NCBI GenBank assembly: GCA_014281115.1
Contig: JACONQ010000004.1
Coordinates: 3,410,001 to 3,474,000 of the forward strand
DNA: 64,000 nucleotides
Origin: Laburnicola sp. R22_1
Taxonomy: Eukaryota; Ascomycota; Dothideomycetes; Pleosporales; Didymosphaeriaceae
Direction: 5' to 3'
In this document: piece by piece, positions 1 to 64,000 of the stretch
Layout: each line of letters starts with the position of its first letter
How positions within the stretch are numbered: position 1 is the stretch's first letter
The notes under the pieces: generated by a model
Database searches by the model: none
What the model was told of the DNA's origin: nothing
What the model saw: only the letters and a program-made list of their open reading frames with translations
Translations under genes and position numbers: made by a program

Positions 1-1994
1 ACAATTAACAAGCGCCTGCTCCTTAAGGAGAGTAAAATTCTTTAATTTAGATGGGTTATCGCGTCGTGTAGTTGTTCTATTACGTCTTTAATTAAGCGTT
101 CTGCGATTAACGTTATACAGCCCTGCTGCTGCTCGCTCTGTAAGATTTAGGTCTTATTTAATAGCTCTAATAGCAATAAGTAACTGAGCTTTATTAGATA
201 GCTTAGAAGACATAGTAGGTGGTTGTATTATAATGGTATTATTGGTGATGGTGGGGTCTTGGCAAAGGTGACGCGCTTACTAGTGTGGGTCACTCGCTGG
301 TAAACCACGTTAAAGCTAATATTTATACTAAATAGATACCTAGTTACTAAACTAATAAATTAGTTGCTATAAAACCTGCCTTTTTCTATCTACTCTAGTA
401 TTAATATACTATAAGAGTATATAATAAGTATATTAGGCGCAATATATATTAACTATATCTAATAAGAAAAAGCTAAACCTCTTTAGTGCTCTTAAAACTT
501 TAGGCTAAATATCTAGCATAGGAGTAAATAGCTAGTAATAGTCTTACACTATTTCTTAAGCGGCTACTACGCACTATAAATAATAGCTCTAGATTTTATT
601 ATACACCTTAATTTTATTAGCCTATACTATTCTTAAGCCTATATCTATAATAGTATATAGTATATTCTATCACTCTTCTATAGTTAATATATTATATACC
701 TAAGTCTAGGCGTTTGTAATTAGATGCTATAGTAGTTTTATATATCTCTTAATATATAGAGTTAGCTTTATTAGCTTAATAGGCCTCTTTTCTATTAGTA
801 ACCTTATAATTACTATTATAGAAACAGCTCCCACAATAATAGACTCTTCTTATAAGAATAGTTTAGGCCTTTATACTACCCTCTACTGAGATATTTTTAT
901 AGCTAATATTATTAATAGTGTTAATACTATTAGACTAGACTTACTTCTTAGTAAGCTTAGACTAATAGTAGGTAAATCTATTATAAAATTAGGTAGCGCC
1001 TAAGCCTTGTGTAAATAATCACTTATAGATTTTATGGTAATATAGTTCCTTATATAATAGTTTCTAATATAACTAGAAAGTTACTAATGTATCTTCTTAT
1101 TTATCTATACTATATTATTAAGATAGTTATACTATAGACGCTGTCTTTCTCTTCTTTCTAAGTATTTTTAAGTACTAGTATAGATTAAAGTTATATAGTT
1201 ATAAGTATTAAGCAACCTACACCCTATTATAAGCTAGTCCTACTATATAAATTTAGTTTTTTTTAACTTATAAAAGACTCTAATTACCCTTACTTACTAC
1301 TAGACCTAAGCAACTAGTATTAATATTTAATAGGCGCGTGCTAACTACCCACATAGTAAAAATATTAGTAACTTATAGTAAATTTACTTAGCTATATTAA
1401 TATACTTATAGTCTTATACTATCCCCTCTAGCTTATAATATTAGATTACATACACCTTGCCTATTTATTTTCTAGACTCTATAGTAGTGTAGGTAGTATA
1501 TTATAAATAGTAGTGCACTATTAGTCTATATGCACTATATATTCTAATAGCACTCTTTATAGGAATAATTATAGTTTTAATAAGAGTGCATCTAGAATAG
1601 CGCAGTATTAGGTATCTAATACTCTTAGTTATAAGTACTATATACGTGCACTACTCCTACGCTAGCTAAAAATAGGTTAATATTACTATCTAGCTATTAA
1701 CTAATATTATAAAATATCTTATTATATTAGCTAGCGCATTTATTTTAAGAATAGCTTAGCTTATTTTACTATTATATTAAAGTTAATCTTTTATTAACTT
1801 ACTAGTCTATCTAGTTAAGGTGTATTTTAGCTGCGTTTATATATTAATACTAGCTTAATTTTCTATTTAGCTATTTATTATATTTATAGTAAGCTACTTA
1901 TTCTATATGCTTATTAGTATAATAATCTCTATCTATTCTTTTATAAAAATATACTAGTAGGTATAATATATATAACTTAATAATATGTATATTA

Positions 1995-2285
1995 TAGATT
2001 CTATAGTCGCATTGTTTATTTAGTGTTAATTACCTTTTTTAATACATTTTTTTAATTTAAGCCTGCGTAGGTTGGGATAGAAAGACCGCTCTAGTACAGC
2101 GCCTAAAAATACAGTCTACTAGTCTCCACTAACATAATAATAGTTTATAAGAATAGTTTATAAACTGTGTACTCGCCTCCTAATTATCTATAAGCGCTCT
2201 AATGCCTATTAAGTTACTTAAAGTGTACATAGAAAACTAAGCTCTATTATTACTATTATTAGCAATTGCGCTATATTTGTACGCC
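1995..2285 (+). repeat. Dispersed repeat, left copy (second copy at right edge)
   Basis: The segment from the TAGTCGCATT motif to the ATTATTACTATTATTAGCAA motif is repeated near the right end of the window, in the same orientation. Most differences are transitions. The right copy carries an extra 195 bp insertion (63,701-63,895) that is absent here, so this copy shows the empty site. The family is not recognised; part of a retrotransposon is possible. Confidence 0.7.
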
Positions 2286-2884
2286 GCTACGCGGCACACT
2301 TATATAACGCGCTTACTAGCTAACTATCTAACGCTATAACTATAAGGATCTAACGCATTTATATAACACTTTCCTCTCCTAGCAACTTATTAATAAGCAC
2401 CTTCTCTTACCCCTTAACCTTGCCCTTTATTACTGCTATCTTAACCTATAGTAATATAAGAAACTATAGTGGAAGCCCTACGCGTCTATTACAGCGCCTA
2501 TAGTTACTAATCTATTGCTAGCCTAACTAGTACACTAGAACCGCCTTATATAGAGTAAGGAATATCTTCTACTTTAACCTATTAATAATCTTCTAAATAG
2601 AGTAGTATTCTAGTGTAGACTTAGTGTCTTTAGACAGATAGATTAGAGCGTACTTATAATATATAAGCTTCTATCTAGTATATATTACTTATAAGTAGCA
2701 TAAATCTACTAATATAATAGCTATTACTTCTAGCAATTTTTAGAAATAATAGTAAAGAGAGATAGTTATAGTGTTATACTAGTTATAGCGCTAGTGCTAT
2801 CTTATATCTTCCCTACTCTAAACTGTGGTATAGTAATATAGTCTTATGCATAGTTTTGTATATAGATTTTTTTTAGTTAGAGTA

Positions 2885-3030
2885 GGCGCGCTAAGCTCGC
2901 TAAGCTCGCTTATAACGCGCTAACCCTTTTTATTAACACCTTAAAACGCTTTTCTGTGTATATAATAGCAGGAGGTATATCTGCTATTATTGTAATATTT
3001 TTATTAGAAACCCCTTAGTCGCAAAAAAAA
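2885..3030 (+). mobile_element. Short retroposon-like insertion, family A, copy 1
   Basis: This 146 bp segment starts GGCGCGCTAAGCTCG and ends in a run of eight A. A second copy lies inverted at 11,872-12,015 and is flanked there by a 16 bp duplication. Here the flanks share only a degraded TATAGATT block. An A-tail and target duplication suggest a SINE, or the 5'-truncated tail of a LINE. No A or B box of a Pol III promoter was recognised. Confidence 0.5.
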
Positions 3031-4258
3031 TCCTATAGATTCTACTAACTACTGGTACTTGCTAACTTGTAAAGCTAATATATTCTTACACTAGCCTATA
3101 GTAGCCTAGTTATATTACATCCTTAACTAAAATTATCTATAGTTGTCTATAATTAGCTTTTTAACGCATTAACTTATTTTATATAATATAGTATAGAATA
3201 GAAATATAGTAGGCATAGTTATAAAGTTATTTATTGCTAAGCCTATAGCTACTATATTTTTATAGTCTTATGCCTACTTATTTTAGAGGTCTGCGCTACT
3301 ATAGAATCTAAATATAGTTCTATTATTTTAACGCATACTACTACTACTTTAGCGCCTCTATATAGTATAGATTATATATCCTTTAGTGCAAATATAGACT
3401 TATCTAAAAGCCTATTATTATAGTCTTACTTTTTCTATTTGCTACTTTGTTATATTATTGTATTTATTTTATTAACTTTAAGAAGTTTTAGTTGTACTAT
3501 TTTACAATTTCTAAAAGATAGTTTATTACTTACTTAGATATAAATATTTTAGGGTATATATCTACTACTTTATATACTATTATAGCTGCCCTATCTTTCT
3601 CTAAGTTTATTTAGATTAGCTTACCTAGGACCTTATTCCTAGTTAGAATAGCCTCTACCTTCTAGTATATAATATAATACTCTTTATCTAATATATTAAG
3701 AATACTTTATATAGTATCTTTAGCTATATATATAAGATATAGTGTATATATATATTTAAAGTCTAGTTCTATATAAGGTTGCATTTTAGTATAGAATTAT
3801 TATAGTATTAGCGCATTTACTAGCTAAAAACCTACTCTATTATCTTAGTATTTTTATTTTATATTAGCTATTAGTGCAAACTATAGTTACTATAGATACG
3901 CAAAAATATTATAGTAAATTACTATAATAGTATTTAAACTATAGTAACTACTATTCTACTAAAGTAGATATATAAGCTAAATATTAACAAGTGTCTTAGA
4001 AGTGCTATAACGATGCCTAGGTTACTATACTTATTCTATAGCTATAAGATATATATTATAGGCAGATTATAAAATATAATAAATTTCTAACTAAGAAGAC
4101 TAGAGCCATAACTTTTATTATTATTACTTATAACTTAGAAAAAGTTTTTGTTACTACTATTAAAGTTGCTATTACTATTAATATAGCCTTTAGTGTTTAC
4201 ATAGCTATAGCTATTAGTATAACTAGAGCTATAACTATTAATAGGGGGCATAATATTA

Positions 4259-5026
4259 CAGTAGAGTGACACAAGAAAAGCGTCTAGTAAAAAGATACCT
4301 TTTTAAAAGTTATATAACTAGGTGAGTTTTAATACTATGTAAATAAAAAGTATAGGGTTTTAAGGAAAAGGTTTAGCAAATTTAGTATAGAAGGTTAGTA
4401 AGAGCTTAGTAATCAGCGCTAACTAGAGGTATCTTAGTAAAGTTAAGAGAATTTTTCTTAAAACATTGACTCTATATAACTTTTTTCTACGTAGATAAAA
4501 TTCTATAACTTATATATATTATAGTTTAGCCTATAAGGACTATATAACTTAATTTTTATTATAGGTTTATTCATAGAAATAATAATTATAAGGAAAAAGA
4601 TAAAAATTAATTAAAATTAAACAATTAGATAGAACTAGTAAATAATATATAACTAGTACTTAGTATACCATCCTTTAGCCTCTATAACGTTATTATAGCG
4701 CTTAGGCAAAGATAGTATACAATAATCTATAGCCTCCTGTGGAATTAAATCCCACTCCTCTTGTATAGCTCTTTTAAAGGCTTCTACACTAGATTTACTA
4801 GTGCCAAAGCCTAAAGAAGCCCTATTTCTTTTTCCTAGCCTATCTTTCAATAGACTCCAAACGTTTTCTATAAGATTTAAGTCTGGTGAATGGGGTGGAT
4901 GCCCAAAAACAAAGACTTTATTCCTAGAAAACCACCTTTTTACCTATAGAGTTCCGTGGATCTTCGAATTATCCTGTTGAAATTTCCAGCCTAGTTATGA
5001 TTTGTATAAAGAATAATATTATAAAA

Positions 5027-5064
<38 letters not shown>

Positions 5065-6383
5065 TAAAAGAAAAAAGAAAAAAGAAGAAAAAGGGTACTT
5101 TACTTCCCTCATTTTAAAAGAGGTATTAAGATAGGATTTAAACACTCCTATATATATCTAGTGTTATTAAAGGTCCTAGTTTTAATAGGGTCCCTTAAAA
5201 ACACTAGTTTAGAACGTCCTCCTATCCAAATACAGTCCCAGACTAAGATAAAAATATCTCGCGCTTTTAGTGAATTAGTACTAGCTTAAAATAAAAGATA
5301 TAAAAAAAGTAAAATAGACTAATTATAGATAAAAAAGGGCTCTATAATTCTAGAATTTAAAAGAAATTAATAACTTACTAGTTGTTCGGTTTTTGCGCTG
5401 TTCAGGCCCAATTTTCGATTTTCCCCTTTTTCTTATATATTCTTGCCTATTACCATGCCCCCTTTGGATAGTAGACTCGTCAAAAAATATAACGTTAGCA
5501 AAGTTAATATTTTCTAGCTCCTTAACTATCTCTTTAGCCCAGAATTCTCTTCTTTTAGCTCTTTCTTTAGTTCAATAGGCCTTTTTCTTAGAGACGTTAA
5601 AAGGATAGTCTTCTCCTTTTAAAACTCTCTGTAACGTCCTCTTAGTAAAGCCAAAACTATTCTCTTCTAATAGCCTCTTATTTGTCTTCTTAGGGCTTTT
5701 AGTTAAATCCCTATTAATAACTCTTTTCTTCCTAGAAGTAACCTTAGTTACTCTCCCTTGTTTTACTCCTTTTAATAAGTTATCTCCCTTATTTTTCTTA
5801 TTAATACGTCTAATAGCAGTCTTAATAGATTGTAGAGGCTTATTAAGGGTAGTAGCAATAGTAGAATTAGAAGTATTTGCTTTTTTAAGTAAAAAAACTT
5901 GACTTTCGAGTTTTGACAATTCTGGCTCCATTCGAGGAAATACAAAAGAGAAAATTTACTAGACAAAAGATATTATATTATACTATAATCTTAGTAATAA
6001 ATCACGTGATTTAATTAATTTTTAAAATCACGTAATTTTTTAACCTTAAATAATTTCTTAATTAAGTTATATAAGTACTCCAAAATTTTGCTTACATAAT
6101 CTACACTAGGCCTAGAATAGCTAGTAAAAACATTAGCCTAGTAGCATACTGAATAAAAAAATCATAACGCCTTAAAAATTGACTTTTTTGAAACACTAAG
6201 TTTAGAGATAGATACCTTAAGGACCCTGCTTAGTAAGCACGTAACTAGTACCTAATCTTAATCTCCTATATTTCCTCTTTAAAACCGTATACTTTTTATT
6301 TCCATAGTATTAAAACACACTTAGTTATATAACTTTTAAAAAGGTATCTTTTCACTAGACGCTTTTTTTGTGTCACCCTACTG
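4259..6383 (-). mobile_element. Tc1/mariner-type DNA transposon with terminal inverted repeats
   Basis: The element is 2125 bp long and flanked on both sides by the TA expected for this superfamily (4257-4258 and 6384-6385). The left end CAGTAGAGTGACACAAGAAA is matched in inverted orientation on the right as CAGTAGGGTGACACAAAAAA. The inverted similarity runs about 100 bp inward with scattered differences. Remnants of a minus-strand transposase lie inside (4653-5931). The element inserted next to a 99 bp tandem repeat that begins at 6386. Its interior is AT-rich and its reading frame is broken, so it is not active. Confidence 0.85.
4653..5931 (-). pseudogene. Broken Tc1/mariner-family transposase
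   Basis: The N-terminal part (5931 to 5572) reads as about 119 residues with the helix-turn-helix character of Tc1 DNA-binding domains. Further on, translation across 5400-5520 gives a VIFFDEST-like block, which matches the first catalytic Asp region. Near 4870-4900 a PHSPDLNLIENVW block matches the last catalytic motif. The end (4850-4653) carries WDLIPQEAIDYCI and VIEAKGWYTKY, typical of the C-terminus of this family. Stops and frame changes separate the pieces. Family membership is secure from these motifs; the exact clade was not determined. Confidence 0.8.
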
Positions 6384-6385
6384 TA

Positions 6386-6682
6386 CTATCTAAGAGTAGG
6401 GCACCTAAAGCGTAATTTAGGTTTATAGTTTAAGGTAGCTACAAAGTAAGTTAAGGAAAGGGTAGGTTATAGTAATTTATTATACTATCTAAGAGTAGGG
6501 CACCTAAAGTGCAACTTAGGTTTATAGTCTAAGGTAGCTATAAAGTAAGTTAAGAAAAGAGTAGGTTATAATAATTTATTATACTGTCTAAAAGTAGGGT
6601 ATCTAAAGCGTAATATAGGTTAGTAGTCTAAGGTAACTATAAAAAAGCTAAGAGAAGAGTATACTATAGTAATTTACTATAG
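6386..6682 (+). repeat. Three tandem copies of a 99 bp unit
   Basis: Units begin at 6386, 6485 and 6584, each with a CTRTCTAARAGTAGGG-like start and a constant 99 bp spacing. The first two copies are close; the third is more diverged, with mostly transition differences. The array starts directly after the TA duplication of the mariner element, so the transposon sits at the array's edge. Confidence 0.85.
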
Positions 6683-6738
6683 TAATGTGTAATAGCTATA
6701 GAATAAAGTAGCCTATAATAAAGATAGATAGTTAACTA

Positions 6739-6850
6739 CACTAGTCTAATTACACTAGCCTAATTACACTAGCCTAATTACACTAGCCTAATTACACTAG
6801 CCTAATTACACTAGCCTAATTACACTAGCCTAATTACACTAGCCTAATTA
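6739..6850 (+). repeat. Eight tandem copies of a 14 bp unit
   Basis: The unit CACTAGCCTAATTA occurs eight times without gaps over 112 bp. Only the first copy differs, with one T for C. This homogeneity contrasts with the decayed surroundings and suggests that expansion came after most of the RIP-like mutation. Confidence 0.95.
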
Positions 6851-9516
6851 CTACTAAGCTAAAGTTACGCAATAACTAATAGCTATAGATAATAATAACC
6901 TAGAACTAATTCCTCTATACTACGTAATTATATATATATACCCTTCTTTATATTTACACTATATATACTATTTTAATTATAGCTATAGCTATAGTAAATA
7001 ACCTACCTAATCTAAAATAGTATAAGGAGACTACGTTGAAATACCTACAATAAATGCTAAAGAATATTATAATAAGAGGTCTTTAGCTTATTAAATAGAA
7101 GTTAGGTATTTAGTAAGAAATAGTAAACTATATATTAAAAGAAATAGACTATAACCTAGTCTTACTTAATTTTATATTACTAATAGACAACTATAAAGTT
7201 GTATATAATAAAGTTATAAGGAATATATAAATAGATAACTACTTTAAGATATTTTAAAAACTTCTAAACTCTATACTAAAAGATAAGGGGCAAGCTAAAG
7301 AGTAGTGTAGAGCAATAGAGCTTAGTCTCTAGACAGCCGTACAGTAGATAAAAAAGGCTCCTATAGGTGCTATAGTTAAGTTAGTATCTAGGGCAGAATA
7401 AGAAGTTAGAGTATAGAGTTATCACAACTTAATATATCTTAAAGAGGCTCTACTACCTTAGTAGTAAGCACTAATATAGCTAGCGCAACTAAAATATAAA
7501 GGCTTTATATTAATAATACTCTAGCTACTAGTATATAAAGCACAAACTACGCATTTAGGAAGAATAGAATTAATATTTAGGTTACTACTTTAAAGAAAAA
7601 ATATTTTTAATCTGCTTCTTATTAATTATCTAATATAAATATATGCTAATAATAACTAGTTGCAAAGATAGGGAGGTAGGCCTAATATTAGTTACACTTA
7701 ACACGCTTAAGAATATTATATAAGAGAACCTTCTAGTGTTCTAGACAAAATTAGATATATTTAACCTATAGGCACCTAGAACCTAGTAACTAATAAAGAT
7801 TAGAATAACTAGCGTTCTTTATATAGAGGTGCAATTATTAGTAGCAACTAGAGTAATAAAGTAGAATATTATAGCGGCGCACTCTTATATTATAATAAAG
7901 GATATACAGACTTCTAATATACTTACCCTATACTATAGCGCTAATAAATATACTAGATATCTAGCTACTAGTACTATATATATCTCTTTATAAATAATAT
8001 AGTATAGCTAATATAAACTCTAATCCTAGTATATTATAAATATAAAGAAATAAGAACTAAAAGTCTCTAAACTAAACTTAGTATGTGTGGCATTATATTA
8101 ACTACCTAGGGGTAGCACGACAAAGGCTTTCATCTTAAATAACATGACAAAAAAAGCAGTGCCCCCTGCTTAGTAATTAAAAAGAGCGTAAAAAAGGTGG
8201 TGATTATAAAAAAAAACTCAAAACTTAGTATAAATTATACTAAACTAATAGAAAATAAATCCTACACCTATATTATACACTAGTAATAATAGCTTAGATA
8301 GCAAATTAGATAACTAAAGGAGGACACTACTATTATAATAGTTTAATAAAAATATCTCTCTATATAGTAGTAGTTTAGATAGCACCCTACTAGAAATAAC
8401 TAAAGAGAGGTAATAATAGCAGTATAAAGAAAAGAGTATCTCTCTAGATAATAGTAGCTTAGACAGCCCCTTACTAGCTAGAGAGAGGTAGTAATAGTAG
8501 TATAAAGAGAAGAGTAGCCCCTAGTAAAGTTATAATTTTCATAGTAACCTATCCTAGAGTAATTACGCTTTGTTATAATCTAATAGCATAAAGAGAACCT
8601 ACTTATTATTACTATATAATTTGCCTATAACTCTATTACCTTATTGCAGCACAACACTTATTAATAAGAACAAAGTATAGAAGATTATTAAAGCTAATAG
8701 GGTTAATATATTTAAAGAAGGAGGACCTTAAAATACTTAATATAGTAAGTAGTTACTATAATAACAGCTAGATAAAATTAAGCGTGTGCTATAGTAAGTT
8801 ACTATAACTCTATATAATACTAAAATCTTACTAATAATTATCTATAGAGCAAATGTAGCTATTAACGCCAAACTTAGCTAGGCACGCACTTATATAACAA
8901 AATAGTTATACACTATAATAGCGTAAATGTTTATACTTAACTAGGCTATACTTATAATATTATATAATATAATTCTATTCTCTATAATATAAGCCCTTAC
9001 CCTAGACTCTAGAATACTTTCCTACTAGTAGATAGTATTAGCTAAGATAGTTATATAGAGCGAGCGATATAGTAGTAGCAGTAATAGGTCTAGTTCTAGT
9101 GTTAGAAAGTCCTACTCTTATCTAGTAAGGTTAATTATAAGATACTAAATTATAAAATAAAGAAAGATTATTAACCTTACGTAAGAATAAGAAATAGAGA
9201 AGCCCTACCTACCTAAAAGAATAGCAGGTCTATGCCTAAGCTAGGTCTAATACCCACTACTACGTCCTTGCTTAGCTAATTTATAGACATATAACTACTA
9301 AATACTAATAAAATATAGCTAGATTATAATAGTTGTAAACACTAATAGTAACTAGAAAAATATTATCTTAAGCCTACTATACTAAGCGCAGATAGCAAAA
9401 TTTCCTAAACTATTATTTAGACTTGCTATTAAATATAAACTAATAAGATGTATTATTGTAAGAGATTACTCAAGGCATCAAAGGTTAAAATTAAGAAGTT
9501 AATTTTACTAAGATAT
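6851..9516. repeat. AT-rich, RIP-like repeat block
   Basis: AT-rich decayed DNA with no intact reading frame. It probably derives from a retroelement, but no motif was readable enough to name it. One short insertion with target duplication (8085-8220) is annotated separately. I see no RNA gene here. Confidence 0.6.
8085..8220 (+). mobile_element. Short insertion, family B, copy 1, with 11 bp target duplication
   Basis: The 136 bp segment is flanked on both sides by AAACTTAGTAT (8074-8084 and 8221-8231). Its core, from about 8098 to 8186 (CTACCTAGGGGTAGCACG followed by AAAGGCTTTCATC), recurs at 11,624-11,710. The right end is A-rich. Direct flanking repeats plus an A-rich end suggest a small retroposon. 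Copy 2 lacks the last 34 bp. Confidence 0.6.
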
Positions 9517-9652
9517 CGAGGTGGCGTATAAAGACTGTTAACAGCTGCCTTATATACCCACACGTAGCCGAGGCGCTAATGCCTAATCGGGTAAGGTTCC
9601 GGGGCTCGGCGGAACCTTCCGCCGGGCGCGCCGCACCTCAGGAATCCCTAAC
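9517..9652 (-). other. GC-rich island inside the AT-rich block
   Basis: About 135 bp, with a strongly GC-rich core at 9580-9640, escape the surrounding decay. The segment contains an inverted repeat (GGTTCC ... GGAACC and CCGCCGGGCG) and is bounded by GAGGTGGCG on the left and CGCACCTC on the right. Read on the minus strand it contains TATATAAG, which resembles a core promoter. It may be the terminal region of a DNA transposon, possibly hAT-like because of the AGGGATTCC-type end, or a small MITE. The identity is not established. Confidence 0.4.
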
Positions 9653-11029
9653 AATTATAAAAAACTAGCTTAAAGAGTAATATACGCAAAAGCTTAATAA
9701 CTATATATATATATATAGAAAGAAAGTGGTAATAAATTTATAGCACACTTAATAACTTTTAACCACTATTATAAATATAGCTAGTTAACCTAACACTATC
9801 CTAGGCGTTAATAGACAAAGAGTTAGCTAGTATTTACAGAACCTTATAGCATAACAATATAGCTAAAAGAGATAAAGACTATTATAAACTATAGTAGATA
9901 TATAATATAGCGTGTTGTACACTATAAGATTTGCAATAACTTATAATAATAATAGTATTAAAATATCTAGCCTAGACACTAAAGCTATTCTAACTAATAT
10001 AACAAAGTAGATAGTAAGTCTAAAGGCTTATTATAAACTACTTTTTACACTATATTACCTAAATATCTTAGCAACTAAGATATATAGAAAAATCTTATAA
10101 TTTTAAAAGCGTAAGAATGTATAAGTCTATACTTTAACACCTTACCTTTAAGTATAGCCTATAAATAGCAGCTATAGTAAATACTAGTATAAGAGGGGTA
10201 AACTCTTCCCTATAGCTATATAAAACAATACTATCTACCCTTAATATAATTTAAGAAGGTAGTATATAAGCTACTTATAGAGTAAGAAAGATAGAAAAAA
10301 AGTATACTATACTTAAAGACTATAAGTTTCTTAAATATAGTAAGGTTATAGCAAATATTATATAAATAATATTAATTAAACGCAATAAACATATATATAA
10401 GGGCTAGATAGAAAGCCTCTACTAAAAATAGCAGATATTAAATTTATCTAAAAGTATATTATTATTAAATAGAACTAGATAAGTAGAGATATAATATAAA
10501 ATGTTGCTTAGTTAGTAAATAAAGAAAAAGAGCGTCTAGAGTATAAGGGAAGAGTAGAATAATTAATATTAGATATTAAAATTTTACTATAACCTATATA
10601 TTACAGGTATAGCACTATTACTTATTAAGTTCTATAATAAGTATAGTATAGATATATATTCTAACTAACTATAAAGTATTTCTAGCAACCTTAAAGTGTT
10701 GCTCTTATTTACTAATTTTAGCAAGACTATTAAGGGTAATTTAAAGTAGGCATATATGCGATAGTATATTTAGAAGATTAAGGTGTTAAGAAAGAGCGCG
10801 CGTTTAGGGCTTTACTCTAATAGGAAGCTACGCTAAAATAAGATTATAATTAAGATAAAGATACTAATAATTATATTAGTTAATACTATTCTATATATAT
10901 TATAAATTATAATAAGTTACTATACTAATAGCTATAGGGTGTATAGAAGCTCCTTAAGAGTTAAGTAGATATTACTAAGAAGTTTTACACTATTATCTAG
11001 ATTATTTAGAATAAGATATATATTGTACT

Positions 11030-11290
11030 TATCTATAGTAGAATAAGCTTTCCTAAGCAAAAGATAATTATTAACGCATTTAATAGCGTTAATAACTTAT
11101 TAAGAATTATTATAATAACTATAGACCTATATACTAAGGGTATTAACCTTATAGATACAAACTATATTATTATAGAATCGCTAGCTTGCAAAATTAAGAA
11201 GCTTAAATAGTTTATCTAATAGCTAGTCTAGCTAGAGCAAAAGGAGTTAGTTGTAAACGCGCACTTACTCTATAATAAATATAGCTAGAT
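11030..11290 (+). pseudogene. Relic of a helicase C-terminal domain (RecQ-like)
   Basis: Translation on the plus strand gives an AFNSVNNLLRIII block, a T-D-L-Y-x-K-G-I-N-L-I-D-T block, then KLK-stop-FI-stop-stop-L. These line up with helicase motif V (ATDxxGxGIDxPD) and motif VI (QRxGRAGR) if the stops are RIP-type changes of Gln or Arg codons. RecQ-family helicases of this kind are common in fungal subtelomeres. The upstream ATPase motifs were not recognisable. The call rests on pattern reading only. Confidence 0.35.
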
Positions 11291-11613
11291 TAATATAAGA
11301 AGGGTAATAAAGCGTAAGTAGTTATTAAAGAAAGTAGATATAGTAATTATAAAGAATATAATAGGTATAGAGGAATATAAATATTCTAATAAAAAAGTAC
11401 TCTAGACTTAGAGTTAGCGTATTACAAAGTGTTAAGATTATATAAGACTAGAGTAAAGGCTAGTAAATACACCTTAAAATATAAAAAATAAAAAGAATAA
11501 TTAACTAAAGAAACTTAAATATATACGTAGTTAGAGTAAATTATAACTATTACTAAAACGTAGTAAGTTATAGTAATTTAGAATTAATATAAAGCGTAGT
11601 AAAAGAAGTTATA

Positions 11614-11710
11614 TAGCGTTAAATTAACTACCTAGGGGTAGCACGATAAAGGCTTTCATCTCAAATAACATGACAAAAAAGCAGAGCCCCTACTTAGTAA
11701 TTAAAAAGAG
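11614..11710 (+). mobile_element. Short insertion, family B, copy 2, with 12 bp target duplication
   Basis: This 97 bp segment is flanked by AAAGAAGTTATA on both sides (11,602-11,613 and 11,711-11,722). It matches the core of 8085-8220, with a few transitions and small gaps. The insertion splits one unit of the local array. Confidence 0.6.
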
Positions 11711-11871
11711 AAAGAAGTTATAACTAGTACTATAATATAGTAAGTTATAGTAATTTAGAATTAAACGTATACACATTTAAATAAAATTATAACTATTACT
11801 AAGACGTAGTAAGTTATAGTAATTTAGAATTAATATAGAGCGTAGTAGAAAAAGTTATAACTAGTACTATA

Positions 11872-12015
11872 GTTTTTTTACGACTAAGAGATTTCTAATA
11901 AAATATTATAATAATAGTAGATATTCCTTCTACTATTATATATATAGAAAAGCTTTTAAAGTGTTAATAAAAAGAGTTAGCGCGTTATAAGCGAGCTTAA
12001 CGAGCTTAGCACGCC
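11872..12015 (-). mobile_element. Short retroposon-like insertion, family A, copy 2, with 16 bp target duplication
   Basis: The segment is 144 bp and is flanked by TATAACTAGTACTATA on both sides (11,856-11,871 and 12,016-12,031). On the minus strand it starts GGCGTGCTAAGCTCG and ends in a run of A, like copy 1 at 2885-3030. The long target duplication and A-tail point to LINE-type retroposition. Confidence 0.65.
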
Positions 12016-12139
12016 TATAACTAGTACTATAATATAGTAAGTTATAGTAATTTAGAATTAAATATATACATATTTAAATAGAATTATAACTATTATTAGG
12101 ACGTAGTAAGTTATAGTAATTTAGAGTTAAGTATTATAT

Positions 12140-12370
12140 AACCTAAGTTTATATATACTTTCTTATAATATTATATATTTATATACTTACTTAAGTATAT
12201 TTATATATACTTATATATTTAGGTAGGTTTATATATACCTACGCATATCTATATATACTTATATATTTAGGCAGATTTGCGTATAACTACGCATGCCTAT
12301 ATATACTTGCATATTTAGGCAGGTTTACACATACTTACGCATATTTATACATATTTAAGCAAAATTACGC
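12140..12370. repeat. Degenerate minisatellite-like AT-rich repeat
   Basis: Variants of TATATATACTTATATATTTAGGYAGR followed by TTYACRYATACYTACGCAT repeat with a period of roughly 50-60 bp. The copies are imperfect. This repeat forms the inner edge of the AT-rich block. Confidence 0.55.
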
Positions 12371-12399
12371 TAAGCTAAAAAAAAAATTTCCTGATGTAT

Positions 12400-13210
12400 A
12401 GTAGTAATTACTATTTTGCCAAGATAATAATTACTATTACATAAAAGGCCCATCACTAGAATTTCCGGCGAACGTTAATTATTCGCGCACAAGGATAATG
12501 TCATAGGAAGTTAATTTAAGATGATGACATGCCGAGTATATAAAGACAAATAGAGACAGCTAACTCGTATGGATTTGATAACGCACAGGAATAATGCTCT
12601 TGAGAAACAAACACAAGTGACAGGCGCATTCCAAATTATTTTTAGCAGGCGTCGTGATGCTAGCTAGTGTCGATCTGATGGCTCGTGCTGGAAATGGTTT
12701 TTCGTTTCTCATGAACGGCCCCGGATTTTGTCTTACAATACTAGGACTAAAGTCTAACACTGTGTTACGCCAGGATAAGCAATACTACGACGGACTGTAC
12801 TTCAACTTTTGTTCTGTAGATGTATGTCTACTGTGTAGCCCGATACAGGCCATACCTAGGTAACCTGCTGGTCACCTATGTTCATCATCAGTCCCAAGGT
12901 ACCAGGGAATCATCCCTTAATTTGGAAAGCAGCTGTGCTCAACATCGAAAACGCAAGTCATTGGGCTCCATGGAAAGAAATAAGTGTTCCCTTTTGGTAT
13001 CCAACAAAGTACGGTCTTAAACGTCAAGAACGCTGCTCACAGATCCGTATAAGCAACGCAATCAGTGCAATATTTACAGTCGAAGTGCGATTCGAATCAT
13101 CAACCTTTGCTCCCCGGTCCCATCTTTCAAACAAGAAGCGGAATCCAATGCGCTTAATATTGGTCAAGTACACCACAATCCTTCCGCTCATGGACTTGAC
13201 ATGCACGATG
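12400..13210. other. Isochore boundary region; possible small gene, unproven
   Basis: Base composition returns to normal here. A TATATAAA box lies at 12,537-12,544. A short plus-strand frame opens at the ATG of 12,657 and runs about 68 codons. A plausible GTATGT...CAG intron (12,820 to about 12,890) could link it to a further exon ending at 13,020. The predicted product has no recognised domain and no clear signal peptide. The rest is probably the 3' flank of the metacaspase gene. Confidence 0.2.
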
Positions 13211-14835
13211 TTACATTTTGTAAAGAAGATCGGTGTCTACCACAAGTCAGCGATGTCAAGGCATAGGCGAACGAAACTAGCTTACCCAAAGGATGACTGC
13301 AGCTTAGCTGTGGCTTCTGGGTGTATTTCCCGTCAAGCTCGTCACGAAGGCTGTTCAGCAGCTGCACGTAGCTCTGATTTGGGTTCTTCTTAAGCGAAGT
13401 GATGAAAGCCCAAGACATAGCACCAGTGGCCTCGCCCTCAATGGAGGCGTCGGCTCTGAAGTCTAGTCAGTACCTGTTGACGCTACTATTGTGAGTAGTA
13501 TAACTTACGAGGTCTGTGTGTCCTTGGAACCACTCCACATGACGACATCCGCTGGACTAGTCTTCGTTCTTAAGTTTTTCTGGTATATTGCATCGCCCTG
13601 GGTAACCTTCTTGAACAGAATTTGAGCAGTTGACACCATGCCGCTAATATCGTTGCGCGCGTAAGATGACACAATGCCCAGCAAGCCTTGGCCAGCCTCC
13701 TTGGCCAGATTTGGCTCCTTGACCACACCCTGGGTGGAGTAAATGTACGGCAGGTCGAGCGCTGAACCAGAGTGGCATGAGTCGAAGATGGCGGTCAACC
13801 GAACACCTGGTTGCAATGGCGCAACCATTATACGGTGCATCTCGTCGTCTACAATGTGTCCTGCCGTTCGGAAGTCGACGGGATAGATAACCTCATCGTA
13901 GCCATCATCCTCGTCACCATCGAGATCTGGCGTTCGGCCACCGTGCCCTGTTACTGTTAGCCTCCTCTATACACACTCATGTTGCCAGCGCGTACCAGAG
14001 TAGTGGAAAAACAGCGAGTCGTTTGGCTGAGCATCTTTCACGAGCCAATGCATTGCCCTAAGGAGGTTTGCCTTTGTCGGCTGGCTCATCGGGTTCTGCT
14101 GATCATCGGTCAAAAGAACCATGTCCTCCCGTTTGTATCCAAAATGGCTATTCAAATACGTGCTCATGTTTTTCACATCGTTGATGCATCCCCGGAGCTG
14201 ACCCCGCTGACCAAAATAGTTGATACCGATGAGCAGGGCTTTGCGACGGCCATTGCATGCCGAGTACTGGAACGAGTAGCCGTTGGGAGCGCCGTGACCG
14301 AAGTTCTGCGGCGCTGTTGGTGGAGGGGGCGGCGCGCCATGAGGGCCTTGGTGCCCCTGTGACCACTGGTTGTTGCCTGTGCTTGTCAGTTGGAGCTCAC
14401 GGGAAGCAGATGCATACGTACCAGGTTGTGTGTACTGCCGTTGCGGAGGCTGGGGAGGTGGGCCTCCATATCCATACTGCTGGGGAGGCGGGCTCTGTTC
14501 GCTCATCAGCTACCGGCGACCCATGCCATGACGCGCATTCTCTCTCCCACGCCAGACGCACCTGGTGATATCCGTACTGCTGCGGTGGTGGTGCCTGCTG
14601 ATAACCCTGGTTGTACGGCGGCTGGGGCGACGGCGGTGGTTGATAACCGCCGTACTGCTGTGGGGGTCTGTCCAGCAGCCGTCAGCAGGGCTCAACGCAT
14701 ATCCAGGAATACGACTCACGGTGCACCATAGCCGGGCGCCGGGAAGCCCTGCGGCGGGCCGTAACCCTGCTGGGGAGGCGGTGGGCCATAGTTCGGCTGG
14801 TTGTTGTGGTACTGCTGGCCCGGGTAGTAAGACAT
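13211..14835 (-). CDS. Type I metacaspase
   Basis: Metacaspases are Cys-His proteases that cleave after Arg or Lys and act in stress responses, protein quality control and cell death in fungi. Six exons fit the splice signals: 14835-14720, 14667-14562, 14494-13996, 13947-13509, 13455-13286 and 13236-13211, giving 451 residues. The N-terminal 110 or so residues are rich in Pro, Gln, Tyr and Gly, the usual prodomain of this class. The caspase-like core follows: [12 protein letters not shown], then FHYSGHGG with the catalytic His, split by an intron, then FDSCHSGS with the catalytic Cys. The end ...LDTDLLYKM is conserved in the family. The ATG at 14,835 was chosen because it opens the prodomain (MSYYPGQQY). 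A six-unit hexanucleotide repeat lies 34 bp upstream. Confidence 0.93.
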
Positions 14836-16592
14836 GTTCGGCCCTCGCTGTGCTCAAGTGCTGTTGCTGGTGCTGGTGCTGGTGCTGGTGCTGGTGCTGG
14901 TGCTGTTGTTGTTTGTGGCTGGTGTGCGGCGCCTCAATTAGAACGGGAGGGGAAGAGCCGGTGCCGGGGGTGGCTGTGGTACGCGAGTGGTCGGATGGGA
15001 TGCGCGAGCAATGGCGCGTCTGCCTTTAGGACTCGGAAAGGTGTTCGGATGGAGGTTGCGTAGCTGTGTGCGGGGCGGGAGACGTTGGGAAAGAGTGCGG
15101 CTGAGGGCGGCGTGGCTAGAGATTTTGCTGCCCGCGGATAAAACGGCGGGGTCGGCGTTAGGATTGGTCGCAAGGCTGAAGGCTGAGGGACGCCGAGGTC
15201 CAAGCGCGGCCGGAGTAGTGTGTGTGCAGCCACCAGCTTGGGAGTCGGGACGATCTGGACAGTGGAGTCGAGCGAAGAAGATGAATGAAGATCTGCGCAA
15301 GAAGGGAACTGTGGGGGAAGAATGAGACTTTAGGGTACAGTACAAGGGCGTGTGGGGTGGGCCACAGGTGCATTGCCGTGTGCGTCGAGACCACCACACT
15401 GCTTGTGCTTCTTCGCGTTTGGTGAATGCGGCATTCACCCCAAGACCCCTGGACACGAACCCATCCTTCACAAGCAGACTACGGCACCATTTTAAACCAT
15501 GCCAGTTTCATACCCGTTGTCGACATAATAGACATTCAGCTTCCCTTTCCAGACCCCTGCGTATGCATGCATGTCAATCCCAACTAGTCAGTACTGGTTA
15601 GCTCAAGAGCCATGCAGGCAAAAGCATCCAGACCCGCCGCCGGGGGTTTCTGTGGCTTGCGTCGCGCGCTCCAAGCGAACGGTGAAGGCCGAGTGAGCAA
15701 TCCCCGTCTGCCACGCGTGGGACCCAGGAAATGGCGTGGCAGATGTTTGTCCTGCATGTGCTGTGCAACAACCCGCCAATTAGCGAGCTCATTGTGGAAG
15801 CAACCTAGTATCTACCATCGTATCCCTCAGCCTCACCTCCTTGGTTGTAAGCCGTCTGACCGCATCGGCCACCGTTCGGCTGTTTCATCGTGTCAGAAGA
15901 GAGAAAAAAATCTTCCTTGGCTCCAACGCTTCCCTAGGGGAGTGGGTCTGGACGGCATATGCTGTTGCAGTCTGCTGGTGCTCCCATCTACAGCACATTA
16001 AACATCATTGCAGAAGAGTAAGACGCAGGCCCCATAGGTACCTAGGTATACAAATGAACATGTGCAAGCTGTGACATGGAAATAAATATTCAATGAAGGC
16101 CCGGCATAACTTCATAGCGCATTTTCCTCTACACAAACGCAACCGCTATATTACACTTTAACAATAGCACAGTGCGTCCAACAAATACTTTCAGGCCCTC
16201 CATGATGAATAGATAGATGCACCTGCGTAGATGTGGCGACTTCCCGGCTTACTTTCCATCAAAAATGACACATTGTCGTACAACACGTTTCGTCGTCTTG
16301 CCGCTATTACAATAGACCAAAAACGCGACGCGCAATTCGCTATGGCGAAAAAATGAAATAAAAGCCGTCATGGACATGCAGAACGAGAAATAGACGTAGA
16401 AATTACAAAGTGGGTATATAATCAGACGACCGAATGAGACCGTTCGTGCTCCTTTTTCGGTCGGGAAGAATGAAGCTTCTGTAGCCTTCGTATTGTACGC
16501 CGAAGAGGTGTGAGTCCTATGCGAAGACAGATCAATCGTCAGTAAATACGAAAATAGTAGAAAGTAAATAGGGAACAACGAGAAATAGAATA
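14836..16592. other. Intergenic region with metacaspase promoter and hexanucleotide repeat
   Basis: No convincing gene is visible. Short open frames on both strands have no family resemblance. The part next to 14,835 is the metacaspase promoter and 5' leader and contains (GGTGCT)6 at 14,869-14,904. The part next to 16,593 should be the 3' flank of the Sec7 gene. Confidence 0.5.
14869..14904 (+). repeat. (GGTGCT)6 microsatellite
   Basis: Six perfect copies of GGTGCT, read as AGCACC on the gene strand, lie 34 bp upstream of the metacaspase start. They are probably in its 5' leader. Degenerate GTTGCT-like units flank the run. Confidence 0.95.
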
Positions 16593-19500
16593 TCATGTAG
16601 CGACGGGCTCGGAAGCTTTAGGGGCTTCGATCGCACCATCATTTTCTTTGGCCGGCAACGACCGGTTCACAGCATCAAGAACATCAAGCGAATTTTCTCC
16701 ACTTGCTTCGCGCTCGGCGTATATCTTGTTTTTCTGTGCTTGCGCGGCCGTAAGCGAATCGATGTACGTGCGGAACTTAACGATCTCCCGTAGGAGGTAG
16801 GACGATTTGCGTTCCCAGTTGGCCATAGCCTTCGAGGCGTTAGGGTGGCGTGGAGAGAACTAATCATGTCAGTGACGATCAAATGACTGCATTTCAAAAA
16901 CCTTACTGCAATGAGCATAGGCGCTCGCATTTCATTGTGACGAGAAAGCTCGTCTTCGACGTTCTTCACGTAGTCGGTCAAGGCGCGGAGCTGATCCACC
17001 TCCATGAGATTGCTGGCCATCATGCTCGATGTGGGCGGGCTCCAGTCATTGAGGGTGACCTTGTCACCTGGAAGACGCGCTTTTACTGTTCCAGTGGCAT
17101 GGTCCACGGAGCTGCGCATTGAACTCGCCATGCTAGGACGAGGTACGTGGCCGTGAGTTGGTGGGTTATTTTCCGGGCGGATCAAAGCCGTGTTGATAAC
17201 GTTCTCTCCCCAGCCATATTCAACGTTGCTGACACCGCCCATTAATGGTTCTTTTGACAGTCTGGCAGACCAATAGTTTGCCGTGGACACGAATTCTCGA
17301 ACAATATCAGGTGTGCCAACTTGGAACAGATGGACAGCTCCTGTTGGGAGAGACAAAGCGAAGACATGAGGTCTGGATTTCGAGTAGCCTGGGGGTGGAA
17401 GAGCGCTGGCGATTGTCTGTCGCAGAAGGAAGCTGTCCAGCGCCTCGGCATTGTCCATCCAGTTACCACCACCCACGACACCGCCGGCAGAGGGTCGTGA
17501 CCTTTTCTGTCGTAACGACTTTGCGTTCATGTTAAAGGAAAAGAGACGCATATAGCCCTTTTCAATGACAGCAAAGCACTCATTCCATGTACGGTCCTTT
17601 GCTTTCTTGTCTAAAGATTCCAGATGATGTTTGTGCTTCAGTATGCCTTCCTTCGCCCATGGTGCTCCAGCCAGCTCCAGCGTCTCGTCTTCGAGGAGCG
17701 GTGCGACGCGCGTGAACTCTTCGTCACTGGAAATTGTCACGCCTTCTTCGCGGATGATAGCTTGGCTAAGAGCATTGGCAAATCCAATGGCTTGTTGGTA
17801 GTCTCCGTGAGCAAAATGAGAGCCAAGGGATTCCATTGACATGGAGGTTTGAGTCTTTCCATGGGAGTATCTGCTCCACGTGCTTGAACCGGCTGGGCTC
17901 CAAACAGATTGATCGTCCAGGCTTGTACGGCTAGAGGCAACGGTTGAGGTTGGATAAAGGCGAGGTCTTGAACGTGCCTTGGAATTCCAGTTTTTGCCCA
18001 TACTGCGGAAATCCGTCTGGGAACGACCCCGGTAGCTCATACTCTCCGAGGGCGCTTTACTGAGGACGCTGGGAGTGCGCCGAAGCATACCGCTAACAGA
18101 AAGGCTGTTGCTTGACGGCTGCTCGTGAATCTGCAGCACCGAAGCTCCATGTAAAGGCAAACGTTGTTTTCGAATAGAGTCGTAAAATTCTTTGAGTATG
18201 ATTTCGACATGGAGCTCCCACCCCTTCATTGGGCCTTTGTAAGGAGACGCAACGAGAAGATTCGACTCAGACACGGCAGAATCGAACAATATACCATCTG
18301 AGCCACTTCGATACGGAGGTCTAAGTGAGAGACGACTCCGAGCTCTCCTGTTCTCGAGAGGCTCCTCGGCGGCATCTGCGGGAAATGCGCTGTCGTCGGC
18401 AGCAGGTGAGCTAGGCTCTGACTTGTCATTGTTCCAGGGATTGGTCCAAGGCAAAGAACCCCTCCTGAATTGTATCGACTGAGGCCGAAGAGTTTCCTCG
18501 GCTACATCCTTTAGTGCATCTTTGCAGACGCGGACGACAGTCGGCAGTGTGTTCTTGACGAATTGACTACGGGTCATTCTCGATTCAATGTCAGCGACAT
18601 GCAGATCGGTGTTGAGCAAGAGGATCGAGTAACAGATGGTATGAATGACGTCTGAAGCACAATTAGCCATGATTTTTCAAGAACCGACAGACTTACCGAT
18701 GGCCTTGAAGCCATGGTTGGGATTGCATTCACACCAACGCTCCGAAAGGCTCATAAGAATCCGATCAACCTGTTGGGTCTCTGCTTTTAGTACCAGCTTC
18801 CCACAGAGATCACGCATGGCGGCGAGTACGTTGAAGCCTGTCCAGTCGAACAGTTGCATAAAGGCCTTCCGCGTCCGCGTGCTAGTCAGCGTAACATCAC
18901 CCAAATCGGCAGCTGCTTGGCCCTTTTGAACAGAGGGATCGTCGCCGTTGAAGATGTGGAGGGCGCGCTCTCGGTCGGCCTCGCTGGGCTCGTCGTCGCG
19001 GACGCGGTGCTCGACAATGGCAGGCATGGCTTCGGAATTCTGCGTTTCTAGTCGCACTGTGGGAAGGCTTGCAGCCGCATGGATAAGCTTGCCATTAGAC
19101 GATGGCGTGGTTCCTGGGGGCGAGGCGGGCGACTCCTTCTCGAATGGTTCCTGTGCCGACGGTGCGCCTTCCAGAGGAAGAGTCAGGTCCTCGGCATCGT
19201 CACCTGCCAGTCTTTCTTCCGACGACGTGGGCTCAAGCCACACGCGTCTCGATCGGCCTGTACTCTTCGCCATGGATGCCGGCCCTTTCTTGCTGGGTGA
19301 TGTGATGATCCAGCCGTCATCCTCAACCTCGCCCTCGGACGCTGACTGGGACGGTGACGCGGTTGGCCGATTAACGTTGTCCACCTGAGGCCTGAGCAAC
19401 TCGTTACGATTCTTTGCACTGCGATCGCTCCATTCTCCAATCGGTAAAGCGGAGGCAGTGGGGCTACTCGTGGCCCTGGGCGTTTCATCTGCACGATCAA

Positions 19501-21436
19501 ATGCGCCGAGCTCGCCTGATGGCGTTGCACGACCGCTGCGATCCTCGTTGCAGCTGCTGCTGTCTGCAAGGAACGTGTCCTCCTGCGTGATAGCGTCATC
19601 TGTCCTGCGCTTCTTCAACTTCAGCTTGAATTTTGGACTGTTTGTGCTCGGCGCATGATCCCCCATTAATTGCTCTTCCCGCGAACGCATCGGCGTGTGG
19701 TTGGTGCCACGAGAGCTCGGCTTGACAGTACGCACAGTCGCATCCTTATGCGGCTTGTAACCTGGCGAGAAGCCGTTTTTGTGCTCGTCACTTGGCCTGT
19801 GATCCGCCTCTGGTGGTAGTTCTCGTGCATCGTGGCGTGCTCCTGGGCTTCCGATGTCGCCTAGGTATGGATTCATAATCTTGCGCAAACTGCTAACGCT
19901 GGGGCTCTGCTGTGGCTGGTCCTCGAGTTTCTGGGGTGTCTGGAACTGGAGCGGCATAGCAGGAGGCTGCAAAGGCTCTGTCACTGACTTCTTCCGCCGT
20001 CTGAAGAAAGAAGAATGCTTCTTTGCCAGCGTTGGTGGTGTAGGCTGCTCAGTCTTTGCTTGGGCCGAACTCGCAGTCTGTGGCGGTCTTGGTGGAAGGG
20101 ATTTGAGCTGAAAAGCAATATGGTTTGACCCATGTGGAGTGGTTCGGGGTCGGCCGTGAGAATACATAGAGTCGATATCGGCAGAACGGTGAGCAGAAGA
20201 GGCAGGTGATGGCGCCATGGGTGAGCTATTCGTGTTGGTGGATGAATTGGAAAGTTGTGGCATGGACTTTGGCAATCCGCCGCCAAAGACTCGACGGAAG
20301 AAGCCAGGCTTCTCCTTTGGCGTGGAAACAGGAGCGAGTGGCACAAGCGCATGCTTCCGTGTAGCCACGGTCGGCGAGGGGGCGGGAGGGTCTTGGAACG
20401 CGGGTAACGGTGGGAGATCCCGCAGGTTAGAGGCATTGACGAATTCCTGTGCTTGAAGGCGCATGTTCGGCTCCTGATAACTCTTGTTTTGGCGAAGCGT
20501 TCTGAAGCTTGTGGTTGACCGAACACTATTCTTTCGTCGAGGTACAGGCGCCTGCGGAGGCGCATATGAGGGTTGTGGCGGATGCGCAAGAGGAGACTGG
20601 GGCTCTTGGACTCTCCTGGGTCCAGCGGGGATGGTCGGTTGCGGAGCTGCTTCATAGGCAGGGTGGTAGCTCGCGTACGCTGGCCTACTTTTCTCCAGAA
20701 TGGACTCCGTCTTCAGAGGGAGTGTCTGGGAGGTCATATTCCCATGATCGAAACTGATGGAACGGCGTCCCAGGCCCACACGGGGAGTGGCCAAGCTCCC
20801 GTGCCCAAAGTCGACGCTTGAAGCGGCGCTGCCTTTGCTGCTCTTCTTTCCACCCCTGATATGGCCAGCGTGCTGAAATTCGTCGGGCACACCACTTGAC
20901 TGTTTGGCGCCGGGCCAGGCTCCTCTCAGACTCTCCCTCTGGCTCATCGCATTAGGGATGTTATTGCTGCTATTACTCCGCCGTCCACGAGCGTGGTATG
21001 TGGGGAAACGAGACGTGGGATCATCGGCGTGCAGGTCGTAGTCGGAAGAATGTGACGAGGCGTAGGTATGGCCTCGGTGGCGTGTTGGCTTTGGCGGGGG
21101 ATAGGAATTGTCTGCTAAGAAGAAGTTATCGTCGTCGAGGCTGGAGTACAGGGCAGCTGGGTAGGTGGACAAGGCAGGAAGCTGGTCGAGCGACAGCAGC
21201 ATGTTGTCCACGACGGAGTCGCGCGTGCCGTCGGCAAAGGACAGGTCATGCGAGTCCCTCAGGGCGAGGTGCTGGTGCTCCCCGCTCCGTCTGCCGTCCA
21301 CCGGGGTCGCGTCGTCGAAGAAGGTCTCCGGCTGCTTGGGGCGGGTGTCGAGGGCGGGCATGCTGCTCGACGGACCCGTGGGCGTGGACGGCTGCGAATG
21401 GTCCCGCGGCCTGTCTCTGGTGCTGAAGGGCGCCAT
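16593..21436 (-). CDS. Sec7-PH domain Arf guanine nucleotide exchange factor
   Basis: Three exons (21436-18697, 18651-16907, 16859-16593) encode 1583 residues. The first 800 or so residues are low-complexity, rich in Ser, Pro and Arg. A Sec7 domain follows at about 840-960: it includes FDWTGFNVLAAMRDLCGKL and, across intron 1, the signature ICYSILLLNTDLH, which activates Arf GTPases. A PH domain lies near residues 1250-1390 (GILKHKHHLESLDKKAKDRTW then ECFAVIEKGYMRLFSF). The C-terminus is helical, with NWERKSSYLLREIVKFRTYI. Sec7 followed by PH and a coiled end is the EFA6/PSD-like arrangement; yeast Yel1 and Syt1 are functional relatives. It should act on Arf at the plasma membrane or endomembranes. 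Both introns are 45-47 bp; intron 1 lies inside the Sec7 domain. Confidence 0.92.
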
Positions 21437-23115
21437 GGCTGCGCCGAGGTGTGGAGTCCGATGTTGTAGTGTCGGTGATGCCCCTCCGCCTTCATGCGTT
21501 CATCCTCGGCGCCCTGGTGCGTCGGCAGAACCAAAACCGAGCCTCCCAAGGGGCAATTCGTGTCAATGGAATCCCCAAAATGCCGGGCTTTGTTGGATGT
21601 CAGATGGAGGCCAACCGGCCGCGGGGCCTGAACGACACGGTGCCGGTGCCGGTGCCGGTGCAGGTGCAGGTGCAGGTGCAGGTGCTCCTGTCGAGGTAGC
21701 GCGGTCGCGGCTGTTTGGCGTTCAGGGGGTGTGCGTTGGGTGCAGCGTGCAGCGTGCAGCACTCACTGCAGCAGCGGCAGCGAAGAAAGACAAGCAGCGA
21801 ACCCGGCAGCAGCTGCAGAGGGTGCGTCTTATTATTTACTGGCGATGGCACATTGGCGCGACCTGTGCATGGGCGAGGGCGTCCGTTATCTAAGCCGCCA
21901 TCCAGTGTCAGGGCTTTTTGGCAGCACCGACTAGCCTCGCCACACGTGCGGCGGCCACGACTCAGCGACAGCAACCCCAGGTGCCAGCGGACTTCCAAGG
22001 TTCACATTGGCCTCCACGCCCGGTCGCGCCTTCGCTGCGAGCTCCAACAGCGATGAGGGTCGTCGTCCGCCTTGGGACTCGTGCCACATGCTGAAACCCA
22101 AACGCTCGCCTGGTGCAGCAGGCAAACCCCTGGCGCGGTTCACCCAGGCGAAGTGCAAAGACAGGAACAGGACAGGGACTGCGGGCCCACGCTATCGAAT
22201 TGCCTAAACCGTCATCAAGGCTGTCCTATGAACAGGCCAGCGGAAATGAGTGGTACAAACATTGCATCTTCAAACCGCTCTTGGCCAAGCTTCTTTCTCC
22301 TGGAGCAAACAATCGAGACCAAGCATACATTCCCTCCTCGGTGGTGCCGACCGGTGTGCCATCTCTGCCCAAGACGTTTCAACAAGGTGCTGATGACCAC
22401 TGCAGCTGTTTCGCCGTCCGATTTGCACTATCTAATAAAAGCATCATCTTGGCCAACACCGACGCTGTCTTCTTTATGCGCTTTACAAGATAGCACTCGG
22501 CATCTCAGCAACTGGGTTTCTTCTAAAAAGGTCCGCTGTGGGACGTGACAACAGTTACCTACCTTGCATGACATGATTGCGCTATATGCTCACCATGGTT
22601 ACTGTTGAAAACGCCAATCGACTTGTGGTGTTCTAGGTTCAGGGAAAACATCTACTCATACTCCCGTAGCTGTCTGCTTTCCTTAGTTCTATCTCATCTG
22701 CTATTTGCTTTATACTATCTTACCTTGTTAATTGTTACAAACAATAGTTACTGCTCTCCCCGTGGGTGAATGGGTCATTGATCGCTAACCATCTAGTTGA
22801 CACTGCGAACGCCAGATCGATAGTAAGACTCCAGGGCTTCATGCTGCTGCACACTGGTCTCACACGCCTATGTATTTCGTACAACCAACACTGGTCGTTT
22901 GCAAGCTCAAACTATGCATCTCAAAAATGGACAGAATGTTACTACTTGTTTTTAGCCCGGTGAGCATTATTAAGCGCAGCGTACTTAGAGGCGGGGTATC
23001 GGACGCTACATCGTCATCGGTCTCCAAGCAATTCTGAAATACTCTATCTCGATATCGTCAATTCTTGAAAACTATTCAAGTAAAACCCACATTCATTCTG
23101 CATTGGCGGGCTCTC
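21437..23115. other. Divergent intergenic region with hexanucleotide repeat
   Basis: This region separates the minus-strand Sec7 gene from the plus-strand hydrolase gene and should hold both promoters. It contains an eight-unit GGTGCV repeat at 21,639-21,686. I found no supported gene; the open frames present lack domains and look like chance frames in GC-rich DNA. Confidence 0.5.
21639..21686 (+). repeat. GGTGCV hexanucleotide repeat, eight units
   Basis: Three GGTGCC, four GGTGCA and one GGTGCT units run without gaps. The repeat lies about 200 bp upstream of the Sec7 gene start and shares its core with the (GGTGCT)6 run upstream of the metacaspase gene. Confidence 0.95.
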
Positions 23116-23905
23116 ATGGCGTCCGACCAGGAAATATTTCTAGCTTTCGATGTTTATGGTACACTGCTGTCGACGGAAAGCATCGCCAAAGAACTGGCCG
23201 AGCATTTTGGTCAAGAGAAAGCTGCAATCATTGCAGCCGAGTGGCGCAAGTATCAATTGGAATACACATGGCGGCTGAACAGCATGGGTGCGTCCATGGC
23301 CTCCAGCGACTCGTATCACAACTCAGTAGCCGACAGAACAATACGAGCCCTTCTCCGACATAACATACTCATCCCTCAAGCATGCGCTCGCCGAAGCCGA
23401 AGTATCTCTCGATAGCGATGGCATTGAAAAACTCATGAAGGCCTATGACACTCTTGGGGTCTTCCCCGACGTTCCTCCAGTCTTTCAGCATCTTAAAGAC
23501 AACTCACACATCCACCCGGCCGTTTTTTCCAACGGCACCTCATCAATGATCAATGCTTCACTCACGCAGTCACCAGATCTTGCGCCCCATGCAACGCTTT
23601 TCCGCAAAGTGGTAGTCGTTGAGTCGATCAAGCGCTTCAAGCCGCATCCGGAGGTTTACAGCCATCTGAGGAAGGAACTGGGAAAAACGGACAAGGGACA
23701 GGAGAAAGATGTCTGGCTGGTGAGTGGCAATCCATTTGACGTTGTCGGGGCCAATGCGGTGGGGTTGCGGACGTGTTGGGTGGACCGTAGTGGGAAAGGG
23801 TGGGTGGATGAGCTTGTGCATACGGAGGCTGGGCGGCCGACAGTAATAGTCAAAGGGTTGGACGAGGTCGTCAAGAAGGTTGAAGAGTTCCTGAAAAGCA
23901 CCTAG
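23116..23905 (+). CDS. Haloacid dehalogenase-like (HAD superfamily) hydrolase, type II dehalogenase family
   Basis: Two exons (23116-23287 and 23337-23905, 49 bp intron) give 246 residues, the usual size of L-2-haloacid dehalogenases. The N-terminus has AFDVYGTLLST, where the Asp is the nucleophile. VFSNGTS is motif II, the Lys of RFKPHPEVY is motif III, and SGNPFDVVGANAVGLRTCWVDR supplies the acidic motif IV. The family hydrolyses 2-haloacids or related substrates; the natural substrate of fungal members is mostly unknown. The ATG at 23,116 was preferred over one 51 bp upstream because it places the nucleophile at the usual distance from the start. The intron was inferred because it joins NSM to EQYEPFSDI in one frame. 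Confidence 0.88.
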
Positions 23906-24328
23906 ACTGGCGGTTAACCCGGTAATCACACGCTTTGATTGATCGCAAGGTCCCAAGGTCGGATAACGGCACTTTCCACTATTGTCGTGGAGGCAGGAGC
24001 CAGGCTGCTGCTTCTTTCTAGGTATATTTCTACCCCCGATGTCCACCCTGCAAACCTATCGCTGTGCACCGGCTTCAGTGCCGTACCCATCAGGCGCCTT
24101 TTGGGACGTGAGAGCCCCAGCAAGTCATACACCTCGTGGCCTTTTTACCGCTGCACCGCTGCAACACTGTCTCGCCAGATCTTCGACGTTAACGGTTCAC
24201 GCTCAACAACGCACACGACGCAACAAAGCTACGGAAGCTACTGGCTGTTTGACCGGTGGGTTAGGTGCTCTGCTGCACTAAATCTCATGTAAGCCACCGA
24301 ACGCGCAAGCAAATAGAAAACTTATTGG
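23906..24328. other. Intergenic region
   Basis: No gene or RNA feature recognised. It should contain the terminator of the hydrolase gene and the promoter of the next gene. Confidence 0.4.
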
Positions 24329-24724
24329 ATGGATAGCATGGCACCGCTCGACGCAGCCACTCGCGACCACGTCGTACAAGTCATCAAGAGAGCTCTGGAG
24401 GAAGACGATTCCGTAAGCCAAGCTCTTCTCGCAACCGCCGGCTTCCATCATCTCATGCCCCTCCAGACCAAACGGGCTGATAGGTCGCCATGGGTCATGG
24501 TGCTCATGGCAAACGTCTTGGCCGGTCTCATCTTCATCGCCCTCTTCATGTTCTTCGTTTTTCTCTGGTATATGACATGGACTTTCCGAAAGCGAATGAT
24601 TCACAAGCGGTATGCTTTGTGGCGGCAAGGCGAAGAGCGACGTCGCTGGTACGAGACGTTCATCTTTCAGGAAGCACACGCGGCTGAGACGGACGCACAC
24701 CCTCCGAAGTACCACATGAGCTGA
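24329..24724 (+). CDS. Small single-pass membrane protein, unknown function
   Basis: The open frame encodes 131 residues without introns. Residues 1-50 are polar and mildly acidic. A strong hydrophobic segment at about 55-83 (VMVLMANVLAGLIFIALFMF and on) is one transmembrane helix. It is followed by a basic stretch (FRKRMIHKRYALWRQGEERRRW), which by the positive-inside rule puts the C-terminus in the cytosol. No family was recognised. The ATG at 24,329 is the first of two close in-frame Met codons. An antisense open frame of similar length overlaps but lacks any such feature. The coherent topology supports a real gene. Confidence 0.6.
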   Translation: MDSMAPLDAATRDHVVQVIKRALEEDDSVSQALLATAGFHHLMPLQTKRADRSPWVMVLMANVLAGLIFIALFMFFVFLWYMTWTFRKRMIHKRYALWRQGEERRRWYETFIFQEAHAAETDAHPPKYHMS

Positions 24725-25156
24725 GGGTCCATCTTTCGACTTTTATTGTTCCTGCCTTTTCTGGTACATCGCGTGGGCTTCCAAGAGGCGAATGAGTTAG
24801 GTATAGAATATTATGTGGGGTTGCAATGGGGTAGTGTTGTGGGTGTTGCGAAAGCAAACAAGTGTATAGGCTCGACCCATAGCTCTTTGTAGCTCATTTT
24901 TGCAGTATGTACCTGGGGTACCTTGACCAATCAATGAGCATGTAATAACCCATCACTTTGTACCCTCTCACCCTCTGTAGTACAGAGGTACAGCGTTTGT
25001 ATTATGTAGGACCAGGGGTTCCTTATTGCTTATGTAGTGGAGCAATGCCGTTGGGGCGGGACGCGCTTAACGGGCCGAATCGGAACAAGATGTCCATCCC
25101 TTCACGACTTTTCAGGCTTGCCTCAATATAACCATCAACGCAGCACATCAACAGCG
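24725..25156. other. Intergenic region
   Basis: Nothing recognised apart from the presumed promoter of the IF-2 gene. An in-frame ATG at 25,037 would extend the IF-2 protein by 40 residues without mitochondrial-presequence character, so it was not chosen. Confidence 0.4.
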
Positions 25157-28100
25157 ATGCGGAGAACGCGTGTACTCCGGGTGCGCATCCATTCTACTCA
25201 GGCTGCCATTGCCCTGCTGACATCTAACCAGGTTTCCTCGGCCCGCGACGTCTGCATCTTCTGCGCCGCTCGGCAATTCGCAGCAGCAGATGTTCCCCTC
25301 GCATCCCCGAGCCTGTCCCAGCGAAGACACCTCAATTCGTCTAGCAAAGCTCCGCAGTATGCTTCCGAAGGACTTGTCTACAAGGAAGCGCCAGCGCCAG
25401 CGCGCCGGTTGACCCAAGCGGAGAAGATGCAACAATTGCTGAGAGCAAGCGCGCCCCCGCCGCCGCCTCCTCCACAGCAGCGGGTTAGACATATAGTGCA
25501 ACCAGAAAGAATGAGAGCTCCCCATCAATCACACGCACCTCAACGAGCGCCGTATCCGCCTCCACGGCAGCAAATGCCGGAGAGGCGTCCGCAACGAAGC
25601 ACCCTGTTTGATGTCCCGGGGCGTAACCAGAGCAGGGACAGATTCGCGCAGAGTTACAATGCCGCCGGGCGCCAAACTGGCGACAGGTTTCCGAGCCACA
25701 ATGCCAGACCGGATACTCAGAGATCCGATGCTCAGAGAGCGGATGGAGGAGCCAATCCGTTCACGCGATACAATGTCAATATGGACTCAAGGGCGGGTCC
25801 TGCTCTGGAAAATCAAGCGTTCGGGGCCGGGCAGCTGCGTCGAAGAGCTGACCCTCAGGGTTTTGGGCCTACGTCCCAAGTCCCCCCGAAGCCAAGGGCG
25901 CCGCCTCCAAGACTGGACCAAGCAGAAATCGATCGACTCTTGGGCAATAATTCGAACGTTGCACCGGGACGACCACGAAACCAGTATGCTCCGTTATCAC
26001 GGGACAGAAACGTCCCCAAGACTTGCATGCACTGTGGTCGCCAAGATCACGGTAGTTTGGATTGTCCGGACAAGCCAGTTCTTCGTCAGCATGCTCCCCA
26101 GAGAGACTCCTGGAGACAGCAGGGCAATGTCACTGACGCCGCGGAGGCATGGGCTCGAAAGCGTGCAACGGAAGCCGAAAGCTCTCGTCCTACCCTTGAG
26201 GCGCAAGAAGAGAGGCGCCGCAATGATATAAGCGAGAGGAGGAGGAGTCGCTTCCAACTGGACTCCGACGGGCCGATCGAAACGCGTAACCGATATGAGG
26301 AGCCAGAGTATCGTCGAAGAGGAGATCATCAAAAAGCTAGAAGCAACCGTGCAAGGCGAGACGAGGATGAGGACGATGACCGATTCGTGGACAAAAAGGA
26401 GCGCAAACGCCAACGAATGGAAGCCAAGAAGAAGATCCAGGAGGCAAAAGCGGGGCCTGTCCCTGTCTACATCCCAGAGTACATTAGCGTCAACAATCTT
26501 GCGTCGCTTTTAAAAGTACGCTCAGAAGACTTTGTGGCAAAACTGGAAGAGCTTGGATTTGAAGAAGTGCAGATGGACCACATCCTGAATGCGGAGCATG
26601 CTGGGCTCGTTGCGCAAGAATACAATTTCGAGCCCATCTTACAAGCAGAGCAAGATGATGGAGACCTTCACCCCGCTCCCGCTTTGTCCCCCGAAGAGTA
26701 CGCTGAACTTCCTGCCCGACCTCCAGTCGTTACCATTATGGGTCACGTTGATCACGGAAAAACTACCATTCTGGACTATATGCGGTCTACGAGTATTGCG
26801 GCAGGCGAATTCGGTGGAATTACCCAGCACATCGGTGCTTTCAGCGTGCCTTTAGCCTCAGGAAAGAAGATCACCTTCCTCGACACGCCTGGTCACGCTG
26901 CTTTCGAGACTATGCGCGCCCGAGGTGCAAACGTTACGGATATTGTCGTGTTGGTCGTAGCAGCTGACGATTCTGTGATGCCCCAGACAGTCGAAGCGAT
27001 CAAACATGCTCAGGCAGCTAAGGTCCCGATCATTGTTGCCATCAACAAGATCGACAAATCACAGGCTGATCCTGATGCTGTTAAGCTTGACCTTGGCCGT
27101 CATGGTATCGATGTGGAAGACTTTGGTGGCGATGTTCAAGCTATCCTCGTCAGCGGCAAGACCGGACAGGGCATCCCTGATCTCGAGGAAGCTATTGTGA
27201 CACTTTCCGAGATGCTGGACCATCGTGCTGATCCGAAAGCTAGCATAGAGGGATGGGTTCTTGAAGGCACTACAAAGAAGTCTGGTAAGGTGGCCACGGT
27301 ACTTGTCCGTCGCGGTACATTACGCCGGGGCGATATCCTCGTTGCTGGCAATACATGGACTCGTGTCCGTAGTCTGCGCAGCGAAGCTGGCATCATCGTG
27401 AATCAAGTGGGTCCCGGCATGCCTGTAGAGGTGGACGGCTGGCGCGAGCAACCTATCGCTGGCGACGAAGTTCTTCAGGCCGCCGACGAACAACAGGCAC
27501 TAGCTGTCTCGCAGCTGCGTATCGAAAAAGATGAACGCGAGCAAATGGCAAAGGACATGGAGGCTATCGGCGAGTACAGACGTCTCGAAGCGGAACGCCG
27601 CGAAGCCGAAGCGGCTGCTGAAGCGGCCGCCAAAGCGGGAGGAGTCGTCGAGCAAGCTGCCGTGGTAAAGGAGACTGGGCCTGAGATCGTTTCATTCATT
27701 GTCAAGGGCGATGTCTCTGGGTCTGTAGAGGCAGTCATTGATTCCATCTCTGCCATTGGCAATGGCGAGGTCGGCACGCGCGTCCTCCGCCACGGCGTTG
27801 GGTCTCCCTCCGAATTCGACGTACAACATGCCGCGGATGCCAAGGGTCACATTATCAACTTCAACACGCCTGTTCCGAACAACATTTTGGCCATGGCGGA
27901 GAAGGAGGGTGTCAAAATTCTCGATCTGAACATCATCTACCGAGTTGTGGAGAACGTGAAGGCTCTACTGGAGGAGAAGCTCCCGCCAAAGATTGTGCAA
28001 AAGGTCGTCGGCGAGGCGGAGGTCGCCATGGTGTTTGAGATCGGATTGGGTGGCAGGAAGAAGATGAAGGTTGCGGGATCGAAGGTGAGAAATGGAATTG

Positions 28101-28370
28101 TAGAGAAGGGGGCCAAGGCCAAGGTACTGAGAAAGGACAAAATCGTCTTCGATGGTAAGTATTCCACCCTGCTCTTGTGCGCGCGTCATCGAAGAATTGG
28201 TACTAATGCATTCACTAGGTGTTGTAAGCTCGCTGAAGAACCAGAAGAAGGACGTGGATCAGATGCGTAAAGATACCGAATGCGGCATTGCGTTTGACGG
28301 CTGGGAGGGCTTCCAGGCCGGTGACAAAATTCAATGTTATGAGGAAGAGAAGCTGAAGAGGAGTTTGTAA
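25157..28370 (+). CDS. IFM1: Mitochondrial translation initiation factor IF-2
   Basis: The protein loads formyl-Met-tRNA onto the small mitochondrial ribosomal subunit using GTP. Two exons (25157-28154, 28219-28370; 64 bp intron with TACTAAT branch site) give 1049 residues. The start [17 protein letters not shown] is basic and lacks acidic residues, as in a mitochondrial presequence. A long Pro, Arg and Gln-rich N-terminal region contains a CCHC zinc-knuckle pattern at about residues 290-303 ([14 protein letters not shown]). The G domain has [21 protein letters not shown] and NKID. The IF-2 C-terminal domains follow and end [17 protein letters not shown]. The last exon encodes only the final 50 residues. 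The identification is firm; the zinc knuckle is the odd part. Confidence 0.95.
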
Positions 28371-29008
28371 GATATTGGCGATGCTTGATGGCTTGTACAT
28401 GGATGGTCGTACGAGTATTTACGGATGCATTAACGGGTCTGCATCTCCACTTTTTTGTGCGTGTATTATCGAGGCCTAGGAAATAGACATTGGGAGCTTA
28501 GAAGCTTGGGTATAAGTACTGTAATATATATAATCTATGTACTTGAAGATCTTCGTCGTGTTAAGATTCTAACCAAGGTCGAGTCCGCACCATACACAGA
28601 GAGGAGTAAAACAGGAGGCACTAAAACCCAGTACCTAGCACACATATAATCTATGTACTTTTTGTAGTATATATGTAAGAAAACACGACGCCATGTCCGC
28701 ACAATAATTTAATATGCGATGAGTGCATGGTTGAGACAGATCTGACTTAGGATGCTCTCGATTTTGGACCATGTTCTCGTGATGCGACGGCTTGATATCA
28801 TTAATACTACTGAGCGCTAGCGCCAAGTTGTCGGGTACGGGCTCGCTGAAATGCTTTACAACCCCCAAAATGACCTTCCATAACGTATCGACCCACCACC
28901 TCGCCTCTATGCGCCTTGTCGATTCTTATTTACATCTATAATTATACAGGGTCACCCTTCTGTTCGACATCGTCCTGTCCAAAGCGACAATATCCTTGGG
29001 TGACATTG
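28371..29008. other. Convergent intergenic region
   Basis: The 3' flanks of two convergent genes. The phrase ATAATCTATGTACTT occurs twice (near 28,528 and 28,646). No gene recognised. Confidence 0.45.
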
Positions 29009-29955
29009 TTAACCGCCTTTCCTCAGTGCTACGCCCGAAAGGAAGATAGGCGCGAGGTGCTTGCTTAGATTTAGGCCGAAGAGGCTGACGAACCAGAGTA
29101 TTACTGTGATGGCGATCGGGGCAAGGAGGAGCTCGGTGTGGTGCAGGAAGGGGAGGGCGTTGTAGCCCAGGAAGGTAATGATGAAGTAGTAGATTAGGGC
29201 GGCGAGGTAGAGTGTGTTGGAGAGAGCGAGAGAGACCCTATCTTATGTTAGCTCCCTGTCTTGCAGATCCACATAGGTGAGTATTTCTTACCAATGCTCC
29301 GTTCCAACAAGCGGCATGCAGAGGAACTGCACCACATATAGAAATACCCAAACTGGTACGAAAGCCCTGATGGCAACATCCCAGCAGTATCCAAACTCCA
29401 GCTCTTCTTTTCCTTCTCCCTCTCCTCCCCCAAGATCATAAAGCCCTCTTCTTTTTCCTGGTATTATCTTGCTGTTCGGGCCGAGAATGTGCTTGATCAG
29501 GAAGAAGTTGAAGGTGGAGATGACAAGGGAGGAGAGCAGGAAGTGCACAAAGATAAACACGAGCGTTATCTTCAACATGCCCGGGAAAGCGTCGGCGTAC
29601 GCGAAGCCCCAGGCGAGCGATGTGAGAAGCTGGAAGGCGCAAAGTAGGTACGTGAAGGAGGGGTCGGGACGATGGTAAGTTTTGGATGTTTGTTTCTGGT
29701 TCTCAGGGTCAGAAGGAGAGCGCGGAATGGTGCAGGTGGAGATGTTACATGGTAGTATATTGATCTGAAGACCTTCTTTGGCGCTATCATGAGGCTCATC
29801 ATCTCCCAGATCGCCATTTCGAAGTCCATCTGCGGGAACTTGAATAACCGTTTGAAGAAGCGCGGCATGCGGATCTCGTTTCTTCGTGATGGCGTGGTCC
29901 CGCCGAAATTCGAGGGCCCGCCTGTCGGCCGGGGCAGCGAGATGTGCGGGTTCAT
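29009..29955 (-). CDS. UNC-50 family Golgi membrane protein (Gmh1-like)
   Basis: Three exons (29955-29749, 29695-29292, 29237-29009) give 279 residues, the normal size for UNC-50 proteins. After a short polar N-terminus the conserved block RFFKRLFKFPQMDFEMAIWEMM appears. RSIYYHKQTSKTYHRPDPSF is restored across intron 1. At least five hydrophobic segments follow, including LLCAFQLLTSLAWGFAYA, ITLVFIFVHFLLSSLVIS and FVPVWVFLYVVQFLCMPL. The family resides in the Golgi: yeast Gmh1 interacts with the Arf exchange factor Gea1, and worm UNC-50 affects trafficking of acetylcholine receptors. The ATG at 29,955 is the only one that precedes the conserved block in frame. The gene is divergent from RNA14, 563 bp away. 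Confidence 0.92.
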
Positions 29956-30518
29956 GGTTGCGCCTGTGGGGGAGGCCGTGGCCCGAATGTCGTTCGTTGG
30001 TCGCCTGCGCTCGGAGAATGGCAGGTTGCGCCTCTGCCGGCGGCGCTCTCGTGGCGGTTGCTAAGACGTCGATGTGGAGTCGCGGTAATGTTCCTGTGGC
30101 GCAGGTCCAAGTGGCCTCGAGGTGCGGCAGTGAATGGTGAATGGCTATTGTGTGGATGGCGCCGAGTGGCCTGTTGGGCCGTGGCGACATAGGTCGGGGA
30201 CCGCACCAGCCACAGCCAAGCCAGCAGGCTCGGAGAAACGCTCGTCGGTGTCGCTTCACCGTTCGCAAACCTCGCCCAGGCCGGCCGCCGCTCGAATAAA
30301 GGCTGCGCGCTCCCTGCTGTCCCCCACCCACTGCGCAGACAAAGACAGCCGTCCACCGACATCAACTGCGCATTGTCTCTCGCGACCCCTCTTTCTGGCT
30401 TGCGCGTACACGACAGTAGGTAAGCCCAGCTCAGCTCAGCGCCCTGCCCAGCCCGGCCCTGCTCTGCGCGCACCCATCCCCTTGCCGTCGCCAGCATCGA
30501 GCTCTGCCTGTCGCAGCC
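29956..30518. promoter_or_regulatory. Shared divergent promoter region of the UNC-50 and RNA14 genes
   Basis: The two start codons face away from each other across 563 bp, so both promoters and 5' leaders must lie here. A CT-rich tract precedes the RNA14 ATG. No TATA box stood out. Confidence 0.5.
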
Positions 30519-33500
30519 ATGGCCGACTCGGATGCCGAGATGGCCTTTCTTGCCGCGCAGCAGCAGGAGTACGACCCCGCGGCCGACTTCTCGCTGGCGC
30601 CCGAGCAGCAGGCGGCCGCCGCCGACGACGACGACGAAGAGTACGATCCCGCCAGCGCACTGGCAAACCCAGCCGAGGACGCGCACTCGCCGTCGGCGCA
30701 GTCGGTCTCGATGGCAGAATCCACCGCGAACACACCACAGACCGCCGCCAGCGACGCGCTGAAGCCTGCGCCGACGCCAGCCAAGCAGCCGCGCACGAAG
30801 GGTGGGTTTGTCGACGAGAGCGAGGACGACGAGGATGAGATGCCTCTGGCGAAGCCGAAGGCTGGATCTGCGTTGCTGAATGCTCCTGGAGTTTCAGAGT
30901 CACCACAGCGTTCTGTTACTTTGTCACCCAACAATACACATGCCCCTCAAGCTATGCCATCTACTAGTGCACAAGACCAGGGTGTTTCTGGTGCTCAGTC
31001 TTCTTCAGTCGCTGTTTCTGACACTGCTTCCTCTTTTGCTGCTACTACTGTTGCGCCCAATGGCGGCACCCCCGCCCCAGATGCTACTAAGCCAGGAGCC
31101 TCAGACCATTTGAACGTTGCCTCAGCACGGACACCAGCACCCGTCACACAAGCCTCCGCTTCTCTGCCCAAGGCCCGTCTTCCTCAGGACAGAGTCGGCA
31201 TCTTTGAAGATCGCATTGCTGAAGATCCTCGTGGTGACATCGAAGCCTGGTTGAGCTTGATCGAGGAACATCGCAGGCGCCATAGAATCGAGGATGCGCG
31301 CGCCGTATACGAGCGCTTTTTCCAAGTCTTCCCCTCGGCCGTAAGTTGTCCTAACAAGCGACCACAGATAGTGGCTAATATGTCCAGGGTGAGATTTGGG
31401 TCGAATACGTGCAGATGGAGACGGAGCCCGGCAACTTCAGTCAGATTGAATCAATTTTCGGTCGCTCTATAACACAAACTCCATACATCTCACTGTGGTC
31501 GTCATACATCGATTATGTGCGCCGAAGATACCCTCTGGGAACTGACAAAGACGTCGAGCATCGCAAAACTATCATCCAAGCCTACGAGTTTGTGCTTCCG
31601 ACTATTGGCATAGATATCACCGCTGGCAAGCTTTGGACTGAATATATCGAGATTCTAAAGTCCGGCCCCGGCATTCTCGGTGGGAGCGGCTGGCAGGACA
31701 TGCAGAAGATGGATGTTCTTCGGAAAGTTTACCAACGTGCGATTGCCGTTCCTACGAGCGCCACACTAGAGATCTGGCGCGACTACGACAGGTTCGAAAT
31801 GAACTTGAACAAGGTGCAAGTACGTTAAGCGGACCTCGAGTACTCAACCCCAAGCTTATATTGTCATAGGGCCGCAAGCACCTCCAAGATAAATCTCCAT
31901 CCTACATGACCGCGAGGAGTGCCATCACCGTCGCCGAAAACATTACCCGTAACGTTAGACGCACAACTCTTCCAAAACTCCCGCCTGCCGCGGGATTTGA
32001 AGGCGCCGATGATTATGCCAAGCAAGTGCATGCCTGGAAGAACTGGATCGAATGGGAAAAGAGTGACCCGCTAGAAATCAAAGAAGATGATCGGGCGACG
32101 TATAACAAGCGCGTCTTGTTCCTGTACAAGAATGCTCTCATGGCATTACGCTTCTGGCCGGAGATGTGGTACGAAGCCGCAGAGTGGGCTTATCAGAATG
32201 GCCTGAACGAAGAGGGTGACATCTTCTTGAAGAGCGGCATGGAAGCAAATCCGGAGAGTTGCTTACTAGCGTTCAAGCGGTCGCACCAGATTGAGCTCCG
32301 CACAGACTTTCCCGATGGAGAGGCTGGAATCATTGAGAAGGGTCAAGCCGTCCGCGAGCCCTTCAATCAAGTTCTCGACGCGCTGTACGAACTCACAAAC
32401 AAGGCGAAGAAGCGTGAGGAACAGGCAATTGCACGCGCCAAGGAAGCCTTCGCCGCGCAACAAGCAGCAGAAGAAGCCGCCCGATCTGACTCAGACAAGG
32501 GTTCGGATGATGACGATGACGACGACGAGACCGGTGCAGCCGCGCGACGTCAAAAGCAGAAACAGGATGCTCTTGAGGCTCAACTACAGGGCATTTCAAA
32601 GGCTGCTAGCGTCGAGATCCACACCTTGAAGAAGACGCTCTCATACGCCTGGATTGCGTTGATGCGAGCCATGCGACGAGTGCAGGGGAAAGGTGCATTG
32701 CCAGGCAAAGGCGCAGTCAATCCGGTGGTTGGCGGATTTCGGGGCGTCTTCGGAGAAGCTCGTAAGAGGGGCAAACTCCTCAGCGACGTGTACGTCGCAA
32801 GTGCTCTTATTGAGCATCATTGTTACCAAGATCCTGCTGCAAGCAAGATTTTCGACCGCGGAATGAAGCTCTTTCCCGACGACGAAAACTTTGCGCTCGA
32901 GTATATCAAGCATCTTCTTAAGCTGAATGACGCAACTAGTAAGTTCTGCTCTCTCTTCAATACGCTTATATATTAATGCTTCATAGATGCCCGTGCCGTT
33001 TTCGAAACGGTCGTAACTCGCCTTGCTCAGAAAGCAGAGAACGCTTACCGGACAAAGCCGCTGTTCGTCTTCTTCCATGAATACGAATCTCAGTTCGGCG
33101 AACTTGCCCAGATCAACAAGCTGGAGCAGCGAATGGCGACTCTTTTCCCTGAGGATCCCCAGCTTCTCCGCTTCACCTCACGGTTCTCCAATCCTACTTT
33201 CGATCCAACGTCTGTGCGTCCGGTCATTTCGCCTAGGACACAGATGCGACCTGTTATGCCAACACACGTGCTACCTACCGTGGAGGAGCCGCACCGTGTT
33301 ATGCAGCAGATACCGCCGACCCAAGAGCAGCGTCTAGCTTCGCCAGCTCTCATGAACTCACCTCGCCTAGGTCACCTACTTCCTGCCACCAACTCACCGA
33401 AACGTCCCCTGGAAGACGCAGACAGTGACCTCAATCAGCCCCGCAAGATGATTCGTGGAGAATCTCCGCTCAAAGGAGCCGCAGGACGTCGTTTGGATGC

Positions 33501-33795
33501 TGCCCGGCGTAACAATGCAGTCGGTGGCGGCAACACACCTATCGCAGGACCAACTCCCTTACCGCGCGAAATCAACTTCCTGCTGGGCATCATTCCTCCG
33601 GCACACACATATCATGCCACCCGCTTCAAAGCGGACGGCTTGGTCAATCTGCTCCGTACCATCACGCTTCCGTTGCCCAATCATGTAGCTCCGACAGGTA
33701 GTGCGCCTGCCGTATCGGGGCCACCTGCTGCCCACATTGGCGCGCAGTTGCAAAACATACAGGCGAGATATGGCGGCGGTGGTGGATGGCCGTGA
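30519..33795 (+). CDS. RNA14: mRNA 3'-end processing protein RNA14 (CstF-77 homologue)
   Basis: This is the HAT-repeat scaffold of cleavage factor IA, which links polyadenylation-signal recognition to the cleavage machinery in the nucleus. Four exons (30519-31340, 31388-31819, 31870-32938, 32987-33795) give 1043 residues. The first 240 residues are acidic and low-complexity. HAT repeats follow from DRVGIFEDRIAEDPRGDIEAW, with GEIWVEYVQMETEPGNFSQI across intron 1 and EMWYEAAEWAYQNG further on. An acidic linker (SDKGSDDDDDDDE) interrupts the repeats near residue 630. The C-terminal part, with FLLGIIPPA and the region around it, matches the Suf-domain end that binds Rna15. All introns are 47-50 bp and preserve frame. 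The family call is firm. Confidence 0.93.
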
Positions 33796-35967
33796 TTATT
33801 CGCTTCCTGTGTGCGAGCTTACTATTAACGTCGGTTAGTAGGCTGTGACAGAAGCATATTGGTCCGCAAGTTCCTGATCTTCGATCAAGGCATGAGCAGA
33901 ACTTTCGGCCGCGTGGTTCTACATAGAGAGCTATGCTTGGGTTTTGCATTCTGCGCACGGCAGTTACCATCTGAAATTTTTCATCTTGACGCCAGGAGTT
34001 CGTTATAGTCCTCTCGGGACTTTTTTGCATGGATTGGCGTTCTTCCTTGCCCTTTCTCCCTTGGGTGTTCACCCTCTTAAGGTTCTAGCAACTCAAATTG
34101 GGTAGGGCGCGCTTTCTGCATTGGAGGAGATTGCAATAATGCTTAGGATTGGTATAGCGTGGCGTAGACTCCACTCTTCTTTCTGGGCAAGGAGTCGGAT
34201 GAATCCGCTTTGAAGACGCGGAATGGGTACTTGTAGTTACATGGTAGTGGAATCAATGATTCATATTAATATGGTGATCCCCGGAGGGGTGTTGCTTCTG
34301 CGAAGTAGTATGTGGGTGGGGATGTTCATTGGCTGCGGAAATTTGTCATGTGGTGACAGCGGACGCCATCTTTACCGACCATTTGTCTGTTTCAACGACA
34401 CTGCAATGATGCATCCTCAACTCAGTTCCTCTAGAGGTAGTTGTCGTCTATCAATTGATGAAATCGTGTGCTATTCCTCGCCATGCTGGCAAGATCGTTG
34501 TGCCGTGTTTCTACCTATACTGCGTATACTGATACAGAAAGGTCATCCGAAATTGTCCTCGATCCGATCCCTCTGCCATGCTGTTCCCCCTGGCCCCCGA
34601 ATATGCAGAGAGCGACATGCTGACCATATGGTAAGTTAAGAACGACGTAAGCGATAGTATCCGAGCTACAGGACAAATACTGCGCCGAAAGAAAGGTTCG
34701 GGCACTGGCCTCGCGTTGTGCCTATTATCACATGGCCCGTCATTTATGCCTTCAATTGTTGTGTTGACGAAGATTTGCTGGGCATGTTTCATATCACGAT
34801 GGCGTGTAGTCACAGACTTCGTGGCTTCCAACTCCACCCCGTACTGGATGTATCTCAATTGGTGTACTCAGTCGTTCTACAACGCCTCCAATGACTTTGC
34901 TATCACTACCCTTCGAAAACTCTGGCTTACTCTGATTTCTCATTAATTCCTCCGGCGTAGATTCTCTCTTACTCGTCGGACAATTTCTCACATCCCTTCT
35001 CCTTTGGGTATATCCTCTCTTACTTGAGCTCTCTCACCACTACAAGCGTCACCCATCCACGTCAGCCATCGTATCTGAGACTCTCACCCTGTTTGCAACG
35101 CCGTCCGCGCTAGTGGCATCTTACGGGTCCCTACTGTATATAATCCTTCCTCTGCTCGTATCCAACCATCTCCTCACCCACTACGACAACTTCCGGATCT
35201 CGTTCTAAAAGCCTATCACACCTCAGTCGAGCTCCATTAGCCTCTCATACAACCTCAACTGCTTCAGTTACAACATCCTACGAACACCTCTCGTGACTAC
35301 TGACTCTGGTGCTGTTCATCGTCATCGGACCCTCAGGAAGCTCATCACCAAATTGTAAGTACACCGCTCCTTCCATTCACTCTAGCCGCGCGCTTTTCAC
35401 ACATTAGCCCTGCCAAGCCCGCTTTTTGTCGGGAAGTCGGCGTCACCATGGCAATCCCATGCACCTGCCGCGTTTGGTTTTTATCGATCTCGCCTGCTCC
35501 CTCTGCTTTTCGACCGCACCTTCTCACATCACTCCCACCCTCTTTCTTTTCGACATCCTCACATCACACTCCTGCGCACCCATCTCGCACGTCGACATTG
35601 CGCCCATCGACATTCTTTGTTCGTCTTTTGGTTGTTCTCGCGTGTTGCGATCCCATAGGTGGCTCGCTCAGCTTTTGGAACTTTTCTCTAACTTCTCTTA
35701 GTCCTGTCAAACCCCAGGGTGCGACATTACTCCAGATCGCGATCACCGCAAGCCCTAGCACGACCCTAGTCAAACCCAAAGGTACGTCCTGGCCCGGCGA
35801 TATCGCTACGGCGTCCTATACGCCTTATCCCACACGACTGCTCCCGTGGAGTGGTCATGGCTTCGAAATTCGGGCCAAGACAAACGACTCTGCAGCATCC
35901 TCTCATAGCTCGATCCACTCGTTTGCTGTTTACGGAGCTGTGCTAACATGTGTTATCAGAAGACAAC
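33796..35967. other. Long intergenic region with likely Argonaute promoter and leader
   Basis: No supported gene is seen in 2.2 kb. A TATATAAT box lies at 35,137-35,144, followed by CT-rich sequence typical of fungal leaders. A donor-like GTAAGT at 35,355 and an acceptor-like TTATCAG at 35,953-35,959, just before the Argonaute ATG, suggest one or more introns in a long 5' leader. Short open frames between 34,200 and 35,000 have no recognisable features. Confidence 0.45.
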
Positions 35968-38900
35968 ATGGGTGGCCCCTCCAAGCGCCGTGCTCAAGTC
36001 GAGAAGAATACCGCTAGCTCTTCGGGAGACTCCTCATCTCGCTCGAATGATGCCACTGAGCGTTCAGTCCCCAAGTCCATCCCCCGTCTCGACGGCAATA
36101 GGGACACGGCTAGTGTTGTGACCAACCCTGGCCGCAACCCAGTGGACTACTCCAAGCCGACAGCCCTCAAGAACATATCCGAAGTCTTGGGGTTCGCTGG
36201 TTGGTATGTGGCTCGTGGGGTAAGTACAAACGCTATCTCCTCTACACTCGCATCATCTGCCTGTACCTTCTGGACCGTACCGAGCATTCAGGGCATTCAA
36301 ACGCCCTGCAATCGCTATGGTCACGCCTCATGGTAGTTCCGGTCTCGCAGCTTCTGCAGCTCGGTCTTCTTTGAGGGTATATAAAGGCGACCTTGTCGCT
36401 CTTCTCTCTTCCCCGTCTCCCATCAGCTCCATCCACATATCCACATTTTCATTATCTTTTGGTCCATTCCACTTTGTACATCACTTCATCAAAACATCTA
36501 TCCTCATCGATCATGTCGATCCAGCGCATTCCTCAAGACGACTACTCTCAGATCACATTTCGGAACCTGAACTTGGATACTAACAACTACCAGCTTCAGG
36601 TCCCCGGTAGTCTTCCTGAGCGTCCGGCTAGGTTCAATAGTGTCGGCAGACCCATCAACGTCACCCTGAACACCTTCAATGTCGACAAGTACCCCGTCAA
36701 TGTAGTTCACCAGTACGATGTAAGTCTCCCTTCGTCTTCTCACATCCGGTTTCTTGACTAACATATCATAGGTCTCGTGGGGTGCCTCTACCGACACTAC
36801 CAAGCGCGCCTTGATCAAGAAGATCTGGCACTCGAAAGGCGTGAAGGCTGCGCTAGGCGAGCCCGCCAATCTCTGGATATACGATGGCAACAAGCTGGCC
36901 TGGTAAGATCAATCAGCTCTAGTCACTGCCCTTTACTAACACACACAGGTCTGGCAAGAAGCTCGATCGCGAGGAAACTCGCATCACCGTCGACCTCGAT
37001 GAGGAGGAGGCGCAAGATCGTGCTGCCGCAGGCAGGGCGCCTCGCAAGGGTGGCCGAGACAACAAGCACCAGATATTTGTCAAGCACACCCGTCAACTCG
37101 ACTTTGGACATCTCCAGGCGTTCTTGAATAAGACGGCTGCATGGTCCAGCGAGTGCATCGACACCATCAACTTCCTCGACCATGTCATGCGTGAGGGCCC
37201 TAGCCAGCAGTACACCCAGATCAAGAAGTCCTTCTACCAGCGTGGTGAGGTTAGGTTCGACCTCGGCGGCGGCGTCGAAGCTTTCAAAGGCGTGTTCTCC
37301 TCGCTTCGCCCTGTCTTGAATGACAAGTACGAGAAGTCTTTGTCGGTCAACGTGGATGTCGCCAATGGCACGTTTTGGCGAGCACAGGACCTTCCCCGTG
37401 CTATTAGCCAGGCTTTCAACTGCAATCCTGCACAGTTCCAAGCTCGCTTCAAGGAGGCCAAGAGGGACTGGAGGCACTCTGCCATGCGGAAAGATCTGGG
37501 TCGCTTCAAGCGCGTCGGCGTCACTTCCACCCACGTCAAGAATAACGAAGTGCAATGGACCATTGACGAGTTCGTCGGCATGGATGCGTCGGAGGCCAAG
37601 TTCGATGATCCGGACAACAGGGGACATGAGATCTCAGTCGCGAAATACTTCAAGGACAAGTACGGCATGACCCTCATGGCCAATATCCCTGTGGTTAGAA
37701 TGACGAAGAAGATCCGCCAGAAGCCAGTCTACCTGCCAATGGAAGTCCTCCGCATCGATCCCAACCAGCGCTACAACACCAAGTTGAGCGACACCCAGAC
37801 TTCGAACATGATCAAGTTTGCTGTTACGCTCCCGAAGGATCGATTCGGCGCCGTCATGCATGGTGTGCGTCTCCTCAACTGGAGCCAGGACCCGTATCTT
37901 CTCCACTACGGCCTTGAGATCAACAAGAACCCGGCTAAGGTCAAGGCTGTCTTGCTTCCTCCCCCGACTGTACAGTTTGGACAGGGCAGCAGGGAGGGTA
38001 CTGTCAAACCTCAGGACTTGCTTCAAGGCCGCTGGCGTCTTGATGGTCGCAAGTTCGCACTCCCCAACAACGACCGTCAGATCAAGGCATGGGGTATCTG
38101 CGTCATTCAAGGCCGTGGCAGCGTTGCACAGCCTCAAGCTGATAAGTTTGCTCAAGAGTTCGTAAAGATCTACGAGAGCCACGGTGGAAAGATCATGTCG
38201 CACCCTACCCACGGCAAGAAGCCCTGGATTGGCCCTGGCAATCTGGCTGATGGTGGAGAGATGGTCCAGAAGGCTTTCAACGCCTGTGGCAATCGCTACA
38301 ACGCTCGACCCAGCATCATGTTCTTCGTCGTCAATGACAGGAAGTAAGTATATTCCTCCCACTCGATCCTTTGAAGTCTCAACTAACGAGAATACAGTGT
38401 CGATGTATATCGTAGGATCAAGAAGTCCTGCGACGTACGCTTCGGTGTTGTTTCCCAGGTTCTCCAGTCGAAGCACGTCGCGACTGCTTCCGGACAGTAT
38501 ATCTCCAACGTCTGCATGAAGGTCAACGCCAAACTTGGTGGTGCCACTTGCGTCGCTAGGTCCACCACCATCCCGAAGATCAATCCCAAGGCGGCGTCGA
38601 CCCCTACCATGGTAGTCGGTGCTGACGTATCCCACCCTGCGCCTGGAGCTGGATCTGGAGAGGCAGCATCCTTCGCTGCTATCACCATGTCCTCTGATGC
38701 CAACTTCACCCGATACTGGGCAGAGGTTCAGACCAACGGCCACCGCGTGGAGATGGTCACAACGAGCAACATCCAGGAGCACTTCGGCTACATGGCGAAG
38801 AATTGGATGCAGCGCATCGGCAAGGGTCAGCCTCCGAAGCGGGTAATCTATATCCGCGATGGAGTTAGTGAGGGACAATACGCTGCTGTACTCGAAGAGG

Positions 38901-39442
38901 AGGTGCGCGACATGAAAGACACTTTCATGAGGATTGGTTGCAAGGAGCTCCCCAAGTTCTGCGTCGTCATCGCTGGCAAGCGCCACCACATCCGCTTCTT
39001 CCCCGAGAAGGGTGACCGCAACTCCAACCCGCTGCCTGGTACTTTGGTTGAGGCAGGCTGCACCCATCCCCACGAGTTTGACTTTTACCTCTGCTCCCAT
39101 GTCGCCATCAAGGGCACTGCTCGTCCAATCCACTACCAGTGCATCTTGAACGAGGGTGGTGAGTGGCAGGCTACGGAGATCCAGCAGTTCCTCTTCGAGC
39201 ACTCGTACCAGTACATCCGCTCCACCACGCCGGTCTCCATGCACCCTGCCGTGTACTATGCCCACTTGGCTGCCGATCGTTCCCGGGCGCATGTTAGCGA
39301 CAGCCCCGTATCTTCCGGCAAGAAGGAGGCTAAGGCCGATGCGAAGTCCTCTACTGGATCCTCCAAGCGCGAGGTCGAGGTCGGACCTCTTCAAGCTATG
39401 TCCAACCTCATGGGCATCCGTGAGACCATGTGGTACATCTGA
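35968..39442 (+). CDS. Argonaute (QDE-2-like), small-RNA-guided slicer
   Basis: Argonaute binds small RNAs and cleaves or represses matching transcripts; in filamentous fungi it serves quelling and transposon control. Five exons (35968-36219, 36600-36719, 36772-36902, 36949-38343, 38398-39442) give 980 residues. After a Ser-rich N-terminus come the N, linker, PAZ, MID and PIWI regions. PIWI holds the slicer residues: VVGADVSHP, YIRDGVSEGQY and the His of YYAHLAADRSRAH, with a Glu expected between. All appear present, so slicing is likely retained. The C-terminus ends MWYI. Intron 1 (36220-36599) is 380 bp, long for this locus, and ends after a perfect TACTAAC branch site (36,578-36,584). Two acceptors six bases apart (36,593 and 36,599) both keep frame, so two residues are uncertain. 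That intron also contains a TATA box and an in-frame ATG. Confidence 0.93.
36378..36599 (+). promoter_or_regulatory. Possible internal promoter and alternative first exon of Argonaute
   Basis: Inside Argonaute intron 1 lie TATATAAA (36,378-36,385), a CT-rich leader and an ATG at 36,513. From this ATG the frame stays open for 29 codons into exon 2 in the correct frame. A transcript from here would encode an Argonaute starting MSIQRIPQDDYSQ instead of the longer Ser-rich N-terminus. The arrangement is visible; use of the promoter is inference. Confidence 0.4.
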
Positions 39443-40891
39443 TGTGATGGCTGGTATGATGGGCTCAGTATCTCATTGGACGGATTTGGTTTATTTCGGG
39501 GCTCGGCAGGCACTTGGGTTCATGGTCCCATCTTCCCGATCTCTGCCTGCCCGGCGAGCCTTTCATGCGAATGTTTGCTTTTTTCTTCCGCTAGCCTCCA
39601 TGCTCTGAGGCGTTCACCTTTCGGGACTTATCTTCTCTGCTGGGTGATTGGATTATGGGCGTGCTCTGCATGGCTAGGCTAGGTGGCGGAAGTATAATGA
39701 AGGCTGGAGAACTTCCCTCTAATACAGACTCCTACAACACAGGTAGTCCAATAATTGAATGAAAGCAAAATTAGAAAAACAAAATACACTTGTATATCTG
39801 GAAGTGATGCGTTCCAATTTGACTACTAACAGGCAGCCCTGGCAACTCGGCGCACCGGTGCGGTCGCAAAGATTGACTATCAAGCTTAGGAAAATGAGCG
39901 AGATAGCAGATTGGTTCCAGGAGCAAGACGAACAGGTGGATGTCTGATATCATTGAGGACAGTCTGCGAGCTGAGGGGTTTCGTGATAGGTATAATGCGC
40001 AGGTTGAGTTGATCATAACCAGGAATGAAAGAAGACATGAAAGGGATGGACTTTGGTTGACGATGGAAGGATGCTGCTGCTATTGTGCAGACCTCGGGAT
40101 TCTGCAACAGAATGAGAACGCGAGCATCTCTATGCCTGTCTATCTGGTGTTAAATGGCCTAATAGCGTCGAGGCGCCAGTATGGTAGGATGTTGAAGAGA
40201 AGCTACGCAAACTCGCAGAAAATGTACCGTCCAATTATTTACCTACGCTCCACCAGCGCAAAAGCGCAGAAGCTCAGGGGGTAAGCAGACGCTCGTAATG
40301 TCTCTCTCCCCTTCATTTTCCCCTCCGGCAGCCTCACCGACAGGAGAAAGCAGAGTGAATATGAAGGGTGTTCAGTTTATGTATGAAGAAGAGAGGCTGG
40401 GACGCGTGCCGAATCAAAACTGGGATTGTCGGGGTTAGTCAGCGGATCAATGCGGCCCGTTTATAATTAGTGCGAAAGGGATAATCTCTTGGTGGTGGGG
40501 TTCCGCGCCTAGCGGGGCTATTTGTTGTCCACTCGAGCACACGCAGCTTGAACAGTCACACTTCTACGTTGATTAGAGACTTGCAGAGCTTAGTGAGTAC
40601 TTCATAATGGGTGTGATGGAGGTGTACAAATCTGATTCTCAGCAGGCAGCCCGAGTACAAAGCGCCCTCCTCGTCCCTCGGAGCCAGAGTCCCACCAAAC
40701 TCGACCGTCAGCCCCGGCACGCACGCGCGCAGAGACTCCTTGCAACTGCAGTGAATACTCCAAGAAAACTTGGTTATTTTCAGGTCCACTCAGAGTTTGA
40801 ACGCGAGCGCGGACAGCCCCGTCGAATTTCAAATTTCCAAGCGGACCCTCCGCTACCTCGAATCTTCACGAAGAACCTTACGACCACAACC
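39443..40891. other. Intergenic region
   Basis: About 1.45 kb with no supported gene. Short frames near 39,760-40,280 have no domain and no start context of note. The last 250 bases are the promoter and leader of the next gene. Confidence 0.45.
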
Positions 40892-41682
40892 ATGTCCACA
40901 TCCGCAGCACGTGGTCGCGGCGGCAAGTTCAGCAAGCCCAAGCGTGGAGGCGGCAAGCACTTCTCGAGAGATCTACAACCCCTGAACGCGGATGGCGAGG
41001 TTGTAGGCATGTGGGGCGTACGTATATATCTAAGTTGTGTCAAGTACTTCGAGCTAACATGAGGGCACAGGATGGTCCCGTCAAGGAGGAAGAGGAATCC
41101 GAAGAGGACTCTTCCTCCGAAGAAGAGTCCAGCGAGGATGAAGCCAAGCCGCAGCAGGACATGACTCGCGAAGAACGTAAAGCCGCTGCTCGAGCCCGCA
41201 AGCAGGCCGCAATCGCGAGACAGAACCAGAAGGCCGCCGAGCCGGGCGACCTGCCCCCCTCCGACTCCGAGGAAGAGTCCGACGACGACATGCCCGCGAA
41301 CCCGAACCATACAGCCAAAGCCCGCAGCCAGGCTGCAAAGGCACCGGAAGAGGCCGAGACCACTTCGAAGGACAAAGGAAAGGGCAAGCAGGACGTTAGC
41401 CAGCTCAGCCGACGCGAGCGTGAGGCTCTGCAAGCCCAGCAGGCGAAGGAGCGATACGAGAAGCTGCATGCCGAAGGTAAAACAGATCAGGCGCGTGCCG
41501 ATCTCGAGCGTTTACAGCTTGTGCGCGAGCGCCGTGAGGCCGAGGCGGCGCGGAAGAAGGCAGAGGCAGAGGAGCGTGCCGAGCAAGAGAAATCCAAGGC
41601 CGAGCAGATGGAACGTGAGGAGAAGCGGAGGCAGGCAGCCATGGGGTCCAAGCGCGGTGGAAAGGGCGGCAAGAAGAAATGA
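40892..41682 (+). CDS. PDAP1/HASPP28 family phosphoprotein
   Basis: Two exons (40892-41017, 41071-41682; 53 bp intron) give 245 residues. The start is basic and Gly-rich ([20 protein letters not shown]), followed by an acidic serine stretch ([18 protein letters not shown]) with many casein-kinase-2-type sites. The HASPP28 core follows: [28 protein letters not shown], then [19 protein letters not shown]. The rest is a charged helix ending in a basic Gly/Lys tail. Human PDAP1 is a CK2 substrate of poorly defined role, associated with RNA. The family is clear from the core motif; the function is not. Confidence 0.88.
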
Positions 41683-42222
41683 CCTGTTGATGTGCTCGTC
41701 ACGGGCTTCATACAGAGCACACTAGGATACGGTTTGGCTGGCTTTGACCCACACGAGGCTTCATGATTTCACGATAGATGGAGGGAGAGGATCGCGGCAT
41801 AAATGTCCTGCCACATGTCTGGACGCGTATAAAACTGCAGCATATGATTTCCGCGGAATTTGACAACCTTATAGTTTCCCCTTCGTAGTTCCCCCTCAGC
41901 TCCCTCGCGCACTCACTCCAGATGTGATTCCAAGCCCTATATCTCATCGAAGTCCATCGGAAACTTTCCGTATTCCGAGAAAGATCCGATCAAGCTGTAG
42001 GTATTCGTGGTTTATAACGTGAGCCCTTGTCGTGTTTGGCGCCGCCCTTGAGCTATACCCCGCTCAGCCAATCGTGCGTGCTGATCTCAGGACATTGTCG
42101 TCAACGTAGAAAAAGAACAAAATCCCCGCAACTATAACTAAAGTCAGCCTTCTTTTCCTCCATTCACGCTGACTGTGATACATTAACTTTATCTTTCTGC
42201 AGTCCATGGAAGGTATGACGTA
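41683..42222. other. Intergenic region
   Basis: Nothing recognised; it should hold the terminator of the PDAP1-like gene and the promoter of the HNH gene. Confidence 0.4.
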
Positions 42223-43117
42223 ATGGCTGGGCCAATTCCACCAGACGAGCAGACGAATTATGAGACATTCAGAGACTGCTTTAGTGAGCCGGTACTGAAG
42301 GCTCTAGCGGTTCCAATCAGGAAGCAGAAGGCGAAAAAGAAGAAAAAACGAGCGTTAACGAAGAGCAAGGAAGGCAAGCATGGTGCACTCAAAGAGAATG
42401 AAACGGAGACAAATGAGCCCGGGGATGCAGAAGAGGAGCAAGCCGCTGCTGAGGACTTGGGAGAGTTCATTGATGCAAGTCGCACCCTCGACACTGTGGG
42501 TATCGAAATAACGAAAGATGCAGTACCTCTCCAGCCTCATCTTCCCCTCTTTTCCTACCGACATCAGAACCTTAACGTATACCAAATGCAAAGATTCTCC
42601 CCAGCTCAAGGATCGCTATGGAACACCCTTACCCTCTTCCACCGTCACAAAACTAATAAACACCATTCCCCCGACAGCCATCGATTCTTTAGAATCTTAC
42701 GGCCTCCTCCCACCGAACTCAGACGCAACAGACCAATACAATTTCTTCTCGCCCCTCCTCACCGCTTATGCCTCCGCCGTCACCGCCCCACCACCGATAT
42801 GGAGTACTACACGGACCACCGAATGCGAGCTGTGCGGCCGGTCTTGGATTCCGCTGACGTATCATCATCTTATTCCTAAAAGTACGCATGAGAAGGTCCT
42901 GAAGAGAAGATGGCATAGTGAGGAGAAATTGAACAGTGTGACATGGTTGTGTAGAGCTTGTCATTCGTTTGTGCATAGACTGGCGAACAATGAGGAGTTG
43001 GCGAAGGGGTTGTATACGGTAGAGTTGATTTTGAGAGGAGGGGAGTATGGTGAGAAGAGGGGGGTTGTGGAAGGGTGGGTTAAGTGGGTTGGAGGCGTGA
43101 GGTGGAAGAGCCGGTAG
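42223..43117 (+). CDS. HNH-motif protein, function unknown
   Basis: Two exons (42223-42474, 42524-43117) give 281 residues. The N-terminal part has a Lys-rich run (RKQKAKKKKKRAL) that may be a nuclear signal, then an acidic stretch. The C-terminal half has CELCGRSWIPLTYHHLIPKS followed by WLCRACHSFVHRLAN, a zinc-binding HNH pattern with paired His and two CxxC motifs. Fungal proteins of this type are widespread and uncharacterised; nuclease activity is possible but unproven. The intron is the GC-AG type: GCAAGT donor at 42,475 and GCAG acceptor ending at 42,523. It is needed to join EFID to YLSSLIFPS in one frame. A frameshift is the alternative reading. Confidence 0.8.
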
Positions 43118-44050
43118 GGGTGAGGGTGGGATGATGAGGGCGTAAGGATGTGGTCATGTTGCGGTGTCGCGATGAGTCTAAACAGAGATCCGTCGTGTGG
43201 CTATGAGATATCGACGCTTGATAAAAAGTACGAGTGATATGCTCAGGGGTGATTGTCAATACGTATATTTGCACTTCTAAGATATCATTGCCAGAGTTGC
43301 AACGTGTATGATATTCGGATGTGGGCAGCCTTGCGAATCTCGGCGGCAAAGGCATGGTAGTTCCATTGTTTCACAGAATGCGATAATTTAAACGCCAGTC
43401 GCAGTCTATTTCGGGAACAATGCGTACATATCTCGTGATACGACATTCCAAGGTTGGAGGTGCTGGAATGAGTAATCGGAAGCGAGGCGCGGTGAGCACG
43501 AATGGATGACACATCACATTCAGCGACAACTTTACGTCCACATTTAGCAACTCCACGTCGACTATTTCTCTTCAAAACGTTCAAGTGATTCGTGGCAACC
43601 CTTTTTATACCCGGCCTACCTGCGGGTAAGCTGACAGCCAGTCGCCTCTCGTTCACCGCCACAAAAAGTGGCGTACACTATTCCTGATACCGCCGACGCA
43701 AGAGCGCGAAGCACGCTACGCAGGACGCACACTATTTTTGGGCGCCAGCGTCCAAGCAAAAGTCCCGTGTCCTGTTCAGGCTAATCATAAGGTAAGTCTG
43801 ATGGAATTTGATGGTTTGAAAGAGCGGTCGAGTATGCAGAGCTGATAGGGCGGTTTCTGTTGCTGACTGCAGAGACGTAGCCCTAATTATGCTTCCATCT
43901 AGACAACCTTCATCTCATTCCTTCATACATATCTTCCATTTTTAAGCTCGAGACGTTTTAGCAAGCTTCAAAAGAACTGCTCATCTTGTTACCTTCGTCC
44001 TCGCCTATCCTTCTCGCTCCAGCGTTACGTACTACCCCAACGGGGCTTCT
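43118..44050. other. Intergenic region
   Basis: No gene, tRNA or repeat recognised in about 930 bp. Short frames are present on both strands without features. Confidence 0.45.
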
Positions 44051-44911
44051 ATGGCATCGGCCACACCTTCCCGACTCTGCTTCCTTGATTTTACACCACC
44101 AGTTCGACAGAGGATTTTTTCGTACTTACTCGCTCCCCATCCCGACGACAATGAAACAGTCATTAATTACACGCTTGAATGGAACTGGCTGGAGAACCCG
44201 AGCAACACCACGTTCGGTGGCGTCCCACAGATCGATCTTTGTCGATGCCCGCAAAACGAGCCCCGTGAGAAGAACATCGAGACAAAAGACCACATGTACA
44301 CACGTTACAAGTGCTACGGACCCGACGTTAAGTTTAAGAACGGGCGAGCGGATTTGTGGGTGCCGTCGACGCGGTACGAGCACAGTGGGCCGATAAACTA
44401 TCTACGACCAGCAGAGAAAGAAGAGCTGCTTGGACGCCCCAATGCGAATATTCTGGGTACGTGTAGAACGGTATATGACGATGCGCTGCCGATACTGTAC
44501 CGCGGACGCAATTTCCACTTTGTTACCGGCCCTTGCCCGAGAGGGAGGTATCAGGCATATGCTACGCAAAAGTTCTTCTCGCAGTTGTCTTCTCTCGCGA
44601 GGTCGCATGTCACGTCTTTTTCCATTATGGCGGTGGCGCACGAAGAAGATTGTAACAATGAAGACGTTGGAAGAGCATATGCCGACCTTGCTGGGTGGGT
44701 TCGACAAAATCTACCCTCTTTTCGATCGCTATGCGTCAGCTTATGGTATCTTCAGTTGAAGGATGCTGTCAAATCTTTCGAGGAACTGTTGGGAAAAGAC
44801 GGGACGACGATATACTTGGATCGGGGACAGATAAATGAGTGGGTGGAAGAGATTGATGATGTTGAGAGTTTCAGGTCTGCTCTGGGATTGAGAAACAGCG
44901 CAAAGAAATAA
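44051..44911 (+). CDS. Hypothetical protein of the fungal F-box-like/DUF type
   Basis: A single exon encodes 286 residues. The start LCFLDFTPPVRQRIFSYLL resembles the degenerate F-box-like opening (LPxEIRxxIYxYLL) of a large family of fungal proteins with no known role. The middle block ANILGTCRTVYDDALPILYRGRNFHF is also typical of that family (colleagues read as LLxTCRxIyxEAxpxLYxxNtF). No catalytic motif is present. The ATG at 44,051 directly precedes the conserved opening. Function is unknown; a role as a substrate adaptor is only a guess from the F-box resemblance. Confidence 0.75.
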   Translation: MASATPSRLCFLDFTPPVRQRIFSYLLAPHPDDNETVINYTLEWNWLENPSNTTFGGVPQIDLCRCPQNEPREKNIETKDHMYTRYKCYGPDVKFKNGRADLWVPSTRYEHSGPINYLRPAEKEELLGRPNANILGTCRTVYDDALPILYRGRNFHFVTGPCPRGRYQAYATQKFFSQLSSLARSHVTSFSIMAVAHEEDCNNEDVGRAYADLAGWVRQNLPSFRSLCVSLWYLQLKDAVKSFEELLGKDGTTIYLDRGQINEWVEEIDDVESFRSALGLRNSAKK

Positions 44912-45465
44912 ATTGGACCGATGTCGTGTCAGACTCCAAGAAGAGGCGCAGTCTTGGCACGGTTGGAGACTTTCTGTTCGAAGCGGCGTGTTATAATACC
45001 CAAATCCGATCATATGCGGAATTCCTACCGGGTTAATCAGAGAGCGTCACGCGGACACCCAAGACTGGTCTACTCAGTACGTTTGTCCGTACCTTTGGAA
45101 TGAATATTACCATGAGAACGAAGGAGATGATGGCGAGCACCTAGGCCATGGTGGAGTTTGTGATAGCTGCAACGAACTGCATACCGGGCCCTACGAGCGT
45201 AAGAAAACCAGAGGAGAATAACTGGAACCTGCATGTCTTAGCGCTCGACCGACACTTGCATAGCTTAGGAGGATACAAACAAATAGACAAATGCAAGTGT
45301 GAGGGTACAAACAGCTTATGATAGATAGTGTGCACATCATAGCAAATACGGAACAAGTTTGGTACCGTCACGGGCCTCAAGTATTTAAAGCGTGGCAATG
45401 TCCCAACTTACCCCAGGCCTCACTACAGCAATTATCATAATTTGAAGCACCATCATCAGTTGACA
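44912..45465. other. Intergenic region
   Basis: No supported feature. It separates the hypothetical gene from the BTB pseudogene. Confidence 0.4.
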
Positions 45466-46382
45466 ATGGAGGTTATCGCAGCGGATGTGTTGGAGGAGAC
45501 ACAGGCACTCGAGTGAGTTAATCATATCATCAGGCATGTGCGACAATAGCTAACAAGATGGTAGTTTCTCTAGAAACGTGAAGATAATTGTTGGACCGGA
45601 CCGTGACTAAAGAGAGTTCCGTGTACCGGCGGCTTTGCTCCTAAAATGCTCAAAGAACGCAAAAAACGCTATGGAGGTGTATTGGGTTGAAGGACATGAT
45701 GGAGAGATCAAGCTGCCTGAGACTGACCCGGATTTATTCGCGTTGTACTTGTACCTTCTATACCGAGAGCCTCTGCCCTTGAAAAAGTCTATACCTGCCA
45801 GAGATTGAAGCTGACGCAAAAACGATCGATGATGCAGACACATACGATGAATCTGAGGATGCTAACGAAATGGACGATGAGTGAGTGACCTGAAAATACA
45901 ATTGATCATCTAGCGCACTCGTATTCTAAGCAACTAAGGTTGTATGCAGAGCCATATGTTGTGCTTTCCAATTATTTTAGAATGACTCACTTGGGTCAAT
46001 TTACTGACTTGCTGCTAGAAACCCGGCCTACTTGGAATGCTACTACCTCTGCCACCTCTATGTCTTTGCCGAAAAGTTCGACAACGTGGTAGCAAAGAAC
46101 GAGGTTATACGTACGCTGATCGATCGCGTCGAAAGAGAAAACATCTACTTTCCTACCGCGACAGCGGTGAATATCATATACTTTAGCATTCGTGACGAGT
46201 CTTCAAGAGCGCGACGTCTTCTTGTGGATTTTTTCATGAACTACCAGCACCTCGGCATCAGCTTCGAAACCCGCGCCTATCACCACGACTTCCTCAATGA
46301 GCTTATGAAGAACCTGGTGCCCATGTCAACAATCTCCAAGGGACCACTGCGAGAAATACTTGTGGAATATCTCGAGGATTAG
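45466..46382 (+). pseudogene. BTB/POZ-domain protein gene with premature stop and frameshift
   Basis: Three exons are inferred (45466-45512, 45565-45880, 46019-46382). The start MEVIAADVLEETQAL and the block FSRNVKIIVGPDRD, then EFRVPAALLLKCSKNAKNAM and LPETDPDLFALYLYLLYREPL, match the BTB fold of the large fungal family. The C-terminal exon has the usual NPAYLECYYLCHLYVFAEKF. An in-frame TAA at 45,608-45,610 interrupts the BTB domain; a CAA codon mutated at CpA would give it. A second break is a one-base frame change at the run of five A (45,782-45,786). Both could be real or sequencing errors, but the stop has the RIP-type form. BTB proteins of this type have no assigned function. Confidence 0.75.
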
Positions 46383-46658
46383 TGCGAGAACACTGAATTA
46401 CGTGGGCGCTGATTGTTTGGGCTGCCAATTGTTGAATTCCGCAAGCTGTTACCATGGGTAGTGGAGGGACGGGGGAAAGGGCTCAGGAGGCCGTGGTATC
46501 TAAGCACCGTTGATTTTTGTAGCGCAATATAGCGCTAATATTCCGAATAAATCTATGACACCATCTCTAAGACGTGTGTGGCAAGACCGATGGTTCTATG
46601 ATATGTTGTAGTTCTATAGTACAGATGTTTCCCCAAGAGGTTCCCCATGTGGTTAGTA

Positions 46659-48790
46659 CCGTGGGTCACCACCTGGTGCACGGCCCCACCTGGTGCACGG
46701 TTTCCAGATGCCCACACCCACAACTTTTGCAGCTGTAGAGTCGCATATATATTGTATTATCGCGAGATTTTTTAGTGGAGGGCTTTTAAGGACCTATTTG
46801 ATTGATTGGTAACGATAAACTACGTGCGATACCTCTGTGGGAGGCGTACTTTGCGGGTGCGCGTGGCAGGGCCGGGTGTAGGCACCACATCAACTACAGA
46901 TGATATATCCACACCAACATCCTCTGTCTCCTCAGCGACTTGAGGAGGTGGTGCAAAGGCCTTTGACGGCGTCTATTACCCTTTTGGAGAATTGTATATC
47001 TTGTTGGAGTTGCTTTTTGGCTTCGCGCGCGATCCTAGCTTCTTCGCGCTGCACGGCCTTCTCGCGCTGTTCTTGAAGGCGTATTTCTTTGGCCACCTCT
47101 CTCATGCGCTGCCTCTCTTCAAGCATGGTAGCCTTCTCCTGCTTCTGCTGCTCCCTACGCTTGATCTTCTCGGACTTCTGTTGTTGTAGTAGCTGCTCGT
47201 CGGCATCCTTTTGTGCTTGGCGATCGCGGGCGTCCTTGACTTTGGATGGCGACTAGAATATAGCTCCACTATTATACTCCTGCGGTGCCTTAAGTAATAG
47301 AGGCCTGCCACGTTGACGGCGCTTCTTCTTATTGACAAAGGCCCCTCTGAGTCGCTCGTTTTCATGCTGGAGGAGCTGTTTTTGTACAGCCATCACGTGA
47401 ATCGTCTGGCTTAGCTGTTGGGAGCGTCGATCGTAGATATCCTCCACTACCTGGCGCAGTAATCGCTCAATCTTTCTCCAATCTGAAGCGCTGAGTACGG
47501 AAGTAGTACTATCGCTTGATGAGGGCCTCTCAGTCTCCTCTATTTTAAACTTCTTAAGTATAGCCTCTGGGTCTAACGGCGAAAGCCCTGTGACTTGAAA
47601 AGCCGTTAAGATCGTCTTTTCCTTAAACGTTGTATGCCAAGCCTTATAGAACAAGCGGAAGAAGTCTCTTTTTGTAATCGCGGAGATGCCCTGGCAGCTA
47701 TACATGAACTTGGAGAGCTCGTTTGAGTAGGCAGTTGATAGAGGCTTGAAAAGGCAGACGTCGAGCGGCTGCAAGGTGTGGGTAGCGTGGGGAGGATAGA
47801 TGGCCAGAAGAATCCGATTGTCGTCGCAAAACTTGATAAACTCCATCGATATATGTGAGCCATGGCCGTTAAGGATGAGTAGACGATATGATTGTCTTGC
47901 CTTTGCTTTTGTTTCGCGATTGAACACCTGTTCAAGCCATGCGAGCCCTAGCTTGTTGTTGGTCCATCCACTGGGCGATGAGGCGAAGAAGGTTTTGTGC
48001 TCTGCAGGGTCGAAATCTTGAAGCTATGAGTCTTGTATCTTGCTAGAAACAGCCTAATAAATCAGCGCAGGCGTGAGATAGCTGCCGTCGGCGCAAATAC
48101 AGGCTATCGTAGTTATCCACTCCCTGTTGCCGTCCTGGAGTGCTTGTTTCACGCCTCCGTGATTATATCGATGGCGGGAGAACACGCGCTTCATTTTTGA
48201 CAGCACACCAATTAAGAAGCCCTTCTTATCCATATTGTAGATATTGCGAGCCTCGATATCGTACTGAGTTATCTTCTGGTCTAGGAGCTTAAAATATAGG
48301 GCGTATTTGAAGGCAGAGTCAGCTCTGTGGCGTGTGGAATCGATGCCGGATGCCTATCGAGATACAAGCTTAATGTGATGCCGCGCAATAAAGCGATCAA
48401 CCCAGTTTTTTCCTGGCTCTTTTCCTGCTATTTCTGCTGCGAAATTCCGTATCATCTCCCTTGTAGGTGGTAGCCCTCGTACACAGAGCTTATCAATATA
48501 TTGTACGAGCTCAGTTTCCTGTGTAGAGTTGAGAAGGCGCATATTATCGACTTTCTCCGCATAGCTGCCGATAACCCCGCGGTGACGCTTCGACAGCAAC
48601 GTTCGATCAACACCGTACTTTTTCGCAGTCTGAGCATAATTAGGCTTCTCTCCAAGCTTTAGCGATTTTAACGACTCTAGGGCAGCCTCCATTGGGTGTA
48701 TATTGGTGGTGTAAAGCGATTCTGAAAGTGCGGGAGATTTGGTGTTGGCCGTGCACGAGGTGGGGCCGTGCACGAGGTGGTGACCCACGG
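46659..48790 (-). mobile_element. Pogo/Fot-type DNA transposon, RIP-damaged
   Basis: The element is 2132 bp with TA on both sides (46,657-46,658 and 48,791-48,792). Inverted termini of about 42 bp begin CCGTGGGTCACCACCT and differ by a few G/C changes between the ends. Each terminus itself contains a doubled CACCTSGTGCACGG unit separated by CCC. The interior carries a minus-strand transposase with several stops. It lies between the BTB pseudogene and the tRNA gene. Confidence 0.9.
46820..48692 (-). pseudogene. Pogo-family transposase with several RIP-type stops
   Basis: The N-terminus (from 48,692) has the psq/CENP-B-like helix-turn-helix of pogo transposases. The DDE core reads YNMDKKGFLIG with the first Asp, then LILNGHGSH where the second catalytic Asp is replaced by Asn (codon 47,868-47,870), then HTLQPLDVCLF with the third Asp. 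In-frame stops lie at 48,354, 48,054, 48,024 and 47,253, all TAG. A frame change near 46,970 precedes the true end at 46,820. Every stop and the Asp-to-Asn change fit C-to-T at CpA or its complement. The protein is inactive. Confidence 0.88.
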
Positions 48791-48958
48791 TAAGTTGACC
48801 CATTGAGATTCCGCCACACTCGCCTGGTCTACCCCGCTTTGTCGAATTTGAAGCCTACCAGCCCGCAAAACGTGCTATTCTTGCTTATGGAATTTGCAGG
48901 TACAGATATATGCATCTTACTTTTGAATTTTTGATCAACTTGTAGGAAGACGATCCGA

Positions 48959-49098
48959 GCTACTATGGCCGAGTGTACGTCAGCACCTGTCCTTTGTCTA
49001 TTACTTTCACTAACATTCCCTAGGGTCTAAGGCGGTAGATTTAAGAAATTAAAGCTCTACTGGGGAAACCCGCGTGAGTTCGAACCTCACTGGTAGCA
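48959..49098 (+). tRNA. tRNA-Leu(UAA) with anticodon-loop intron and a spliceosomal-type intron in the D-loop
   Basis: The acceptor stem GCTACTA (48,959-48,965) pairs with TGGTAGC (49,091-49,097), followed by discriminator A. The T arm is GTGAG-TTCGAAC-CTCAC. The anticodon stem GTAGA/TCTAC holds loop TTTAAG with anticodon TAA. A short insert of about ten bases (AAATTAAAGC region) sits at the canonical position after base 37 and can pair with the anticodon. The long variable arm GGGG-AAA-CCC fits leucine. Eight T (49,101-49,108) form a Pol III terminator. The D-loop is split after GAGT by 49 bp (48,975-49,023), annotated separately; without it the D arm GCC...GGC and the invariant GG are complete. 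Box B is intact; box A loses only its last base match. Whether the gene is functional is unknown. Confidence 0.85.
48975..49023 (+). other. 49 bp spliceosomal-type intron inside the tRNA D-loop
   Basis: The insert begins GTACGT, has CACTAAC as a branch-site match at 49,009-49,015, and ends CCCTAG. Size, donor, branch site and spacing match the protein-gene introns in this window; GTACGT is also the donor in the RNA14, PDAP1-like, PalB and oxysterol-binding genes. It lies exactly between base 17 and the invariant G18-G19. Self-removal or tRNA-endonuclease features are not apparent. Confidence 0.7.
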
Positions 49099-49100
49099 AC

Positions 49101-49108
49101 TTTTTTTT
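49101..49108 (+). terminator. Pol III terminator of the tRNA-Leu gene
   Basis: Eight consecutive T start two bases after the discriminator base. This supports a transcribed tRNA gene and not a random fragment. Confidence 0.8.
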
Positions 49109-49678
49109 GCTTATGCAGGCTGAGATGACGTTGATGAGGTGTAGCTTGCGGGGCTCGTGGTCTACCCAAGTACCAGCTAGCGAATATTAAGCGAGAATTT
49201 GGCGTGTGCTTTTGTAGTCATGCGGGTTTCTTAGAGCATTTTGTTGAATATTTTTTTGCCACACAAACTGAACGGGAAGGGAATGAAGTGGTCCATGAGT
49301 CTCAGATGCTAATATTATCCTTCGCTGTGCGCTTCGGCGTCATATAAGAAGGCTTATTGTCCCCTAGGAGGCACGTCTTGAGAACAAAAAGTCCGTGGGA
49401 AAACAAGTCCCCAGACCAATTTCCACGCGTTTCTTTATGGTTTTATAGTACCTCCTGTGTTGCCCCTTTCTATGTTTTTTTCAGGATGCGAACTAGGTTA
49501 GAATCTCCCACGATGAACTCAATCAATATCCTTTATCTTCACTAATCACAAAAGCGTTCTCAGTCAGATATTTCCGCGTTTTCAAATCTAACTTCTCCAG
49601 CTATACCCAAAGGAAAATGTACAGAATGTAAATGTAAAAGCCAAATTGAATCATCACTCTCGTCCCTTCGCCCCACAT
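49109..49678. other. Intergenic region
   Basis: No gene recognised; 3' flank of the BYS1-like gene and downstream flank of the tRNA. Confidence 0.4.
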
Positions 49679-50294
49679 CTAGTATTCGATGCGACCAGCA
49701 ATCCTCTTCTTCATGCCTCCACTAGCGCAAAGAGTCATCGTAATGTCACCAGTGTTCTCACCCGGCTGGCAGCTCTTGGTGGACAGATCGTCGTTCCAGA
49801 CGAAGTAGGCCTGAGAAGGGTCGTGCGTGTTGGGAGGCAGATTGGCAACGGCGCAGTTGCCGTTGTTGGCCTCCATGCGGATGCCAGCCTCATAACCAGG
49901 GCAGTTGGCACCGTCGACACCGCCATCGGGACCGAAGTTGGCGCAGTCGATGAGTGAGATGTCATACCAGAGAGTCTCGGCGACGGTGTACTCGAATTGC
50001 GTGATGCCATGAGCCCACAACATGGAAGGGTCCTTGGCGATCTTTAGCGACTGGTGGCCATTGAGAGCCTCCACGAAAGGTGCGCTGTTGGCGGGGAGGA
50101 CGGTCTGAGCCTTGGTAGCCGTGCTCCTGTTGTCCACAGTTAGGTTCGGTACTCTAGCAGATTTTCTCAGTACTACTATCTTACAGAATGGTGACATCGT
50201 AGCCACAGTGGTTGTTGATGATGGCATTGCCGGCCAGGGCAGTGGAAACGAGGGTCTGAAGCGCAACGGCGCTGAAGAGGCTGCGGGAGAACAT
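49679..50294 (-). CDS. Secreted BYS1-domain (thaumatin-like fold) protein
   Basis: Two exons (50294-50185, 50126-49679; 58 bp intron) give 185 residues. The N-terminus MFSRSLFSAVALQTLVSTALAG is a signal peptide with an ALA-G cleavage site. The mature protein begins NAIINNHCGYDVTIL, as in BYS1 proteins. Further features are TVLPANSAPFVE, ISLIDCANFGPDGG and six Cys spaced for disulfides. The family is named after a Blastomyces yeast-phase protein; many plant-associated fungi secrete such proteins, with no settled function. It lies between two DNA transposons, a setting often seen for secreted candidates. Confidence 0.87.
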
Positions 50295-51825
50295 TGTTTC
50301 AAACGAATGTGTAGAATGTGCAAAAGATGCAATGAATGGACGACTAACCGGTAGTCAAGTTTGGGTATAGTGCAAAAGAAGAAAGAGAGTTGGGTTGCTG
50401 ATGATAGTGGAGACGTGGAACAGCGTCGATCTCCCCCATCTTATAATCGGAAGTCTTTTTCCAGGCACCCGAAACAAGAGGAAGCGTTTCGTTCAGCTAC
50501 AGCTCAGAGGCATCTGACTTATCCAGAATGAGACAAACCCGTGCCCAGAGCATGGTGCTGGCTGAGAACGGTAGGCACATGAATCCTTCTGTGCCGTGCT
50601 GGGAGAACTCCATAGGTCATGCGTTAGGAGATTAGACACCGTGCCACACATGCAGAAGTCCGCCGACACCGTCTGGCAAGACAACCGTCAAGAAGCAGTG
50701 TGGCGACCGACCGACGGGGTAAGGAACCCTTTTCCTGATTGGCTTGGAGTGCTGACAGTAACGATGCGCCACCTGTGCCACGGTCCGATGTTCAGAATAG
50801 TCCGCTGGGTCGTGCTGTGCGCACGCGGTGTCGCGTTGGTCCGTTGTTTGAGGCATGGTGCAAATGTCCGGATGCCGATGAGGTGGGTGAGATCGCACGA
50901 CAGACCAGATTTTCGCTTATGGTAGGGGAAGCAACATCGTTACCGGTATTCGTTGGAGTCCGTATGGACCTTGTTTCGAGCGCGCGAAACTATCGCAAGT
51001 AAACGGTATTGGTTGCAGACTACTCTCACGGTCTGGCTATAGTGCACATCCGAGGGTTTGGTGTAAGTCGATGCGGAACGGACATTGCCATACGTATGGT
51101 ACAGCGGCTGCTTTCACGTAGGATCATATACACGAGCTTCAATGCATCCAAGTGAATGACCTATTGGTCCAAGATGTCCACATATCATGCTGTTTCGACA
51201 CATGAACGAGAACTTGTGCGCGTGGGCAGCCCCTCTACATGATACAGTGAGTATCTTTATTGCGTAGGCTGTGTTATCTGGCGCACCAAAACAACAATTA
51301 CAGGGTGAATGATCCGCACAGAGCATCTCCTTTCGCTGCACAAGGCGGGTGCTGCCGACGGAGCCCAGGCCGCCTGTAATCCGTGCCCAGCGTCTTGACG
51401 TTCTGAGAGCCAGTGAGAGGCATACTCTTCCTCACTCATAAGGCGGGCCAGGGACCTCGACCGTAGATTTGGGGTCCGTTGTTGCAATGGCATTCCAGCC
51501 TCTCCACCCGGCAGCATCGGCCGTCGCACGTAGACAACAAGCTTTGCAATAGACAAGAGAGCTTTCTCCGGCCCTTTTTATCGAAATCCGGTACGAGAGC
51601 AGCTCGGGAACCACATCAACAAGGTGCAATGATTATGGTCCGCCCTACGTCAGCAAACCTTGCCAACCTGCGGAAGCTAGTGACCAACACGCTGGCGTAA
51701 AGCGGATAATAATCCCGTGTCCAGCAACAAAGTACCCACCTCAATTCCCATGAGCTCCAATGCGGATTTGACTGGGAAGAATTGCGTGGCGCAAGTGAAA
51801 ACCCATATTCAAGAAGCAAGACTAG
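50295..51825. other. Intergenic region between the BYS1-like gene and a transposon
   Basis: About 1.5 kb. The part next to 50,294 is the BYS1-like promoter. No other gene is supported; several chance open frames occur on both strands near 50,600-50,900. Confidence 0.45.
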
Positions 51826-51827
51826 TA

Positions 51828-53678
51828 ACGTGTTTACAAGCGTGCCGTCAGTACAAGCGAGCCGTCAACCCCACCAACTTTCCGTAACGCGCGATAAGCA
51901 AACTACAATGCCTCAACCAACTACAACTCAATTGCCCTATAACGAAGGAGATATCTTCCTTGCTATCTCAGCTATTAATAAAAATCAGATTCAGAGCGAA
52001 AATTGCGCTGCCTTAACGTTTAACGTCCCTCGATCAACGCTGCGCGACCGACGCGCCGGAATTGCTGCGCGACGCGATTACCAGCCCAAATTAAAGAAGC
52101 TTACCAAGCTAGAAGAGGAGGTGATTGTTGAGCAAATACTTGACCTAGATTCGCGAGGCTTTGCGCCCACTCTAGGTGCTGTACGAGATATGGCGAATAA
52201 GCTGCTCACTGAGCGCAGCGCAGGCCACGTTGGCTAGCAGTGGCCTAGGAACTTTGTTAAGCGAACAGACAGCCTCACAACGCGATTTAATCGACCCTAC
52301 GATCGACAGCGAGCCCTCTGCGAGGACCCGACGGTTATACAGGCCTGGTTTGAGCTAGTAGCACGTACAAAGGCCACCTACGGTATCTGCGACGAGGATA
52401 CCTTCAACTTCGACGAGACTGGCTTTCTGATGGGTAAAATATCCTCCCAGCTAGTCGTTACTGGCTCAGAGAGGCGTGGCCGGCCAAAAGCGATCCAGCC
52501 AGGCAATCGTGAGTGGGTGACGGCGATCCACGGAATCAACGCTGCTGGGTGGGCAATCCCGCCCTTTATCATCTTCGCTGGCCAGTACCACCTCTCTGCC
52601 TGGTACGAGGGCGACGATATACCAGGTGACTGGGCTATTGGTCTCAGCGACAATGGCTGGACTACGAACGAGCTTGGTGTTGCCTGGCTACGGCATTTTA
52701 TCAAGCATACAGTAGAGCGTAGAGTGGGCGCGCGTCAGCTACTGATACTTGACGGCCATGAGAGTCACAACTCGCTCGAATTCCAGGAGATCTGCAAGAA
52801 GAACAAGATCTACACTCTCTGTATGCCGCCACATTCGTCACACCTTCTGCAACCGCTTGACGTTGGCTGTTTCTCGCCGTTGAAGCGGGCGTACGGGCGC
52901 CAGGTCGAGGGCCTGATACGCGACCACATCAACCATATCACTAAGCTTGAGTTCCTACCAGCCTTCCGCGCCGCCTACGACCAGTCAATTACAAAGGAGA
53001 ATATCTGCGCAAGCTTTCGAGGCGCTGGGCTAGTCCCACACAATCTAGAGGCGGTGATATTAAAGCTTGATGTGAAGCTTCGTACGCCGTCGCCAGCAGC
53101 CCTACTAGAGACCCTATGGGAGTCTGCAACACCAAGCAACGCGCGCGAGCTAGGCGCTCAGTCAACTCTAGTTCGTGAGCGGATCCAAAGGCATCAAGGA
53201 TCCTCTCCTACATCAGTTATCCAGTCGCTTGATCGGCTTACAAGAGGGGCTAAGAGAATGGCGCATTTGATGGTGATTATGCGCGATAAGATAGCTAGTC
53301 TACGAAGGGCAAATAAGGCAGCCACAACGCGTAAACAGCGCAAAAAGAAGCGGATCCAGAAGCGAGGCACTCTATCAAAGGCAGAAGGAGAGGATATTAT
53401 TGCTTAGAAGGCTGTTGAGCAGCAACTAGAGGGAGAAACGCGGTATAGCCAGGCGCGGTCAGGTGCGAGCCGGCAGGCTTCAGCGCGCTGCACGCGCTGC
53501 AGGGAGCCTGGGCACAACTCACGTACGTGCAAGAAGGCTTCTATAGATACTGCTTGATTTAGGAAAGCTATTATATTAATAGAATTTTGAAGTGTTGTTA
53601 AACTACGTGGCTTTTTAAGTGTAGAAAGTTGGTAGGGTTGACGGCTCGCTTGTACTGACGGCACGCTTGTAAACACGT
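51828..53678 (+). mobile_element. Pogo/Fot-type DNA transposon, nearly intact
   Basis: The 1851 bp element is bounded by TA on both sides (51,826-51,827 and 53,679-53,680). The termini are about 56 bp long, begin ACGTGTTTACAAGCGTGCCG, and differ at a single base between the ends. This indicates recent insertion. The sequence is GC-balanced, unlike the decayed elements of the flanking AT-rich blocks. It encodes a transposase with only two in-frame stops. Confidence 0.92.
51908..53557 (+). pseudogene. Pogo-family transposase with two RIP-type stops
   Basis: The frame runs from ATG 51,908 to TGA 53,557 in one phase with TAG codons at 52,235 and 53,405. The N-terminal HTH and CENP-B-like part (RSTLRDRRAGIAARRDYQPK, LGAVRDMANKLL) is followed by a complete DDE core: FNFDETGF, LILDGHESH and SHLLQPLDVGCF keep all three acidic residues. 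The last 50 residues, beyond the second stop, contain a CCHC zinc knuckle (CTRCREPGHNSRTC). Both stops fit CAG to TAG at CpA. The first separates the DNA-binding part from the catalytic part. It probably cannot work as it stands. Confidence 0.9.
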
Positions 53679-53978
53679 TAACTGATAGTTCAAACTCATC
53701 TATGTCTGAAAAGCGTGCAATGCACATGCAGGCTCCGGCGTAACCAAACAAACACCGCAGAAGTCTAACGAATGCAATCCACTCCGTATATATATATATC
53801 AATCCAAACGACCAACAAAGACCGAACAGATCACAAAAACGCCATACGATGAATGTAACATACCCAAGAGGCTCAATGCGTCGTTGCAATAAACGAATGT
53901 GATCTCAGACCACCAACCAATCCAATCAAGCTTACTACTACATCCAAGTCTTGTTCATACATACCGATATGGCACCTC

Positions 53979-55764
53979 CTAGAATGCTGCATACTCCTTA
54001 TTCGGCTCCAACGCATAATTATCTTCGTGTAAGCGTTTGAGAGCCTCCTCGCCGTCCTTGGTGAGATCTGGTCTGCCGACCGGCGTGACGGCACCAGTGA
54101 AGAAACGCGGCTGCCAATCCTGGCCAGTCTCTTTTCGTTCAGCTGCCTTCTTACGCTGTTTGTCCTCGATCTCTTGCTTGAGCGTTGTGGCGAGCGAATA
54201 CTGCTTATTGACAATGGCGTTCGTAACACCTTCCCAAAACTTTCGCGATTCGTTGGGCAATTGTTCTTCGATAGGTGGGACATTTTTGGCGATGGGAAAG
54301 AGTGGATTAAGATCGATGAGAAGGTTCTTCTCCTATTGATACTGTCAGTAAAAGAAAAGGTCTATTTTGTGAGTGTGCACGTACTGAATTCTTAGCAAAA
54401 GGCTGGCTGCCGAGCGTGTAGTACACTTTGTCTTGCCAATTGCCTTCTATTCTGGCCAGAATTTCCTTGTCTGACACGTCCTTAATCTTTGTCTTAGTGT
54501 CGTTGTTAGGGTCGTATTTGAAGACGACACCGACGACCTTGTTCTGCGTCCGTCCGAGCCACCCTTCTTCTTGATACTCCAAGATGACTTTTATCTTGGT
54601 CTTCGCGCATGTGACAAAGCAAGAGTCAGCCACCGAGACGCTAAGAGAGCCTGCTCTGGTTAGCCATCTGATCTTCCACTAGGAGCATTCTCGAGGCACC
54701 TCTCAGTAGACCACCCAAGTACGCTGCCGGGTGTGTCAGCTGGTACTCTTCATCGTCTCGATTCTGCAGCGTGATAAAAATGCCCAAGTTATGCGCTCCA
54801 GCGACAACGCGAATGTTGGTACCTGTGAACTTGGCACTCAGCTGATCGAATCCTCGCGCGCAGATGCCCTTTGCGGGGCAATCGATATAGAAGGCTGATA
54901 CGGGAGGGTGATGGGAGGTTTGTTCGGTAAGATAGGAGACTTTCACGCGCTTTTCACCAGCGACGCTACTGGCACTGCTAGAGGGCTTCGAGTTGGGCGA
55001 GTGCTTGAGCTGCGGCTGCGTGTCCTCGACCTCCCAACTACACTGCCCACATTAGGATCTTATCAAATTAGGTAGAACTGGTGCATACCCTGAAAAACTC
55101 GCCGAGTGTGGAGTTGTACGGCTTGCATGGCTTGCCCTTGACGTATTTCTGCCCGCGTCAGACGTCAGTAATGGATCAAGCCCAGCCTGCAGTCCACTGT
55201 ACCAAATCCTTTGTGAACCAGAACCGCAGTGTCCCTAGCATACGCCCAAGCGGTTCGTCTGAATCTCCGATACTGCGTCCGTTAGCGCGAGCCTTATTCC
55301 GCCAAACCTCCCGCGATCCCATGATCTGCTGACCTGATGAACGTCTCCGGCCTATCTAGGTAGTTCCAGTATTCTGTGTCTCGTCAGACCTTGTTCTCTA
55401 TGCAGCCTTCCGTTCGTTCGTTGGTGCGTGCAATCCCCCACCGCGGTGGCAAGACATACCCAAGTTTGGCGTTGGCTCGAGCAGTTGCGCTGGAAGAGAG
55501 AATCGTACGGCAGCGAGATCGGACACGCCCATAAACCTGCCAGGATGCCGGATTAGTCTTGGTTGCAGGTTTCCAAGCCCTCGCCATGGCGAGCAACAGC
55601 GATGGGGTACGCTACCTCCTGAGCACTCCCAGAAACGTCTTGAGCTTCGAGCTCTCATCCGGCGGCTTCTCGACGGGTGCATTCGCGGGCGTTGGGGCCG
55701 CCGAGGGCTGGCTTGAGGTAGCGGCCGGATTCGGGGCGAGCGAGTCTGCAGACGAGTCCGCCAT
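53979..55764 (-). CDS. Oxysterol-binding protein homologue, short Kes1/Osh4 type
   Basis: These proteins move sterols and PI4P between membranes. Eight exons (55764-55616, 55536-55460, 55373-55334, 55272-55203, 55148-55089, 55042-54700, 54650-54385, 54332-53979) give 452 residues, close to the size of the single-domain Osh4 class. No PH or ankyrin domain is present. The lipid-binding lid is near FMGVSDLAAVRFSLPAQLLE. The family signature EQTSHHPPVSAF lies near residue 170. GEFFRCSWEV, EEGWLGRTQNKV and GNWQDKVYY are further conserved blocks. The C-terminus has FWEGVTNAI and KQEIEDKQRKKAAER. The first four introns are 54-86 bp and the early exons are short. GTAGCG and GTCAGC donors of introns 1 and 3 are weak, so those borders are less certain. 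Confidence 0.9.
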
Positions 55765-56506
55765 GGTTCACCGCGGCTGCAAGCCTGCCTGCGGGTCGAG
55801 GAGCTTCGTCCAAGCGTGTATGCGGAGTGCGGAGCCTGGGAAATGTTGAGGCTGGCGTCTGGCGTGGATGCAGTTGACGCCACTGTTCGTGGTCGAGGGC
55901 GCGCCAAGCGAAGCGTTAGCTCTGACGTATTCGTGCCGGTACCTAGGTAGGTATCCTTGTCGGCGAGGCTGAGGAGGAGCGGGCGGGGTACCGTACGGAG
56001 GATGCGCGGGCGAGACTGGAAGAAGCGTGCAGACAAGAGGCCTAGAAGAAGTCTGCGGTAGCAGGTAGAAGCAGCATATCGCATCAACATGCGCGTCTTG
56101 AAACCGAGCAAGGATGCGCAAGGGCGGTGAAATTCCACCCAATCGTTGCAACCACGAATCGTCAGGGGCGTTCCCATTTGCACCCGCGCCAACGGGCACG
56201 AGGCCGCTGCACAGTGCACACTGCACATCAATTTGCAGCTGCAGGCAGGCGTCTCAACTCTTCATTCTTCACATGCTGTACTACTATACTGCTGTACTGC
56301 TGTACTTCTCCGCGTGCCGGGCGGTACTGGGGTCCTGGGTTCACCGTGTGACCAGACGCTTCGTCATGCAGCCCTGCGTCACCCCTCGTTCAAAGGCCCG
56401 CCTGCAAAGACCTGTTCACGTGAAACTAGCATCCAGTCCATGCGGGTGTCGCTCATCAAAAAAAACCCAACACCTGTCTCCCAAAAGCGCCACTGGACAA
56501 AGTCCA
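55765..56506. other. Intergenic region upstream of the oxysterol-binding gene
   Basis: No gene supported. It holds the promoter of the oxysterol-binding gene and the 3' flank of the PalB gene, both on the minus strand. A short CTACTATACTGCTGTACTGC repeat-like stretch lies near 56,277. Confidence 0.4.
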
Positions 56507-59500
56507 TCACGAGTTGTCCCGCCAAACTCCAATCTCGAAGGCGCCAGGCACATCTGTGAGAACCTGCACATTGTACCACTCCTCCACAGGGCCTCCGGGT
56601 CCAGACAACCTATCAAGCACCAACCTCAGATTGGAACCTCGGTACGAGGCGGGATCGATGTTCACGGCTTCAGAGCGGATTATATCCCTGTCGGAATAGG
56701 CTCCATCTTCGCTTGTAAGCACAAACTTGCGTTCCGGACCTCTTCCGCACTCAACACTGAACCGTAGCGGACTGCGCGTAGCAGGTATCGTACTCGCCGA
56801 GTGAGGTGTGTTTGCCCTCAGGAACCGGGCAACAATCGTATATGACGCCAGACGTCGAGGCATCAGCGGAGCAAAAACCTCGTTAGAATCCGGCCTGAAG
56901 CATGCCGGTGCGAGTTCTTGCAACACCAGGCCAGCGCCGTGGCGTGGGATCTGTTTGATAACGATCGCACTGGTGCTATCTACTCGCAGTGTAAAGGTTC
57001 CCAGTTGGTCAGCTTCAAACAGTGAACAGACGATTGTGTACAGGCCAGGCTCCAAATCGGGCACCTCGGCGAAGACACACAGTCTACGATGATCTCCGGA
57101 GTCGACCAGCACCTCTCGGCTGTGAAGTCGATATATCCTCTTGCCGTAGCCCAGTGTGAGCTTAACATGTAAGGCAAGCTTGCGGTTGAGGCTGGTCAGT
57201 AAGATCGCTAAAGAGCCTCGCTCCTTAACTTCCAGTGAATATTGTGGGTTCTCAAAGTATCGGCTCTTGCCGGTTCCGAATCCTCCGCCAGCTGAGGCTT
57301 TGGTCCATCCGCCCTCGATAGTCTCTCCTAACGGATATTTCGATATCGCGGGCTCCAGGTCAATCCTGGAATTGGAAAATGCTGAGAGCGAAAAGCTGTA
57401 CGTGGAAGCAGGCAATTCATCCTGATCCAATACGACAGTGTATGTGGAATTGGCCTGGGCATCCCACCGCAAGAGGCATTGGGGTGTTGTAACAAAATCA
57501 CTGCTGTCAAGACGAGTATCGTTGACGTACAGTCGCTTTCCGTTGCCAGGGCAGATATAGATACGCATATACCCCTTAGGTATGTCGCCGGAGGTATCTT
57601 GTAGAGTATCCGCACGTATACTGCCATCATTAAAGCTATCCGACTCGTCTTTGGTATCGCCAGGTGTGTCTCGGAAGTGCCGAGTTAGTAAGAACCATAC
57701 AACACCTGCCTCTTCCGAGTAAAAAGCAAATTGAGGGTGCGTTATGATGCATGTGTTCTCTGGTTCGCTGTGTCCATCAACTGTCCACTCGAAATGGATA
57801 TCTTGTCGATAGCGGAAAAGGCCGGGGTTCCAATTGAGGTAGAGGCTCTCGAAGTGCCTGATGACATCCTCGAGCCCAATCCAGAATGTGGTGGGATGTG
57901 GTCGGTCTTTGGAAGGCACTGCGTCTTGATAGTACGCTTCTAGGCTGTCTTTCGAGCCGCCACTCGTCGTAGTGGAGTCAATGAACGGTCCCACCCGTGG
58001 TCCGAGCCAACCTCTGCCTTCGACCCAGGGATTCTTCACGAGAAGTAACCTATCGTGGTCGGTCTCTTTCATGTCCAAGACAACGTAGCTGTGTTGGCCC
58101 TCTAATCCGAGCTCACGCTCCTGTCTGGAGGTCATTTTACCAGTACCCAATGTGGCAAGCACATCTCCGTACCCAAAGGACTTGTAGAGTCGAGTCCAAA
58201 GCTGGTCAGGCACGAGGTCGTTCCTAACAATATTAACAACTAGTCATCATAGGTTGATACCGTCTCGCTTACTGTTGCAAGTGCACTTGTTCAGGGATCC
58301 AGCCTGTTAATGCCCAAAGATCGCCACAGGAGTTGCTGCCTGGAAAGTCGTATCCCCCGCGGACTTTCAGGTATGCTTTTTCGAGCAAAGCGGGCCAGAG
58401 AAGAGAGGGTTGGCGCCGGTCTATGACATGCAGTACCCGTGTATCAGATACCGGAAGGCGGTCGTCAATGGTCACTTTCCTCCAGCACCCGTTGAAGTTC
58501 AGGCGAACTATATATTTGCCATTTGACGAGATAACTGGCCTCCCGAGGTTTTGGTCGGAGGGATGCAACTTGGTAGACAGGATCTATGGGGTTAACAATG
58601 CCGCACCGTTGAGTCCTATCTAGAACGGACGTACCTGATCATGCCCGCGCTCAGCTCGAGCAATGGCCGCACAGAGACTTGTTACGACTGAACAATCTGT
58701 CGCAGCGTCTTGGACAAGGTCTATAGAGCGGGATGTAGACATCATAGGATCTAGACCTTGTTTATCGCCTGTAGAGAAGGATGGCGGTGGTACCGCCTCC
58801 TCAGCGCGCACCCAAGCCTTGAAGTACTGCTGCTGGTGCGGTGACAGGCTCAGATCGCGGGTGTCACTGCTGGTCAGTATCTTGCGGTAAAAGGAATTAT
58901 GGGGAAGTGCTGTTTGGTGAAAGAGAAAAGAAAGGACATGAGTTAAGAGAAGTTTACCTACATGAAGAAGTTATTCCCCTCTAGAACGAACTCGGCTGCA
59001 GCTGGAGGCGTATCCCAGGGCGGACACTTGAAACCGTTCACAACGGAAGCTTTGAGAAGAATGATTTCCTCCCTCTTCGTTCGCTTCCTGGAAGATGTCG
59101 GCTCACGTAGCTTACGTACGCGAGATGAAGTCGTAGACTTTGGAACATGATTATGCTTGGAGGACTCGGCTGTCTGTAGCAAACCTGTCGGACGCCTACT
59201 CTCTTGGAGGCGAGCATCGAGACCATGCGATGATGCTATGCCTGACTGCTGTGAAGGAACATCACCAGGGCTGGTCGATTGAGCGTAAGTGTTGCCATGG
59301 GTCGAGCTGCGATGTGCAGACTGCGCGACATCTGGGACCCATTCTCCAACACCAGCAGCTTTGGACTTGGGCCGCAATGGCAACATTTTTTGATTTTTTG
59401 CAGTCCAAGTATTGGCATCCATGTTTAGCACATCCGCAATGACTTGAGCTCGTTTGTTGATCGCTTCTCGCTCAGCCGGGTCTGTGGTAGCAGCGAGGCG

Positions 59501-59701
59501 CTTGTCGGCCGCGGCACGGGCGTGCTTGAGAGCCCCAGTCTTAGTAGTGGCAGTCTTGACCTGCGATGCATGCCTCTATGCAAAGAGTAGGTGTTAGCAC
59601 ACATGAAAGTCGCACGATCAAATTCAGAGCTACTGCGTGTCAGTGTCACATACGTTTGCGGCTGCCGTGAGGCCATCCAGTTGGTCGGATTTGTCCGCCA
59701 T
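56507..59701 (-). CDS. palB: PalB/Rim13 calpain-like cysteine protease of the pH-signalling pathway
   Basis: PalB/Rim13 cleaves the zinc-finger factor PacC/Rim101 at ESCRT-bound complexes under alkaline conditions. Five exons (59701-59654, 59575-58962, 58866-58635, 58583-58273, 58223-56507) give 973 residues. A MIT-like helical N-terminus (LKHARAAADKRL, EREAINKRAQVIADVL) fits binding to ESCRT-III. The protease core has the Cys in LVQDAATDCSVVTSLCAAI, the His in GQHSYVVLDM and the Asn in LLLVKNPW. PalB-type beta-sandwich domains fill the C-terminal half and end GAFEIGVWRDNS. The exon 3 acceptor is an AGCAG pair (CAGCAG), so one Ser may be included or skipped. Introns are 49-95 bp. Start MADKSDQLDGL is the only in-frame one before the MIT-like part. 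Confidence 0.92.
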
Positions 59702-60357
59702 GGCAACGTTCAGCAGATGCGGGCAGGCGGCGGGTGTTGGGCTGCACAGCAGTGCGACTATGACAAGCGGTGGCTGTTCTGGCGATTGGACCGTGGAGGT
59801 AGTGGCGTCCTTGTTGTTGCTCGATGACGCTAAGGCTCGCTAAGGCTGACGCTAAGGGCCTGGGCAACGGCGGGGCACGTGCCTGCCACACTCCCGAGGT
59901 CCGGTCGCGACTGCGTGTCTGTATGGAAGCCATATTCACTCTACGGGCAGGTGCAGCCTGCTGCGTATGAGCTCACCGACTGCAGGCGCATGTGGCTCAT
60001 GTGCGTGAAGAAACGCCCGAGCGGGTTACGAGGCGGCATCCGAGCAGATGCAGACCGCACGGGTCAGTTTGAACTTTGGCCCACAGCCTTTGAACCTCGG
60101 CCCAGCTCGGGTCTCGTCAGCCATGGTGAAATGTTTAATGTCCACGCCGGCAAGGGACGCGGGCATCATCAATAGCAAGACCGCTCCACGCTACTTCCTC
60201 TCCTCCTCGAGTCTCCGCAATCCGCCTGTGTGGCCATGCGATAGCGACACCGACGCAGTCTATCAAGATACCTGCACCCAGGTTGTGCCAACTGCCGCGC
60301 TAGGTCGCCGCTGCATCGTCATTCCGCTCTACGACTTCCACAGTCGACAATACCATA
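59702..60357. promoter_or_regulatory. Divergent promoter region between palB and the carrier gene
   Basis: Two start codons face away across 656 bp, so both promoters lie here. A GCTAAGGCTCGCTAAGGCTGACGC duplication-like stretch occurs near 59,830. No individual factor site was assigned. Confidence 0.45.
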
Positions 60358-61492
60358 ATGGCTGGCGCATCCAAGGTGGAAAGGCTGCCGCCATGGGGCA
60401 ACGCCGTTGCTGGTGCTGCGGGTGCCGTGCTTGCAAATACGCTGGTGTATCCGTTGGACATGTGAGTGCACTTTCCACGGGTTACGGATCATCTCATGAC
60501 AGAGCCCGTTGGACATGATCTAACATGAATTCCAGAGTCAAGACGCGACTTCAGGTCCAGGTAAAGCGCGCTCCTACTTATGCCGAAGCCCTGGCTAGTG
60601 ACGAGGAGCATTACACGTCCACCATCGATGCGATAAGGAAGATCATAAGGGCAGACGGGCTATCAGGGCTGTACGCGGGCATGCCAGGCTCTCTGATCGG
60701 CGTTGGATCCACGAACTTTGCCTATTTCTACTGGTACACCGTCGTTCGCAGTCTCTACCTGCAGTATTCCCATGCGCCGGGCACAGCTGCCGAGCTTTCA
60801 CTGGGAGCTGTGGCTGGAGCTATTGCTCAGCTCTTCACCATACCAGTAGCTGTTGTTACTACGCGGCAACAGACTACGAGCAAACAGGAGCGGAAAGGCT
60901 TGCTGGCGACTGGGAAGGAGGTAATAGACAGCGAGGACGGCTGGTCCGGGCTATGGAGGGGGCTGAAGGCGAGCTTGGTGCTTGTGGTCAATCCTGCCAT
61001 CACATATGGTGCCTACCAGCGATTGCGGGAAGGCCTATTTCCAGGAAGGACGACGCTCAAGCCTTGGGAATCATTTGGTAAGTGTGCCAATGCCGCTGGT
61101 ACGATGATAACCGCTGACTGGTCATCGTAGTTCTTGGTGCAATGTCTAAAGCACTCGCTACCGTCGCTACGCAACCGCTGATCGTAGCAAAGGTCGGCTT
61201 GCAATCGAAACCCCCGCCGGCGAGAAACGGCAAGCCCTTCAAGACTTTCGTCGAGGTCATGCGATACGTTGTTGAGCACGAAGGTCTCCTAGGCCTATTC
61301 AAGGGCATCGCACCCCAGATCATGAAGGGTCTACTTGTACAAGGTTTCCTTATGATGACCAAGGAGCGCATCGAGCTCGCATTTATCCTCCTCTTCAGAT
61401 ATCTTCGCCAGGTACGTGCCGAAAAGCTGCAAAAGCTCGCCACTCTCGCGGCCGAGAAGGCCCAGCAGAGCAGACCTGCTCTGCTGAAGTAG
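60358..61492 (+). CDS. Mitochondrial carrier family transporter, peroxisomal adenine nucleotide (PMP47/Ant1) type likely
   Basis: Three exons (60358-60461, 60536-61077, 61131-61492) give 335 residues. Three repeats of the carrier signature are visible: YPLDIVKTRLQ across intron 1, IPVAVVTTRQQT, and TQPLIVAKVGLQ. Each repeat has two membrane helices, giving six in total. The second and third motifs lack the usual acidic residue. These features and the motif order resemble the peroxisomal ATP/AMP carriers (yeast Ant1, PMP47), which supply ATP for fatty-acid activation. Mitochondrial location is the alternative. The C-terminal tail is basic and helical (RQVRAEKLQKLATLAAEKAQ). Confidence 0.87.
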
Positions 61493-62319
61493 GTAATTCG
61501 GTGTCGACTTTTCTTCCAAGTCAAGATCTTGTATATTGCAATTAGAGCTTCGAGCTTGGTCTCTCGGCGTACGGGTGGCGGGTGTCTTGGATATATACGA
61601 TTGAAGGATTTCCTGAACTACTTATGTCTCGTAATTGCATGCTCCTCTGCCATCCATGCATTCAATCAGCACACTGTAAATTGAATATCTAGCCCACGTG
61701 CTACTCCAGCTGCCGTTTATCGATGAACAGCGATCGTAATCGCGAACTCGCATACACCATATCCGTCAGGTTTCGAGTCGCGCCGCACACATACAAAGTG
61801 CCTGTCACAATCCCAGCATCGACCGACCTGCTGTGGAGGGATCTTCGTTAGCATGATGTCATGGGATCCCCCTCGCGAGCCTTTGTTCACTACGATTATG
61901 TCGTGTAGGCAAGGGAAGGGCGATTGGCCGTGAGGTTTGTGTCGGTATGAAGGAGAAGTGGGTTGAAGAGGCTAAGAGGTTTGGTCGGCAAGAGGTTGAA
62001 GGGTCGCGGATATGTGGTGGAATACGAATTGGGCGACGCAAGGGAGTGTTGTGTCAAGATAGTAGTCTAAATGTTACGGCTCTTAACTTTTTCAGTCGTT
62101 CAGTCACGTATGATCGAATTTATCACCCATAACATGGAAGGGACGTATAGAGCCTTCGAATTATGAATTCAAGCCACTGCCACATGTATCGCAATAACCC
62201 CTAGATCAGCTTGAGCTGCCCTGTGACCTGCCACCAGGCCTTGACATCTGGATGAACAGACATCGAGCTTCGTGTGAAGTTTGTCATAATGGTTGTGTCG
62301 ATGGCTCTTGGTGATCCGC
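61493..62319. other. Convergent intergenic region
   Basis: 3' flanks of the carrier and FKBP12 genes. No supported gene or RNA. Confidence 0.4.
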
Positions 62320-62870
62320 TTAGTTAATCTTCTTGAGCTCCACCTCGCTTGGGATCGTTAGCAAAGTATAAAGGCGATTTCAGGAGGGCTCGACGCAGCT
62401 TACAAGATCAGGTCCGCTACGGTAAAGTTAGCAAATGTTCTGCATGGCTACAACTATGTCCATTGGGACTTACAATTCGGCGGGATGAGGCCCGGGAACT
62501 CCTGCGATCCGTACGCAAAATCGCTGGAGATGTCCAGTGTCGCCTTCTCGCCGAGCTTCATCTGCACGACACCTTCGTCCCAACCTGGTAGTCTATCGTC
62601 AGTTGCTGCTTCTGCAGAACGTGCCGCACGGCCGTGCGTCCAGGTCAACCGGAGGGGGTCATCCACGAAGCAGCACTCACCTTTAATGACGCGGCCCACG
62701 CCAATTGGGGTTTGGAAGGGTCCACGGCCCGGCTTGTCAGTGGAGTCGAAGACCTTGCCCTTGGAACCATCAGCCTGCTTGAGCCAACCAGTGTACAGCA
62801 TCGTGACGGTGTCGCCCTGCTTCGGGGAAGGGCCGTTGCCCTCGGAGATGGTGGTCTTGGTGACGCCCAT
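62320..62870 (-). CDS. FPR1: FKBP12-type peptidyl-prolyl isomerase
   Basis: FKBP12 accelerates proline isomerisation and is the receptor for FK506 and rapamycin. Four exons (62870-62681, 62584-62474, 62416-62404, 62347-62320) give 113 residues, the standard size. Conserved blocks are GDTVTMLYTGWL, KVFDSTDKPGRGPFQ, GVGRVIKGWDEGVVQMKLGEKA, YGSQEFPGLIPPN and the end FEVELKKIN. The drug-pocket residues (Tyr, Asp, Phe, Val-Ile, Trp, Tyr) are in place. Exon 3 is only 13 bp (TCG GAC CTG ATC TTC is completed across three exons). Introns 2 and 3 have GCTAAC branch sites. The ATG at 62,870 gives the canonical MGVTKTTISEGN start. An upstream in-frame ATG at 62,972 would add 34 residues. Confidence 0.92.
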
Positions 62871-62972
62871 GTTGGATGCGGTCGAGTGAAAAGGAGAAGT
62901 TTTGTGCGGTTGCAACGTGCAGGTGAGGTTGGAACGGGGGGTGCGTTTGAGGGTTTTGATGAGGAAGGACAT
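62871..62972 (-). other. Possible mitochondrial presequence extension of FKBP12
   Basis: From ATG 62,972 the frame stays open into the FKBP12 start. The 34 added residues (MSFLIKTLKRTPRSNL and on) contain seven basic and no acidic residues and many Ser and Thr, as in mitochondrial targeting peptides. Alternative initiation for dual targeting is known for some fungal immunophilins. Use of this start is inference. Confidence 0.45.
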
Positions 62973-63264
62973 GGATGGAGGGGCAGAGCGCGGGGTTGAT
63001 AAAGCTGTGCGGTACGAGGTAGAGAGGCTGGTGGGGTAGCTGATGCAAGGGGCACGTTGCCCGCGCTACGCCCTTGGACACGCAGATCGGTGCATGTTTG
63101 CGTGGCTGTGTAATAGTGTGTATGCAAGTGGGATGACGCTGGGCCTATAGGATTGATGGCGGATGGCGCAATATGCACAAGAACTCCGGCCCGCAGCAGG
63201 TTGGGATGCGCAAGCTGATGAGGCCGAGACAGATGCCGCTCAGCCTGGTTTCCAATGTTGTACA
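62973..63264. promoter_or_regulatory. Upstream region of FPR1
   Basis: GC-balanced sequence between FPR1 and the right AT-rich block. It is the likely FPR1 promoter. It is short, so the gene sits within about 300-400 bp of decayed repeat DNA. Confidence 0.4.
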
Positions 63265-64000
63265 ATAGCGTTTTAATACCTCGTAGTGGGTATAGCTTGC
63301 ACCACCTATAATACTAAGTATAGAAATTCAGTTAATATATTTTTGCATTACTTTATTATTATTAAAAATCTTTTTTAAATTATTTACTAATTATTAGCTT
63401 TAGCTAAGTAAATTTAACTTAATTTAAAAGAAGAGTTATATATAAAAATATCAGTATTTATAATTTAACTTTAAAAATAAAATAGTAAGTACTTATATAT
63501 TAGTATAAGCATTCTTTTATACTATATATATAGTCGCATTATTTATTTAGTGTTAATTACCTTTTTAATATATTTTTAAATTGAGCCTACGTAGATTGGG
63601 ATAAAAAGACCGCTCTAGTCTAGCGCCTAAAAATACAATCTACTCCTAGTCTTCGCTAACGCGATAATAGTTTATAAGAATAGTTTATAAACTATACACT
63701 TTTAACTACTATTAATAATACTATTATATAGAACGCTAATAACGAAATTATTATTATTTTGTATATATTTTGTTACTACTACTATGTGCTAGGTACTAAG
63801 TTATAGTGCCTTCTATTTTACTTCTCTTTGTATATAGTACGAACTCGATCTTAGTTAGAATCTTCACACGATAAAGATCTTTAATAAACTATATACTTGT
63901 CTTCTAATTATCTATAAGCACTCTAACACCTATTAAAATTTACTTAAAGCGTATATAGTAAACTAAGCTTTATTATTACTATTATTAGCAACTATACTAT
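63265..64000. repeat. Right AT-rich, RIP-like repeat block
   Basis: Composition switches abruptly to AT-rich near 63,290. From 63,525 on, the sequence matches 1995-2285 in the same orientation, broken by a 195 bp insertion at 63,701-63,895. The window ends inside the repeat. No intact frame is present. Confidence 0.8.
63701..63895. mobile_element. 195 bp insertion with 12 bp target duplication inside a repeat
   Basis: The insertion is flanked by AAACTATACACT (63,689-63,700) and AAACTATATACT (63,896-63,907). The left-hand repeat copy lacks it. The size would suit a solo LTR or a small non-autonomous element. TG...CA ends are not visible and may have been lost to RIP-like change. Confidence 0.5.

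Follow-up and report, generated by a model that had tools for sequence, protein, structure and literature searches.

Spliceosomal introns in non-coding genes are a known kind of feature, and the tRNA is a host in which none is expected. In fungi, GT-AG introns with an RCTRAY branch site lie within the small structured RNAs U6 snRNA and U3 snoRNA, the branch site being expected 6-36 nt before the acceptor and U3 paralogues sometimes lacking the intron; according to this 2017 source, no small structured RNAs besides U3 and U6 are known to be interrupted often (PMC5832005). In ascomycete lichens, short spliceosomal introns occur in the rDNA, also outside the Pol II genes, and yeast removed an introduced lichen intron of this type from a Pol I rRNA transcript, which is a precedent, in the portion of the paper available, for the spliceosome acting on non-Pol II RNA (PMC8527467). 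Introns in the D, anticodon and T arms of tRNA genes, sometimes several per gene, are described from Cyanidioschyzon merolae, nucleomorphs and archaea; those of C. merolae and archaea rest on a bulge-helix-bulge and the tRNA splicing endonuclease, and the available sections leave the mechanism in nucleomorphs open (PMC3978253, PMC4090602). The accessible text of the 2014 paper treats nucleomorphs and the red alga as exceptions to the view of such genes as pseudogenes, and the word stem 'spliceosom' is absent from it (PMC4090602). Eukaryotic tRNA genes are said, in the part available, to be limited to one intron (PMC8450103). In common teaching, the introns of tRNA and those of mRNA belong to different worlds, each served by its own machinery.

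The tRNA-Leu(UAA) gene described here differs from the fungal U6 and U3 systems in that the host is a tRNA, from the lichen rDNA in being a Pol III/tRNA rather than a Pol I/rRNA case, and from C. merolae and archaea in having spliceosomal signals, with no bulge-helix-bulge motif found. Like other eukaryotic tRNA genes it has a canonical intron at 37/38 (9 nt), whereas its 49-nt insert lies at another site with other signals. No paper on spliceosomal introns in tRNA genes was found among the matches listed, judged by title and abstract opening in a search that covered few subscription papers, and such introns in nuclear tRNA genes seem to be undescribed as far as the literature searched goes.

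The window is the whole 64-kb stretch of DNA that was analysed. Positions 48959-49098 were read as a class II tRNA-Leu gene with anticodon TAA, and the features of the locus are as follows.

48906..48910, + strand: TATA-like element at -53 relative to the start of the mature tRNA, probable upstream promoter for Pol III
48934..48937, + strand: ATCA element, -25, probable Pol III start region
48959..48974, + strand: exon 1, acceptor strand to D-loop base 16/17, with most of box A (sequence reading, ARAGORN)
48975..49023, + strand: 49-bp spliceosomal-type intron GTACGT..TAG in the D-loop, between base 16/17 and G18 (sequence reading, removal tests)
49008..49014, + strand: branch-like site CACTAAC with its branch A at 49013, 10 nt ahead of the end of the intron
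49024..49045, + strand: exon 2, G18-G19 to base 37, anticodon TAA at 49042-49044 (sequence reading, ARAGORN)
49046..49054, + strand: canonical 9-nt intron at 37/38 (ARAGORN)
49055..49098, + strand: exon 3, variable arm, T arm, acceptor strand and A73 (sequence reading, ARAGORN)
49077..49087, + strand: box B, AGTTCGAACCT (sequence reading, pattern search)
49101..49108, + strand: T8 run, Pol III terminator (sequence reading)

The acceptor end of the D-loop insert is CCCTAG, and the predicted spliced junction joins GCCGAGT to GGTCTAAGG. The coordinates of the original prediction, and the insert, donor, branch-like site, acceptor, anticodon, 37/38 intron and T8 run that it describes, were all reproduced.

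No tRNA was found in the unspliced window by ARAGORN or by an Rfam gathering scan. After removal of the insert, ARAGORN returned tRNA-Leu(taa) with a score of 108.9 and an intact cloverleaf. The window holds one instance of the motif GTACGT-CTAAC-TAG, where 0.09 would be expected, and 9 of 100 shuffles hold one as well. Stronger evidence than this count comes from a scan of the 64 kb on both strands, in which 104 candidate introns of spliceosomal type were removed one at a time: an ARAGORN tRNA resulted in a single case, the Leu(UAA) insert. A control that left the candidates in place and covered the + strand gave 0 tRNAs.

The nuclear tRNA genes were surveyed in the 63.9-Mb genome (26 contigs) with an RF00005 scan and box-B-plus-terminator patterns, after which the loci were read. 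The working list holds 71 genes, of which 61 are without a body insert, nine, Leu(UAA) among them, have a GT-AG insert in either the D or the T arm, and one, an Asn gene, has another kind of insert. The list is incomplete, being drawn from the first of 714 and of 128 pattern places and from 63 scored candidates among 2627 for RF00005, and in it no Tyr, Trp or Ser(UGA) gene was found. ARAGORN detected a tRNA in all 61 plain genes and an anticodon-loop intron in 49 of them; its isotype differed from the assigned one in six (L041, L049, L050, L110, L128 and L162, with L049 uncertain) because the program places the intron freely. The interrupted genes, with intron positions numbered by eye, and the interrupted U6 gene are as follows.

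Leu(UAA), window: D-loop, before G18
Leu(UAG), L117 1-391: D-loop, same site as Leu(UAA), intron sequence unlike
Ile(AAU), two genes, L057 and L058: D-stem, 11/12
Arg(UCU), L098: D-loop, 18/19
Pro(UGG), L104: T arm, 52/53
Phe(GAA), L129: T arm, 53/54
His(GUG), two genes, L056 and L144: T arm, 53/54
U6 snRNA, L164, G000:C9, exon 1 from 1677728, + strand: full-length gene with two GT-AG introns (65 and 51 nt)

The Leu genes with anticodons CAA, CAG and AAG that were read lack the D-loop intron. An introner-like element would be expected in many similar copies; no similar copy of the Leu(UAA) intron sequence was found within the window or the other loci read. The predicted spliced junctions are TTAGC joined to TCAGTTGG for Ile and CTGTG joined to TTCGATCC for the intron-bearing copy of Phe. 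An assembly error at the insert, which had been named as a way in which the finding could fail, is very unlikely because the inserts of nine tRNA loci obey common rules.

Intron placement was examined in two ways. First, GT-AG stretches were removed blindly at 18 loci. All nine genes then gave a tRNA of the isotype given above, and in each of them the listed intron ranked highest, without a rival in six and level with a neighbouring D-loop donor in three. In an exhaustive test, every deletion of 40-85 nt was scored with ARAGORN at 12 loci, and the GT-AG product was best for 5/9 genes: the two Ile genes outright, Phe and one His to within one base, and Arg as one among 40 equal products. In the two Leu genes, in Pro and in the second His the top score went to a different deletion, 1 to 2.5 points above the GT-AG product, since loops tolerate length changes; the GT-AG boundaries are indicated sharply by stems and loosely by loops. 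The Pro gene was read by ARAGORN in a Gln-like form when unspliced (104.7), below the score of the spliced Pro form (113.5).

Several further loci were read beside these genes. The Asn gene (L059) has a 50-bp T-arm insert that starts with GTAGGT and ends with AT, and is one base off L016 in the variable loop, as judged by eye; it was considered as a tenth GT-AG case and rejected on its GT..AT ends, and is perhaps a decayed gene. Four loci (L092, L102, L108 and L148) have tRNA-like 3' ends with terminators and 5' parts that no single removal resolves well, and are perhaps genes with two inserts or remnants. Three others (L134, L142 and L158) gave no tRNA after any GT-AG removal.

The U6 introns read GTACGT...GCTAAC...CAG and GTTCGT...ACTAAC...CAG. 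A BLAST search with spliced U6 gave two hits, the full gene and, some 300 bp away, a truncated copy in inverted orientation; L164 was the only full-length U6 found by BLAST. Introns in fungal U6 genes are reportedly known (Canzler, 2016, is said to have treated them). U6 is needed for splicing, and the organism therefore very probably already splices a Pol III transcript.

The nine tRNA and two U6 introns were compared as one set of 11. All have GT-AG ends with a YAG acceptor, and all have the branch A 10-14 nt from the intron end. The 5' splice site is GTRNGT in 9/11, Leu(UAA) among them, the exceptions being the second His (GTAAGG) and U6 intron 2 (GTTCGT); the branch site is RCTRAY in 10/11, the exception being the second Ile, with TCTAAC at 12 nt. 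The inserts are 49-77 nt long, a length by which group I and group II introns were ruled out. They resemble nine coding introns of the window (median 53 nt, range 41-95, branch distance 7-13) in length and branch distance; these nine came from a script that joins ORFs and has YAG and RCTRAY among its own requirements. TTTT occurs in none of the 11 introns; shuffles were also free of it in 30% of trials and one of the nine coding introns contains it, which allows no conclusion on selection against internal Pol III terminators.

The reading that we favour, and hold to be highly probable, is that of a functional tRNA-Leu(UAA) gene, transcribed by Pol III and carrying a U2-type spliceosomal intron in the D-loop, and three other explanations were weighed against it. 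A dead tRNA gene with an insertion, its function supplied by other genes, would accord with the view that eukaryotic D- and T-arm insertions mostly mark pseudogenes, as the available part of one source has it (PMC4090602); the Asn gene may be such a case, and insert-free copies were found for four of the seven isoacceptors (His L009, Phe L128, Pro L131 and Ile L162). The Leu(UAA) gene itself, however, has intact stems, upstream elements and a terminator. BLAST with the spliced Leu(UAA) sequence returned one locus, the window gene, and with spliced Arg(UCU) one locus, interrupted, 'single locus' being not absolute in either case, since scoring in the genome searches is confined to the best candidates. 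A search of this type did pick up a third Ile gene, 82% alike and without the D-stem intron, and is therefore able to see relatives. The earlier suggestion that other intact Leu(UAA) copies might carry all expression thus finds no such copy by BLAST. In the standard code UUA needs the anticodon UAA and AGA needs UCU, and both codons are in use: among stop-to-stop ORFs of the window, UUA occurs 6 times in IF-2, 6 in Sec7, 7 in the calpain-like frame and 0 in two Argonaute frames, and AGA 22, 10 and 4 times, and 1 and 0 in the Argonaute frames. With single interrupted loci and these codons in use, a working tRNA would be required from both genes unless a diverged second gene was missed. The paralogues also argue against dead genes, in a comparison that covers Ile and His, Leu(UAA) having no paralogue here. 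The exons of the two intron-bearing Ile genes are identical (74/74) with introns 54% and flanks 44-52% alike, and those of the two His genes are identical (71/71) with introns 75% and flanks 42-55% alike; such identity beside diverged introns and flanks points to selection on the spliced product or to exon-only conversion, and from these two pairs the spliced product seems to be under selection. The Phe copy without the T-arm intron (L128) is exactly the exon sequence predicted for the spliced intron-bearing copy. A dead gene is accordingly considered very unlikely. An intron cut by the tRNA splicing endonuclease, at an ectopic site as in C. merolae and archaea, is very improbable. Bulge-helix-bulge introns have a 4-bp central helix flanked by 3-nt bulges at both junctions, and with this geometry no central helix was found at the splice junctions of any of the nine introns in three registers (-1, 0 and +1); the GT, branch site and YAG would moreover have to be coincidence in nine genes. 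What speaks for the endonuclease is that D- and T-arm introns removed without the spliceosome exist elsewhere and that 53/54 is a known archaeal intron position, both from the available parts of the sources (PMC4090602, PMC3978253).

The remaining explanation, a Pol II transcript that crosses the gene, is spliced as an mRNA and then yields the tRNA, had been raised in the original prediction. Spliceosomal splicing is normally tied to Pol II, and a second intron-like segment had been pointed out upstream at 48900-48945. This segment is without an RCTRAY branch site and overlaps the TATA-like and ATCA elements, a pair found at set distances upstream of 42 of the 71 nuclear tRNA genes against 2% of random 75-mers from the window. 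The full pair precedes 38/61 plain genes and 4/9 interrupted genes, namely Leu(UAA), Leu(UAG), Phe and one of the two His genes. Arg lacks both elements, Pro and the remaining His gene carry a single one, and for the two Ile genes the scan covered 34 nt only. The pair is probably a Pol III upstream promoter, and with the segment better read in this way Pol II read-through is not needed. The internal boxes are also kept in the DNA. The Leu introns begin with GT, so that box A keeps TGGCCGAGTG; in the T-arm introns the terminal AG falls where box B needs G53, directly before TTCGA or GTTCGA, and box B remains AGTTCGA or GGTTCGA. Given the upstream elements and the preserved boxes, Pol III transcription is the simple reading for Leu(UAA), as the sequence suggests. 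The T8 run after the gene, and introns of the same kind in U6, a Pol III gene by type, likewise count against the crossing Pol II transcript, which is judged very unlikely. Of the original prediction, the core, a spliceosomal-type intron in the D-loop, has good support, and the pattern holds across nine tRNA genes and U6; the Pol II crossing was not borne out.

For the working Pol III gene, we infer spliceosomal removal and the following order of steps from sequence. Pol III would start near the upstream TATA/ATCA elements, use box B together with a box A largely preserved by the first bases (GT) of the intron, and stop at the T8 run. The spliceosome would excise the 49-nt intron from an uncapped pre-tRNA, restoring the D arm; RNase P and RNase Z would trim the ends, and the tRNA endonuclease would then remove the 9-nt intron at 37/38. 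The same processing would apply to at least eight other tRNA genes and to U6 snRNA. It is likely, with somewhat less assurance than for the Leu(UAA) gene alone, that introns have spread through the Pol III genes of this organism (at least 9 of 71 tRNA genes, and U6), that they sit where splice sites and promoter boxes overlap, that decoding of UUA and AGA depends on the spliceosome and that the spliceosome needs its own product for U6. If so, splicing capacity would be linked to the decoding of particular codons, and genes for essential tRNAs whose single transcript needs both machines would demonstrate that central RNAs of translation can be served by the spliceosome. Such genes would offer a natural test of the need of the spliceosome for Pol II or a cap, and a hint at how introns enter non-coding genes. 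They also carry a warning, as tRNA finders miss them; ARAGORN and the Rfam gathering scan both missed Leu(UAA).

Two transposase frames flank the Leu(UAA) gene, one at 47253-48854 (- strand; DDE_1, with HTH_Tnp_Tc5 at 48354-48854), about 0.1 kb upstream, and one at 52238-53407 (+ strand), about 3.1 kb downstream. Positions 1-12000 of the window form an AT-rich block (27% GC against 49-56% in the rest), which we take to be of the type left by repeat-induced point mutation. Mitochondrial-type tRNA genes were seen in a nuclear contig (G000:C24, about 1269204-1288732) and are probably inserted mitochondrial DNA. A lichen origin was considered and rejected on protein similarity: among the best 120 of 7995 matches, the nearest named relatives of the window IF-2 protein are from Kalmusia sp. 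(88%), Lentithecium (84%) and Paraphaeosphaeria (82-83%), all presumably Pleosporales.
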